In this document: positions 1 to 50,664 of the stretch, piece after piece | Layout: every line of letters starts with the position of its first letter | Numbering within the stretch: the stretch's first letter is position 1 | Source: an uncultured Desulfobacterales bacterium | GTDB lineage: Bacteria; Desulfobacterota; Desulfobacteria; Desulfobacterales; JAHEIW01 | Assembly (NCBI GenBank): GCA_947259495.1 | Contig: CAMYLV010000008.1 | Coordinates: 135,939-186,602, forward strand | Reading direction: 5' to 3' | DNA: 50,664 nt | Notes under the pieces: generated by a model | The model's input: only the letters and a program-made list of their open reading frames with translations | What the model was told of the DNA's origin: nothing | The model's database searches: none | Position numbers and translations under genes: made by a program

Positions 1-1
1 C

Positions 2-148
2 TGCGCCCAGCACGGTATGGTGGATGAGGTGGCCAAAATGACCGCAATTCGTCAGTATCTGGCAGCCTTTGCCGGAGCGGCGTATCAAAATCCAAAATCA
101 ATCTGTCCGCAGCATCAGATGATGTTACCGAGGATCATCAAAGGCTAA
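2..148 (+). CDS. C-terminal end of an unrecognised protein (cut by window edge)
   Basis: An open frame enters from the left edge and gives 48 residues before a TAA stop. The tail holds a Cys-Pro-Gln-His segment and ends in Arg-Ile-Ile-Lys-Gly. I do not recognise the family. A strong hairpin follows the stop after about 45 bp, which fits the end of a transcription unit. The other two forward frames are interrupted, so this is the likely coding frame. Function cannot be assigned from this fragment. Confidence 0.5.
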   Translation, partial: CAQHGMVDEVAKMTAIRQYLAAFAGAAYQNPKSICPQHQMMLPRIIKG

Positions 149-189
149 AAAAAATTTTTACCTAAATTAAACCTCAGATCCAGCTAAAT

Positions 190-229
190 ATTAATCCCTC
201 CAGCTGATTTGACTGGAGGGATAATTAAT
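190..229 (+). terminator. hairpin terminator-like palindrome
   Basis: A 9-bp perfect stem (TCCCTCCAG / CTGGAGGGA, 195-203 and 213-221) has a 9-nt loop. It is extended by AT-rich ATTAAT arms on both sides. It lies between the edge gene and the M23 peptidase gene. The T-tract is short, so it may work as a bidirectional or weak terminator. Confidence 0.55.
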
Positions 230-303
230 CTTTCATAGAATCCTCGAGACGCTTCTTTCAATTTTTTCTACTCTAAATTCAGCTTTGCTGCTATGCTTTG
301 TAT

Positions 304-1242
304 ATGAAATTTGATTTGCTCCGGTCATGCAAAAGCATTCGACGCCTGCTAGTGGCTTGCGTCATCATAATGGCATCAGCCGGGTGTGCGGCAGCAGCGG
401 CTGAAGGCAATCAAACTGCAGTTGCCCGTCTTTCATCGGCCAAGGTCGCCAACGGCCAAGTGACGGTTCTTGAAGTAAATCTGCGCGATCGGGACCTGGC
501 TGCAACCGACCTAAAAGCCCGATTCGATCAAAACGCCATTGCCCTTTTCCAACATCCGTTAAAGCCCGAGGGGATCTATTGCGGGCTGGTCGGAATTCCG
601 ATAAGCAGCACTCCGCAAAAGACAGTCATTAAGCTGGAATGGACGGATTCCGATGGCCGCCTGCAGAGCGCCAGCGTTCCATTGCGCATCGTTGAGGGAA
701 ATTACAAAAAGGAAGCCTTGCGGGTGGCGCCGCGTCATGTAAAACCGAGCCCCAAAAATCTGAAGCGCATCAAGGCCGAAAAAAAAGAGATTCGACGCAT
801 CTATACCAGCAGCAGCGACACCCGCCTTTGGTATGGAAATTTTATCAAGCCACTGACCAGCAATACCACCAGCGTTTTTGGAACCCAGCGACTGTTTAAC
901 GGTGAGCTACAAAGCTACCACCGGGGCACGGATTTGCGTGCCAAAACGGGTACGCCCATCTATGCATCCAACTCGGGAATTGTCAGGCTTGCCAAAAACC
1001 TCTTTTATTCCGGCAATATTATCATCGTGGATCATGGCAAGGGCATCTTCACCAACTATGCGCATCTGAATAAAATTGATGTGAAGGCCGGCCAGCACAT
1101 AGCCAGAGGCGATCAAATCGGGCTGAGCGGAGCCACCGGCCGGGTCAGTGGCCCACATCTGCACTGGGGCGTAAAAATAAACGGAGCTTATGTGGATCCA
1201 CTGCAGTTCATGATCGTTATCTCGGACCTGCTGGCGCAATGA
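304..1242 (+). CDS. M23 family metallopeptidase (LytM-type), exported
   Basis: About 312 residues. It is predicted to be a peptidoglycan endopeptidase of the M23/LytM family acting in the periplasm. The N-terminus has a hydrophobic signal segment ending near SAGC, a marginal lipobox. Residues about 40-135 look like the beta-sandwich domain found ahead of M23 domains. The C-terminal third carries the zinc-site motifs HRGTD (first His and Asp) and GPHLHWG (HxH), so the catalytic set appears complete. I prefer the ATG at 304 over the TTG at 298. No clear Shine-Dalgarno sequence is visible for either. The gene stands alone between two intergenic gaps, with a lytic transglycosylase gene next in the same direction. 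Confidence 0.9.
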   Translation: MKFDLLRSCKSIRRLLVACVIIMASAGCAAAAAEGNQTAVARLSSAKVANGQVTVLEVNLRDRDLAATDLKARFDQNAIALFQHPLKPEGIYCGLVGIPISSTPQKTVIKLEWTDSDGRLQSASVPLRIVEGNYKKEALRVAPRHVKPSPKNLKRIKAEKKEIRRIYTSSSDTRLWYGNFIKPLTSNTTSVFGTQRLFNGELQSYHRGTDLRAKTGTPIYASNSGIVRLAKNLFYSGNIIIVDHGKGIFTNYAHLNKIDVKAGQHIARGDQIGLSGATGRVSGPHLHWGVKINGAYVDPLQFMIVISDLLAQ

Positions 1243-1384
1243 TCGCCGGCAATAACCCCTTCTGACAGATTCTATCGTTGCTTAACCCTGCAACAATTGG
1301 CCCCTGGACAACAGTCTGCCGTCAAAACAGGCAAATTTTTCAGTATGAGAGTCTCCTGTAAATGACCATACTCTTTATAACTAT

Positions 1385-1412
1385 TTGAATTGGCTCTATT
1401 ATTTGTTAAAAT
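1385..1412 (+). promoter_or_regulatory. putative sigma-70 promoter for the transglycosylase gene
   Basis: TTGAAT, a 16-nt spacer, then TAAAAT, ending about 60 bp before the transglycosylase start at 1472. The match is fair. It is the best candidate in this 229-bp gap. Confidence 0.4.
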
Positions 1413-1471
1413 GCAGATTTGGAATGAATATTGCTAAATATTCAAGGATCACAAATGAACCCTAACGGTGA

Positions 1472-2278
1472 ATGAGCAGTATTATGGCGTACAACAACCT
1501 GTTATCCACCCATCATCATTACAGCCGCAGGATCCCCGGAAGCGTCCGGGGCTATGCTAAAGCGCAGTCGATTCGCAATTCAGCCTCCGGGCAAGGCGGA
1601 TTTAAAAACATCCTTTCATCGGTCCGGAGCCGATCTTCTATCAATAGATTTAAAACCCGGGGGTTAACCTTAGCCGATTACCGGGCCCAACCGGTTATCT
1701 CAAAATCACGCTTCAGACCCCAATCCCTGCCGACAACAAATTTTCTAAAAAACAAGGTTTTAAATCAAATTTCGGATCAGTCTGCGTCAACGGCGCTTAA
1801 AAGAAAAAACCGATTCCAGGTCGAACCCAAAATCGTTGATTCAGCTGAAAAACCGGAGCGTAACATCCAGCAACCGCCGCCAAGTTTAACAGAGCGACAA
1901 ATTATCGAACAGAGTATTCAAAAAGCAGCCGCCAAATACAACTTGCCGCCCGGGTTAATCAGGGCCGTTATCCGGGCCGAATCAAATTTTCAGGTCAGTG
2001 CTGTCTCGCACGCCGGTGCTAAGGGATTGATGCAACTCATGCCGGCCACCGCCAAAGATCTGGGTGTTACCGATATTTTTGATATCGAACAAAATATTGA
2101 TGGGGGTGCAAAATATTTAAGCAGGATGTTGGATCGATTCGGCGGGAATGTCAGAAAGGCACTGGCAGCCTACAATGCCGGTCCGGGAACCGTCATCAAG
2201 TACAGCGGCCGGGTCCCCTACCCGGAAACCCGCCAGTACGTTAACCGGGTGTTGCGGTTTGCAAGGCAGACGGCCTGA
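1472..2278 (+). CDS. lytic transglycosylase (SLT domain)
   Basis: 268 residues. The C-terminal half (about 145-265) is a soluble lytic transglycosylase domain that cleaves peptidoglycan. Glu170 in the AESNF motif is the catalytic residue. GLMQLMP (185-191) and AYNAGPG (233-239) are the other signature motifs. The first 140 residues are basic, Ser/Gln-rich and probably disordered. No signal peptide is evident, so export may use a non-classical or flagellar-type route, as seen with some SLT proteins; that is inference. The ATG lies at 1472 and no strong ribosome-binding site is seen. Together with the M23 gene upstream it makes a small cell-wall-remodelling pair. Confidence 0.9.
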   Translation: MSSIMAYNNLLSTHHHYSRRIPGSVRGYAKAQSIRNSASGQGGFKNILSSVRSRSSINRFKTRGLTLADYRAQPVISKSRFRPQSLPTTNFLKNKVLNQISDQSASTALKRKNRFQVEPKIVDSAEKPERNIQQPPPSLTERQIIEQSIQKAAAKYNLPPGLIRAVIRAESNFQVSAVSHAGAKGLMQLMPATAKDLGVTDIFDIEQNIDGGAKYLSRMLDRFGGNVRKALAAYNAGPGTVIKYSGRVPYPETRQYVNRVLRFARQTA

Positions 2279-2312
2279 TTCAAAGTGGCCCCAGAGCGGG
2301 AAGTCCAAAATA

Positions 2313-2636
2313 TCAGGGCACCCGGATGGTGTTGCCGTTTTTACAGTTTCGATGGTTGTCGCCATAAGACCGATCGTCTTCGGCAAGTTTATAGCTGAAA
2401 ACAATAAAACCGGTGGTGCTTTTAATTTTATGGCGTTCTCCTGATTTAAGCCAATTTTCAAAAATTTTATCCTGCCGTTCTTCTTCTGAATCTTCATCCC
2501 ATACGACCACATAAACTTTTGCAACATCTGCTTTCAGCGCACAGGTTTTGTCATCAGCGGCCGCATCCAAAAAAGGAAAAAGACCGGCAACTAAAATCGA
2601 AAACACGGACAATCGGATTAAATATAGGGGTTTCAT
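2313..2636 (-). CDS. small secreted protein of unknown function
   Basis: 107 residues with a clear signal peptide (MKPLYLIRLSVF onward, cleavage near DAAA-DDK). The mature part is short, charged and contains two Cys. The ATG at 2636 is chosen because a GGAGG ribosome-binding site lies 7 nt before it. That site overlaps an alternative ATG four codons upstream, which has no such signal. The gene converges on the transglycosylase gene with a 34-bp gap. No family is recognised. Confidence 0.65.
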   Translation of the reverse strand: MKPLYLIRLSVFSILVAGLFPFLDAAADDKTCALKADVAKVYVVVWDEDSEEERQDKIFENWLKSGERHKIKSTTGFIVFSYKLAEDDRSYGDNHRNCKNGNTIRVP

Positions 2637-2821
2637 CAAAGCCTCCATACCTGAGAGAGGGTTTACGACAATATTCGATAGGCTTTTTCATTTTCGAATA
2701 TAAGCGGTTAACAAACAATAATAATATAAAGTAAAATAGCAAATTTAAAAATCAAAACGACTGTCCCTGAAGCCGACAGCAATTAAATAGGACAAAACCG
2801 ACTCTGGGTTCGATCTTATGG

Positions 2822-2847
2822 CGTCAGACGACGACTGACGTTTTTTT
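2822..2847 (+). terminator. short hairpin followed by seven T
   Basis: CGTCAG (2822-2827) and CTGACG (2835-2840) form a 6-bp stem, followed directly by a run of seven T. It looks like a small intrinsic terminator or attenuator. The upstream end of the longest HD-GYP frame (TTG at 2846) lies inside the T-run, which argues against that start. Confidence 0.4.
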
Positions 2848-2980
2848 GTTGACAGCGCCCCGGCATTTGATTATACACCTCGCTTCAATTTTAAACACCC
2901 GATTTTATCAAAATCATGGCCTGAAAAACATTTTGAATAGATTCATCAAAAATAATGCGAAATCGCGTTACGATGCCGCA

Positions 2981-3556
2981 ATGCAGATTCCCAAACTAAC
3001 CCTCATTGCCGCTGTCCTGGATATTAACGATCGCTATACCCGGGAACATGCCCGGCGGGTTGCCATATACGCCCGTCGCCTGGCGGAACGCATCAGCTTA
3101 AATGCCACAGCTGTTGAAAACATCCGGCTGGGTGGCTTACTGCATGATATTGGAAAAATCGGCTTGAGTGCAAAAGTTCTCAACAATACGCACAACCGGC
3201 TGTCTGATGATATGCTGGCTGAAGTGCGTCGACACCCCCTAATGGGTGTGGCCGTTCTAAAGGATTTGGATATTCCCGCAGCAGTCATCGATTTTGTTCA
3301 ATATCATCATGAAAAAATGGATGGCACCGGTTATCCCTTCGGACTCAAAAACGACCAGATCCCGTTGGGCGCTAGAATTATCAGAGTGGCTGATTGTTTT
3401 GATGCCATCACAACCGACCGACCCTATCAGCAGCACAAAAGCTGGATCGAGGCCGTGGCCATTTTGCGTCAAATCAGCGGCACCGATCTGGACCCTGAAC
3501 TGGTGGCAGCATTTATTGTCGACATAAAAGAAAATTTGATCTCGCCTGACGATTGA
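2981..3556 (+). CDS. HD-GYP domain cyclic-di-GMP phosphodiesterase
   Basis: About 191 residues from the first ATG. The HD-GYP family hydrolyses cyclic di-GMP. The metal and family signatures are all visible: His-Asp in LLHDIGKIG (55-56), HHEKMDGTGYP (109-119, the HHE...DGxGYP motif) and DCFDA. The protein is almost only the catalytic domain, with no receiver or GAF domain. The frame stays open upstream to a TTG at 2846, but that codon lies in a terminator-like T-run and no start has a clear ribosome-binding site, so the N-terminus is uncertain. Three PilZ-type receptors lie 34-38 kb downstream in the same window. Confidence 0.85.
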   Translation: MQIPKLTLIAAVLDINDRYTREHARRVAIYARRLAERISLNATAVENIRLGGLLHDIGKIGLSAKVLNNTHNRLSDDMLAEVRRHPLMGVAVLKDLDIPAAVIDFVQYHHEKMDGTGYPFGLKNDQIPLGARIIRVADCFDAITTDRPYQQHKSWIEAVAILRQISGTDLDPELVAAFIVDIKENLISPDD

Positions 3557-3618
3557 ATCAGAAATTCCCTTACCTATGCTGGCATTTTACAAACACAAGA
3601 ATGTGCCTATGTTGTATT

Positions 3619-3721
3619 TATACCGCTTTTCATAATAATGTTCCGAATTGCGGACTTGGGGTATAAGTGGTTGTAGAAAAAATCGTTGGAATAACGGAAC
3701 GATTTTTTGACAACCACTATA
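3619..3721 (-). repeat. 103-bp MITE-like element, copy 1 (full)
   Basis: Full copy of a dispersed element running from TATAGTGGTTGTC (right end, read on the minus strand) to CGGTATA. It contains an A7CG...CGT7-type stem and a second, weaker stem. It matches copies at 13253, 17060, 30945 and 50098 and the truncated ones at 29839 and 35999. It lies 62 bp after the HD-GYP stop. Confidence 0.85.
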
Positions 3722-3789
3722 AAATAGTCGCTGGATGCTGATCTGAAAGCAGGCGCAGGAGACCAGAAACCAGAAGAGGGAGAAGAAAA

Positions 3790-3960
3790 ATGAGTGAAGA
3801 AAAATTTGAACATGAAGATGAACTGGATTGTGAAGTCACGGTGTTCGAAGGCGCCCACAATACCTGTGATCAATCCGAAGATGAATCTCAAAAAATGAAG
3901 GCGACCGAAAAGAGTACATCTTCAAAGGAAAGACCGATAAAAGATAATTATAATATATGA
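3790..3960 (+). CDS. small acidic protein, 56 residues
   Basis: ATG preceded by a purine-rich GGGAGAAGAAAA ribosome-binding stretch, then 56 codons to TGA. The N-terminal half is very acidic (MSEEKFEHEDELDCE) and the C-terminal half is Lys/Ser-rich. There are two Cys and no hydrophobic segment, so it should be cytoplasmic. No family is recognised. It starts 68 bp after the MITE-like copy, from which any promoter would have to read. Support comes only from the ribosome-binding site and an uninterrupted, non-random composition. Confidence 0.45.
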   Translation: MSEEKFEHEDELDCEVTVFEGAHNTCDQSEDESQKMKATEKSTSSKERPIKDNYNI

Positions 3961-4029
3961 AAACTCTATAAGAATATTAGCAGCTTCAAAATTCAAAGGT
4001 TTCCATGAAGCTTAAGGTAATCCGTAGCC

Positions 4030-4096
4030 GGAGTGATGGAATGTTGGTACTTGTGTGCATTCCTCCAGTACTCCAACACTTCACTACTCCAACACG
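4030..4096. repeat. imperfect palindrome (GGAGTGATGG / CTACTCC type)
   Basis: The left arm GGAGTGATGGAATGTTGG is mirrored by CCAACACTTCACTACTCC with a few mismatches. The stem could form downstream of the symporter gene stop at 4107 and so help end its transcript. It also looks like one of several dispersed palindrome types in the gaps of this window. Confidence 0.5.
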
Positions 4097-4106
4097 CCAA
4101 TAGTAC

Positions 4107-5720
4107 CTACCCGTATGTTAGAAACACCAGAAACGCCAGAATCCCGGTGCCATAGAGTGCAAGGATAGTATAATATGGCCCCCAGCGGGTCTGCCGGGCT
4201 CTGGTGGTTCGGGGTGCGTGTCTAAACAGGGTGTTTTCCAACCGGTTGGGATCCGGCTTTGCAAAAGCCAGGCTAATCAAATACCCCGCTGCGTACGCCA
4301 CAAAAAAACCAATCACATTCCACCACAACCAGGAAATTTTCGGGGCATATCGCCACAATAAAAGATTCACCGCAAATCCGACGATCAAGCCCGCGGTGGC
4401 GCCCGGTCCGTTTACGCGCCGGGTCAGCATGCCCATCAGAAAAACGGCCAGCAGGGGCCCGTTTAACAACGATCCGATTTTGTTAATGGATTCAACAATC
4501 GTGTCGGAAATGTTGCCCACAAAAAACGCAAAAAACAAACACACCAACCCCCAGAACACCGTCAGCAATTTGGATATGACCAGCTCCATGCGGCCCGAAA
4601 AATTTAATTTTAGATAACGCTTGACGATATCCTGCATGCTCAGCGCGCTGAGGGCGTTGAGGGTGGAATCCAGAGATGACATGGCAGCAGCAAGCAAGCC
4701 CACCATGACCAACCCGATCAGGCCATGGGGAAAATGTCTCAGGACAAAAACGGGCACAGCCACGTTATAATTGGGTTTACCCCCATCGGTCAGCGGCAAA
4801 GCGGAAACAAAATCAGGGTGCAAGAGGGCATAAGCACCCAGACAGAGACCCAGAAAACAGTATGCGAAAACCAGCGGGAAGCGCAACATGCCGTCTAAAA
4901 AAAGCGCCCGCTTGGTGTCCGCCACACTGCGGGTGGAAAGTTCCCGCTGGGCCTGAGTCTGGTCACAACCGTAATATGAGAGGTATAAAAAAAGCCCCCC
5001 GATCAACATGGGCCAGAAAGCATAGGTTTGGCCATCTCCCAAACCATGACCGCTAAAATTAACGGCCCGCAATCTAGCCGGCTGGTCAAAGACGACGGGC
5101 AGGCCGCCGGCCAGTTGAACGGACACAATGATCGCTGCCAGGATGGCGCCGAAAAGTACCCCAATTTGAATCACATCGGACCAGATGACGGCTTGCATGC
5201 CGCCCAGCACATCATACAGGATGGTAATCCCCCCTAGCATCAGCACGGCCGCCCAGAACGGAATGTTCAGGCAAAGCATTAACACCAGGGATATGCCGTA
5301 TACGGTGACGCCGGTGCCAAATGCGCGGATGAATTGAAAAAAGAGACTGACGATGGTGCGCGTGCCGGCATCAAACCGTTTTTCCAGGTAAGCATACAGG
5401 GAAATGAGATTAAGACCCCTTAACAGCGGAAAGATCAGCGCCATTAAAATGATCATGGCAAAGGGTACAGCTAACTCATACTGGAGCCAGATTAGCCCAC
5501 CGCCGGCAGCAAAGGCCACAAAGGCCGGGGCACCCAGCAGGCTGTTGGTCGAGCACTGGGTGGCCATAGTGGAAAGCGCAATGGGCAGTGGTGGGGTTTT
5601 GTTACCCCCCAGGTAGTAATCCCGATCGGATTTTTGGCCGCGGGCTAAAAGAAGGCTTAAGCCGATCATACCCATCAGGTAGACAATGATAATGGCCCAA
5701 TCAAAAGCATTTAACGTCAT
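4107..5720 (-). CDS. sodium:solute symporter family (SSS) transporter
   Basis: 537 residues, very hydrophobic, with about 13 membrane spans, as expected for the SSS/SLC5 (LeuT-fold) family that couples Na+ to uptake of sugars, acids or other solutes. The conserved N-terminal DYYLGG segment (about 34-39) and the GGMQAVIWSDVIQ stretch (about 173-185), typical of the family, are present. The substrate cannot be told from sequence. It is a single gene reading away from the DUF4124 gene, with a 169-bp divergent gap. An imperfect palindrome lies just past its stop. Confidence 0.9.
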   Translation of the reverse strand: MTLNAFDWAIIIVYLMGMIGLSLLLARGQKSDRDYYLGGNKTPPLPIALSTMATQCSTNSLLGAPAFVAFAAGGGLIWLQYELAVPFAMIILMALIFPLLRGLNLISLYAYLEKRFDAGTRTIVSLFFQFIRAFGTGVTVYGISLVLMLCLNIPFWAAVLMLGGITILYDVLGGMQAVIWSDVIQIGVLFGAILAAIIVSVQLAGGLPVVFDQPARLRAVNFSGHGLGDGQTYAFWPMLIGGLFLYLSYYGCDQTQAQRELSTRSVADTKRALFLDGMLRFPLVFAYCFLGLCLGAYALLHPDFVSALPLTDGGKPNYNVAVPVFVLRHFPHGLIGLVMVGLLAAAMSSLDSTLNALSALSMQDIVKRYLKLNFSGRMELVISKLLTVFWGLVCLFFAFFVGNISDTIVESINKIGSLLNGPLLAVFLMGMLTRRVNGPGATAGLIVGFAVNLLLWRYAPKISWLWWNVIGFFVAYAAGYLISLAFAKPDPNRLENTLFRHAPRTTRARQTRWGPYYTILALYGTGILAFLVFLTYG

Positions 5721-5889
5721 GAAATTCTTTTTAATACTGCAAATAAATAATTAAAAGATGCTCCTCTATAATCAGGCAAAACTCAGGTAATATTTGACAG
5801 GTATAGGCAGATTTGTCATCATTTATTATAGATCAGCTAGTGGCTGACGGAACAGTGCCTGTCATTACAGAAAATAAAAAGGAGATGGT

Positions 5890-6366
5890 ATGAAATCCAT
5901 CACCATGGTTATCGTATTTATTTTAAGCGCTCTAACCGTATCCGGGGCGCAGGCCGAAATTTACTCCTGGACCGATGAAAACGATGTCAAACACTACAGC
6001 CACACCCCGCCGCCCGATGGCGCGCTGCGCGTCAAAACGGCCCCGGAATTCCAGTCCAGCGCGGCTGTCGAGCAGAAGTACGAGAAAATAAACGAAGCAA
6101 ATGTTGAGGCGATCCTCAAACAGCTGGATCAGGAGGATGCGGCTTCGACTCCAAAAGCAGCCCCAACAGTAAAACCGCCTCCCCACCAGGAGCGGATCCA
6201 GGCGGCAGCAGAAAAACTGCAAGAAAAAATCGCGTGGTTAGAACAACTCCCCCCGCGGGCCTATACGAATATGCGCAGCAAACAGGCCATCATCGGACGC
6301 TATCAATACCGATTACAGCAGTTGCTTTCGAATCCGGATGCCTATTTTAAGGAATACGGTTATTAG
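5890..6366 (+). CDS. DUF4124 domain-containing exported protein
   Basis: 158 residues. A signal peptide (to about residue 22, ending AQA) is followed by IYSWTDENDVKHYSHTPP, a typical DUF4124 start. The rest is a Gln/Glu/Lys-rich helical tail. DUF4124 proteins are periplasmic or envelope-associated and have no defined activity. AAAAAGGAGATGGT before the ATG is a good ribosome-binding site. A dispersed palindrome follows the stop. It is transcribed alone and divergently from the symporter. Confidence 0.8.
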   Translation: MKSITMVIVFILSALTVSGAQAEIYSWTDENDVKHYSHTPPPDGALRVKTAPEFQSSAAVEQKYEKINEANVEAILKQLDQEDAASTPKAAPTVKPPPHQERIQAAAEKLQEKIAWLEQLPPRAYTNMRSKQAIIGRYQYRLQQLLSNPDAYFKEYGY

Positions 6367-6368
6367 AT

Positions 6369-6432
6369 TCCAGAGGTCAGAGGACGGAAAACCGGGTATC
6401 GGATTTCTGACATCTGACTTCTGTCTTCTGTT
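6369..6432. repeat. imperfect palindrome (CAGAGGTCAGAGG / TCTGACTTCTGTCTTCTG)
   Basis: The left arm near 6370-6387 pairs imperfectly with the right arm 6407-6430. It lies in the 73-bp gap between the convergent DUF4124 and carrier genes, where it could serve as a shared terminator. The arms are built of short CAGA-rich units. Confidence 0.45.
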
Positions 6433-6439
6433 ATGTAAC

Positions 6440-7735
6440 CTATGAACCAGACGACTGACAGACCACCTGATAATCCTGGCGCAGCACAAAAATAATCGCC
6501 AGCCATATGGCACAGATGGAGACGGTGAACCAGCTGAGTTGGGGCACACTGACCTTAAAGGGCAACCATTGGGTGAACAGCAGGATTAAAAGAGAGCCGG
6601 CAACTTTAAACAGGCGGTAGCCAAACATGTCGATCCAGGCTTTGGCCTGATAGATCAGGACTGAATCAACCGGGACATACAACAGCTCCTTGGAGGCCCG
6701 GTTGATCGAATAGGAAAGCGCCCGATCGCTGATTTTCGCGGCACAGCTGAAAAAAAGTGTCGATTGCAGGAAAAAGCACCAGGAAAAGATGAAGATCATC
6801 ATCGGTTGTACCAGCAGCCCGGCAATCGCCCCTAAATAGCGGTGCACCAGGGGAGTGATCCCCAGATTGACGCCAATCGACATAATCCCCAACACACTGA
6901 AAAACAGCGACAGAAAGGCTGTGCGGGCTTCCCGGTCCGGGTAAGCGCTTTCAACGGTGTTTAAAAATTGATACTCAACCAGCGGCGATGCCAGCTGCGC
7001 TAAAAGCAAAATGGCCGCAATCAGCATTAAATACCGGCTGTGCCGCAAAATTCGCCAACCCCCGCTGGCCTTCTGATGCGAGCGAACCACGTGCTCAACC
7101 TCACAGTAGATACCCACCCGCCCCATCAGCCAGGTCAACGCAAATATAATCCCGATGATGCCGGCAGCGGTCAGCAGCAGATCCGGTGTCTGCAACGGCG
7201 TGTGCCTGATGAGCATGGCCGAAACCCAGCCCCCGGCCACTCCGCCAACCAGACCGCCGGTACCGACGAGCCCGTACCAGGATTTGCCTTCATGGGTGGT
7301 GTAAATCGAGTCGGTCAGACTCCAGAATTGTTCCACCAGAACAACGCTTAAAATATCGACAAAAACATAAAAACAGGCGGCAATCCATACGGTGGAATGG
7401 TTCATCAACAAACGAAAAACGACCAGCAGGATGCTGATGGTCAGGCAGGTGCCGAGCACCACGTTGATCCGGCTGTGGCGCTCGACCAGGCGGTGATAAT
7501 AGCTGATAAAAACGCCCATGGTTACGGCCGTGGCGATCCAGATGTAGGGCAGATGCTCGGCGCCCAGGGATTCGATAAAAAGGGAACGGCTGGCCGGCTT
7601 GAGCTGATAAAGGGCCATGATAATCAAAAAAAAGTTCAGAAATAGAAACCCCGCCCGAGCACCCAGAGTACGCAACGCCGGGTATCGGGCTTCACATTCG
7701 GCTGTGATGTCATTTTTTGAATTTTGTGCTTGCAT
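6440..7735 (-). CDS. ATP/ADP translocase-like (Npt1/Npt2 family) carrier, MFS fold
   Basis: 431 residues with about 12 hydrophobic segments. The region around DRALSYSINRASKELLYVP (about residues 335-353) is typical of the bacterial relatives of plastid/rickettsial nucleotide transporters (COG3202). Such proteins exchange nucleotides or move related solutes across the inner membrane. Free-living homologues have no proven substrate, so nucleotide transport is inference. The gene lies 29 bp from the divergent serine hydrolase gene, so their promoters must overlap each other or the coding starts. The exported dikinase-like protein two genes away makes nucleotide transport an interesting possibility. 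Confidence 0.75.
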   Translation of the reverse strand: MQAQNSKNDITAECEARYPALRTLGARAGFLFLNFFLIIMALYQLKPASRSLFIESLGAEHLPYIWIATAVTMGVFISYYHRLVERHSRINVVLGTCLTISILLVVFRLLMNHSTVWIAACFYVFVDILSVVLVEQFWSLTDSIYTTHEGKSWYGLVGTGGLVGGVAGGWVSAMLIRHTPLQTPDLLLTAAGIIGIIFALTWLMGRVGIYCEVEHVVRSHQKASGGWRILRHSRYLMLIAAILLLAQLASPLVEYQFLNTVESAYPDREARTAFLSLFFSVLGIMSIGVNLGITPLVHRYLGAIAGLLVQPMMIFIFSWCFFLQSTLFFSCAAKISDRALSYSINRASKELLYVPVDSVLIYQAKAWIDMFGYRLFKVAGSLLILLFTQWLPFKVSVPQLSWFTVSICAIWLAIIFVLRQDYQVVCQSSGS

Positions 7736-7764
7736 TTTTTGATTATTGAGTAATAATTACCATT

Positions 7765-8652
7765 ATGGACAGGTTTAAACAATTATTGGCGCTGATTTTC
7801 TTTGTTCTAATTTGCGCCAGTCTGACCGGTGCCCAATCTCAGGACGCTTCCTGGACCCAAAGCTGTGATCCTCGCCTGCAAAAAGCCCTGGAAAAGCGCA
7901 TCAATGCCCTCAAACTGGACGGCGCCACCGAGCATAAAAACCTGAGCATTGTGGTCGTCGATATCACCGATGTTTCCGATCCGCGCATGGCTTACGTTAA
8001 TCCCAATGAAATGATGTATGCCGCCAGTTTACCCAAAATTGCCATCCTTTTAGGTGCTTTTGAAAAAATAGCCGCCGGCGAAATGACCCTTGACGATGAA
8101 ACCCTTGAAAAACTCAAGCTCATGATCCAGCAGTCTTCCAACACGGCGGCTTCCGAAATGCTCAACCGGATTGGCATCGATTATCTGGCCGACCTGCTGC
8201 AATCGCCCCGCTACCGACTGTATGATTCTGAACAACACGGCGGTCTCTGGGTCGGCAAAGAATACGGCAAGGCCCCGGCCCGCAAAAGGGACCCGCTCCA
8301 CAATCTTTCCCATGGTGCCACCGCCCTGCAGGTAGCCCGCTTTTATTACCTGCTGGAAACCGGTCAACTGGTTTCGCCGCAACTGAGTCAATTAATGAAA
8401 TCGATTCTGGCGGAAACGGAAATCGAACACAAATTTGTCAAAGGGCTCAAAGCGGTTCAGCCGGATTCAGAAATTTACCGCAAATCCGGTACCTGGGGGC
8501 CCTATCATTCCGACAGTGCCCTCATCGAGCATGATGGCCGCCGCTACATTGCGGTGGCTTTAGCCAAAAGCCGCCATGGCGAAGAATGGCTCCAAAAACT
8601 CATTGTGGCTCTTGATGAGGTTGTTTGCCAGTCTGAGACGAACCGGAACTAA
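7765..8652 (+). CDS. serine hydrolase, class A beta-lactamase-like fold, exported
   Basis: 295 residues. The N-terminal signal peptide ends near TGAQS. Three active-site motifs of the penicillin-recognising fold are visible: SLPK (88-91, nucleophile Ser), SSN (124-126) and KSGT (240-243, KTG equivalent). It could be a peptidoglycan D-Ala-D-Ala hydrolase, an esterase or a beta-lactamase; the motifs do not decide. The start is set by the signal peptide, although no Shine-Dalgarno sequence is seen in the 29-bp gap. The last 53 bp overlap the 3' end of the convergent, related hydrolase gene. Confidence 0.85.
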   Translation: MDRFKQLLALIFFVLICASLTGAQSQDASWTQSCDPRLQKALEKRINALKLDGATEHKNLSIVVVDITDVSDPRMAYVNPNEMMYAASLPKIAILLGAFEKIAAGEMTLDDETLEKLKLMIQQSSNTAASEMLNRIGIDYLADLLQSPRYRLYDSEQHGGLWVGKEYGKAPARKRDPLHNLSHGATALQVARFYYLLETGQLVSPQLSQLMKSILAETEIEHKFVKGLKAVQPDSEIYRKSGTWGPYHSDSALIEHDGRRYIAVALAKSRHGEEWLQKLIVALDEVVCQSETNRN

Positions 8653-9919
8653 ATTTTCCCACCTTGTAATATTTTTCCAGCATACGATGAATGCGCGTCG
8701 CCAGCGTCTGATGGCCAACGGCTGAATTTTTGCGCAAGACATTCGACATGACCACCACCACATAAAACAGCTGCCGCTCGGCGGCCGGCGCCTCGATGAT
8801 GGCCACCGAGTTGAGCATATTGGTGACGTTGCCGTGGTATTTTTTACACTTAAAATCAGGTTCGGGTTTACATTTGTAAAGCGAGCCGGATTTAAAATAA
8901 ACCGCCGATGCCGCTAGCGCCGGTGCTGAGGCATAGCGAATACGCCGCTGGGTCATGTACAGCAGGCGCTTGATTTCACGACTGGAAAAGGCATCCACCA
9001 GTTTTCCCTGTTCCAGTTTTATTAACCAGCGCATCAGTTCCTGAGGCGTGGCATAGCTGGTGGTGCCCGGCACCATGCGTTTGCCTTGCCAGGTAAAAAA
9101 TGATCCCTGGCGCAGCTGTTCCAAGTCCAGTCCGTTCCGCACAACCGGATCCTGCAGAGCCCGTGACAGCAGGGCGGCAAGCTCCTTTTTCGACGTGGCC
9201 TTAAAAAACTGTTGGGCCTCGATCTCGCTGACCGGATAGGCCGGTCCGAAGTGAACCAGCAACATCAGATGTTTTAATACCATGCTGGCGGCCGCGTTGG
9301 AGCTGGCTGAAAGCATCCAGTCCAGGTAGGTCCATAAGCTGGCCTGGTCACCGATCTGAATTTTTGGATAGCGCACGCGCGCGTTACCCGGTTGCCAGAC
9401 CGGCACGACATGATGATCCGATTGAATAAATTCATCGGCGGTGACCACTGTGTTGCGCAATATAGCAAGGCGTGCATCGATATTGTCGGGATAAATATCA
9501 GCCAGCGCCTGAAAAACACCCAGGGCAATCAAAATTTTACCCACACTGCCCGGATTGGCCCGTGCGGTGCTGCGGTGTTCGGCATAGCGCGGCTGTTCAA
9601 GGTTGCTTAAATCCAGCACCGCCACAGCATAACGATCCGCTTCAGCGCCCAGCAGGTTTCGCACCCGGACAACAAATTCAGCGTCGGGCGGCGGGATCTC
9701 AAAGTCAGATCTGGCCTCCAGGCGTATATCCACCTCATCGATTGACAGCAGGGCACCGGGGGGCTGCTTGGGCGCCCGCACCTTGCCTTCCATGGCCAGG
9801 CGATAAGCTTCCACCCTGGCGATGCCCGTGTATTCATATCCATCCAGTGGATAGGCCCCGCAGGTTGCCGCCATAATCAAACCGATTATACAGACAATAG
9901 CACTGAACAGGGGTTTCAT
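8600..9919 (-). CDS. serine hydrolase, beta-lactamase-like fold, exported
   Basis: 439 residues. A signal peptide covers about residues 1-22. An N-terminal extension of about 95 residues precedes the hydrolase domain. Motifs are SVGK (125-128), SSN (206-208) and a KSG near residue 345, so the catalytic set seems complete. A Cys pair in the KCKPEPDFKCKK loop may form a disulfide. The start overlaps the stop of the upstream dikinase gene as ATGA, implying translational coupling and joint function. Its 3' end overlaps the related hydrolase gene on the other strand by 53 bp. The substrate is unknown. Confidence 0.85.
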   Translation of the reverse strand: MKPLFSAIVCIIGLIMAATCGAYPLDGYEYTGIARVEAYRLAMEGKVRAPKQPPGALLSIDEVDIRLEARSDFEIPPPDAEFVVRVRNLLGAEADRYAVAVLDLSNLEQPRYAEHRSTARANPGSVGKILIALGVFQALADIYPDNIDARLAILRNTVVTADEFIQSDHHVVPVWQPGNARVRYPKIQIGDQASLWTYLDWMLSASSNAAASMVLKHLMLLVHFGPAYPVSEIEAQQFFKATSKKELAALLSRALQDPVVRNGLDLEQLRQGSFFTWQGKRMVPGTTSYATPQELMRWLIKLEQGKLVDAFSSREIKRLLYMTQRRIRYASAPALAASAVYFKSGSLYKCKPEPDFKCKKYHGNVTNMLNSVAIIEAPAAERQLFYVVVVMSNVLRKNSAVGHQTLATRIHRMLEKYYKVGKFSSGSSQTGKQPHQEPQ

Positions 9920-12846
9920 CTTTGCACCTTTGGCGGGATTTCATCCAGATTGACCGTTTTGGTGTGATTCTGTTGTAGACGACTGTCCAGATTGTTTAAA
10001 AAAAGATTTTGCCGGGCCCGGACGCTTTCCAGAAAGGGTCGAATTTGAAACAGCATCAGTCGATTCTGGTAAAAACCAAACTCTATATCCGCCGGCACCG
10101 GCCGGCCCTGAGCGTCCTGTAATTTGGGAAACCGCTCGGGTACCGTGCGGGCAAAATCCACTAAATGCCGGACCTCGGCCTCGCTTAATAAAGCCGGTGT
10201 TCCGCTGGCCGAAACCTTTGATACGCCGCCTTCGTTTAACAGCACGCGCTTGTAAGGATCGGTGGCATGGGCCAAAAGACGGATGCTGCCGCTTTGCATG
10301 TTTATCTTAAGCTCTTCGGCGGTTTGACCCGAAACCGCTCCGCCAACGCCCTCATTGACTGCTACGGTCAGCCAGCCGGACTGCCCGCTTGCAACGTCGG
10401 CGGTAACTAAAACACCGGACTTTTCCACCGGAACACTTTTCATCAGCAGTACGGATGCATAGACATGCTCCGGGCTTTCCATGTAAGCCTGACGCCATCG
10501 AAAGGCGCGCTCGGAAAACGGTGAGGCCCATACCCGCTGAATGGCCGCCATGGCATTTTCAAAACCCACGACATGGGGAACAGTCAAATTCAGACCCGCA
10601 CCGGTGAACCCCGGTAAGTCTTCAACATTGGTGTCACTGCGCACAAAGACGCCGTATGTTCCATCCGGGCCGAAGGTGTCTTGCATGGCGGCACGCAGCT
10701 GGTTGCGAAATTCTTCACCTGGGTCCAGATTCACCATCCAGTGGCGTATTTTTTCCAGAAAATTTTGAATGACTTGATCTTGTCTTGGGGGATCGCCTTT
10801 GAGGCGCCGGATGATTTTGTATTGATCCTGCATCCAGCGAAAGGCGGAAATGCCGCCGGCCTCGATGGGTTGCTCGAGTAATTGCCGGTAGAGTCCAAAG
10901 GGGATCACCAGACCATCGGCGACTGCTTCCGGGAAATAGTGTTTGAGTTCGCCCAAATTGGCGGCTTTGGGGCCGCAGATCCGGCCCGAAGCGGTGCTTC
11001 GCAGCGTATCAAGGGAAAGCAGGCGTCGGGCATTCAGATCCAGTTTCTTCAGATCCGGCCGAATCAGTAAATCTTGCGGGCCCTTATCCACATCAAAGGT
11101 AGGGTCCCACTGCGGGCCATCGGCTACCAGTTGCACGATCCCGCGCGGGCTGACGGCCAGCACCACCTGCTGGTCTGCCATGGATTGGATCAAGGGCAGC
11201 CATTTCTGATCGATGGCCACATTGGGTATACCCAGATTGCGGGCCAGCAGCTGTACATGCGATAAAATATTGCCTTCGCCGGTGGTCAGTATGCCGGCAA
11301 CCGGGGGCAGATCTTCAGTGGTTGAGGGCAGCACGTAAATGCCCGTTGAATCAAATTTGAAAGGGGCTTTGCCGGATGGCGATATTTTGAGCTTACCGCG
11401 CGCCAGTCCGGGATTTAAGCCTCTGAGCCCCGTATCGGCCGGCTGGCCGAAAAGAAAGTTGCGGATGCCAAGCTGTCGATTGGCATCGGCAATCAGGCTT
11501 TCGAGCACCGCCGCGTAAGACAGCAAAAGGCTGCCGCGCAGGCGATCATGAATGTAACGGCGACTAAGGGGTTCAATGGTTGCAAAATGCGTGACGGTTT
11601 CACCCAGGTGGTATTGCAGCGTGCGGTCGGCCCATTCAGGCATGCGTGCAGTATATTGTAGTCCGGCTTTATAATCGATGAGTTGCGGATCATTCTGCAT
11701 CGCTCGGCTGATGTTTTGGCCCAGCGCCTGTTGCTGGCGCGCTGAAATAAGCCCGATGCCGTAAAGACCATCGGCATATTTGATCAGCCAAGAGAGTCTT
11801 TGGCGACGGGAGGCCTCTGCCAGCTGTGCGATCATGATATCACCCATGCGAAACAACTCGCCTTCCAACAAGATGCTCGCATCCAAAACTGCCAGCATGC
11901 GTGCGGCATCACCGGCTTTGGCCAGATTATCGCGCAATATCGCCAACAGAAGGCTGGCGGCTAAAAAACGATCCCTGGAATCGTTTTGGGGAGCAAGTCG
12001 GCCGGCGGTTTGAACAAGGGCTCGGGAAAATTGGGAATTTTTGACCGTTTGGGCCAGAGATTCAATTTCCTTTTGGATATCGCGGACTTTGAAAACCTGC
12101 TCGATGATTTCCGCTAAATGGGCATAGTCCTTGGCCAGCTCCGGCTTTCCCTGTCGAGCAGCATAGTCTTTAACCTTTTGGGCATCAGCCAGTTCCGGAT
12201 GGACATGCAGCTTGATGCGCAACGTCTCAAAATCGGGATCGTTTTCGGCAAGGGTGCGTGAAAGCTGCCGCATTTCGGTAATCGGTGCGCCCTGGCGGCC
12301 ATGGGGAATAAACCGCACGGCTTCCCGCAGCACCATAAACCGATTTGCGCGCCAATCCGGATCGACAACCAGGGCCAGCAAAAGCTCGCGCCCGGCATGG
12401 GTTTCGTCTTCAGTCTGCAGTGCCCCACGATAATAGCGGGCGCGACGCAAAATCCAGCCATCATCGGCTTCAATTAAAAATTGCTCCAGAACCATTTGTT
12501 TGACCATATCCAGATGCCGGGGATCCTGCAAAAATTCCTGGGCGCGCACATCGGCAAAAACGTTGGCTATAAAATACCCGTTGGCCCGTAACTCTTTGAC
12601 GCGGTCGGTCCATTCGCCGTGCTGCACCCCGCCACCGCGCTCGCGGCAGGCGTACTCTTTGGGAAGCTGGATGGTCCCGTCATTGCAAAACCAGCGAATA
12701 TGTTTGAAGGGCCCCCGGGAAGCTGTCTTCATCTTCTGCACCCAGCTGCGCAGCGTGGCTGCATCCGGTGTGGCGGCCGCAACACTGCCCGCCACCAGCG
12801 CCAGTATGGTTAAACAAATTATTCCCGAAACCCATTGTTTTTTCAT
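9916..12846 (-). CDS. exported dikinase-like protein (phosphohistidine domain + PPDK-type ATP-grasp domain)
   Basis: 976 residues. A strong signal peptide (MKKQWVSGIICLTILALVAG, cleavage near VAAA-TPD) sets the ATG at 12846 rather than the upstream ATG at 12891. Residues about 30-470 are helical and of unknown type. A swivelling phosphohistidine domain follows, with ILSHVQLLARN (catalytic His about 530). The C-terminal PPDK-type ATP-binding domain has GPKAANLGEL (about 625-634), RSDTNVED (about 736-743) and the DIEF...QIRP end (about 920-937). The His domain before the ATP domain is the order in glucan, water dikinase; PEP synthase and PPDK have the reverse order. No PEP-binding barrel is present. 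An ATP-dependent enzyme outside the cytoplasm would be unusual. It is coupled by ATGA overlap to the serine hydrolase. Confidence 0.8.
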   Translation of the reverse strand: MKKQWVSGIICLTILALVAGSVAAATPDAATLRSWVQKMKTASRGPFKHIRWFCNDGTIQLPKEYACRERGGGVQHGEWTDRVKELRANGYFIANVFADVRAQEFLQDPRHLDMVKQMVLEQFLIEADDGWILRRARYYRGALQTEDETHAGRELLLALVVDPDWRANRFMVLREAVRFIPHGRQGAPITEMRQLSRTLAENDPDFETLRIKLHVHPELADAQKVKDYAARQGKPELAKDYAHLAEIIEQVFKVRDIQKEIESLAQTVKNSQFSRALVQTAGRLAPQNDSRDRFLAASLLLAILRDNLAKAGDAARMLAVLDASILLEGELFRMGDIMIAQLAEASRRQRLSWLIKYADGLYGIGLISARQQQALGQNISRAMQNDPQLIDYKAGLQYTARMPEWADRTLQYHLGETVTHFATIEPLSRRYIHDRLRGSLLLSYAAVLESLIADANRQLGIRNFLFGQPADTGLRGLNPGLARGKLKISPSGKAPFKFDSTGIYVLPSTTEDLPPVAGILTTGEGNILSHVQLLARNLGIPNVAIDQKWLPLIQSMADQQVVLAVSPRGIVQLVADGPQWDPTFDVDKGPQDLLIRPDLKKLDLNARRLLSLDTLRSTASGRICGPKAANLGELKHYFPEAVADGLVIPFGLYRQLLEQPIEAGGISAFRWMQDQYKIIRRLKGDPPRQDQVIQNFLEKIRHWMVNLDPGEEFRNQLRAAMQDTFGPDGTYGVFVRSDTNVEDLPGFTGAGLNLTVPHVVGFENAMAAIQRVWASPFSERAFRWRQAYMESPEHVYASVLLMKSVPVEKSGVLVTADVASGQSGWLTVAVNEGVGGAVSGQTAEELKINMQSGSIRLLAHATDPYKRVLLNEGGVSKVSASGTPALLSEAEVRHLVDFARTVPERFPKLQDAQGRPVPADIEFGFYQNRLMLFQIRPFLESVRARQNLFLNNLDSRLQQNHTKTVNLDEIPPKVQR

Positions 12847-13252
12847 GGTTGAAATTTCCCGCAAACCCGAAAATTTGGCTAAAAATGTCAAACTCTAATC
12901 TAATACCGATTGGTCTGTCAAGAAAGGGGCGTTCCAAAATAAGCTTTCATAAACCACAACACTTTTCAAAAGCCATGCCAAATACAAGCGCTCTGCTATA
13001 GAATGTTGTTTCAGGGGCATCATACTTGCAATTTTTTGTTTTTATATGGTTTTTAGGTGTTTAATTAGCGGTAGCATTCGTTTAGCAGCAAACCCCGGAC
13101 CTCGCTAGGCCGTGCAATAGGGGCAAATCCCTTACCCCCGCCAGAGGCAACGGCAAATGCCCCAACATTTTAATATTTTTTCAAATCTAATCTTGATCGT
13201 TACTTCAAACGATTGTATGACAAAATTAAATCGCATGCGTCCCGTTAAGGTT
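12847..13252. other. intergenic gap upstream of the dikinase operon and panB
   Basis: Together with the following repeat and leader, this is a 542-bp divergent gap. It must hold the promoters of the leftward dikinase operon and the rightward panB. A GC-rich stretch at about 13085-13165 contains AGGGG and CCCCC runs and two GGCAAAT words that could pair, but I cannot match it to a known RNA. No gene is seen. Confidence 0.4.
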
Positions 13253-13354
13253 TTAGTGGTTGTCAAAAAAACGTCCCGGTATTCAACCGTTTTTTTCTAC
13301 AACCACTTATGCCGCAATTCCGTATTCTGGGACATTATTATGGATAAGCGGTGA
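13253..13354 (+). repeat. 103-bp MITE-like element, copy 2 (full)
   Basis: Runs from TTAGTGGTTGTCAAAAAAACG to TGGATAAGCGGTGA. It is a full copy of the dispersed element and ends only 35 bp before the panB start, so the panB leader includes or abuts it. The internal stem A7CG...CGT7 is intact. Confidence 0.85.
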
Positions 13355-13388
13355 AAAATCTCAAACGATCAGTCAAAGGAGAACGCAG

Positions 13389-14234
13389 ATGGCAAAGAAA
13401 AAAATGATTCATGAATTTATGCGGATGAAACAGGACGGCGAAAAAATCACGTTTCTGACCGCCTATGATTTTCCCACCGCTCAATTTGCCGAAACCGCCG
13501 GTCTGGATATGCTGCTGGTGGGTGACTCGCTGGGGATGTGTGTCTACGGGTATTTCGGAACCGTACCGGTGGTAATGGACCAGTGCATCTATCATTGTGA
13601 AGCGGTGCGGCGCGGCGCGCCCAATACCTTTATTGTGGGTGATATGCCCTTTATGTCCTATCAAAGCGCACTGGAAAAAGCGGTTGAAAACGCCGGCCGT
13701 TTCTTGAAAGAAGCCGGCTGTGATGCCATTAAACTCGAGGGGGGTGTCCGGGTGGTCCCCCAGATCAAGGCCATCGTGGAGGCCGGTATCCTGGTGATGG
13801 GCCATATCGGTCTCACACCCCAGAGTTCAGGCCAACTGGGGGGTCACAAAGCCCAGGGCCGCACACTGGAAACGGCAAGCATTGTCATCCAGGACGCTTT
13901 TGCGGTTCAGAAAGCCGGCGCGCAGATGATTTTGCTGGAGGCCATCCCGCCGGAGGTGGCCGCTTATATCGCCCAGAAACTCAGCATTCCGGTGCTTTCC
14001 ATCGGTGCCGGACCGGATTGCGACGGCCAGCTGCTGATCGTTTCAGATATGATCGGCCAGTTTCAGGCCTTTACCCCGAAGTTTGTTAAAAAATATTGCA
14101 ATGTCGCTGAAGTGGTCACCAACGCCATGAAAGAATATGTGGCCGAAGTCAAAGCCGGTAAATTCCCCGAAGACGACCACTGCTATCACATGATTTCCGG
14201 CGAGAAAGAAAAGTTCGACGCAGAATTTAAATAA
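13389..14234 (+). CDS. panB: 3-methyl-2-oxobutanoate hydroxymethyltransferase
   Basis: 281 residues, cytoplasmic. PanB adds a hydroxymethyl group from methylene-tetrahydrofolate to alpha-ketoisovalerate, giving ketopantoate for pantothenate and CoA. The expected metal and catalytic residues are present: Asp46 (VGDSLGM), Asp85 (VGDMPF), Glu117 (KLEGG) and Glu184 (LLEAIP), plus the GHIGLTPQ motif. AAAGGAGAACGCAG gives a strong ribosome-binding site for the ATG at 13389. The frame is open upstream only through the repeat. No panC or panE lies nearby. The neighbour is an unknown 423-residue protein, so a paralogous role in another aldol-type reaction cannot be excluded. Confidence 0.9.
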   Translation: MAKKKMIHEFMRMKQDGEKITFLTAYDFPTAQFAETAGLDMLLVGDSLGMCVYGYFGTVPVVMDQCIYHCEAVRRGAPNTFIVGDMPFMSYQSALEKAVENAGRFLKEAGCDAIKLEGGVRVVPQIKAIVEAGILVMGHIGLTPQSSGQLGGHKAQGRTLETASIVIQDAFAVQKAGAQMILLEAIPPEVAAYIAQKLSIPVLSIGAGPDCDGQLLIVSDMIGQFQAFTPKFVKKYCNVAEVVTNAMKEYVAEVKAGKFPEDDHCYHMISGEKEKFDAEFK

Positions 14235-14248
14235 AAAAATGGTTGTCC

Positions 14249-14345
14249 GGTTGAGCCGGTTGGGCCCGCAGATAAAGGGAATAATATCTATTCTAATCCA
14301 AACCGGCCAGCGGGCTAAACGGGCAAACGGGCTCAACCCGCTACC
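14249..14345. repeat. GGTTGAGCC / GGGCTCAACC palindromic repeat, copy 1
   Basis: The left arm GGTTGAGCCGGTTGGGCCCG and a right arm built of CGGGCTAAACGGGCAAACGGGCTCAACC can form an imperfect stem around an AT-rich middle. A second copy lies at 50228-50330. It sits between panB and the next gene and may separate their transcripts. Confidence 0.7.
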
Positions 14346-14417
14346 CAATAAGTACATCCGCTTAATTATGGATAGAAATAAATAAATTGAACACCTAATA
14401 ACATGGAGGAATTAACC

Positions 14418-15689
14418 ATGTCAGATCTTAGAAATTTGCTAAAAATTTCAGACCGCCGCCTTGAAGAAATCAACGCCCTGTTGACCGATCCGGGCAATGA
14501 GCTCGTCAATGAACTGCTGGAAGCCATCGAAGCATTCGGTGGGCCTATAGAGATTAACCGCAAAGCACAAGAAGCCGCAAAACTTGAAAATTTAACGACC
14601 CGACTGCAAGAAGCCAAATCACCCTATGTCGATGATCTGAACTGGCTGATCGAACAACGCGACAAAGGGGCCTTTATTTCCATGCCGGACTATTACGGGC
14701 ATGTCCTGGGCGATAAATCCAAGGCTGCCGATATCGACCATAAAAATGCGGTTACGCTGGAAATCAGCGCCCTGCAGTATTTTCCCTGGCTGATCGCCGA
14801 AGCCCGGCGCTGTATCGAGAAAGGGGAACTGATGCCCGGCCGCTATATCCGGGTGCGCAATATGGCAGAGCAGGAAACCGACAACGGTGACGTTATGGCC
14901 GTGGCCGCCGCCATGCAGATCGTCGGTGCCACCTATGTCGAAACGCTGGATACCAAGGGTACCGACGGCTCCAACATACACCTGGGCGGCCCGGAAACCA
15001 TCACCGGTTATTTCGGCGGTGTGGGGCAACCCAACGAATATCCCATTAAATGGGTCCGCGAGTATCTTAAATTCTACACAAGCTACGGCGTGCAGCAGGT
15101 GCTCAACATCAACCCGGGAACCGTGCTGGTGGGATATCTGCTTCACAAGCTGGGAGTCAATAATGAGTTTAAGATTTCAGTGTTTATGGGCAATGACAAT
15201 CCGTTTTCGATCCTGTGGACCCTGACCACCGCCCGGCTCTTTTCGCGCGCAGACGGCACTACTTCTTTGATCGGATTTAATCTGTCCAATTCGGCCAACA
15301 ACGACACCATCCGCAAGGCCGCCGCCATCCGCAAGGCTTTGGGTTTGGAGGATGTCGTCCGCTTTGAACATCACATTACCGAAACCTGGAAGTCCATCGT
15401 GCGTCAGCCTTACAACCGCCGGGACGAGCTGATCGAAATCGCCCGGGAAGTACCCAACATATCAGCCAAACATGAAGGCGGCGAAGTCGAGGCTGAACAA
15501 GAACTGGCGCATCCTTCCGACATCCTGGATTATTTCATGGCCAAAAGCGACGTCGAAAAACAGGGGTTGATGCCGGCCCTTGAACAAAATTATATCGAAA
15601 AACACCGGTCCACCAACCTGACGGCCGATGCCTTAACCCGGGCCGGCATCGGCGTGGTCTATGCCACCAAACTACATAAAACTTCGTAA
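14418..15689 (+). CDS. unrecognised 423-residue cytoplasmic protein, panB-linked
   Basis: 423 residues, soluble, no signal peptide or membrane span. I do not recognise the family. Conspicuous motifs are ETLDTKGTDGSNIHLGGPE (about 180-198), NINPGT (about 234-239), a run of GNDNP (about 259-263) and EHHITETW (about 319-326). The alternation of beta-type hydrophobic stretches and Gly-rich loops suggests an alpha/beta enzyme, perhaps a barrel, but this is a guess. The ATG at 14418 is chosen because GGAGGA lies 7 nt upstream; that site overlaps another ATG at 14403. It follows panB in the same direction, separated by a palindromic repeat. Confidence 0.8.
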   Translation: MSDLRNLLKISDRRLEEINALLTDPGNELVNELLEAIEAFGGPIEINRKAQEAAKLENLTTRLQEAKSPYVDDLNWLIEQRDKGAFISMPDYYGHVLGDKSKAADIDHKNAVTLEISALQYFPWLIAEARRCIEKGELMPGRYIRVRNMAEQETDNGDVMAVAAAMQIVGATYVETLDTKGTDGSNIHLGGPETITGYFGGVGQPNEYPIKWVREYLKFYTSYGVQQVLNINPGTVLVGYLLHKLGVNNEFKISVFMGNDNPFSILWTLTTARLFSRADGTTSLIGFNLSNSANNDTIRKAAAIRKALGLEDVVRFEHHITETWKSIVRQPYNRRDELIEIAREVPNISAKHEGGEVEAEQELAHPSDILDYFMAKSDVEKQGLMPALEQNYIEKHRSTNLTADALTRAGIGVVYATKLHKTS

Positions 15690-15737
15690 TTAATAATTAT
15701 AAGCAACAATCTAAACTATTGCGCCAAATCAGATTCT

Positions 15738-15800
15738 ACCACGAAGTTCACGAAGCAATGGTATAGGTTACCTTCGTGCATCTTTGCGTGCTTTGTGGTG
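15738..15800. repeat. imperfect palindrome (ACCACGAAG...CTTTGTGGTG)
   Basis: ACCACGAAGTTCACGAAG pairs with CTTCGTGCATCTTTGCGTGCTTTGTGGT around a short loop. The arms are made of CACGAAG-like units. It is another type of dispersed intergenic palindrome and lies 49 bp after the preceding stop. Confidence 0.6.
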
Positions 15801-15844
15801 AAATACCTATCTGAAAACAAGCACCCATTTGGAACACGTCCGAT

Positions 15845-15858
15845 TTGACATAAATCAA
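15845..15858. promoter_or_regulatory. FNR/CRP-family operator-like site
   Basis: TTGAC-ATAA-ATCAA matches the FNR-type inverted repeat TTGAT-N4-ATCAA at 9 of 10 positions. It lies 73 bp before the ATG of a membrane iron-sulfur protein, a usual position for activation by an oxygen- or nitrosative-stress-sensing CRP/FNR regulator. The regulator itself is not in the window. Confidence 0.5.
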
Positions 15859-15931
15859 GGTCTCACATACCCTTTTGCCCTATCCTGCTGCAAAATTCAG
15901 TAATCTTTGCATCACAACAGTTAAAGGATAA

Positions 15932-17035
15932 ATGAAATACTTTCCCATACAGTTCGTTCGCAAAATCGTCCAGTATGGTTTTGTGGCGATGATCGTTTTG
16001 ATCGGCGTGCAGTTTACTCTTTTTGTCAACCAGCTGGAAGCGGGCATTCTGCCGACCATCACCCGTCCACCGGGAATCGAGGGTTTTTTACCGATCAGCT
16101 CTCTGATCAGCTTTAAATACTGGCTGGTGACCGGCATCTTTAACCCCATCCACCCCTCCGGACTGATCATCTTTTTAGTTATTTTGGCGACCGCCATTTT
16201 GCTCAAGCGCGGTTTCTGCAGCTGGGTGTGCCCGTTTGGCCTGTTGACCGAGTATTTGAATCGGCTGCATAGGTTCATTTTCAGAAAAGACATCCGGCTG
16301 CCCCGCTGGCTGGATTACCCGTTGCGCAGTTTAAAATATCTGCTGCTTTTCTTTTTTATCTGGGCCATCATCATCAAGATGAACCCGCGCGATCTGGATT
16401 ATTTCATCTACAGTCCCTACAATATGGTGGCTGACATTAAAATGCTGCATTTTTTTAAAGATATCTCCGCTTTTGCCCTCTGGGTATTGGCGGCTTTATT
16501 TATTTTATCCATTTTGGTGCGCAATTTCTGGTGCCGTTACCTGTGCCCCTACGGAGCGCTACTAGGCGGGCTCAGTTTTATCAGCGTCTTTAAAATTCAC
16601 CGCAATGAAGACACCTGCACCCAGTGCCAGCAGTGCACGGGCACCTGTCCGGTGGACATCAAGGTCCACAAAACCACCAGCGTGATCTCCGATGAGTGCC
16701 ATGCCTGCCTGAAATGCGTGGCTGTTTGCCCGGAGCAAGACACGCTTTATATATCAGCAGCAAAAAGATCCGGCATATTAAAACCGGCGCTTTATGCCGT
16801 CATCATCTGCTTGCTTTTTATCGGCGGATCGGTCATCGGCCGATTAAGCGGACACTGGCAGACCCGCATCACAAATTATGAATACTCGTTTCATGTCGCC
16901 CACCTGGACACTCCCTTTTACCAGCACAACCGCGGCCAGGTGCCGGTTTACAACAAAGACGCCTGGATGATGATGATGGAAAGAATCAAGCGTTCCGAAA
17001 AAGCCTGGCGCAAGGGGCAGCGGTTAAAAGATTAG
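15932..17035 (+). CDS. NapH-like membrane polyferredoxin
   Basis: 367 residues, inner membrane. Transmembrane segments surround two CxxxCP motifs (Cys96/Cys100 and Cys201/Cys205), followed by two [4Fe-4S] motifs (Cys229-232-235-239 and Cys256-259-262-266). This is the NapH/CcoG-like layout, used to pass electrons from quinol or cytoplasmic donors to periplasmic reductases or assembly systems. A further hydrophobic segment near 285-303 and a Tyr-rich 65-residue tail extend it beyond NapH (about 290 residues). It stands alone, so its partner is unknown. AAAGGATAA precedes the ATG. The FNR-like site upstream fits anaerobic control. Confidence 0.85.
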   Translation: MKYFPIQFVRKIVQYGFVAMIVLIGVQFTLFVNQLEAGILPTITRPPGIEGFLPISSLISFKYWLVTGIFNPIHPSGLIIFLVILATAILLKRGFCSWVCPFGLLTEYLNRLHRFIFRKDIRLPRWLDYPLRSLKYLLLFFFIWAIIIKMNPRDLDYFIYSPYNMVADIKMLHFFKDISAFALWVLAALFILSILVRNFWCRYLCPYGALLGGLSFISVFKIHRNEDTCTQCQQCTGTCPVDIKVHKTTSVISDECHACLKCVAVCPEQDTLYISAAKRSGILKPALYAVIICLLFIGGSVIGRLSGHWQTRITNYEYSFHVAHLDTPFYQHNRGQVPVYNKDAWMMMMERIKRSEKAWRKGQRLKD

Positions 17036-17059
17036 TGCTGAGTCATGAGGACTGAGCAT

Positions 17060-17162
17060 TATAGGGGTTGTCAAAAAAACGTTGCGGTATTCAAACGTTT
17101 TTTTCTACAACCCCGCATGCCACACTTCCGCATTCCGGAACATTATTATGGAAAACGGTATA
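17060..17162 (+). repeat. 103-bp MITE-like element, copy 3 (full)
   Basis: From TATAGGGGTTGTCAAAAAAACG to GAAAACGGTATA, a full-length copy. It lies 24 bp after the NapH-like gene stop and about 105 bp before the next start. The outer stem uses GGGG/CCCC in place of GTGG/CCAC, a compensatory change that keeps the pairing. Confidence 0.85.
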
Positions 17163-17267
17163 AAAGCTTGTCTTCGTTCGTAAAGTGTTTACCCTCTGGG
17201 TATAAATTTTTGTTAATGAAAAAACTTTCCGACCCCTGAAATCAATTGCAACGGCAAAGGACCCGCC

Positions 17268-19484
17268 ATGATCCGGCAGAATAAAAGCAGTCCGTTACCC
17301 GGAACCCTTTTGACGGTCATACTTCTTTGCATGGCACTTGTAATGCTGCAGAGTGCCAGCGATTCGACCGCCGCACAAATCGCAAATAAGCCCGCCCACA
17401 ACCGCTTGATCAACGAATCCAGCCCCTATCTGCTGCAGCATGCGACCAATCCAATCGACTGGTACCCCTGGGGAGCAGAGGCTTTTGATAAAGCCCAAAA
17501 AGAAAACAAGCCGATATTTTTATCCATCGGATACTCCACCTGCCACTGGTGCCATGTGATGGAACACGAATCCTTTTCGGATGCGGAGGTGGCGGCCCTG
17601 TTAAATCAATATTTTGTGTCCATCAAAGTTGACCGTGAAGAGCGCCCGGATATTGATCGGGTCTATATGACCGTCACCCAGACCATGACCGGCCGGGGCG
17701 GTTGGCCCAACACGGTTTTTTTAACACCCGACCGAAAACCCTTTTTTGCGGGCACTTATTTTCCAAAAGAGACCCGCTGGGGTACCACTGGGTTAATGGA
17801 GCTTTTGCCGAAGGTGGCTGAGCTCTGGCAAAATGATCGACAAAATGTTTTAAAAAGTGCAGATCAAATTACCAGCCTCATCGCCAACCGGCGCAAACTC
17901 AGCCCCGGTGCCGCCCTTGACAAATCCATCCTTGATAAAACCAGCAGCATGCTGGCCGAAGTATATGACGCCGACTACGGCGGCTTCGGGCCGGCCCCCA
18001 AATTTCCGACTCCCCATGTATTCGCATTTTTACTGCGGCACTATTACCACACGAAAGACAGCCAGGCACTCGCGATGGTCGAAAAAACACTGATCCGCAT
18101 GAGACTTGGCGGAATTTACGATCATATCGGTTTTGGCTTCCACCGCTATTCCACTGACAGGCAATGGCTGGTACCGCATTTTGAGAAAATGCTGTATGAC
18201 CAGGCCCTGCTGGCTATCGCATATACGGAAGCCTACCAGGCAACCGGAAAAGTATTTTACGCCCAAACGGTTAATGAAATTTTGGCTTATATTTTGCGGG
18301 AGCTGACGTCAACAAATGGGGGTTTTTACAGCGCAGAAGATGCTGACAGCGAAGGGGTTGAAGGCAAGTTTTACTTGTGGACCCTGCCGCAGATTCAAAA
18401 AATTCTGGGCCATGACGAAACGGAAACATTTAAAAAAATCTATAACCTTGAGCCTGACGGCAATTTCACCGCTCACGAGGCCGTGCATACAGCCGGAAGC
18501 AATATTCTTCATCTCAAAGAGGCGCTACCGGATTTGGCCGGGGGCCTGGGTATGCCTGAAAAACAATTGCGTCAGCGAATGGAGAAAAACCGCACGCAGC
18601 TTTTTGAAGTCCGTGAAAAACGGGTTCGCCCTTTTAAGGATGACAAAATCCTTACCGACTGGAACGGATTGATGATTGCCGCGCTGGCCAAAGCCGGGCC
18701 GGTGCTTGGCGAACCCCGTTACACCGCTGCCGCTGTCAGGGCCGCTGATTTTATTTTACGCGAACTGCAAGCCGCAAACGGCCGGTTGATGAAACGCTAC
18801 CGTAAAGGAAACGCCGGTCTGCCGGCCCATCTGGATGATTATGCGTTTACCGTCTGGGGTCTGTTGGAACTTTATGAAGCCACTCTGGAAGCGACTTATC
18901 TGCAGGAAGCCCTTCGCATCAACGATCAAATGATAGCGCATTTCTGGGACGATACCGGCGGTGGCTTCTATATGACAGCTGACGATGGTGAGAAATTGCT
19001 GCTTCGCAGCAAAGACATCTACGACGGCGCCATCCCATCCGGCAACTCGGTGGCGACGTTGAACCTACTGCGTCTGGGCCATATGACCGGCAGGGAGGAC
19101 TATTTAAAAAAAGCCGAAGGGATCACCCGCACTTTTGCCGAATCGGTAAATCGTTACCCGGCGGGCCATACCCATTTGATGGTGGCACTGCAGTATGCGT
19201 TGAATCCCAATTACGAGGTGGTCATCGTCGGCCGGCCCGGAACCAAAGATACGCGTGCCATGCTGGCGGCATTGCGCAAGCCGTTTTTGCCCGGCAAGGT
19301 TGTTTTGCTGCGTCCGGCCGACAAAAAGACGTCAGCTGCAATCATTCGCCTGGCACCGTATACGGAATTTATGATTGCCAAGAACGGCAGGGCCACCGCT
19401 TATGTCTGCACCAATTTTGTCTGCAAACTGCCCACCACCGACATTTCCCAAATGCTGGCCAACCTGCAATCATCAAGTAATTAG
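17268..19484 (+). CDS. YyaL/SPATA20-type protein (thioredoxin-like + six-hairpin domain), exported
   Basis: 738 residues. After a hydrophobic N-terminal signal (about 12-36) comes the family hallmark [11 protein letters not shown] (49-59), a thioredoxin-like domain with Cys92-His-Trp-Cys95 (STCHWCHVM) and [12 protein letters not shown]. An (alpha/alpha)6-type domain extends to the C-terminus. The family (DUF255, COG1331) has a glycosidase-like fold and no settled reaction. Most members lack an export signal, so the signal here is notable. AAAGGA lies 7 nt before the ATG. The final 60 residues resemble a short thioredoxin-like end with VCTNFVC. It is a single gene. Confidence 0.85.
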
Positions 19485-19548
19485 TCAATAAGCCTCAATA
19501 TAGTCTTCGAGCCAGACGCTAGTGCAGTATTTCTCACCACTAAAGTGT

Positions 19549-19636
19549 TCAGGTGTCAGGTGTCAGAATTGACGGACTGAAACACGAACATTGATACCTG
19601 ACATCAATGGTTCCCTGACACCTGCACCTGAAACCA
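19549..19636. repeat. imperfect palindrome (CAGGTGTCAGGTGTCAG / CTGACACCTGCACCTG)
   Basis: The left arm TTCAGGTGTCAGGTGTCAG and right arm CTGACACCTGCACCTGAAACC flank about 45 nt of loop. It lies between the convergent YyaL-type and deacetylase-like genes and may act as a shared terminator. A degenerate relative with ACCTGAAACC is at 20728-20775. Confidence 0.6.
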
Positions 19637-19686
19637 AAAAAATTAGCTGGATGTAGTCTTTCGGCAGACAAGTTGATAAAGCACTT

Positions 19687-20691
19687 TTATAAATTATCTG
19701 GTAAGGCCCATTCGATAAACTGCCAATCCACCTCCCAGGCATGTTCCCCATAACCGCCGGCGGTTACATAGGCCCGCGGAATATGCTGGTGCTTTAAAAA
19801 TTGATAAACGAGCTGATCACGTTCCTTTAACTGCGCCAGCGACAGTTTCAGTTCACCGGCTGAAGGCAGTGTGTCTTTTGCGTAAGGATCCGACCCGGCT
19901 AAAACAAGGGCAAGATCCGGCGGCCCGGTACTGCCGAGTTTTTCAAGCCCCTCTTCGAGTCTGACAACATATATGTTCTCCTCACCGGCAGTCACCGCGA
20001 TATCGATGTCGCTGGGGACAAAAGATGGATTCGGTCTGCCCTGCTCATCATGGGCGTCACCATCCAGCGGCCAGCCTTTGGCCATATGGATACTGAGGGT
20101 CGTAATCGAGCTGTCTTCTTGAGTTAAAACGGCTGTTCCATCCCCTTTGTGGGCATCCAGATCGATCACCCAGGCCGTGCGAATTAAATTTTCAGACTGC
20201 AGTTTGCGCAGGGCAATCACAATATCATTCACCAGGCAAAACCCGGCGCCATAATCCCTTTTAGCATGGTGCATGCCGCCGCCAAAAGCAAAACAAAAAT
20301 TATTTTCAAGGGCCTGCCGGCAACATTGCACCGTAGCCGCCACCTTAACCAGAAGACGATCAAACAGCCGGGTTAACGGAAGCGTGGCTTTATCCGGGTT
20401 GTAGCGATAATAGCGGCCGTTCTTATCAATCAGTTCAAAGGTTCTGATAATCTCTTCTTCGAGCTGATCGGAATATAACCGGGTCACATATTCAACGGAA
20501 TGCACGCGCAGAAGATCTTTACGAGTTACGGTTTCATTAACTTTGTTGATATGCCACTGATCGATTCGGGGTCCTAAAATCGTATGGCCCTTTAATTTTG
20601 CAAAGGTGGTGGCCGCTCGGCTGTGCGGCAGCGGAATTTCAATACCGAATTCCGCCAGGCCTTCCTTCATATTTGGGTCATAAATAATCAT
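19687..20691 (-). CDS. histone deacetylase-family hydrolase (acetylpolyamine amidohydrolase-like)
   Basis: 334 residues from the ATG at 20691. It has the HDAC/AcuC fold, a zinc-dependent amide hydrolase acting on acetyl-lysine, acetylpolyamine or similar. Visible are GGGMHHA (tandem His 141-142), DLDAH (zinc ligands Asp179 and His181) and the later GSDPY (third ligand). GGYG near the end matches the family oxyanion loop. The frame continues upstream through a palindrome to 20766. I choose Met at 20691 because family homology begins there (IIYDPNM) and GGATGG precedes it. It is a single gene, and the substrate is unknown. Confidence 0.85.
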   Translation of the reverse strand: MIIYDPNMKEGLAEFGIEIPLPHSRAATTFAKLKGHTILGPRIDQWHINKVNETVTRKDLLRVHSVEYVTRLYSDQLEEEIIRTFELIDKNGRYYRYNPDKATLPLTRLFDRLLVKVAATVQCCRQALENNFCFAFGGGMHHAKRDYGAGFCLVNDIVIALRKLQSENLIRTAWVIDLDAHKGDGTAVLTQEDSSITTLSIHMAKGWPLDGDAHDEQGRPNPSFVPSDIDIAVTAGEENIYVVRLEEGLEKLGSTGPPDLALVLAGSDPYAKDTLPSAGELKLSLAQLKERDQLVYQFLKHQHIPRAYVTAGGYGEHAWEVDWQFIEWALPDNL

Positions 20692-20727
20692 ATCGCCATC
20701 CGTGTCCAGGGTGTCAGTGAAGCACTC

Positions 20728-20775
20728 AATCAATCCTGACATCTGAATCCGCCTCCGGCGGAGCACCTGAAACCT
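20728..20775. repeat. short palindrome upstream of the deacetylase-like gene
   Basis: It contains the perfect hairpin TCCGCC-TCC-GGCGGA (20749-20763), flanked by CTGACATCTGAA and ACCTGAAACC words shared with the palindrome at 19549-19636. It lies within the 390-bp divergent gap 20692-21081. Confidence 0.45.
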
Positions 20776-20883
20776 TTTTAAGAGGCCAGTAGCATCTAAT
20801 TAGTGAAAGAACCCACGTTGTTGTATACTCGCTTAAAAAACACATTCAAACTAATACCGAAATATGGAGCAAACAACCTTGTT

Positions 20884-20912
20884 TTGACAATCTTATGCTT
20901 TTTCCGTACAAT
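20884..20912 (+). promoter_or_regulatory. strong sigma-70 promoter for the replication-initiator-like gene
   Basis: TTGACA (20884-20889), a spacer of exactly 17 nt, then TACAAT (20907-20912). This is the best consensus match in the window. Transcription would start near 20919 and give a leader of about 160 nt before the ATG at 21082. The leader contains a short GCCGGCTGACTG/TTTGACAGCCG hairpin. Confidence 0.65.
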
Positions 20913-21081
20913 AGCATCAACCAACCTGGCCATCCTTAGAAACAAAATTACACAGACTCGACCCCATGAGCCGGCTGACTGTTTGACAGCCGCTTCAAAT
21001 ATATTCTTTTGCCAGAACGCTGTTTGGTAATGAACATAGCCCCGTTCGTCTCGGGCTGTGGCTAATTAAGGGGGGGCACAG

Positions 21082-22047
21082 ATGCCGGACGGAGATAAAA
21101 AGCTTTCAATCCCTTCAGAAACAGCAACGCCGCCAGATCGCGTAATCGGAGATCTGTCAAAGATGCTTTCGGGTAAAAAAATTATCCAGGAGGCCTCTGA
21201 ATTTGTAAGAGCGCATATCCGCCGGCAACCGCCGGTGCAGCGTTTTTTTAGCTTCATGCCCACCATGTTGACGCGGGTTTCGCCGTTTCATTTCAAAGGC
21301 CGGCATAAATCAGCCACCTGGCCACTTGTCCGGCTGGATTCGGGCGATGCCAATTCGTGGGGAAACATGCAGGTGGTGGGCGAGTTGCTGATCATTTTTG
21401 ACGAAACCATTCTATTTTGTCTGCTGGCGCTGATGACACGGTTTGAAAGTGACGCTTTTGAAACTTCCCAGACGGACCTGGCCCAAATTGCAGGCATCGA
21501 TCCAACACCTAAAAATGCCGCTAAAATCTGGAAGAGTATTCAACGCCTGGCCGGCACCCGGATAGATTTGCAACTTTTTAGCGGCAAAGGCAAAAAAAGA
21601 AAAACGCTAAAAGAATTGACCGGCTCGATCCTGAGCTTTGCCGATAAAGATCAGGCCAACGGACATGTCCGTATTGTCGTCAACCCCTATTTTCTGGAAA
21701 TGTATGCCGAAAGTTTTGTGACCAACATCGATATGGAATTCAGAAGCCGCTTGAAATCGGACATCAGCAAAGCTTTTTATCGTTTCTACCAGGGTCAATA
21801 TGAGACGCAATCGGAAATTGAAATCATGCGCCTGGCCCAGGCTGTCAATTTGAATATCGCGCAGGAAATGAAGCAATTAAAAGCTAAGGTGCGCACGGGG
21901 TTAAAGGAACTTCAAGGAAAGGGATACCTGGAAACCTATGAGATCTCCCGTGATAATCGTGTGATTGTTTCGAAAACCAAAGATGCGGCTGTTAAATTCG
22001 AGAGTCAGATTTTGGGCAATTCCAATATTGAATATTTTATTGGTTAA
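21082..22047 (+). CDS. plasmid-type replication initiator homologue (TrfA/RepA-like)
   Basis: 321 residues, soluble, basic. The segment TWPLVRLDSGDANSWGNMQ and the downstream helix-rich winged-helix pattern resemble replication initiators of the TrfA/RepA group, which bind origin iterons. The identification rests on general similarity only and is moderate. No iterons, parA or parB are seen around it, so it may be a chromosomal remnant of an integrated plasmid or a regulator derived from an initiator. GGGGGG precedes the ATG as a possible ribosome-binding site. It has its own strong promoter about 170 bp upstream. Confidence 0.6.
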   Translation: MPDGDKKLSIPSETATPPDRVIGDLSKMLSGKKIIQEASEFVRAHIRRQPPVQRFFSFMPTMLTRVSPFHFKGRHKSATWPLVRLDSGDANSWGNMQVVGELLIIFDETILFCLLALMTRFESDAFETSQTDLAQIAGIDPTPKNAAKIWKSIQRLAGTRIDLQLFSGKGKKRKTLKELTGSILSFADKDQANGHVRIVVNPYFLEMYAESFVTNIDMEFRSRLKSDISKAFYRFYQGQYETQSEIEIMRLAQAVNLNIAQEMKQLKAKVRTGLKELQGKGYLETYEISRDNRVIVSKTKDAAVKFESQILGNSNIEYFIG

Positions 22048-22123
22048 AGAGCGCAAACGGAATTCAATAACCCACACGACTTTGGGCATATTGCAGGGGA
22101 CACGACACGGCCCACCCGGCGGC

Positions 22124-22678
22124 TTATGTTGCTTCAGCTTTAATGATCTCAAAGCTGTTCAACATATGCCGGAATGCTTCGATATCTCTTTGAAAATGAA
22201 AGCGATCCGAGGCCGTAAACCGCAGGTTAAAAAAAGTGTCCTCTTTGATAAATCCGTAATATAGCGTTTGGTAGGTATGACCTTCCGCGTCCTGATAGGT
22301 ATACAGGATTTTAAAACCATCAAATCCCTTAATGATTTCCGGGGTATTCTTCAGCACCCTTAAATTCAATAAATTCTGATCGGATATGAGCTCATCGATA
22401 ACGACCTGAGCCGCCTCTTCCGGTAGCATGGCCTTTTGCATTTTCTTTTTCGTATGGCGAAACGACTTGCCGATGGGACGGTTTTGAACCAGGATATATT
22501 GCTGGAAAGGGTTTTCTCTGGTCACCAGAAGATAGCGGTTATTGTCAATTTTGCGCCAGCCCTCAGGAATATCGACCATAAACTCGTAGGAAGCTGGTTT
22601 CGAAAGCCCGGCAGTATGCGTACAGGCCAAACAAATGGCTATAATTATAAACAGGCTGAACCACAATTTTTTTTCCAT
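22124..22678 (-). CDS. lipoprotein of unknown function
   Basis: 184 residues. The signal peptide has a lipobox (ICLAC), so a lipid anchor is likely. The mature part starts with a beta-rich segment (FMVDIPEGWRKIDNN) like small envelope domains that follow a hydrophobic-tail pattern, and no family is certain. The ATG overlaps the stop of the M48 peptidase gene as TAATG, so the two are co-translated and probably work together in the envelope. No strong terminator is seen after its stop. Confidence 0.75.
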   Translation of the reverse strand: MEKKLWFSLFIIIAICLACTHTAGLSKPASYEFMVDIPEGWRKIDNNRYLLVTRENPFQQYILVQNRPIGKSFRHTKKKMQKAMLPEEAAQVVIDELISDQNLLNLRVLKNTPEIIKGFDGFKILYTYQDAEGHTYQTLYYGFIKEDTFFNLRFTASDRFHFQRDIEAFRHMLNSFEIIKAEAT

Positions 22679-23883
22679 TAGCCTTCCTCACTGAGTGTGC
22701 ATTGTTTTAAATACCCTCTGATGTATGCTTGGTCCGAAGAATCGGGTGAAAGCTGCAAACACGACTCGAAAAATTTTTTGGCCAGCGCACGCTGGCCTTT
22801 TTTATAATGAATGAGTCCGATCGCTTTGTGGGGGGCAGCATAGCTTGGATCCAGCGTAATGGCGCGGCTGTAATAGCTGAGCGCTTTCTTTGCATCATTA
22901 TTGTGTCCGCGCTGTCGGTGAATTTCCCCCAGCAAAAAATAAGCCCGAGTATCATCCGGTTTGATCCGTAAATACTTATCAACTCCCCCTCTGGCGATTT
23001 GAAACCGTCCCAGCCGAATATCCAATCGCGCATTATCTAAAAGTAACGTATCCAATTTTGCAAGAAATAATTCGCTGCGTTTATGGGTTGCCCTTATATC
23101 TATATTAGCAGGCATCGGCGATTTCTGCAAATTTTCGGCCCGCTGCCGAATTTTGGGATGGCTCCCGAAAAAGAAGGGCTCTTCATGCCCAACCTGAGCG
23201 ATGTCTGAAAGCATCTGATCAAAAAGTGAAAGGGCTTCCTTCGGATTATAGCCCGCCTGCACGGCCCATTCATATCCAACCAGATCCGCTTCGGCCTCCA
23301 ATTCACGGGCGTATCCGCTGATGGCGGCCATTGCTCCGGTGACACCCATAGAATGCGCCAATGCCTGCAAGCCTTTCGATTTAAGCAGGGTCTGCTGAAT
23401 GGCGATTAAAAAAGCCGGTTGATTCCTGTACTTTCTAAACGCCTGTAATGCATGCCGGCGGATGCAATGGGTCAACTCATGGGCCAGCACAGCCGCCAGT
23501 TGCGCTTCGTTATCCATTCGTGCCAGCAATCCGCTATGGATATAGATCATGCCATTGGGATATGCGAACGCATTCAGGTAAGGGTTCTTGATGACCTTTA
23601 CGCGAATGACCAGATCTGCCGGCGCGTCTTCAGGCTTCAGGTTGGCAACCACCTGATTCAAGTAGTCTTCAAGTTCCTTGTCCGTGTAGATAAGGCCATT
23701 GCTTTCAAATGCGCGCTGTTCCTGCTCTGATTTTTGCCAGAGCATTTGTTCGTCTTCAGTTGCGAGGAGCACATCCGGCACCAGAGAAATCTCTGGCTTT
23801 GAATGGGTAGAACATGCCGTCGCCACCGCCAGCAAAAGCAGACCTGACAAGTGTAGGAATAATTTGCTCAGTCGCATGTTCAT
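22678..23883 (-). CDS. M48 family metallopeptidase lipoprotein with TPR tail (BepA/LoiP-like)
   Basis: 401 residues. The lipoprotein signal is LLAVATAC. The peptidase domain has HELTH (zinc ligands and catalytic Glu) and a downstream ELEAEAD segment with the third ligand. The C-terminal 130 residues are TPR-like repeats (e.g. AYFLLGEIHRQRGHNNDAKKAL). This layout resembles BepA-type periplasmic proteases that watch over outer-membrane protein assembly. AAGGCGAAA precedes the ATG at 23883; an ATG two codons later is also possible. It is the first gene of a two-gene operon with the following lipoprotein. Confidence 0.88.
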   Translation of the reverse strand: MNMRLSKLFLHLSGLLLLAVATACSTHSKPEISLVPDVLLATEDEQMLWQKSEQEQRAFESNGLIYTDKELEDYLNQVVANLKPEDAPADLVIRVKVIKNPYLNAFAYPNGMIYIHSGLLARMDNEAQLAAVLAHELTHCIRRHALQAFRKYRNQPAFLIAIQQTLLKSKGLQALAHSMGVTGAMAAISGYARELEAEADLVGYEWAVQAGYNPKEALSLFDQMLSDIAQVGHEEPFFFGSHPKIRQRAENLQKSPMPANIDIRATHKRSELFLAKLDTLLLDNARLDIRLGRFQIARGGVDKYLRIKPDDTRAYFLLGEIHRQRGHNNDAKKALSYYSRAITLDPSYAAPHKAIGLIHYKKGQRALAKKFFESCLQLSPDSSDQAYIRGYLKQCTLSEEG

Positions 23884-24293
23884 TTTCGCCTTGTAAGTGC
23901 CGCTTAGCGTGAATATAAACCAGGACAACAATTATGTTTTTATAATAATTTCATAAGGTTATAGGATTTTTAGCTGATTGCAAATTACCGCCGCTCCAAA
24001 TAAAAGCAAAAGTTATGCCTCTGACGGACAGTGAATTAGTAATCGGTAATCACAGCACCAAACTTTAGACCGTTCTTTGGGGGTTCATGCGGAAATCAAA
24101 CAATTGAGGGAATGAAGCCATCTGGACGATGTGGGGCTTTTTACACAATACTTCTACATATAAAGAACAAGTACTTTTTTTCTCTTCCATTCATTTTTTT
24201 GTTGTCTTTTAACAAATTATGCATAATATTGTCGGTATCAATATTTTCTATTTTCTGGGCATTGGGGGCAGATTCTAGAAAGGAGGAAAGAAA
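23884..24293. other. 410-bp divergent gap
   Basis: Holds the upstream regions of the M48 gene (left) and the 68-residue lipoprotein gene (right). An AT-rich stretch near 23935-23960 could be the leftward promoter. A possible rightward promoter is noted separately. A short open frame across 24112-24297 has no coding signs. Confidence 0.4.
24202..24229 (+). promoter_or_regulatory. putative sigma-70 promoter
   Basis: TTGTCT, a 16-nt spacer, then TAATAT, ending 64 bp before the lipoprotein ATG at 24294. The -10 is good and the -35 is weak. Confidence 0.4.
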
Positions 24294-24500
24294 ATGAAAA
24301 AGCTGATCGTATTAGTGTTTATTGGATTGCTGCTCGCAGGATGCAGCTCCGAATTTTACAAACATGATTCTCTTTTTAAAGACTGGGATCACGTTAAGTT
24401 TAGCTGGGGCGGATACAAAAATACAACTTCCGAAGATGCGCAAATGTCATCTGAGCGCGGATGGTGGGGAGAAGAAATACCGTACATTCCGGCTGAATAA
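24294..24500 (+). CDS. small lipoprotein, 68 residues
   Basis: MKKLIVLVFIGLLLAGCSS is a textbook lipoprotein signal with lipobox LAGC. The mature part is only about 50 residues, Trp/Tyr-rich, with GWWGEEIPYIPAE at the end. AAAGGAGGAAAGAAA is an excellent ribosome-binding site. An intrinsic terminator lies about 155 bp downstream, so it is probably a single-gene transcript. No family is assigned. Similar tiny Trp-rich lipoproteins are common in Desulfobacterota (a general impression, not a search result). Confidence 0.75.
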   Translation: MKKLIVLVFIGLLLAGCSSEFYKHDSLFKDWDHVKFSWGGYKNTTSEDAQMSSERGWWGEEIPYIPAE

Positions 24501-24653
24501 TGAAAGCGTCTGATTCACCATCGCGCACGAACTTTTCTTTTCTTTGCTTGGTTTAGCTTTTCATTCTCGTTGATTTTTAAGATCTGTTTTCGACACAGAA
24601 TGAGCTGCCCCGATGCGTTTCTGAACCAGACGATCACCTACAATTAAACGAAT

Positions 24654-24699
24654 AAAAAGGGTGGCCAATAGCCAGTAAAAAACTGGGCCGCCCTTTTTT
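24654..24699 (+). terminator. intrinsic terminator after the small lipoprotein gene
   Basis: AAAAAGGGTGGCC pairs with GGGCCGCCCTTTTTT around a short inner hairpin, ending in a run of seven T. Strong stem and T-tract, with A-tract on the other side, so it may work in both directions. Confidence 0.75.
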
Positions 24700-24920
24700 A
24701 ATACCTTTTTCTATTTAGACCTTTTTCGACGTACACTTTTTTTATCCCACCAAACTACTATATATAGTATTTTAATTTTCCGGACGCACAATTTGCATCT
24801 CTCTATACCGGCGTGCAGGCAACTTGAAAACAGCCAGATCGCCTGTCACATGCCGCTCGCAACAAACGGCAGAACCGGTCCCTTCTTGCTTATTAGCAAA
24901 TCGCAAGAGACCCTGGCAGG

Positions 24921-24950
24921 TTGACAAGCGGTACGGTTTGGCCATATAAC
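24921..24950 (+). promoter_or_regulatory. sigma-70 promoter of the TatT-TRAP operon
   Basis: TTGACA (24921-24926), an 18-nt spacer, then TATAAC (24945-24950). It sits 43 bp before the first gene of the operon at 24994. Confidence 0.55.
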
Positions 24951-24993
24951 GCCTGGAGCCCCTGAGCTTTTTTGACCCGTTGAGGTATAAACA

Positions 24994-25872
24994 ATGAGCT
25001 TTTTGCAGAATTGGATCGGGATCGTCTTGGTCTTTTTTATCCTCACTGTTCCAGCAGCCTGCCTTCCCAACAAGCAAATGACGGTTGCGTCCACCGCAAC
25101 GCTGCTGGAGGACATTTCAATATCTGCCAACAAACAATCCGATTTAAGAGTCATCCGGGAAGGAATGCCCGCCTACCTGATGCTGATTGACGGCATGGTG
25201 GAAGCCGTGCCGAACAATGCCCGTCTGTTGATCACCGCTGCCCAGGCATATGCATCATTTGCTTCAGCCTTTATCGAAGATGCAGACAAAAATTATGCCC
25301 GCGCCCTATTTGCCAGAGCCAAAATATATGCCCTGCGAGCCCTGGAAATTCGCGGCTTAAAAGATCCCGTCTCCAAACCGTTTAACGAATTTGAAGCAGC
25401 GGTCAACACGCTGGGTAAAGATGATGTTCCCTATATGTTCTGGACCGGGACGTGCTGGGGGAGCTGGATTCGGGTCAATTTGGGCTCCATAGCCGCTCTG
25501 GCTGAACTGCCCCGGGTAGAGGCACTTATGAAGCAGGTATTGGTGCTGGATGAGCAATTCTACTATGGCGGCCCCCACCTGTTTATGGGCATATTGTTTG
25601 CCTCCAGGCCCCAGATCGCCGGCGGCGACTTAGAAAAGGCTCGCTATCATTTCAAAAAGGCCCTCGCTTTTAGCCAGGATGCTTTTTTAATGACCCGGGT
25701 CTATTTTGCCAGCCATTACGCCCGCAAAACGTTAGACAAAAAATTGTTTATGGACAGCCTTCAAACGGTGCTGGATACCCCCGCCGATAAGATACCGCAA
25801 TTAACATTGCTCAATACAGTGGCCCACCAAAAAGCAAAAGAATTGCTTGCACAGGCGGACGATTTATTTTAG
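24994..25872 (+). CDS. TRAP transporter TatT component family protein
   Basis: 292 residues. The N-terminal signal ends in PAAC, a lipobox, so it is probably a periplasmic lipoprotein. The rest is alpha-helical TPR-like, matching the TatT family (Treponema Tp0956 type), whose trimer binds the DctP-like TatP and is thought to hand hydrophobic ligands to the TRAP permease. Recognisable segments are the AYASFA helix and the FYYGGPHLFMG motif. It is first in a four-gene operon, 11 bp before the DctP gene. The complete TPAT gene order supports the call. Confidence 0.85.
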   Translation: MSFLQNWIGIVLVFFILTVPAACLPNKQMTVASTATLLEDISISANKQSDLRVIREGMPAYLMLIDGMVEAVPNNARLLITAAQAYASFASAFIEDADKNYARALFARAKIYALRALEIRGLKDPVSKPFNEFEAAVNTLGKDDVPYMFWTGTCWGSWIRVNLGSIAALAELPRVEALMKQVLVLDEQFYYGGPHLFMGILFASRPQIAGGDLEKARYHFKKALAFSQDAFLMTRVYFASHYARKTLDKKLFMDSLQTVLDTPADKIPQLTLLNTVAHQKAKELLAQADDLF

Positions 25873-25883
25873 GAGACCCAGGC

Positions 25884-26906
25884 ATGCAAAGATCAGCAGC
25901 GATGGCAATTGTCGGACTCATTATTATTACATGTATGCTAATGGTGCCAGCAATGCCCGCAGCAGCCAAAACAGTTGTTATTAAACTGGCCACCCTGGCG
26001 CCGGAAGGAAGTTCGTGGATTGAAACGTTTAATTCCATCGACGCAGAGATACAGCAAAAAACCAACGGACAGGTGCGCTGTAAGTTTTATGCCGGTGGTG
26101 TGCTGGGGGATGAAAAAGATATGCTGCGCAAAATGCATATCGGGCAGATACACGCTGCCGCTCTGACCTCAGCAGGTTTATCGGCCATCTTTAGCGAAAT
26201 GGATGTGTTCCAGATCCCGTTTCTTTTTGAGACCCACGATGAAGTTGATTTTGTGCTAACGGAAATGGATGCGTTTTTTCGAAATGGTTTTGATAAAAAG
26301 AATTATGTCCTTTTAGGCTGGTCCGAAGCGGGTTTTGTGCGCCTGATGTCGACCAAACCGATTGCCACCATCGCTGATCTCAGAAAGGTCAAAGTCTGGA
26401 CCTGGGAAGATGCACCCATGACCAAAGCCATATTTGATGAGGCCAATGTTTCGGCCATTCCGCTTTCGGTACCGGACGTTTTGGTTGGTCTTCAAACCGG
26501 GCTGGTGGACGTGGTTTACGCGCCACCGACCGGCGCGATTTCTCTGCAATGGTTTACCAAAACCCAATACATGACTGATGTCAATCTACTCTATCTAATC
26601 GGTGCGGTGGTCATAAAGAAAAATGTGTTTAACAAAATTTCACCCGCCCACCAGAAAATCCTCATCGAAGTCTGGCACCGCCAGATGAGCCAGCTGAAAC
26701 AAAAAATCCGTAAGGAAAACCAGGAGGCCATTCAGGTGATGGTCAAACAGGGTATCAAGATCATTTCACCATCACCGGACCAGGTCGCAGAGTATAAAAA
26801 AGTATCCGCTAAAGCTATGCAGCGGCTGGAAGGTGAAACCTTTTCCAAAAAAATCCGAGATGAGGTCAGCGCCAAATTAAAAGCCTATAGAAAGAATAAT
26901 CAATAA
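25884..26906 (+). CDS. TRAP transporter substrate-binding protein (DctP family, TatP-like)
   Basis: 340 residues. A signal peptide (to about 28, PAAA-KT) is followed by the DctP-type periplasmic binding fold: LATLAPEGSSW, the MRxG-like LRKMHIGQI region and FxxPFLF (IPFLFET). DctP proteins usually bind organic acids. The TatT-linked subgroup may bind hydrophobic ligands instead; this is family knowledge and the ligand here is unknown. AGGAG precedes the ATG. The stop overlaps the DctQ start as TAATG. It lies second in the operon. Confidence 0.92.
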   Translation: MQRSAAMAIVGLIIITCMLMVPAMPAAAKTVVIKLATLAPEGSSWIETFNSIDAEIQQKTNGQVRCKFYAGGVLGDEKDMLRKMHIGQIHAAALTSAGLSAIFSEMDVFQIPFLFETHDEVDFVLTEMDAFFRNGFDKKNYVLLGWSEAGFVRLMSTKPIATIADLRKVKVWTWEDAPMTKAIFDEANVSAIPLSVPDVLVGLQTGLVDVVYAPPTGAISLQWFTKTQYMTDVNLLYLIGAVVIKKNVFNKISPAHQKILIEVWHRQMSQLKQKIRKENQEAIQVMVKQGIKIISPSPDQVAEYKKVSAKAMQRLEGETFSKKIRDEVSAKLKAYRKNNQ

Positions 26907-27421
26907 TGCGCAGCTGGCAAAAATGGGATGACAGCCTCGGCCGGATAGAAAAATTCTTTGTCGCCGTCATGCTGAGTGTAATGATTCTGCTGGCGTTCTT
27001 GCAGATTGTACTCCGCAACGTCTTTAGCAGCGGAATTTCTTGGGGGGACCCCCTGGTTCGCTATCTGGTGCTGTGGGTGGGGTTTATCGGGGCCAGCCTG
27101 GCAACCAGAGAAGGCAAACATATCACGATTGAGGTGTTTTCAAGATGGTTGTCCGGTCGCGGCAATCAGTATCTTAAGGCCATCTCTAATTTAATCTCCG
27201 CCCTGGTTTGCAGCCTGCTGGTCTTTGCCGGCTGGACATTTGTTCTTAACGAGGCCCAAATGGGCGGTACCACCTTTCTGCAGATTCCGGTCTGGGTTCC
27301 CCAAATCATTATTCCGGTTACCTTCGCATTTATGACGCTGCGGTTTTCCCTGCGCTTTTTTGCCGAGCTGGCGATGATATTTACATCCGGCAATCAAACA
27401 AAACACGGAAGCCCATCATGA
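26906..27421 (+). CDS. TRAP transporter small permease (DctQ family)
   Basis: 171 residues with four membrane spans, the usual DctQ size and layout. The conserved RYLVLWVGFIGAS segment and GGTTFLQIPVW loop are present. It partners DctM in the inner-membrane complex. Translation is probably coupled at both ends: its ATG overlaps the DctP stop and its TGA overlaps the DctM start (ATGA). Confidence 0.9.
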   Translation: MRSWQKWDDSLGRIEKFFVAVMLSVMILLAFLQIVLRNVFSSGISWGDPLVRYLVLWVGFIGASLATREGKHITIEVFSRWLSGRGNQYLKAISNLISALVCSLLVFAGWTFVLNEAQMGGTTFLQIPVWVPQIIIPVTFAFMTLRFSLRFFAELAMIFTSGNQTKHGSPS

Positions 27422-28677
27422 TTTTGCTGGCCATTCTTGCCGCCATCTTTTTGATGCTCATTGGCGTGCCTGTTTTTGTGGTGATCTGCGGGCTGGCCCT
27501 TTACCTGTTTTTTACCAGCGGCATTGATCTGTCGGCCATCATTATTGAGATGCATCGGATGGCCACCACTCCGGTGCTGGTTGCCATTCCACTGTTTACG
27601 TTCTCCGGATATCTGCTTTCTGAAAGCGGGGCCCCGAAACGATTGATCCGCCTTTCAAACGCGATTCTGGGCTGGCTGCCGGGGGGGATCGCTGTTATTG
27701 CCCTGATTGCCTGCGCTGTTTTTACAGCCCTGACCGGAGCCACCGGTTTGACCATCATTGCATTGGGCGGTATCCTGCTGCCGGCAATGACAAGGGCAAA
27801 TTATCCGCAGGCGTTTTCATTGGGCCTGTTAACCACTTCGGGAACCCTGGGGTTGCTTTTTCCCCCCAGCCTGCCCCTGATTCTCTACGCCATCGTAGCC
27901 GGGATCAGAATCGATCAGCTTTTCATTGCCGGTATCCTGCCCGGAATTTTGCTGGTGGTGCTGCTGTCTTTTTTCAGCATCACCCGGGCCGTGCGGGCCG
28001 ATGTGCCCAAAACCCGTTTTCAGATTTCTGAAATTTTGGGCGCCCTGCGCGAGGCGCTCTGGGAATTGCCCTTGCCGATGGTGGTTTTGGGCGGAATTTA
28101 CAGCGGACAATTTGCGGTCAGCGAGGCGGCAGCCATTACGGCTGTTTATGTATTATTTGTAGAAGTTATCGTCTATCGGGACATCCGCTGGAAGGACCTG
28201 CCGGAAATTATGAAAAAAAGTATGGTCCTGGTGGGGGCGGTACTGATTATTCTGGGCGCCGCCATGGGTCTGACCAACTATCTAATCGACGCCGAAATAC
28301 CGATGCAGTTGCTGGATTTTTTCAAGACCCATATCGAAAGCAAAATCCTGTTTTTAATCGTCTTAAACCTGTTTCTCCTGGCGGCGGGCTGTACCATGGG
28401 AATATTTTCGGCCCTGGTGGTGGTCGTCCCGCTGCTGACACCGATTGGTGCGGCCTACGGCATGGACCCCATTCATCTGGGAATTATCTTTTTGGCCAAC
28501 CTGGAGATCGGCGCGTCGATCCCCCCGCTGGGCATTAATCTGTTTATTGCCAGCATTCGGTTCGAACGACCCGTACTGCAGCTCTACTGGGCCTCATTGC
28601 CGTTTATCGCCATCCTGCTGATCGCCCTAGCCCTGATTACCTACATCCCCTGGATAAGCCTTGTATTGCTCAAATAA
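27418..28677 (+). CDS. TRAP transporter large permease (DctM family)
   Basis: 419 residues, about 11-12 membrane spans, the normal DctM length. It carries the transport path and Na+ coupling. Family motifs include VAIPLFTFSGYLLSESG, ALTGATGLTI and FPPSLPLILYAIVAG. It is the last gene of the TatT-DctPQM operon. The 217-bp gap after it has no clear terminator. Confidence 0.92.
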   Translation: MILLAILAAIFLMLIGVPVFVVICGLALYLFFTSGIDLSAIIIEMHRMATTPVLVAIPLFTFSGYLLSESGAPKRLIRLSNAILGWLPGGIAVIALIACAVFTALTGATGLTIIALGGILLPAMTRANYPQAFSLGLLTTSGTLGLLFPPSLPLILYAIVAGIRIDQLFIAGILPGILLVVLLSFFSITRAVRADVPKTRFQISEILGALREALWELPLPMVVLGGIYSGQFAVSEAAAITAVYVLFVEVIVYRDIRWKDLPEIMKKSMVLVGAVLIILGAAMGLTNYLIDAEIPMQLLDFFKTHIESKILFLIVLNLFLLAAGCTMGIFSALVVVVPLLTPIGAAYGMDPIHLGIIFLANLEIGASIPPLGINLFIASIRFERPVLQLYWASLPFIAILLIALALITYIPWISLVLLK

Positions 28678-28894
28678 GCGGCCGCAATAGCGATACACTT
28701 TTCCGGCATACTTGCCGACCAACACCACCACTAGAATTCCAATCACGGGAATCAAAATGGTTGCGGCCGGTCACAAATCGCCGCCTTGAACGGGTAAAAA
28801 GGTATTTAAATTTTCAATTGTATTTGAAACCATTATATCACCCGATAAAATTTCCAAATTTGAGCGTTTTAACTTTTGGGAATTTTGGGAGTTA

Positions 28895-29803
28895 TTAACG
28901 ATTGAACAAAACCATACCCCCAAAGATAAGCAGCATCCCGATCAGATGAAAGGCCTTAAGGGATTCCCCGAGCCAGATGATGGCCATTACGGAGGCAAAT
29001 ACCGGAATGAAATTTATAAACAGGCCGGCACGATTGGCTCCAATTAGCTCTACGCCGCGATTCCAGCAAAAAAAAGCGACAATTGACGGAAACGCGGCAA
29101 CATATAGGACGCTGGCCACCACATCAACGTTCAGCGCAAATGCCTGGCTGTGCCTCAGCTCCCATAGATACAATGGCAACAGGCCCAGTGCACCCAGGGC
29201 GAAGGTGTAAATGAGAAAACTGAGCGCATGAATCGACGGCCTGCGGTGTAAAAATGCGGAATACAGCGCATAGAGCAAAACGGCCACCAGCATTAATAGA
29301 TCACCCTCTACAAAAGATAAATCTAAAATGGTTGCAAATCTGCCGCGCAATACCACCAGGCCGGCGCCCAATATGCATAAAGCGACACCCAGGCTTTGCA
29401 ACCGGGTGACCTTCTCTTTAAAGGCGAGCAGGGAGATCAAAATTATAACGGCCGGCATGGTTGTTTGAATAAGCGCCCCGTTAATGGCAGTGGTCGTGTG
29501 CATGGCCAGGTACAGCAGCGTGTTAAATCCGGAAATTCCGACCAGAGACAAAAAAAATATCATCTTCCAGTGCCGGGTAAAAAGCGGCCAGTCCCGTCTG
29601 GCATGCGGATGCGCAAAAGGCCACAGCAGTAAAGATGCAATTGTCCAGCGCCAAAAAGCAAGGCTGACGGGCGGAATAATATCAACGACACTGCGGGCTA
29701 AAACGATATTGCCAGCCCAGCACAGCGGTGCAATGGCCAGCAGAAGATAGGGCCGCCAGGTAAAAGGCTGGCTTTGGCGACCGTTGGTGGGTTGTAATTT
29801 CAT
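28895..29803 (-). CDS. EamA/DMT-family transporter
   Basis: 302 residues with ten predicted membrane spans in two similar halves, the EamA (drug/metabolite transporter) layout. Typical segments are APLCWAGNIVLAR near the start and FLGW-type ends (IWLGESLKAFHLIGMLLIFGG). Members export amino acids, nucleotide-derived metabolites or drugs, and the substrate is unknown. The coding start is 36 bp from a truncated MITE-like copy. It is a single gene. Confidence 0.88.
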   Translation of the reverse strand: MKLQPTNGRQSQPFTWRPYLLLAIAPLCWAGNIVLARSVVDIIPPVSLAFWRWTIASLLLWPFAHPHARRDWPLFTRHWKMIFFLSLVGISGFNTLLYLAMHTTTAINGALIQTTMPAVIILISLLAFKEKVTRLQSLGVALCILGAGLVVLRGRFATILDLSFVEGDLLMLVAVLLYALYSAFLHRRPSIHALSFLIYTFALGALGLLPLYLWELRHSQAFALNVDVVASVLYVAAFPSIVAFFCWNRGVELIGANRAGLFINFIPVFASVMAIIWLGESLKAFHLIGMLLIFGGMVLFNR

Positions 29804-29838
29804 GTTAGATAGACGTCCTGAAGCGGCGCTTTCGGTTT

Positions 29839-29861
29839 TATAGTGGTTGTCAAAAAAACGG
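29839..29861 (+). repeat. MITE-like element, copy 4 (truncated)
   Basis: Only the first 23 bp of the element remain (TATAGTGGTTGTC followed by A7CGG). The sequence diverges after that. It marks an old or partly deleted insertion next to the DMT transporter gene. Confidence 0.6.
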
Positions 29862-29995
29862 ATTGCCGCTCATTTCATCGGTCAACAGGCATCGCAGGTA
29901 TCAAATAAATTCAGGGTTAAGTCAAGTAGATCTTAATGAATGGGAATGCCGAATTATTTTTGGGATACACTTTAGTTAAATGGTGTCATAAAAGA

Positions 29996-30023
29996 GGGCG
30001 GCCCCGCAAATGGGGTGCCGCCC
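29996..30023 (+). promoter_or_regulatory. GC-rich RNA hairpin before a mini-ORF
   Basis: GGGCGGCCCC pairs with GGGG-TG-CCGCCC through ten base pairs with a two-base bulge and a six-base loop. No T-tract follows, so it is unlikely to be a simple terminator. It ends 17 nt before the GGAGGTTT ribosome-binding site of the five-codon frame. Confidence 0.4.
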
Positions 30024-30052
30024 CGAATCAACACTAAATGGAGGTTTTTAAT

Positions 30053-30070
30053 ATGGCATTACCGTTGTGA
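30053..30070 (+). CDS. five-codon mini-ORF (MALPL), possible leader peptide
   Basis: ATGGCATTACCGTTGTGA, with GGAGGTTT 5 nt upstream. The ribosome-binding site (30040-30047) has an exact 8-nt complement, AAACCTCC, at 30073-30080 just after the stop, so a stem could hide it. This may be a regulatory leader peptide or the broken start of a lost gene. Nothing downstream in frame supports a longer protein. Confidence 0.25.
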   Translation: MALPL

Positions 30071-30199
30071 ATAAACCTCCGGCCGCGGATAAAAACCAGG
30101 ATCATCCACGACCACTGCTAAATTAAGGTCCCGATTGGATCCGTCAAGTTTTACGCCTTCCGCCGGCCAAATCCAAAAACCCGTCAGGCGCTTGAAACG

Positions 30200-30227
30200 T
30201 TGACAGTCCCGGATTTCGTGATAATTT
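30200..30227 (+). promoter_or_regulatory. sigma-70 promoter directly before the 90-residue membrane protein gene
   Basis: TTGACA (30200-30205), 16-nt spacer, TAATTT (30222-30227). The expected start of transcription, near 30234, is only about 2 nt from the ATG at 30236. This suggests a leaderless mRNA. Confidence 0.4.
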
Positions 30228-30235
30228 AAAAAACC

Positions 30236-30508
30236 ATGCCCGACACAGAAAATGAAAAAAATGAACAGCCGCCCGTCGTCAGTACCACCTGGTGGATCCG
30301 TCAGATCATCTTGATTGTGATTGCCGGGTTTTATCTGGTTTTTGGCATTCAGCTGCTGATCTCTGCCTATCAGCTCAACAATCCATCATATTTCATCTTT
30401 ACCTTTTTCGCATCCAATTTTATGATTCTGTTCAGTGGGGCCCTGATGGTGGGTTTTATCTACCGCTTGGTGACGACGTATCGGCATTTGAAAAATTTAA
30501 ATTTATAG
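30236..30508 (+). CDS. small two-span membrane protein, 90 residues
   Basis: Two strong hydrophobic segments (about 25-48 and 56-78) follow a polar, acidic N-terminus (MPDTENEKNEQ). No family is recognised. There is no Shine-Dalgarno sequence before the ATG, and a promoter ends 8 nt upstream, which fits leaderless translation. The next gene converges on it with a 39-bp gap. The two-helix layout suggests an inner-membrane accessory subunit, but this is not supported by neighbours. Confidence 0.65.
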   Translation: MPDTENEKNEQPPVVSTTWWIRQIILIVIAGFYLVFGIQLLISAYQLNNPSYFIFTFFASNFMILFSGALMVGFIYRLVTTYRHLKNLNL

Positions 30509-30547
30509 CACAAGCGTTTGGCTAGAACGGACAATTCAACCGACAAA

Positions 30548-30895
30548 TCAGCCGCTAGCGGGCAGACCTTCAACTATCTCAAGGGGGAGTGCAAATAAAA
30601 TCCCCCGGCCGGGCTCACTGAGATCGCCACACAAGGATTTAATAATTTTGATGGCCTTAGCCAGGCGCTCCTTATCTTCAATCACGGTCAGAATGGTCTT
30701 ATTTGACGATTCAAGATCCGTGGTGACCTTGTTGATTTGCTCCATCACGGGCAGCGAAGCCCGGGTTTTCATTAGCACCCGCCCCATACCGGTGCTGTCT
30801 AGAACCGTTGAGCCCGTGATGCCGATTTTCGCAAACTGTTCCATAATGCTGGATAGTTCTTCAGAGCGCTCCAAAATAGTCACAAGTAAATACAT
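30548..30895 (-). CDS. PII-like small signalling protein
   Basis: 115 residues from the ATG at 30895, which has AAGGAGG 8 nt upstream; an upstream ATG at 30928 has no such site. MYLLVTILERSEEL, the central GITGSTVLDSTGMGRVL and later KERLAKAIKIIKSL give the alternating beta-alpha-beta pattern of PII-superfamily proteins, with a variable loop in the middle. Classical GlnB T-loop and uridylylation Tyr motifs are not visible. It probably binds a small molecule or nucleotide, which is inference. It is monocistronic. A MITE-like copy lies 49 bp upstream. Confidence 0.7.
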   Translation of the reverse strand: MYLLVTILERSEELSSIMEQFAKIGITGSTVLDSTGMGRVLMKTRASLPVMEQINKVTTDLESSNKTILTVIEDKERLAKAIKIIKSLCGDLSEPGRGILFALPLEIVEGLPASG

Positions 30896-30944
30896 CTGAT
30901 AACCTCCTTGTTTTCTGGTTATCGTCAATCATGCCTGCGGATTT

Positions 30945-31047
30945 TATAGTGGTTGTCAAAAAAACGTTCCGATTGCGGGACGTTTTTTTGCTACAACACT
31001 TATGCCGCCATCATTTTTTTCGGAACCTTATTATGACAAGCGGTATA
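30945..31047 (+). repeat. 103-bp MITE-like element, copy 5 (full)
   Basis: From TATAGTGGTTGTCAAAAAAACG to ACAAGCGGTATA. The first stem (A7CGTTCCG / CGGGACGT7) is intact and the distal half is more diverged. It lies between two leftward genes, upstream of the PII-like gene. Confidence 0.85.
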
Positions 31048-31163
31048 ATCGCTTCGCCAGACTAACGCATGCTTCTTACGAATTGAATTCAGACAGGCAA
31101 TCGACTGAGAATTTGATCATATCCAAAATGGCGAATCACCGATCTCGCCCTGATTTTTGCCGG

Positions 31164-31616
31164 TTATGCTCTCAACCCCGGCTTGCTTTCTTCTTTTATT
31201 TTAAAAATTTTGGCTGCCAACTTTTTGGACAATATTACCGGCACATCCGGCTGTTTGGTAAATTTAAATTTTACAAAACCACCGAATAAGCGTCTGCTCC
31301 CCTCTTCAGTTGATATCTCTGTCCACGGGAAAAACAAAGGCGGGTGGCCCAACCGAAAAATCGGGAATACCGCCAAATAAAGTCCATATTTATTGGCGCC
31401 GACAGTTACGCAGTTATTGTAATTCGTCCATCTACGCATCCCAGCACTTTTTAACCACAGTTTCTGACCGTCAAATACGGAATTTGCCTGATAGTCCCGT
31501 GCCAGTATTCTCCAGCCACCGACCACAGATATTACTTTACAAACACCCATCCACAAAATGATGAAACACAATATATAGGCCGTTACGGAAAACGGCTCAA
31601 ATTGATTTGCATACAT
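31164..31616 (-). CDS. membrane-anchored protein of unknown function
   Basis: 150 residues. One hydrophobic N-terminal segment (about 8-35) anchors a beta-rich domain that ends in a basic tail (KKLAAKIFKIKEESK). The segment GLYLAVFPIFRLGHPPLFFPWTEI is distinctive and hints at a PH-like or similar beta fold, but I do not recognise the family. The gene is first among those reading left from this point, spaced 48 bp from the DUF6498-like gene upstream. No clear ribosome-binding site is seen. Confidence 0.65.
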   Translation of the reverse strand: MYANQFEPFSVTAYILCFIILWMGVCKVISVVGGWRILARDYQANSVFDGQKLWLKSAGMRRWTNYNNCVTVGANKYGLYLAVFPIFRLGHPPLFFPWTEISTEEGSRRLFGGFVKFKFTKQPDVPVILSKKLAAKIFKIKEESKPGLRA

Positions 31617-31664
31617 GGTTCTGCGTCACTCGAATTTAGGGCTAAATTTATGAATCGGTCTGTT

Positions 31665-32357
31665 TCACCCGGATTTCGCTGCCCGGTGCGACTTGGTGTG
31701 CAGCCAGATGTCCATACCGATTTTTAAAAAGATGAGGACGCACAGCAGCCCCACCGGTGAGCCCAATTTCATAATGAACACGCCGCCGGCAATAATGGCC
31801 ACATGCATCAAAATAATTCGCTTGTAGGGACGCATCATGATCTCATTGACTTTAAGCGACAGGTATTCCTGACCGTTTATAAAGTTCCTGACAAAAGATA
31901 TGCCGTGACTGACGAATAGACCCAGGGCCGGCCATTCCAGTCCGGGCGGTCGGCTATTCCAGAGTTGCATGACAACCGAATATAGAAGCTGCAAAAATAT
32001 TAGAGGGCCCATCCATGCGCCGGCTGGCGCCAGGGCCTCCTCAGCGGATCCGATTTTAAAAAAGGTCAGCAGAAAAAAGCCGTGCACGGCACAAAAGCCA
32101 CCGAAGTGCACGCAGAAAAAGGGAATCAAAAACAATTTCTGTATTTGCCTGGCAGATGATTCGACTTTTACCAGGATCATTCGCAGGATGTTGAAAAATC
32201 CAATAATTAGATTTTCTATCCAGTAGAGCAGCACGATGGCAGCCGAATCCCAACTTAGAAAAATTACGCCAAACAAGGGTACCAGATTGGCAACCGTCAG
32301 GGCGACGATGGAAAGCGAGGGCCTTTGCATCGGTTTATTTGAAACGGTTCGTGTCAT
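31665..32357 (-). CDS. DUF6498-like integral membrane protein
   Basis: 230 residues with about six membrane spans. The stretch FLSWDSAAIVLLYWIENLIIGFFN (about residues 33-56) matches the DUF6498 pattern I know, as does VNEIMMRPYKRIILMH. Function is unknown. It is followed 48 bp later by the membrane-anchored protein gene and preceded 44 bp upstream by a DUF5362-like gene. All three read left and may be one transcript. An internal Met at codon 10 is an alternative start. Confidence 0.7.
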   Translation of the reverse strand: MTRTVSNKPMQRPSLSIVALTVANLVPLFGVIFLSWDSAAIVLLYWIENLIIGFFNILRMILVKVESSARQIQKLFLIPFFCVHFGGFCAVHGFFLLTFFKIGSAEEALAPAGAWMGPLIFLQLLYSVVMQLWNSRPPGLEWPALGLFVSHGISFVRNFINGQEYLSLKVNEIMMRPYKRIILMHVAIIAGGVFIMKLGSPVGLLCVLIFLKIGMDIWLHTKSHRAAKSG

Positions 32358-32401
32358 CGGAAAACGATAATCGAATAGACCTTAAAAATTTGTCGAATGG
32401 T

Positions 32402-32884
32402 TCACCCGCGAAGGGCTAACAGGCTCGGAATTAAAATCGCGGCGACAATTCCCAGGACCGCAAGTGCGATTGACACCAGCGCCAGAATGCCGATAAATTT
32501 CCAGAACGATTTCTGATATTCAATGGCTTTGCCCAGTTCGATGGCATCGTCGGTCTTCAGAAAAGCGCTTATGGCTGTCGAATACTTTGAAAGCCAGATC
32601 GATGGTACCAGATAAAACACACTGGCCAGAATATAAAATATGCCCATAAATGCCAGCGGCGGCGCTTTTTCAGAAACCGGAATAAAATTTCGGCCAACGA
32701 TCATGGCAATCCCGGCGAGAATCGTCAGCCCCGTACCGATAAATCCCAAGACCGACAGCAGTCGGGTCCAGGGCCGGGTTGCCTTCAGTGATTTGCGGAT
32801 GTAGCTCAAAATAGCTCTGCTTCGATCGACGCTGCCATCCGGGCCCGGGTCGTTGGTATCCAGTCCGTTGGTAAATTTTTGCAT
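32402..32884 (-). CDS. DUF5362-like four-span membrane protein
   Basis: 160 residues. A polar N-terminus (about 1-40) is followed by four hydrophobic segments. The loop WLSKYSTAISAFLKTDD (about 97-113) and the following EYQKSFWKF are typical of the DUF5362 family of small membrane proteins of unknown function. GAAAGGAGCAAGAC before the ATG is a good ribosome-binding site. It is probably the first gene of a three-gene leftward set of small membrane proteins. Confidence 0.75.
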   Translation of the reverse strand: MQKFTNGLDTNDPGPDGSVDRSRAILSYIRKSLKATRPWTRLLSVLGFIGTGLTILAGIAMIVGRNFIPVSEKAPPLAFMGIFYILASVFYLVPSIWLSKYSTAISAFLKTDDAIELGKAIEYQKSFWKFIGILALVSIALAVLGIVAAILIPSLLALRG

Positions 32885-33415
32885 GTCTTGCTCCTTTCTG
32901 CCGGTTTAACGCAGACGGATACCCACATTTTCGCATATTGTGGTCAAAAATGCAAAAAATCCGGGGTAAGATATTAAAATTATATATGGATTCAGCTTAT
33001 GCCGCCGGCCCTTCCGCTGGCAGCCGCCGATAGCGATGCCGGCGCCAGAGTTTTTACCATCGGCTCCCCCCGCGTTGATGAGATAGGTGTCACGCCGGGT
33101 TTTGCAAATTACATCCGGGGTCCAGCATTAAGTCGATCCCTACTTTATCCTTCTTTGCGTTTCACCCCCCGGGTGGATGGGGGTCATATCACCGCAAACC
33201 GCGTAATATCCCCCATTTTTTGTATGAATTAGACACCGCCCCATTTTTAGAATAAAAATTTTATGAATTTATATCAATTGCTTATATAAAAACCCGCCCA
33301 GCTGATGTTGGCCTGGCAAGAATTTTGCCTTATTACGGGGTACCCTAATCAGACTGATAGGAACGGAGCGAATGTCTCGCCTGCCGAAACGTAATCTTGG
33401 ACAAGGAGGATACTA
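32885..33415. other. 531-bp divergent gap with a sigma-54 promoter
   Basis: Holds the upstream side of the small membrane-protein set (left) and, near its right end, the sigma-54 site for the repeat lipoprotein. The middle (about 33000-33230) is GC-rich and open in some frames but without ribosome-binding site, recognisable domain or typical codon pattern. Confidence 0.4.
33314..33330 (+). promoter_or_regulatory. sigma-54 (RpoN) promoter
   Basis: TGGCAAGAATTTTGCCT has GG (33315-33316) and GC (33327-33328) with exactly 10 nt between, the -24/-12 rule, and matches TGGCAC-N5-TTGCW at most positions. The transcript would start near 33340, 75 nt before the lipoprotein gene. Confidence 0.7.
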
Positions 33416-34579
33416 ATGAAAACAACTACACCTAAAATTATCGGAATTGTTGCAATTTTGGTTGCGGCTGCCATGCTATTTGGCTGTGCATCCAGCAGCA
33501 ACAATACTATGGCCAGCAAATATGAATCTAAACTCAACGAAAAGAATAAAAAGATCGATACGCTTCGAGTGGAAAACAAAGAAAAAGAGAAGATGATCGA
33601 CGTCTACAAAAAAGAACTCCGGATGTCGAACGAATCGGCTGCAGCAGCAGAGAAGCGGGCTCGCGAAGCCGAATCTTCCCGCACGGCCATGAAGGCATCC
33701 GATTCTGGAAGCAGTCTTTTCCCGCCCAATGCGAAGGCGGGTGAATGCTGGGCAAGAACATTTATTGCCCCCACCTACCGGACCGTCAGCGAACGGGTTT
33801 TGAAAAATGGGGAATCCGAACGTCTGGAACTCATCCCGGCCCAGTATACGTGGGAAGAAAAAAGCGTTCTTGTCAAAGAGGCTTCGGAACGGATGGAAAT
33901 CATTCCCGCTAAGTACCAGTGGGTTGAAGAAAAGGTATTGGTCAAACCGGAATCCAAGCAACTGGTTGAAGTGCCTGCCAAATTTGAAATGCAGCAGGAA
34001 CGGGTTCTGGTAAAACAAGCCCATACCGCTTGGAAGAAAGGCCGTGGCCCGATTGAAAAAATCGATCATGCCACCGGTGAAATTATGTGCCTGGTAGAAG
34101 TGCCGGCATCATACAAAACCGTATCCAAACGGGTAATGGTGAATAGGCCGACCACCAAAGAGCTCTTCACCCCGGCTGAATACAAAACCATCAAGAAACG
34201 GGTTATGGTGGAACCCCCCAAAGAACGCAGAGTTAAGATTCCGGCTGAATACAAGACCGTTAAAGTCCGCAAAATGACATCACCAGCGCAGGAACGCAAG
34301 ATTGCGATCCCCGCTGAATATCAAACCATCACGCGGACCGAAATGGCCAGTGACGGCCATATGGAATGGCGCCGAATTCTGTGTGAAACCAATGTAAACG
34401 CAGCGATCATCAAAGAGGTCCAGATGACTCTGCGCAACACCGGACATGATCCCGGACGCATCGACGGCGTCATTGGCCACCACACCGGGTCAGCGCTCAA
34501 GTCCTACCAGCGGGCCAACAAGCTCGCTGAAGGTGGTTTAACCTACGAAACGCTTCGCCACATGAATATCAGCCTGTAA
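33416..34579 (+). CDS. lipoprotein with coiled coil, eight 23-residue repeats and a peptidoglycan-binding domain
   Basis: 387 residues. The signal has lipobox MLFGC. Residues about 35-90 are charged heptad-like coiled coil. From about 117 to 320, about eight copies of a 23-residue unit start PA-x-Y and centre on x-x-V-x-V, e.g. PAEYKTIKKRVMV. The spacing is exact except for one inserted linker of about 20 residues (KGRGPIEKIDHATGEIMC). The last 60 residues match the PG_binding_1 fold (VQMTLRNTGHDPGRIDG). It probably spans from the outer membrane to the cell wall. It has its own sigma-54 promoter, the ribosome-binding site AAGGAGG and a terminator, so it is a single-gene unit. Confidence 0.8.
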   Translation: MKTTTPKIIGIVAILVAAAMLFGCASSSNNTMASKYESKLNEKNKKIDTLRVENKEKEKMIDVYKKELRMSNESAAAAEKRAREAESSRTAMKASDSGSSLFPPNAKAGECWARTFIAPTYRTVSERVLKNGESERLELIPAQYTWEEKSVLVKEASERMEIIPAKYQWVEEKVLVKPESKQLVEVPAKFEMQQERVLVKQAHTAWKKGRGPIEKIDHATGEIMCLVEVPASYKTVSKRVMVNRPTTKELFTPAEYKTIKKRVMVEPPKERRVKIPAEYKTVKVRKMTSPAQERKIAIPAEYQTITRTEMASDGHMEWRRILCETNVNAAIIKEVQMTLRNTGHDPGRIDGVIGHHTGSALKSYQRANKLAEGGLTYETLRHMNISL

Positions 34580-34611
34580 CCATCTGCATCCGTTAACATG
34601 TGCGAGGCGCC

Positions 34612-34654
34612 AAGACCCCGCCGGGTTGCCAGTCAATCCGCGGGGTCTTTTTTT
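34612..34654 (+). terminator. intrinsic terminator of the repeat lipoprotein gene
   Basis: AAGACCCCGC and GCGGGGTCTT form a 10-bp stem with an 18-nt loop, followed by T-rich sequence ending near 34654. It lies 33 bp after the stop. Confidence 0.85.
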
Positions 34655-34680
34655 ACGCCATCGTTAGCTTTTGGATGGCT

Positions 34681-35649
34681 TCATTTTAAGCTCTGAAAAA
34701 ACCCCCAGATCTCATCACAGCCGTTGACGTCGCGGCTCGTGCGACCGACCGTTCTTACCGGCAGGTACTGGCGCCCGTCGGGCCAGGTGTGTCCGCCGCC
34801 ATCGATCCGATACAGGGCCACTTTCGCTTCATTATCACATCGGGAGTATTCGATTTTGGTCACACGCGTACCATCGGCGGCAACGTCGGGAAATTCGGTA
34901 ATCACGGCTTGCGGGCTGCAGCGGTTCTTCTGCCGCCAGATCCTGATGGTCTCATCGGTTGAAAGCACCGCACCCCGGTGCCGGCGAAAAACCTTGATTT
35001 GCCCCCCGTTGTATGGCACCAGCGGATCCTCGGTGCCGTTGAAAACCGCCAGGCTGACCGCGGATTCAGAGCGGCAAAGCGGCGCTATGGCGGCCGGGAT
35101 CTGGGCGGTGACCGGTGCAATGGCGCGAATTGTATCGGGCAGACTGCAGCCCAGTTGATATGACATCAGCCCGCCGTTGGAGATGCCGGTTACAAAAATC
35201 CGCTTTGAATCAATTGAGTATCGGACGCTCAGATCCTCGATCAACGCCCGCAAAAAGCCGACATCATCGATGCCTTTGCGGTGGGCGCCCGAAATCTTGT
35301 CGGGCCGGCCGTCGTTCCAGGATTTGTCGATGCCCTGCGGGTAAACCACAAAAAAGCCATCGCGGTCGGCCAGTTCGTTGAACCTTCTGTTCGTCAGCCG
35401 GAGCATCCCGCGATGGGTGCCGCCACCGCCGTGCAGCACCATCAGCAGCGGCCGCGCATTGGAAGGTGTAGTCTTAAAAGATGGCTGATACAGAATATAG
35501 TGGCGCTCCAGCCCGTCGTGGCGCAAGGTGTTGCCAGCCACTCCTCTCGAATGCGCGCAGGCAAATAACAGCAGAAGCAATACAAGCAGAAACGTTGCAG
35601 TACAAGCCCATAACTTCGGTTTTCGATTCAACACGATCAATTTTCTCAC
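34681..35649 (-). CDS. PHB depolymerase/LpqC-type esterase lipoprotein
   Basis: 322 residues. Lipoprotein signal with LFAC near residue 31. The alpha/beta-hydrolase core fits the esterase-PHB family (polyhydroxybutyrate depolymerase, feruloyl or acetylxylan esterase). Nucleophile Ser lies in GISNGG, preceded by VLHGGGGTHRG, the oxyanion loop. Asp is in NGTEDPLVPYNGG and His in GGGHTWPDG. It is probably outside the cell or on the outer membrane, releasing ester-bound substrates. It converges on the lipoprotein terminator. Confidence 0.85.
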   Translation of the reverse strand: MRKLIVLNRKPKLWACTATFLLVLLLLLFACAHSRGVAGNTLRHDGLERHYILYQPSFKTTPSNARPLLMVLHGGGGTHRGMLRLTNRRFNELADRDGFFVVYPQGIDKSWNDGRPDKISGAHRKGIDDVGFLRALIEDLSVRYSIDSKRIFVTGISNGGLMSYQLGCSLPDTIRAIAPVTAQIPAAIAPLCRSESAVSLAVFNGTEDPLVPYNGGQIKVFRRHRGAVLSTDETIRIWRQKNRCSPQAVITEFPDVAADGTRVTKIEYSRCDNEAKVALYRIDGGGHTWPDGRQYLPVRTVGRTSRDVNGCDEIWGFFQSLK

Positions 35650-35723
35650 TCTAAAAATTTCGGAATTTGACTAGAAGCCATTTCAAAACCACGTTCCAGC
35701 CGATTTGCGGCTTTTGCAAAGCG

Positions 35724-35834
35724 CTAAACCAACCTGGTTCCCAGAGCGCGATCCAGCAAACCCATGAACTGGCCCTGCAGGGTAACGGCGATTCCACCCA
35801 TAATGGCAATACTGATCAGAAAAACAGTGCTCAT
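35724..35834 (-). pseudogene. N-terminal stump of a DUF606 (YdcZ-type DMT) transporter
   Basis: GGAGG with good spacing, then ATG and 36 codons to a stop. The sequence MSTVFLISIAIMGG...VTLQGQFMGLLDRALGT is the start of a DUF606 membrane protein, in which the ten-TM family member would continue for about 300 residues. After RLV the frame stops, and the adjacent DNA does not continue the family pattern. The start signals are intact, so a 36-residue one-helix peptide could still be made. Confidence 0.5.
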
Positions 35835-36184
35835 GTGTCAATTCCTCCATTCCGCTTTATAGGGCTGAGCTTGTCGCGCCGACTTGTCCCGCCGAAATTT
35901 TAATGAAGGCGGAAGTTTTAGTGGGGTATGAGGATCGAACTACGATAACTATTTGACATTATGTCATATACATCCTAAAATCAAGCCTTTTGGGGCCTTA
36001 TAGGGGTTGTCAAAAAAACGTTCCGGTATTAATTGGAACCGGTTTTTGTATTGCTATCGTCGAGATTTATTCTTAATCTAGGTTTATTTGACAGTGCCTT
36101 TTTTTTAACAAATTTATTTTCTTCGGCCGGTAGGGACCCTTATGGTCCCCGCTGGTGTAAGCCTTGGGAGAAATTGAAGAGCAT
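35835..36184. other. 350-bp gap with a truncated MITE-like copy
   Basis: Contains the palindrome TGACATTATGTCA at 35954-35966, the truncated repeat at 35999-36050, a possible promoter TTGACA (36088-36093) with a weak -10, and a hairpin AGGGACC-CTTAT-GGTCCCC near 36132. No further gene is seen. Confidence 0.35.
35999..36050 (+). repeat. MITE-like element, copy 6 (truncated)
   Basis: Keeps the first half of the element: TATAGGGGTTGTC, A7CGTTCCG, then a shortened GGAACCGGTTTTTG. The outer right arm and distal hairpin are lost. Confidence 0.7.
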
Positions 36185-36550
36185 ATGAAAACGATTGGCT
36201 TTAAGAAAAATGAATGCATAAAAAATTTATGTCTATACAGAGACAAAATGGAAAAAATACTATCTTTGATCGAGGATAAATTACCTCTCCGCAGTGCCGA
36301 TAAAAAAAGAGTGCAGTTATTATTAAAGGACTTAAAGCAAGGTCTCAAAAAAGATTTGGACCGCGGTTCCGCAGTAAGAGGGCAAAAACAAATGGGCAGC
36401 GATGAACAACGTTTTTATATGCCCGCAATAAATGAAGCTGCAAAGCATATTTCAGTGGAAACAAATTCAACACCAAGTCAAATATGGATCGACGAAATAG
36501 ATATGGCTCAAAAGTACATTAAGTATTATTTGAATCAGTTGCTGTCTTAA
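36185..36550 (+). CDS. uncharacterised helical protein
   Basis: 121 residues from the ATG at 36185. A TTG at 36164 is in frame too. It is soluble, rich in Lys, Glu and Leu, and mostly helical. No family is recognised. The central KKRVQLLLKDLKQGLKKDL stretch is strongly amphipathic. It lies alone before a convergent PilZ gene. The AT content is higher than its neighbours, which may point to recent arrival. Confidence 0.5.
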   Translation: MKTIGFKKNECIKNLCLYRDKMEKILSLIEDKLPLRSADKKRVQLLLKDLKQGLKKDLDRGSAVRGQKQMGSDEQRFYMPAINEAAKHISVETNSTPSQIWIDEIDMAQKYIKYYLNQLLS

Positions 36551-36670
36551 CAGAATTGAACCCCAAAACACCCACTACCGTCACCCATGTCGGTCTTTTC
36601 ATTATGATCCTCTTTTAGGAATTATTGGCAGGTGCTTCAGCGAAGGGGAGCCTGCCCCCGCTTTGAACGT

Positions 36671-37057
36671 CTAGTTTTGGATGCCGGGGGAGATGGCCAT
36701 GTGCGACTTTTTTTTCTGATAGTGGTAAAATTTGACCAGCGCTTTTACAAATAGCCGGTTTTCGTTGGAAGAGCCGGTCAGATTTATGCCGACATTGTAT
36801 TGACCGCAATCGTTTCTTTCACAATAAATAACCTCACCCCTGACTTCCATTTGATTGGTATTTAAATCGAAAAACATCAAGGTGATATGCGTCGCGCTGA
36901 TTGCCTGAAATGTTTCAATCCGAATCCCCGTCTGGCTCACATTCCGAACGACAGCGATGTTATGCTGAAACATTTTTTCATCAGGATCCAAACTTAAGTA
37001 GGAGATCGGATCGCAAATTTGAACCCTTGGATTTTTTCGTCTTTCTGCCAGGCCCAT
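36671..37057 (-). CDS. PilZ domain protein
   Basis: 128 residues, one PilZ domain, a cyclic-di-GMP receptor. The first conserved Arg box is ERRKNPR (RxxxR), followed by NVSQTG (D/NxSxxG), so binding seems intact. It is soluble, with a Lys/His-rich C-terminus. The start is divergent from the cNMP/PilZ fusion gene, with a 170-bp shared gap. The downstream partner is unknown. Confidence 0.85.
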   Translation of the reverse strand: MGLAERRKNPRVQICDPISYLSLDPDEKMFQHNIAVVRNVSQTGIRIETFQAISATHITLMFFDLNTNQMEVRGEVIYCERNDCGQYNVGINLTGSSNENRLFVKALVKFYHYQKKKSHMAISPGIQN

Positions 37058-37227
37058 ATGTATAATATCGGCCTGACCATTAGAATCTTTATTTTATCTA
37101 ACATCTTAAGAATTTGCGTAAAATTGCCGATAATAGATCTATCATTCCTTTTTCGGGCCCGTTGATACATTGTTTTTAGCCCGCGACTCTGAACGACCCG
37201 GTAAATACAGCTAAAAGGTGATCCAAG

Positions 37228-38391
37228 TTGAAAGTGCCTGAATTTATAAAAAAATCTTCGTTGCATCAATTCAAAATCGATAAAAACACCGTCGAGCATA
37301 TTGTTGATGGGTCCATTGTGATCAATTCAATTGAATTGATGCTCGAAATTTTAAAAAAATTTCCGAATGATCCCGAACTGGTGAGAATATACGCGGATTT
37401 GCTTTTAAAAAATAAAATGCACGACGCAGCGGCCAAAGCGTACAATCGGACCGCTATTCTTTTTTTGGACATCGACAAAATGCTGCCTGCAATTGTGGCA
37501 AAAATCTCCCAATGGCATATTGAGATGCCTTCCGATCAAAACGTAAAGGCCTTTTTGATCGAGCTCGATAGCAACAACAACAAGAAACTGCCGATCGGTC
37601 ATTTCCTTTCCAAGTTAACCATCCATGAGTTAAAGGCGCTATGCTCCCTTTTTGAAAATATCCGGCTGCCGGCCAAGCAGGTCGTCAAGGAAATTGGCGA
37701 CACAGAGGATCACTTGTTCTTTATTGTATCTGGCAGATTAAAGGATTCCATTTACCTGACGCTGCAAAATCAAAAAAAGGTGTTTCGAAAACCCACCGTG
37801 GAATTATCCGAAAATGAATTTTTTGGTGATATTTATCCGTTCAATAAAGAGCAACGGTCGCAATCTTATATTGAAACGCTCGAGCCAACAGAGTTGGTCA
37901 GGATCCCCAAAGAAAAACTCATGCGAATATGCCGTAAATATCCGAACATCGAGCTGGGGATTATCGACTTACTGAATATTCGGTCAATATCGAACCAGGA
38001 GGGCTCTCCCGGAACCATTCGAAAACAAACCCGCCATAAATTCTCCTTAATGCTGGAGCTTGAGATTTACCCGGAGCATTCACCCGATGAAGCCATTTAC
38101 CTGGAGGGCGAATCAGAGGACATCTCGATTGGGGGGATGAGCATTGTAATTGATTCTAACAAACTCAACGAGCCCTGGAACATTTCTTCTCTGAACGCAA
38201 GCGCCTCAAATGCAAAAATACATGTCAGCGTTGTCACCCACACGCTACTGCTGAAAATCTCCGGTAAAGTCGCCTGGCGCCGCGAGACTACCCATAACGG
38301 GACCAGAGCATTGGCGCTCGGCATGCAATTTGATGAGATGTCCCCCAAAATCCGGGGTCTGTTATTTGCTCTGGTTAATAGCCTGGATTAA
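37228..38391 (+). CDS. cNMP-binding and PilZ fusion protein
   Basis: 387 residues. Residues about 1-120 are helical, with a short TPR-like part. Residues about 130-245 form a cyclic-nucleotide-binding (CAP-type) domain, with NEFFGDIYPF and Arg210 in the phosphate cassette. Residues 264-387 form a PilZ domain with RKQTR (RxxxR, 265-269) and DISIGG (298-303). So one protein may sense both cAMP/cGMP and cyclic di-GMP. No DNA-binding domain is seen, so it is likely a protein-protein effector. The start is TTG at 37228 with AAAAGGTGAT upstream. It is divergent from the stand-alone PilZ gene. Confidence 0.85.
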   Translation: MKVPEFIKKSSLHQFKIDKNTVEHIVDGSIVINSIELMLEILKKFPNDPELVRIYADLLLKNKMHDAAAKAYNRTAILFLDIDKMLPAIVAKISQWHIEMPSDQNVKAFLIELDSNNNKKLPIGHFLSKLTIHELKALCSLFENIRLPAKQVVKEIGDTEDHLFFIVSGRLKDSIYLTLQNQKKVFRKPTVELSENEFFGDIYPFNKEQRSQSYIETLEPTELVRIPKEKLMRICRKYPNIELGIIDLLNIRSISNQEGSPGTIRKQTRHKFSLMLELEIYPEHSPDEAIYLEGESEDISIGGMSIVIDSNKLNEPWNISSLNASASNAKIHVSVVTHTLLLKISGKVAWRRETTHNGTRALALGMQFDEMSPKIRGLLFALVNSLD

Positions 38392-38614
38392 ATTTGACCT
38401 GAATTGAACGTCCCAAATCTTCCTGTCATATCAAAAACCCCAATCACGACGTCGGCCGATCACATCGCGAAAAAAAATGAAGCTCCTCTCAGTCCCGCCG
38501 CAAGCGGGAAGGGGTTTTCTGGGGAAAGCGAATAAGGGCTATGCATAAATAGCTGTCCCTTTACATGCATGACATCAGGATTTAACTTGACTAATAACAA
38601 GGAGAACGTTTTTG

Positions 38615-39073
38615 ATGTTTCTTAGATTTTCCAATTCAAACATTATAATCTCTCTTTTTGCCATTGTCGCGGCACTATATTCAGGCCCGCTAATCGTGGG
38701 CGCCGAAGAAAGCCAGGATGATCTGAAATCGATACCTGCCGTTTCTCATCTACTCGATGGTAAGAAATTTACAGGACCGACAGGAGAAAAGGGCAAGAAA
38801 ACCCACCATGAGGACGTATTGAGCTTCAGTGACGGTAGATTCACCTCTTCCAAATGTTTCGAATTTGGGTTTACAGACGGCCCATATACGGCCACGGTCG
38901 AAGGGGATTTAATCCATTTCCAGGCGGAGACCGTCAGCCCCTCCCATGGAAAGATGATGTGGAAAGGAACCCTAGCAGACGATATCATGGAAGTTGAGTA
39001 TTCATGGACCAAGGAGCGCTGGCTTTGGACCACTTACAGAGAATACTGGTTCAGGGGGACGTTACAAAAATAA
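38615..39073 (+). CDS. secreted protein of unknown function
   Basis: 152 residues. A signal peptide (about 1-30, ending VGA-EES) is followed by a beta-rich domain with several Trp (e.g. MMWKGTLADD) typical of small barrel-like domains. It resembles the general pattern FDDGRFxSxxCxxxGF...Y of proteins with unknown function. AAGGAGAACG precedes the ATG at 38615; a TTG lies directly ahead. The stop is 15 bp before the start of the membrane protein gene, so they may be co-transcribed. Confidence 0.7.
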   Translation: MFLRFSNSNIIISLFAIVAALYSGPLIVGAEESQDDLKSIPAVSHLLDGKKFTGPTGEKGKKTHHEDVLSFSDGRFTSSKCFEFGFTDGPYTATVEGDLIHFQAETVSPSHGKMMWKGTLADDIMEVEYSWTKERWLWTTYREYWFRGTLQK

Positions 39074-39087
39074 AGGCGGTGATCATT

Positions 39088-39759
39088 ATGCCTGAAGCCC
39101 GGCGGGCGCCTGCTGAAACACCAAAGCTCAAACTGATTTTTAAATTATCGCTAATTGTCGGATTTCTGCTGTTATTAAACTATGGCGGCAGCCGGGTGGT
39201 TGACCATATCAGCTTTCAGCTCTGGCCCGAACATGAGCATCTCATCATCACTGCGCTCTGGTTTTCTATCGGGGTCTATATACTCTGGATGGCGATGCCC
39301 TTTGTGCCGGGTATTGAGCTGGGTCTGGCGTTGATGGTCATGCTCGGCTCCAAAGGCGTCGTCGTGGTATATCTGTGCACCCTCCTGTCCCTGTCGCTGA
39401 GTTTTGCGATTGGCAGGCTGGTACCGCTTAAGGCCTTCGCCCGATTTCTGGGATGGCTGCATCTGCACAAATCCCGCGACCTGATGCTCAAACTTGAACC
39501 TTTAAATCCTGAGGAAAAACTGGACTTTCTGCTGGGAACCGCTCCCTCCAGGGTTGTCCCTTATTTACTCAAACACCGCTACTTTATGATGGCCCTCCTT
39601 TTGAATCTACCCGGCAACGCTTTAATTGGCGGCGGTGGGGGCATCGGTTTGATTGCCGGAATGAGCAGAGTATATTCTTTCCCCAGATACTTCCTTTTAG
39701 TGAGCCTGGCGATAACGCCGCTTCCACTCCTGTTTCTGGCCGGTAAATTACTCGGCTGA
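39088..39759 (+). CDS. VTT/DedA-like (TVP38 superfamily) membrane protein
   Basis: 223 residues with about five or six hydrophobic segments. The segments PFVPGIELGLALMVMLG and LNLPGNALIGGGGGIGLIAG match the two halves of the VTT/DedA-type re-entrant domains, with the GxxG-rich loops. Members move polyprenyl phosphate carriers or affect lipid and pH homeostasis; the substrate here is unknown. The ATG at 39088 has AAAGGCGGTGAT upstream. The frame extends into the previous gene, but those codons have no start signal. Confidence 0.75.
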   Translation: MPEARRAPAETPKLKLIFKLSLIVGFLLLLNYGGSRVVDHISFQLWPEHEHLIITALWFSIGVYILWMAMPFVPGIELGLALMVMLGSKGVVVVYLCTLLSLSLSFAIGRLVPLKAFARFLGWLHLHKSRDLMLKLEPLNPEEKLDFLLGTAPSRVVPYLLKHRYFMMALLLNLPGNALIGGGGGIGLIAGMSRVYSFPRYFLLVSLAITPLPLLFLAGKLLG

Positions 39760-40159
39760 TTTTTACTTTGACAATCAAGTGGAGCGTCAGAAAAATGAAT
39801 CCAAAAGAAAACTAATTATTTTCTTGTAATCCGATTCGTAAACGACTATTTTATTGGCCAGAGGGGACAAACTTTAACTTCCGATAATCATACGCCGGCA
39901 GCGACAAAAACCGTTTCGCCTGACTACTGAGATGGCTTTTGCGTAAAGCGACTTCTCACCTCACGCCGGGAACACCGAATCATTGACCTGCGCGGTATCT
40001 CAGACGGCTTCGCATTAGGTTAAATCGAAAAATTCACAACCGGTCCTCATCCGAATCTTCCTTTTCCTGTTCATATCATTCGGCAAGGTAACCCTAACTG
40101 CCCTCCTGCAGTGTTGAGCCCCTCCAGGCACTTCACCACTCAAAAGAAAGGAGGTTACC
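39760..40159. other. 400-bp gap with possible structured leader
   Basis: The sequence has complementary words CTGAGAT (39927-39933) and ATCTCAG (39997-40003), and GGTAACC (40087-40093) facing GGTTACC (40153-40159, directly before the ATG and overlapping the GGAGG site). It could fold to control the GAF gene. I cannot match it to a known riboswitch. Confidence 0.35.
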
Positions 40160-40789
40160 ATGGACAAGCCCACCGTTAACTACGAAACCCTGATTCGTAT
40201 TACCAAAGCGATTTCCATGATTCGTGATCCGGAAGAGATCGTCTTGATCACCGTAGAGGGTGTCACGCATGCACTGAACGTTAAAGGTTGCACCCTGTTT
40301 CTTTTCAGCCCCAGTAGCAAAGAGCTCAAACTTGTCGGCAGCTACGGCTTGAGCAAGGATTATCTGGACAAGGGACCGATCAGTGCGCTGCGTTCAATTG
40401 CATCATCCCTGCAAGATGCCCAGCCGGTAGCCATTTTTGATGTGACCGATGACCCCCGGCTTCAGTACCCCGAGGCAGCGAAAAAAGAAGGCATCGCTTC
40501 GATCCTTGCGGTTCCGATCATCCTCGGAGAGAAATTGACCGGGAGCATGCGAATTTACACTGCCGATCCCTGGGAATTTACGCTAAACGACGTCAATTTC
40601 GTCCAGGCAGTGGCTCAGGTTGTCGGTATGGCCTTAGAAATGTGCCGCGTAAACAAGGGCTTAAAAGACAGCATCGATATTTTGAAAACGATGCGGGACC
40701 CCAGGACCTTAAAATCGACAAGGCGAACGCCATACGAAGGTGTGCCCAAAAGCTTCGGCGAAGAGGAAATGTCGCGGACCGAAGCTTGA
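40160..40789 (+). CDS. GAF domain protein
   Basis: 209 residues, a single GAF sensor domain (about 10-165) with a short polar tail. The core segments CTLFLFSP, SILAVPI and GSMRIYTADPWEF are the usual GAF beta strands. It has no output domain, so it probably acts through a partner protein. AAAGGAGGTTACC gives a strong ribosome-binding site. It is monocistronic, with a terminator 59 bp past the stop. Confidence 0.85.
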   Translation: MDKPTVNYETLIRITKAISMIRDPEEIVLITVEGVTHALNVKGCTLFLFSPSSKELKLVGSYGLSKDYLDKGPISALRSIASSLQDAQPVAIFDVTDDPRLQYPEAAKKEGIASILAVPIILGEKLTGSMRIYTADPWEFTLNDVNFVQAVAQVVGMALEMCRVNKGLKDSIDILKTMRDPRTLKSTRRTPYEGVPKSFGEEEMSRTEA

Positions 40790-40848
40790 TCCACCCATAT
40801 CGCCGAATTTGAAGACTTTCCGGTAATCGTGTGTCATCTGATCGCCTG

Positions 40849-40886
40849 AAGCGTGGATGAGGTGTTTGCGTCCACGCTTTTTTTTC
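40849..40886 (+). terminator. intrinsic terminator of the GAF gene
   Basis: AAGCGTGGA (40849-40857) and TCCACGCTT (40871-40879) form a 9-bp stem with a 13-nt loop, then T8. Confidence 0.85.
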
Positions 40887-41020
40887 CGAATAGGTTTTGC
40901 TAAATTGAGCGCTTAAAATGTTTAAAAAAAATCACAGACCTGTTTGATTTTGTATAATTTTCGGGCAAAAAAAAGACTGAAGTTCTAAAAAATATACTAA
41001 AAATCAGATGGTTAAGGTTT

Positions 41021-41037
41021 TGGCACAACACTTGTAT
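41021..41037 (+). promoter_or_regulatory. sigma-54 (RpoN) promoter of the PilZ gene
   Basis: TGGCACAACACTTGTAT has GG and GT with exactly 10 nt between. TGGCAC is a perfect -24 box, while the -12 box TTGTA replaces GC by GT. Transcription would begin near 41047, which rules out the longest reading frame and points to the ATG at 41095. Confidence 0.6.
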
Positions 41038-41094
41038 ATCTGGTCTATGTCATTGGGTTATCGCTTCAAAACAAAGATAAGGACAACCCCTGAG

Positions 41095-41409
41095 ATGTAC
41101 AGCAACTTGATTGCGAACGGCCACATGGAAAATTTAGAAAGAAGAAAAGATGCCCGCAAAAACGTCAACGAACGCCGACTGGTCGTTGCGGACTGCCAGA
41201 CCATGGAGGGCGACTTCCAGGCACCCATTAATAATATCAGTACAGGCGGCGTTTTCATTGACACCAAACACCGCTTGTTTGTTGGGCAGGAAATCGCCAT
41301 GAAATTTGATTTCCCCGGCGTCCGGAAAACGATAATGGCCAACGGGGAAATCGTACGCACCTCATATGCAGGCGCCGGAATAAGATTCAGGATGTTTTTT
41401 CAAAAATAA
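41095..41409 (+). CDS. PilZ domain protein
   Basis: 104 residues. The PilZ cyclic-di-GMP receptor has Arg-rich motif RRKDAR...NERR, then NISTGG (47-52) and the later GAGIRF. The frame is open back to 41008, but the sigma-54 promoter at 41021-41037 lies inside that part. The ATG at 41095, with AAGGA about 11 nt ahead, is therefore the preferred start. It is followed by a terminator. Sigma-54 control fits motility, surface or nutrient programs. Confidence 0.75.
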   Translation: MYSNLIANGHMENLERRKDARKNVNERRLVVADCQTMEGDFQAPINNISTGGVFIDTKHRLFVGQEIAMKFDFPGVRKTIMANGEIVRTSYAGAGIRFRMFFQK

Positions 41410-41766
41410 AGCGATTGAATCGAACTTTCTAACTGTTATACTAAAAGGCAGCCCAGAGTTTAAGGCTGTCTTTTTGTTTGACCTGTCGCATATGAGCGGT
41501 GTATATAAGTTATAGATCCGTATGGACTGCTCACGCCTTCTGACCTGAAATGTACTTTTAATCTGTTAAAGCGAACCAGGTCGAACTTCTCAACATCCCT
41601 TTCTCAAATGATTCTCGGATTCGATTTCTTGTGCTTATGCAAACTTAACCTAAGTTGATTCTCCAAAGGTTAAGGAAATCTTGCCGCTGACCTCAGTACG
41701 GATATAGCGAACTGCCTCTTCAAAAACGGCCATTCAAGTGTGGCTAAAAAAGGGAGGTGAGGGTTT
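41410..41766. other. 357-bp gap: terminator and a perfect inverted repeat
   Basis: After the terminator the gap is AT-moderate without a gene. CTTAACCT (41644-41651) and AGGTTAAG (41667-41674) form a perfect 8-bp inverted repeat with a 15-nt loop. It lies about 90 bp before the receiver gene and may be an operator or mRNA hairpin. Confidence 0.35.
41444..41475 (+). terminator. intrinsic terminator of the PilZ gene
   Basis: AAAGGCAGCC (41444-41453) and GGCTGTCTTT (41464-41473) form a stem with a 10-nt loop, followed by T-rich sequence. One G-U pair is present. Confidence 0.75.
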
Positions 41767-42156
41767 ATGCCAAGAGAGATTCTCATCGTGGATGATGAGC
41801 CGGGTGTGGTGGTGGCGATCCAGTTTCTGATGGAGCAACAGGGTTATAATGTCCTGGTGGCCGAAAGGGGCGAAGATGCCCTGGATCTGATTTATAAATA
41901 CAAGCCAGATCTGGTGCTACTGGACATTATGCTTCCTGGAATTAGCGGTTGGGAGGTTTGTGAAATTGTTCGATTAAATCCCGATTATCGAAACGTCAAA
42001 ATCGCCTTTATAACTGCCCGGGGCGATGAGGCCGAAATTGCCAGAGGCCTGGCCCTCGGCGCGGATGCCTATATCACCAAGCCTTTTGCCAATGAACAGC
42101 TTATCGCCAAAATCAATGCGCTATTAGAAAATGCCTTTGAAGAGACCCGAAAATAA
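41767..42156 (+). CDS. CheY-like response regulator, receiver domain only
   Basis: 129 residues, a single receiver domain. The acidic pair Asp9-Asp10 (VDDEP), phospho-acceptor Asp53 (VLLDIMLP), Thr83 (FITARG) and Lys105 (YITKPF) are all present. The kinase is not in this window. AAGGGAGGTGAGGG gives a strong ribosome-binding site. Only 8 bp separate it from the CoA-transferase/GNAT gene, so the two are co-transcribed and may be linked in function. Confidence 0.9.
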   Translation: MPREILIVDDEPGVVVAIQFLMEQQGYNVLVAERGEDALDLIYKYKPDLVLLDIMLPGISGWEVCEIVRLNPDYRNVKIAFITARGDEAEIARGLALGADAYITKPFANEQLIAKINALLENAFEETRK

Positions 42157-42164
42157 ACTTAAAA

Positions 42165-44042
42165 ATGGAAACCATATCTGCGGATAAATGGAAATCAGCA
42201 GTCGTTTCGCCGGAAAGAGTGATCGGCAAAATCAAGCCCGGAATGAGCATCTTCGTGGGAACGGCAGGGGCCGAACCCCGGACCATGGTTCGGCATCTAA
42301 TAACTGTTGATGACAAAAATTTGGAGGATCTGGAGCTGATCCAGCTGGTCAGCTTCGGGGATGCCGTCTCCCTGCAAACGCTGCAATCTCAGAAGTTCCG
42401 CTTGACAACCTTTTTTTCCGGCTGGGTTGCTAACGAAGCTATCGAAGCGGGCCGGGTAGATTTGATACCCAGTCGATTTGTAAAGATTCCCCAATTAATC
42501 GCATCCCGCCTGTCACCGGTTGATGTCGCTATCGTTCAGATCACGCCTCCCAATGAGGCCGGATTCTGCAGCCTGGGAATTGCGGTTGATGTGGCCCGGG
42601 AAGCTCTGGAGCAGGCCGCCATCCGTGTGGGTGAAATCAACACGCATATTCCCTTTACTTTCGGGGATACGTTTGTGCACGTATCTGAATTTGACTTTTT
42701 GGTTCGTTCGACAGACTCACTGATATATTTCGACCGCTGGCAAACAGATGAAATCTGGGATCAAGTCGCTTTAAACGCAGCTTCTTTAATTGAAAACGAG
42801 AGCTGCCTGGCATTTTCAATCGGTCCTTTATACGAGTCGCTGGCCAATCAATTGCGAAATAAGCGCCACCTGGGAATACATTCACCCCTTTTTTCGGATC
42901 CGTTGATGGATCTCATACAAAGCGGGGCGGTCACCAATCGACGCAAAGACACCTATCGCGGCAAATCACTGACATCTTATGCCCTGGGTACGCCGAAGCT
43001 CATGAAATGGCTGGACAAAAACCCCCTGGTTGAGTTCCAGCGCATCGATAAGGTGTTTAATCCGCTGATTATCGGCCGCAACTCTAAATTTGTCACCGTC
43101 GTTGCAGCCCGAAAAGTGGATTTGTACGGCCGTATCGGGCTATACACGGGAAAAGGCAACGTGGCCACCGGACCGGCCGAGGTGATGGATTTTTTAAGTG
43201 GTGCGGAGCTATCGGAAGGCGGGCGCTCCATCTTTGCCCTGACCAGCCGGGATCCAGAGGGCAGGCCGAACATTCTGCCGTCAATCGCCGATCTGCCCAA
43301 CCAGTTTAGTGGCTTCGAATCAATCGGCGCAATCGTTACCGAATACGGCGTTGCCTATTTGAAAGGGCGGACCATCCGGGAACGGGCGCAGGCCCTGATT
43401 GACATTGCCCATCCCGATGACCGGGCAAATTTAGTACAACAAGCAAAAGATGATAAAATCCTATACCACGACCAGATTTTTCTGGCAGAGAGTGCACGCC
43501 TTTATCCGGTAGATATTGCTGAAACATTTAAGGCCCGAAATGAACTTGGTATACGATTCAGGGCCATCAGACCCTCTGATGAGGAAGGTATGCGTCATCT
43601 GTTTTATCGGTTTTCAGATGAAGCGGTATACTACCGGTATTTTCAAACCGTCAGCAGCATGCCGCATGCTAAAATGCAGGATTACGTCAATGTCGACTGG
43701 AACCAGGTCATGTCCATCGTCGGGCTGGTGGGTGAGGAGGGAAAAGGCCGTATCATCGCCGAGGCGCGCTACATCAAAATTCCAGGCAGCCCTTTTGCCG
43801 AGGTGGTATTTGTCGTCGATGAACATTATCAGCGCCTTGGAATCGCTACATTTTTATACCGGATGTTGATTCGTGTGGCCAGGGAACGCGGTGTCAGGGG
43901 ATTTGTAGCCGAAGTCCTGTATTCCAATATTGGCGGCATTATGAAAGTTTTTAAAAAAGGGAATTTACCGGTAAAAGCGCATCTGGAAAGCGGTGTCTAT
44001 CACCTGGAAATCCCTTTTGACGCAACCCGCAAGTTTCAATAA
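42165..44042 (+). CDS. acetyl-CoA hydrolase/transferase-like protein fused to GNAT acetyltransferase
   Basis: 625 residues. About 15-450 form a Cat1/acetyl-CoA hydrolase type domain with typical segments (PNEAGFCSLG, GGRSIFAL, IVTEYGVAYLKG). In known Cat1/4HB-type enzymes the catalytic Glu lies in an H(S/T)E motif; here that region reads LGIHSPLFSD (about 236-245), so Pro takes its place. Residues about 463-625 are a GNAT domain with the CoA-binding loop QRLGIA (556-561). The CoA-transferase part may thus be a CoA-binding or sensory module that regulates the acetyltransferase, which is inference. It forms an operon with the receiver gene 8 bp upstream. Confidence 0.85.
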   Translation: METISADKWKSAVVSPERVIGKIKPGMSIFVGTAGAEPRTMVRHLITVDDKNLEDLELIQLVSFGDAVSLQTLQSQKFRLTTFFSGWVANEAIEAGRVDLIPSRFVKIPQLIASRLSPVDVAIVQITPPNEAGFCSLGIAVDVAREALEQAAIRVGEINTHIPFTFGDTFVHVSEFDFLVRSTDSLIYFDRWQTDEIWDQVALNAASLIENESCLAFSIGPLYESLANQLRNKRHLGIHSPLFSDPLMDLIQSGAVTNRRKDTYRGKSLTSYALGTPKLMKWLDKNPLVEFQRIDKVFNPLIIGRNSKFVTVVAARKVDLYGRIGLYTGKGNVATGPAEVMDFLSGAELSEGGRSIFALTSRDPEGRPNILPSIADLPNQFSGFESIGAIVTEYGVAYLKGRTIRERAQALIDIAHPDDRANLVQQAKDDKILYHDQIFLAESARLYPVDIAETFKARNELGIRFRAIRPSDEEGMRHLFYRFSDEAVYYRYFQTVSSMPHAKMQDYVNVDWNQVMSIVGLVGEEGKGRIIAEARYIKIPGSPFAEVVFVVDEHYQRLGIATFLYRMLIRVARERGVRGFVAEVLYSNIGGIMKVFKKGNLPVKAHLESGVYHLEIPFDATRKFQ

Positions 44043-44290
44043 GACCACCCTTTTCTGTCCGCTACAGCGGCGCTCGCCTCTCAAACCTGTCCCATCACCG
44101 GCCCTGGTTTCATGACGGACACTATTTCTTAGAAGTTGATTGGACCGCAATGGTTGTGTAAGAATAGAGCGTCTGCCAGCGGCACCCATCCCTGACCCGA
44201 CCAGATGACTGGCGAAAATTTCAAGCCGGCCAGAACCGCGGTAGAGATTACCATTTGCCTCAAACCACCTGTCACAGGAGCTTTTTCATA

Positions 44291-45451
44291 ATGGATCTCA
44301 GAAAATACATTCGTGAAACCAAAGATCTGATCGTTAAAACGCGCCGGGATCTGCACCTGATTCCGGAACCGGCATACACGGAAAAAAAAACCGCCGACTA
44401 TGTTGCTCGGTATATGAAAGCGCAAGGCCTTGATGTGCATACCGGCATTGCGCGATTCGGCGTTGTGGGGGTGATGGACACCGGAAAGCCGGGCAAAACG
44501 CTGCTGATCCGTTCCGATATGGATGCGCTGCCCATTGCCGAGGAAACCGGCCTTGAATTCGCTTCAATCCACGCGGGGGCCATGCATGCCTGCGGCCATG
44601 ACGGCCACATGGCCATGGTGCTGGGCGCGGTCACCGTCTTAAACAAAATCAAGGATACCCTGAAAGGCACGATTAAATTTTTATTTCAGCCAGCCGAAGA
44701 AGGCCCCGGCGGCGCCAAGCCTATGATTGAACAAGGGGTCATGGAAAACCCGACGGTGGATTATGCCATCGGCTGCCATCTGTGGCCGGCTATCGCAGAA
44801 GGCACCATCGGGGTTAAAGCCGGCCCGCTGATGGCCGCAATGGACCGCTTCGACCTGCGGATCATCGGGCGAGGCGGGCATGGCGCCATGCCCCATCTCT
44901 GTCTGGATGCACTCGAAGTCGGCACCCAGGTGGTCAATGCCCTGCAGCGCATCGTCAGCCGCCAGATGGATCCCCTGCAGCCGTCGGTCGTAACGGTCGG
45001 CAGTTTCCATGCCGGCTCAACCTTTAACGTCATTCCCGGCGAAGCTGAAATAAGCGGCACCACCCGCACATTTGACCGCGATATCTGGAATACCTGGCCC
45101 GAACGCCTGGATAAAATTATTGGCGGCGTTTGCAAATCCATGGGTGCAAGCTATGAAATGAACTATTCGCAGGGCTATCCGCCCTTACTCAACGACCCAG
45201 ACATGGCACAGGTGGTTGCCCAATGCGCCGCAGAAGTGGCCGGCAAAAAAAACGTCATCGAGCCCGAATCTACGATGGGCGGCGAAGATATGGCCTTTTA
45301 TCTGGAAAAATCCAAAGGCTGCTTTTTTTTCCTGGGGGTCGGCCGGGAAGGCTGTGCGTCGATTCACAACTCCAGGTTCGATTTCAATGAAGATGTTTTG
45401 CTTCTGGGCGTTGAAACCTATTGCCGGATAGCTTTAGACCGGTTGGGATAA
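44291..45451 (+). CDS. M20-family amidohydrolase
   Basis: 386 residues. Metal-dependent amidohydrolase of the M20D type (IAA-amino acid, hippurate or N-acyl-amino acid hydrolase). Visible are the metal site HACGHDGHMA, the Asp/Glu pair in FQPAEEGPGG, GCHLWP and GRGGHGAMPH of the lid domain, and MGGEDMAFYL near the end. AGGAG precedes the ATG at 44291; the open frame continues upstream without a better start. No signal peptide. It may supply amino acids or acids to the TAXI uptake system nearby, which is speculative. Confidence 0.85.
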   Translation: MDLRKYIRETKDLIVKTRRDLHLIPEPAYTEKKTADYVARYMKAQGLDVHTGIARFGVVGVMDTGKPGKTLLIRSDMDALPIAEETGLEFASIHAGAMHACGHDGHMAMVLGAVTVLNKIKDTLKGTIKFLFQPAEEGPGGAKPMIEQGVMENPTVDYAIGCHLWPAIAEGTIGVKAGPLMAAMDRFDLRIIGRGGHGAMPHLCLDALEVGTQVVNALQRIVSRQMDPLQPSVVTVGSFHAGSTFNVIPGEAEISGTTRTFDRDIWNTWPERLDKIIGGVCKSMGASYEMNYSQGYPPLLNDPDMAQVVAQCAAEVAGKKNVIEPESTMGGEDMAFYLEKSKGCFFFLGVGREGCASIHNSRFDFNEDVLLLGVETYCRIALDRLG

Positions 45452-45810
45452 AAGCCGCAAACACAAGATAAAAATGATATCCCGCCGATCGATTTCGGGC
45501 AGCAATCCGAAACAGTTTGCACCACCGGCCGCCTGTCCTGCGCCCCTATACCTGTCTCGTCTTGCCCGGTGAGACCACCAGAGTACGGTGGAAACCGGGG
45601 TTTAAATCGACTTGACTTTCGCGCCGTTTTACTGGTATTGGATTACCGTTTAGATTAAAATTATGAATAATAACCAATAGATTTCGAATTTTCTATGGGT
45701 AAATTGGCAATAATTCAAACACATTAAAAACCCCGTTTCTCTTCCGGAAAACGGGGTTTTATTTTGGGCACACGGCAATATGAAAACCTATCAAAAAAGG
45801 AGGCTGGAGA
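45452..45810. other. 359-bp gap ending in a terminator
   Basis: No gene is visible. A candidate weak promoter TTGACT-N18-TATTGG lies near 45611-45640, and the gap ends with the terminator at 45727-45760, just 51 bp before the next ATG. The terminator separates the M20 gene from the lipoprotein gene, so the TAXI cluster needs its own promoter. Confidence 0.35.
45727..45760 (+). terminator. intrinsic terminator
   Basis: AAAACCCCGTTT (45727-45738) and AAACGGGGTTTT (45749-45760) form a 12-bp stem with a loop of about ten bases and run into T-rich sequence. The A-tract on the left makes it bidirectional. It could also be an attenuator of the lipoprotein gene that follows. Confidence 0.8.
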
Positions 45811-46236
45811 ATGAAGAAACTGAAAAAAACGATACCGATCCTGATTTTGTGTCTGGCGCTGGGGATCTGGCTGGCCGGCTGCGCCAGCAGCGGCAAGGGG
45901 GCTCCGGAAAAGACCAACTGTGACGCCAGCATCAAATGGGATGTGACCGATCAGGTCAAACTTACCCAGTTTGACTGCGCGGTGGGCAAACATGGCGGTG
46001 AGCCCTCGCTGATTTTTACCGTCGGCCTTGAAAATCCAACCGAAACGCCGCTGCGCTATCGCTTGAACATCTGGTTGGAGGATATGAGCAAAGCCGCCGG
46101 TCATTATGTGCCGCGCAAGGGCAAACCGCCGGTGGTTGAGCCCGGCAAGGCCACGACCGTTAAAATTCCATTTATTAAAACCAATAAATTATCCAAAGAT
46201 ATTCTGGTGATCGTTACGACAATGGATATGGAATAG
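45811..46236 (+). CDS. lipoprotein of unknown function, TAXI-linked
   Basis: 141 residues. Lipobox LAGCASS follows a basic N-terminus. The mature domain is beta-rich (LIFTVGLENPTETPLRYRLNIWLED), like a small immunoglobulin-type fold. No family is assigned. AAAGGAGGCTGGAGA precedes the ATG. It is followed 62 bp later by the TAXI binding-protein gene, so it may be a part of that uptake system. Confidence 0.7.
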   Translation: MKKLKKTIPILILCLALGIWLAGCASSGKGAPEKTNCDASIKWDVTDQVKLTQFDCAVGKHGGEPSLIFTVGLENPTETPLRYRLNIWLEDMSKAAGHYVPRKGKPPVVEPGKATTVKIPFIKTNKLSKDILVIVTTMDME

Positions 46237-46298
46237 AACAAAGCGATCGTTGAAGCTGCAAATACATTTTTTCCAAACCTGGAAGGAGGATTCTTGAG

Positions 46299-47282
46299 AT
46301 GAAAAAGCTGAGTATGAAATATGTCCTTGCGGGCATTCTTGCACTTTGTGCCATTTTAGTGTTAACCGGTCCGGCCCTGGCCCGCACCGAATTTGTTTCC
46401 ATCGGAACCGGCGGGACCGGCGGCATCTATTATCCTTATGGCGGGGGGGTGGCCGAGATCTGGAATAAATATGTAAAAGGGGTAAGAGCCGTGGCTGAAG
46501 TCACCGGTGCCAGTGTCGAAAACGTCAAGCTGGCCCACAAGGGTGAAACCGTCATTGGCGAAGTCATGGGCGATGTGGCCGTGGCCGGCCTTCAGGGTCT
46601 CTCCAAATTTAACGGCAAAAAACACGACATCCTGTCTTTGGCCATTATGTATCCCAACCTGTTGCAGGTGGTGACCCTCAAAAAATACGGGATTACCAAT
46701 ATCGAACAGATCAAAGGCAAAAATATCAGCTCCGGCAGCCCGGGCAGCGGCACCAATTTCATGGCCGAAACCGTGTTCAAGGCCCTGGGCATACCGTTGG
46801 ATTCATACAAAGACAGCCGCCTGTCCTTTACCGAAAGTGCCAATGCCTTAAGAGATGGCACCATCGAGGTAGGGGTATGGTCGGTGGGGCCTGGCACCAG
46901 CTCCATTCTGGATCTGGCAACCACCCACGATATTCACATCATTACGTTTACCCCCGCGCAGCAAAAGAAAATTCTGGCCGCCAATAAAGAGTATTCCGCC
47001 GTGGATCTGGCGGGTGGTGTTTACCGGGGAGTGGATAAGGCCGTTCCCACGATCGGTGTGTGGAACGTGATGATCTGCCAAGCGGGCCTGAGCGCAGACC
47101 TGGTCTATAAACTGGCAAAATCCCTGTATGAACATCAGGACTATCTGCTTAAAATTCACCCGTCGGCCTCGTATACGACACCTGAAAATGCGGTGAAGTA
47201 CTCCCCCATTCCGCTGCATCCGGGCACGATCAAATACCTGAAAGAAAAAGGTGTGACCGTGCCGGCCAAGCTGATGCCGTAA
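46299..47282 (+). CDS. TAXI family TRAP transporter substrate-binding protein
   Basis: 327 residues. Signal peptide to about 30 (ALA-RTEF). The TAXI signature is clear: SIGTGGTGGIYYPYGGG near residues 35-50, then GSPGSGTNFMAETV. The family binds C4-dicarboxylates, glutamate-like or other acids. Substrate is unknown. The stop TAA is immediately followed by the DUF1850 ATG. Members usually sit with fused DctQM permeases, as here. AAGGAGGATTCTTGAG precedes the ATG. Confidence 0.92.
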   Translation: MKKLSMKYVLAGILALCAILVLTGPALARTEFVSIGTGGTGGIYYPYGGGVAEIWNKYVKGVRAVAEVTGASVENVKLAHKGETVIGEVMGDVAVAGLQGLSKFNGKKHDILSLAIMYPNLLQVVTLKKYGITNIEQIKGKNISSGSPGSGTNFMAETVFKALGIPLDSYKDSRLSFTESANALRDGTIEVGVWSVGPGTSSILDLATTHDIHIITFTPAQQKKILAANKEYSAVDLAGGVYRGVDKAVPTIGVWNVMICQAGLSADLVYKLAKSLYEHQDYLLKIHPSASYTTPENAVKYSPIPLHPGTIKYLKEKGVTVPAKLMP

Positions 47283-47825
47283 ATGAAGCGATTGACCAGC
47301 AAAAGCCGGCTGCCGTTGATGGTGGCAGCCGGCCTGGTCGTTGCCTTTTTATTTATTAGCCGGGGTTTGTCCGGTGGCCTGGAATTAACCGTAACGCCGG
47401 TAAAAGGCGGACCACCCCTGCTGGTGACACCCCTGCAGCCGGGTGAACGTTTTACCCTGCACTATTATCATTCGGTGGAAAACGCCCCCATCTGGGAAGA
47501 ACACAGCCTGGACGCCGAGGGGCGTATCTTCATTGAGGAAGAGCGCTATTTAAAATTCGGCGCCGGCATGGGCCGCATGCCCGGAGTGGGCCGTATGGTT
47601 CGGCGGGGGGATTATGAAGTCATCGAGAATATGCACATGCCCACCGGTGACTTTGTACTGCGGGTGGGCAGCCCCGGGGTGGATCACACGGTCATCTGGC
47701 GCGGCCGCCGCAAAAATCTGTCGGCGGTGGCCCCGCATGAGGCGGTGCAGTTTTCCGCCCGGCCGGTGAGTTTGCTCTACAGCCTTTGGCGCCGAATATG
47801 GCCGCATCCGGCCACACCACCTTAA
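47283..47825 (+). CDS. DUF1850 domain protein, TAXI TRAP accessory
   Basis: 180 residues. One N-terminal hydrophobic segment (about 10-28) makes it membrane-anchored or exported. The DUF1850 core shows HYYHSVENAPIWEEH and RYLKFGAGMG. Genes of this family commonly accompany TAXI-type TRAP systems and may modulate them. It follows the binding-protein gene without a gap. A 253-bp palindromic element separates it from the permease gene. Confidence 0.85.
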   Translation: MKRLTSKSRLPLMVAAGLVVAFLFISRGLSGGLELTVTPVKGGPPLLVTPLQPGERFTLHYYHSVENAPIWEEHSLDAEGRIFIEEERYLKFGAGMGRMPGVGRMVRRGDYEVIENMHMPTGDFVLRVGSPGVDHTVIWRGRRKNLSAVAPHEAVQFSARPVSLLYSLWRRIWPHPATPP

Positions 47826-47860
47826 GATGATACCGACACGGTGCAAGATGAAATAATAAT

Positions 47861-48113
47861 CTCACCGCAGAGACGCAGAGTTCGCAGAGATAGTTCTTTT
47901 TTTCATTTGTCGCTGAGACGCCGACAAATGAAAACAGCTCAGCCGCTACGCGGCCAAAAAATAATATGGCTCTTGGATACTACACCAAAAACCATCAGAG
48001 CCTGTGATATATGCCGTAGGCAGATTATTTTTTGCTTTCCGTCCTCTCAACGGAAAGCAAAATAAAAAAATCTTTGCGATCTCTGCGTCTCGAGCGCAAC
48101 GTGCGGTGAGATT
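47861..48113. repeat. complex palindromic element with three nested stems
   Basis: The outer arms CTCACCGCAGAGACGCAGAG and CTCTGCGTCTCGAGCGCAACGTGCGGTGAG pair imperfectly. Inside are hairpins CATTTGTCG/CGACAAATG (47904-47930) and TTTGCTTTCCG/CGGAAAGCAAA (48031-48061), plus complementary AAAAAATAAT (47954-47963) and ATTATTTTTT (48024-48033). It lies within the TAXI operon and ends 32 bp before the permease ATG. Confidence 0.65.
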
Positions 48114-48145
48114 GTAATAAGAGACACTCTTTTAGAAGAGCAAAA

Positions 48146-50068
48146 ATGGCCGAGTCCAACCCAACAGAAACAGAAACCAAAACCTCAACCGCTCGGGTGA
48201 TTGCCTGGAGTCTGACGATCATCGGCGTGGCGCTTAGTCTGTTTCAGCTGTACACGGCCGGCATGGTGGCCATGACCGCCATGCGGCATCGCTCTGTTTT
48301 TTTAACCTGTATACTGGCAATGACCTTCTTAACCAAGCCCCTCTATAAAGGCGCCCGCAAAGACCGGCTTAACGGCGCGATGATCGTGGATTTGGTTTTA
48401 ATTGCCATGGCGGTTTTCATCGGAATGTACATTTTTATTGATCTGCAGGGCATCTTCGAACGCCAGGGGGACTGGAGCCCCTGGGATTTTCGAGTGGGCC
48501 TTGCGCTGGTACTGCTGGTGCTGGAGGCCACCCGCCGAGTGATCGGATTGAATTTAACTATAATTGCCATTATTTTTCTGCTGTTTGGCTATCTCGGCCC
48601 CTGGATGCCGGAGTTGATCGTTCACAAAGGGTACAGCGTAGAGCGCATTGCCACCACCCTTTCACTGACCACCGAAGGCATCTTCGGCTTGCCCCTGGGG
48701 GTCGCATCCACCTTTGTCTTCATATTTATCCTGTTCGGCGCCTTTTTGGACAAAACCGGAGCCGGCAGCTTTTTTATCAACCTGTCCTATTCGATTACCG
48801 GCCGCTTTTCCGGCGGCCCCGCCAAAACCGCTGTTGTAGCCAGCGGCTTTATGGGCTCGGTGGCCGGCAGCGCCGTGGCCAATGTGGTGGCCACCGGATC
48901 CTTTACAATTCCCATGATGAAAAAAATCGGCTACCGCAGCCATGTAGCCGCCGCGGTGGAAGCTGCGGCCTCGACGGGCGGGCAGCTGATGCCGCCGATT
49001 ATGGGTGCCGGAGCCTTTCTGATGGCCGAATTTACCCAGACGCCCTACCTGGAGATCATTAAAATTGCACTCATTCCGGCAGTGCTTTATTTTTTCTCAG
49101 TCATTTTGTTTGTCCATTTTGAAGCCCAGAAACAGGGCATCTGGGGGCTTCCAAAAGACCAGTTGCCGAATGTCTTGCAAACGCTGAAAGACGGCATTCA
49201 CTTCATTATCCCGGTCGCCACTCTGATCATCGTGCTGGTCATGAACTACAGCCCGATGATGGCCGGGTTCATTGCCATTTTAGCCGTCTATGTTACAGCC
49301 CTTTTGCGGAAGCGCTCTCGAATTTCTTTTGGTACCCTGATTAAAACCCTGGAGCAGGGGGCCCGCAATGCGATTATGGTGGCCGTGGCCTGCGCGGCAG
49401 CCGGTATTATCGTCGGAATGGTAAACCTGACCGGCACCGGCCTGCGCTTTTCTTCGCTGGTGGTGTCCTTATCCCAGGGAATTCCGTTGCTGGCCCTGCT
49501 GCTGGTCGCATTGACCTCGCTTTTTCTGGGTATGGGGCTGCCGGTAACCGCCTCTTATATTGTTTTAATCATTCTGGCCGGCCCCGGGCTCATGGATCTG
49601 GGCATCCCGTTGCTCACCGCCCATATGGTGGTTTTCTGGTATAGCCAGGATGCCAATGTCACGCCTCCGGTGGCCCTTGAATCCTTTGCCGCCTCCGGGA
49701 TTGCCGGTTCAAGTCCGATGAAAACCGCCTTTACTTCCTGGAAGCTCGCCAAGGGCCTGTATATCATTCCCATCATTATGGCCTATCATCCCCTGTTGTT
49801 AAACGGGCCCACCCCTGAGGTCATCAAAACGGTCATCTTTTCGATTTTTTCGATCATTGCCTTTGTGGTTTGCATGGAGCGCTTTTTTCTAACCCATCTA
49901 ACCTGGCCGGAAACCATCCTGCAGGGCGCTGCTGCGCTGTTGCTCATCTGGGCCAACCCGCTTTACAACTATATCGGTCTGGCAATATTCATCATCCTGG
50001 TCGTTTATCAAATTATCCAAAAGAAAAAACACCCCGGGCCGCTGCCGCCCAAACCGGCATCGGTCTGA
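48146..50068 (+). CDS. TRAP transporter fused permease (DctQM type, TAXI-linked)
   Basis: 640 residues, about 16-18 membrane spans. The first quarter has the four-span DctQ-like part and the rest the DctM-like part, the fused permease that pairs with TAXI binding proteins. Family motifs include GSVAGSAVANVVATG and AAASTGGQLMPPIMGAGAF. It forms the inner-membrane part of the uptake system with the SBP and DUF1850 genes upstream. No strong ribosome-binding site is visible before the ATG, which fits a leader changed by the repeat next to it. Confidence 0.92.
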   Translation: MAESNPTETETKTSTARVIAWSLTIIGVALSLFQLYTAGMVAMTAMRHRSVFLTCILAMTFLTKPLYKGARKDRLNGAMIVDLVLIAMAVFIGMYIFIDLQGIFERQGDWSPWDFRVGLALVLLVLEATRRVIGLNLTIIAIIFLLFGYLGPWMPELIVHKGYSVERIATTLSLTTEGIFGLPLGVASTFVFIFILFGAFLDKTGAGSFFINLSYSITGRFSGGPAKTAVVASGFMGSVAGSAVANVVATGSFTIPMMKKIGYRSHVAAAVEAAASTGGQLMPPIMGAGAFLMAEFTQTPYLEIIKIALIPAVLYFFSVILFVHFEAQKQGIWGLPKDQLPNVLQTLKDGIHFIIPVATLIIVLVMNYSPMMAGFIAILAVYVTALLRKRSRISFGTLIKTLEQGARNAIMVAVACAAAGIIVGMVNLTGTGLRFSSLVVSLSQGIPLLALLLVALTSLFLGMGLPVTASYIVLIILAGPGLMDLGIPLLTAHMVVFWYSQDANVTPPVALESFAASGIAGSSPMKTAFTSWKLAKGLYIIPIIMAYHPLLLNGPTPEVIKTVIFSIFSIIAFVVCMERFFLTHLTWPETILQGAAALLLIWANPLYNYIGLAIFIILVVYQIIQKKKHPGPLPPKPASV

Positions 50069-50097
50069 ACGTTATCCTAAAAATATGAATCAGGATT

Positions 50098-50200
50098 TAT
50101 ACCGCTATCCACAATAGTGTTCCGATGTATGGAATTGGGGCATAAGTGGTTGGAGAAAAAAACGTTGGCATAACGGAACGTTTTTTTGACAACCACTACA
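50098..50200 (-). repeat. 103-bp MITE-like element, copy 7 (full)
   Basis: Read on the minus strand it runs from TAGTGGTTGTC, A7CGTTCCG, to GCGGTATA. It is full length, 29 bp after the permease stop. The A/T-tract stem may end the TAXI transcript. Confidence 0.85.
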
Positions 50201-50227
50201 AACCGCCTCCGTTAGCTAGCGTCATCA

Positions 50228-50330
50228 GGTTGGCCCGTTGAGCCGGGTAGGCCCGTTGAGCCCGTTAAGAAAGGAAATGTCTTATTTTATTTTTTACGGG
50301 CAAACCGGCTAACGGGAAACGGGCTCAACC
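50228..50330. repeat. GGTTGAGCC / GGGCTCAACC palindromic repeat, copy 2
   Basis: The words GGTTGGCCCGTTGAGCC...GGCCCGTTGAGCCCG on the left face ACGGGCAAACCGGCTAACGGGAAACGGGCTCAACC on the right, around an AT-rich loop. It has the same word set as 14249-14345. Confidence 0.7.
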
Positions 50331-50475
50331 GACACCGCGCATGTATCGTTTTGTTCAATTAATTTGACGCCTTGTTCACAAAATTAGACGATTTTCTGAC
50401 ACTCAAATCTTTCCACCGAAATCAATCTAATATAACTCACTGAATTTTATTATATTAATTTTATTTGCGACGATA

Positions 50476-50491
50476 TGGAATACTTCTTGCT
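50476..50491 (+). promoter_or_regulatory. sigma-54 (RpoN) promoter
   Basis: TGGAATACTTCTTGCT has GG (50477-50478) and GC (50489-50490) with exactly 10 nt between. The -12 box TTGCT is a perfect match and the -24 box is partial. The predicted transcript start is about 62 nt before the ATG at 50564. Confidence 0.6.
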
Positions 50492-50563
50492 GTATTTGAG
50501 TAGTTGCCTGAAATTTATACAAAAACAAAAATCAAAGATCGAAATGATTCGGAAGGAGAACTG

Positions 50564-50664
50564 ATGAAGAACAAAATAATCTTAATGCTTGCCGGTCTCC
50601 TGCTTTTGTCCGGAACGAACTGCCTGGCAGCGGAACCTATTGAGGTCATCACACCGGGCCATAA
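50564..50664 (+). CDS. secreted protein, N-terminus only (cut by window edge)
   Basis: ATG with GGAAGGAG 5 nt ahead, then a signal peptide (MKNKIILMLAGLLLLSGTN, cleavage near CLA-AEP). After 33 codons the window ends, at IEVITPGH. The mature start is too short for a family call. A sigma-54 promoter stands upstream. Confidence 0.7.
   Translation, partial: MKNKIILMLAGLLLLSGTNCLAAEPIEVITPGH

Follow-up and report, generated by a model that had tools for sequence, protein, structure and literature searches.

A putative exported dikinase of Desulfobacterales in a module with an NTT-family carrier and two serine hydrolases

The periplasm is generally regarded as having no pool of ATP, and a gene that appears to encode an exported dikinase raises the question of where such an enzyme would find its ATP and what it would phosphorylate. 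The gene was found in a 50,664-nucleotide stretch from an uncultured Desulfobacterales bacterium (the window), at positions 9916..12846 of the minus strand (start codon ATG at 12846 and stop codon at 9918-9916), and its 976-aa product (DIK) was characterized from the open reading frame, Pfam matches, and a family alignment. A previous annotation made without database searches (the sequence-only reading) had described a signal peptide, a phosphohistidine domain, and a PPDK-type ATP-binding domain, in the order known from glucan, water dikinases (GWD).

Domain order and active site of the dikinase

The proposed export was supported by hydropathy. Residues 1-24 (12775..12846, minus strand) form a signal-peptide-like segment, with a 12-residue peak of 2.84 within residues 1-25, and from residue 111 onward no 19-residue window exceeded 1.23 (residues 81-110 not scored). 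The N-terminal hydrophobic segment appears in 22 of the 24 aligned members, the two exceptions being an N-terminally incomplete sequence (L083) and one with an ambiguous start (L104). Two cysteines, C54 and C67, are conserved in at least 90% of the alignment rows, which would fit a disulfide and an oxidizing compartment. They belong to the N-terminal part (residues 25-470; 11437..12774, minus strand), which corresponds to no Pfam family and is a candidate for binding the acceptor.

Downstream of this region, a PEP-utilizers match at residues 507-543, slightly below the Pfam cut-off (21.1 versus 23.1 bits), marks a swivel phosphohistidine domain at about residues 475-570 (limits set by eye; 11137..11424, minus strand) with H530 (codon 11257-11259) inside the match. 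The PPDK-type ATP-grasp domain follows at residues 624-940 (10027..10977, minus strand; PPDK_N E value of 2.5e-25, profile positions 4-311 of 328), and the protein ends 36 residues beyond this match. The motifs quoted previously (ILSHVQLLARN, GPKAANLGEL, RSDTNVED, and QIRP) were all found in the protein. Across the family (Pfam, E ≤ 1), PEP-utilizers was matched by 23 and PPDK_N by all 24 aligned members. In all of them, H530, K627, R736, E742, D743, D920, E922, Q934, and R936 are invariant and collinear, down to 28% identity, so that the swivel-then-ATP-grasp order is a trait of the family rather than chance. These positions include what we take to be the catalytic His and the ATP-grasp Lys, Arg, Glu, Gln, and Arg, with the roles that such residues have in the dikinase family; by this broad test for phosphohistidine dikinases, all were present and invariant in 24 of 24. 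The opposite order, that of PEP synthase (PPS), was not seen in the models, which place the swivel N-terminal to the ATP-grasp, and the list of 18 models matched by the aligned members (E ≤ 1) contained no PEP/pyruvate barrel, in agreement with the sequence-only reading. An AlphaFold2 model of the dikinase (alignment of 3 rows) had a pLDDT of 32.9, too low for use.

The likeness to GWD proved partial. What stands is the order, since in GWD1 too the swivel phosphohistidine domain precedes a C-terminal PPDK-type ATP-grasp and the PEP barrel is absent; GWD phosphorylates a glycan via a phosphohistidine. On the other hand, the GWD1_pHisD model (PF22973) gave no match in the window protein (E ≤ 1) and only weak ones in 8 of the 24 members (best E value, 0.01), and no starch- or carbohydrate-binding module was among the 18 models listed for these members (E ≤ 1). 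The window dikinase also differs from GWD1 in being bacterial, with an export-like N-terminus and linkage to serine hydrolases and a nucleotide-transporter-like carrier. Moreover, a Streptomyces plasmid protein has the same order, aligned in one collinear piece (query residues 497-938, 24.8% identity), and therefore the order is not specific to GWD. The plasmid search in which it was detected matched 78 of 72,556 records, none covering 80% of the query; among the best 30 of these 78 matches, 29 start at query residues 623-625 and thus cover just the ATP-grasp part, and one starts at residue 497.

The ATP-grasp and swivel domains of PPS are homologous to those found here (profile E value of 4.7e-33 with 8a8e), although their order is reversed, and the window dikinase differs from PPS further by the lack of the barrel and by its export-like N-terminus. 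Rifamycin phosphotransferase (Rph) is a dikinase with a non-pyruvate acceptor. Homology in the ATP-grasp was detected with 5hv1 and 5fbs, labeled PEP synthase, which we take to be Rph structures; the weak swivel match in 5fbs (chain residues 799-840) is C-terminal to the ATP-grasp match, unlike the arrangement here. In the HMM comparison with GWD, PPDK, and PPS, the window protein fell below the cut-off of TIGR01418 (PEP synthase; 75.6 versus 739.75 bits), with neither a GWD1_pHisD match nor a barrel, and it also fell below that of NF041857 (Rifamycin phosphotransferase; 71.1 versus 999 bits). Judged by these model cut-offs, it classifies as neither GWD, PPS, nor Rph.

Co-occurrence and linkage of four genes

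The dikinase forms the core of a module of four genes, the others encoding two serine hydrolases (SHA and SHB) and an NTT-family carrier. SHA (439 aa; 8600..9919, minus strand; Pfam, hydropathy, and profile) and SHB (295 aa; 7765..8652, plus strand; Pfam and hydropathy) both have the Beta-lactamase2 fold and a signal-like N-terminus. The stop codon of the dikinase and the start codon of SHA overlap in an ATGA (9916..9919, minus strand, from the ORF coordinates), suggesting co-translation. The class A-like motifs SxxK, SxN, and K(S/T)G are found at residues 125-128, 206-208, and 343-345 (KSG) of SHA and, as SLPK, SSN, and KSG, at residues 88-91, 124-126, and 240-242 of SHB, and at least 90% of the ungapped rows conserve them (19 SHA and 21 SHB rows). 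One SHA relative (L114) carries a PG_binding_1 domain. An M23 peptidase (298..1242, plus strand) is loosely associated with the module, the same subfamily being found near it in L034, L036, L114, and L116. The four module proteins gave no PADLOC match at E ≤ 0.01, which speaks against a defense-system role.

The dikinase was present in 25 of the 291 genomes of the order, spanning 10 families as labeled. With the dikinase profile (A2), 8 of 32 matches in the order and 7 of 12 in the phylum were dropped (short, swivel-only, ≤25 bits), and one genome (G005) was counted in spite of a missing A2 match, given that its gene lies next to a run of N. SHA was detected by profile (E ≤ 1e-20) in 24 of the 25 genomes with the dikinase (in G446 by a fragment only) versus none of the 266 without it. 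An NTT was found in 24 of 25 versus 51 of 266 genomes (Fisher p of 6e-15, kinship ignored), and NTTs scoring >200 bits with profile A3 in 19 of 25 versus 0 of 266. Because 15 of the 19 genomes found by A3 and 7 of the 24 found by A9 had contributed rows to those profiles, the independent part of this evidence consists of the absences in dikinase-free genomes and the matches outside the alignment.

The association is also one of position. Among 33 stretches fetched around dikinase genes, 8 in which the dikinase or the region 3′ of it reaches a contig end (L006, L082, L084, L092, L094, L096, L097, and L101) were left out. Of the 25 informative loci that remained, 20 have an NTT no more than 3 kb from the dikinase; in the window it is three genes away. 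L094 and L106 resemble two pieces of one gene. The small custom HMMs found no NTT in the stretches fetched for L095, L098, L099, L100, and L104. Three of these five loci belong to genomes (G446, G464, and G500) that have the same class of NTT next to SHB at another site; for L100 and L104, the rest of the genome showed no such carrier adjacent to SHA or SHB. All four genes stand together in six orthologous loci (G000-G005), with the NTT cut by the contig end in G002. The place near the dikinase is filled by several NTT lineages, which speaks for selection acting on the function of the NTT; at L093, a dikinase of the TLC1 clade has a TLC2 neighbor on the same contig. A search of genome contigs retrieved only two close relatives. 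At L105, an exported-looking 5′-nucleotidase adjoins the dikinase and could dispose of AMP. In the open PMC literature, the module was not described in any title or abstract start among the matches listed.

The NTT-family carrier as a candidate source of ATP

The window carrier (431 aa; 6440..7735, minus strand) belongs to PF03219 (TLC ATP/ADP transporter), with 75.2 bits against a cut-off of 21, which was exceeded by 9 of the 10 linked carriers scanned (L103 fell below). In a PDB profile search (E ≤ 0.1), its class matched only 9j3n (2.7e-25) and 9j3j (2.7e-15), both ATP/ADP carriers, of the plastid and chlamydial type. It scored 59.8 bits with TIGR00769, the NCBIfam superfamily model of NTP/NDP exchangers (cut-off, 387.2). 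Residues K155, E245, E385, and K527 of AtNTT1 have been shown by mutation to matter; the window carrier has W66, D127, E254, and K377 at these positions. Its class keeps K527, with D for E245, E or D for E385, and W at K155, and the nonconserved K155 position sets this putative nucleotide carrier apart from the plastid and chlamydial translocators. Other linked NTT classes keep fewer of these residues, TLC2 and a HEAT-fused class being also without K527. The AlphaFold2 model of the carrier (alignment of 2 rows) had a pLDDT of 38.3, too low for use. With 4.4 Mb, the window genome is unlike a reduced parasite genome in size.

Free-living bacteria also have members of this broad family, HEAT and cNBD fusions among them (Major et al. 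2017, PMC5381601). In the available part of that survey, NTT homologues were counted in many bacteria, deltaproteobacteria included; the functionally characterized ones all come from parasites or endosymbiotic organelles, those of parasites and plastids acting as importers, one outside the main clade transports NAD, and free-living ones are given no function. The same part contains no pairing of NTTs with an exported dikinase.

The sequence-only reading had rightly noted that the ATP source needed explanation and had not named this carrier, which is now the candidate. We give slightly less than an even chance to the reading that the NTT supplies periplasmic ATP and that the extracytoplasmic dikinase phosphorylates an envelope acceptor, perhaps peptidoglycan. 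We infer that the inner-membrane carrier would move ATP, and outward, exchanging it for spent nucleotide. The exported dikinase would bind the delivered ATP in its ATP-grasp domain, in the periplasm, and would act as an active enzyme: H530 of the swivel would be phosphorylated with release of AMP and Pi, the chemistry usual in dikinases, and the phosphate would be handed to an acceptor bound by the N-terminal part. The likeliest acceptor would be peptidoglycan or a molecule attached to it, because SHA and SHB have the penicillin-interacting type of fold and one SHA relative bears a peptidoglycan-binding domain.

Other readings concern the dikinase itself. That it is cytoplasmic, its hydrophobic N-terminus being an anchor or the product of a wrong start, is hardly credible: a TTG start does lie 15 codons upstream of the ATG, and against this stand the conservation of the hydrophobic segment, the cysteine pair, and the strict co-occurrence with SHA, itself with a signal-like N-terminus. 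The sequence-only reading had also considered a degenerate binding protein, that is, a noncatalytic ATP-grasp relative serving as an envelope binding or scaffold protein. The subthreshold swivel score and the general view of a periplasm without ATP would agree with this, but all 24 members preserve the domain order, H530, and the eight invariant ATP-grasp positions, which makes it very improbable.

As for the carrier, we think it unlikely that its cargo is not ATP but a different nucleotide, NAD, or a fragment of the wall, with the dikinase obtaining its phosphate otherwise. The nonconserved K155 position, the two linked classes without K527, the wall-related look of the module partners, and another NTT class paired with aldo/keto reductases all point that way, as does the NAD carrier described in PMC5381601; however, K527 and an acidic side chain at both the E245 and the E385 position are retained in the window carrier, and the ATP-grasp residues retained by the dikinase imply that a triphosphate is needed somewhere. 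Quite unlikely, in our view, is an inward carrier that retrieves free periplasmic nucleotides, with the dikinase and hydrolases as scavenging or attack enzymes acting on extracellular ATP, e.g., from lysed neighbors. Import by the characterized NTTs (in the available accounts), the nucleotidase at L105, and the possibility that the serine hydrolases and the M23 peptidase attack foreign cell walls favor it, yet salvage would presumably face competition from an enzyme that consumes ATP in that compartment, and the nucleotidase was seen at a single dikinase locus among the flanking genes that were scanned.

We know of no bacterial precedent for a nucleotide-fed extracytoplasmic dikinase acting on the envelope. 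The grouping of a dikinase gene with an ATP-carrier-family gene and two cell-wall-type enzymes suggests an undescribed way of powering envelope chemistry. The close genomic pairing of NTTs with an exported ATP-grasp enzyme offers one direct test for both periplasmic ATP and NTT function in free-living bacteria, and it hints that the envelope carries a phosphate modification not yet known. A wider version, possible although on the unlikely side, would have NTTs exporting ATP to specific exported enzymes, the dikinase phosphorylating the cell wall or another envelope polymer, as part of an energized periplasm in bacteria without signs of parasitism (as judged from genome size alone); a sister pairing might then perhaps be an NTT that supplies an exported aldo/keto reductase with NAD(P)H. 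A second NTT class beside a wall peptidase (DUF882) was rejected when the partner gene turned out to be an aldo/keto reductase. The partners of this different class are aldo/keto reductases, enzymes that would require NAD(P)H rather than ATP.

A probable exported dikinase and its neighbors

The dikinase gene (DIK; 9916-12846, minus strand, start ATG at 12846) encodes a product of 976 aa with a signal-like N-terminus by hydropathy and nothing membrane-like from residue 111 on. The sequence-only reading had described a phosphohistidine domain preceding an ATP-binding domain, and we recovered both its motifs and this order, with the swivel phosphohistidine domain at residues 507-543 (PEP-utilizers, 21.1 bits against a Pfam cut-off of 23.1) and PPDK_N downstream at 624-940 (2.5e-25). 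The barrel was indeed missing, and no further Pfam family was found in the protein at E≤1. DIK shares its layout with the glucan, water dikinase (GWD) type and, by models and cut-offs, lies outside GWD, PEP synthase and rifamycin phosphotransferase; we file it as a new variant among phosphohistidine dikinases.

An ATGA overlap joins the DIK stop to the start of SHA, a Beta-lactamase2-fold serine hydrolase of 439 aa; a second one, SHB (295 aa), lies on the opposite strand. Each of the two begins with a signal-like segment and has the SxxK, SxN, and KSG motifs conserved. After SHB comes a 431-aa carrier of the ATP/ADP translocase family (NTT; PF03219, 75.2 bits against a cut-off of 21). The same four genes were found by tblastn at the orthologous loci of five genomes (G001 to G005), the G002 carrier being truncated by the contig end and the G005 dikinase abutting a run of N. 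A second cluster in G001 (L035) carries a 49% identical dikinase, SHA, and an NTT of a different class. Among the papers listed in literature searches of the open PMC subset, none described a dikinase-SHA-SHB-NTT module in its title or the opening of its abstract. A sodium:solute symporter gene (4107-5720) adjoins the module, as in L033, with a relative in L104, and none was called in the remaining compared loci. At 21082-22047 the window, part of a 194-kb contig, also encodes a protein with matches to initiators of plasmid replication (Rep3_N, RPA).

Alongside the computed results (export-like N-terminus, domain order, intact residues, co-occurrence, and linkage), we consider it most likely that the NTT carrier would feed the dikinase in the periplasm and that the enzyme so supplied would work with SHA and SHB on an acceptor in the envelope, a reading in which we infer activity, substrate, direction, and acceptor.

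Distribution, conservation, and linkage

A profile built on the N-terminal and swivel regions detected the dikinase family in 24 of the order's 291 genomes, each with a best match of ≥330 bits, and across the phylum in 5 of 395 at ≥140 bits, the window's genome among them. G005 was added to the order's set from a separate search. The remaining matches (8 of 32 in the order and 7 of 12 in the phylum) were swivel-only, at ≤25 bits. Among 24 aligned members, with identity to the window protein down to 28%, H530, K627, R736, E742, D743, D920, E922, Q934, and R936 were invariant, residues expected to be catalytic in enzymes of this family, and C54 and C67 were conserved in ≥90%. All 24 matched PPDK_N and 23 PEP-utilizers, while GWD1_pHisD was matched weakly by 8. 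Among solved structures, the dikinase profile had eight matches of 2e-10 or better, all to sequences labeled PEP synthase; four further matches, one of them PPDK, stood at 0.15 or worse. Two dikinase genes are split into two frames each (L084:2042-4986 and L102:8900-11802), by assembly error or decay.

Of 33 dikinase stretches fetched, 8 were uninformative; in 20 of the 25 counted, an NTT lay within 3 kb, and none was found at that distance in L095, L098, L099, L100, and L104. In three of these five (genomes G446, G464, and G500) the same NTT class adjoins SHB elsewhere in the genome, in G500 with SHA also beside the pair. Within the same 291 genomes, SHA (E≤1e-20) occurred in 24 of the 25 with the dikinase (all except G526; only a fragment in G446) versus 0 of the 266 without. 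Any NTT was present in 24 of 25 (all except G463) versus 51 of 266 (Fisher p 6.4e-15, uncorrected for kinship). With one carrier profile (A3), an NTT above 200 bits was present in 19 of 25 versus 0 of 266, the best of the remaining matches scoring 156 bits. PF03219 was matched in 28 of 317 genomes of the phylum and in none of 14 control genomes.

Carrier classes and the transported substrate

Four carrier groups occur beside the dikinase or SHA/SHB: TLC1 (that of the window), TLC2, a HEAT-fused class, and the L105 carrier. From the carrier tree we relied only on TLC1, TLC2, and the HEAT class forming distinct groups (each 97/99 support or better); the L105 carrier attaches at the TLC1 base on its own long branch, such joins being unsure. 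The HEAT-fused L103 carrier, which gave no PF03219 match of its own, was placed in NTT by kinship to L110, which exceeds the PF03219 cut-off. The L093 dikinase falls within the TLC1 clade (97/94 with L086), yet its same-contig neighbor is a TLC2 carrier. Replacement of one NTT by another in the same place suggests selection for NTT function as such.

At E≤0.1, the only PDB matches of the carrier profile were ADP,ATP carrier proteins, 9j3n (2.7e-25), which we take to be chlamydial, and 9j3j (chloroplastic, 2.7e-15). Mutation-tested residues of AtNTT1 were taken from PMC3306366. They were mapped to the window carrier through printed alignments (offset 84, all four letters agreeing). K527 corresponds to K377, kept in TLC1 and L105 and absent from TLC2 and the HEAT class; E245 to D127; K155 to W66; and E385, presumably among the mutation-tested residues, to E254 (E or D in TLC1, G in L105). 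Profile matches and residue mapping make it likely that TLC1 carriers move some nucleotide; the other linked classes may do so. Alternatively, the linked carriers may move something other than ATP, a reading fed by the NTT loci of genomes lacking the dikinase, where an aldo/keto reductase adjoins the NTT in 9 of 10 fetched (L117 to L125, not L126; four identified by Pfam, five by phmmer). On visual inspection six of these loci show a twin-arginine N-terminus; TAT_signal gave a single weak match, below its cut-off. A second NTT class thus appears paired with an exported-looking nucleotide-dependent enzyme, possibly a nucleotide-cofactor pairing, but the parallel is only suggestive because Tat substrates usually load their cofactor before export.

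The envelope side

The SHA of L114 contains PG_binding_1, and those of L035, L083, and L093 have similar extra length and, like it, lie beside TLC2 carriers. One M23 peptidase subfamily has a member close to the module in the window and in L034, L036, L114, and L116. In L105, the dikinase-NTT pair lies between an exported-looking 5'-nucleotidase (PF02872; 6686-8413) and a HEAT-cNBD protein (15511-18771), which gave no PF03219 match and is possibly an NTT fusion. These domains and neighbors point to peptidoglycan as the place of action, and the L105 nucleotidase, in one case, to AMP disposal. In the most divergent dikinase clade, a signal-bearing protein of 540 to 600 aa with no Pfam family at E≤0.01 and an FYTGF motif is encoded near the dikinase (L105:5024-6652, L104:6106-7734, and L100:5138-6949).
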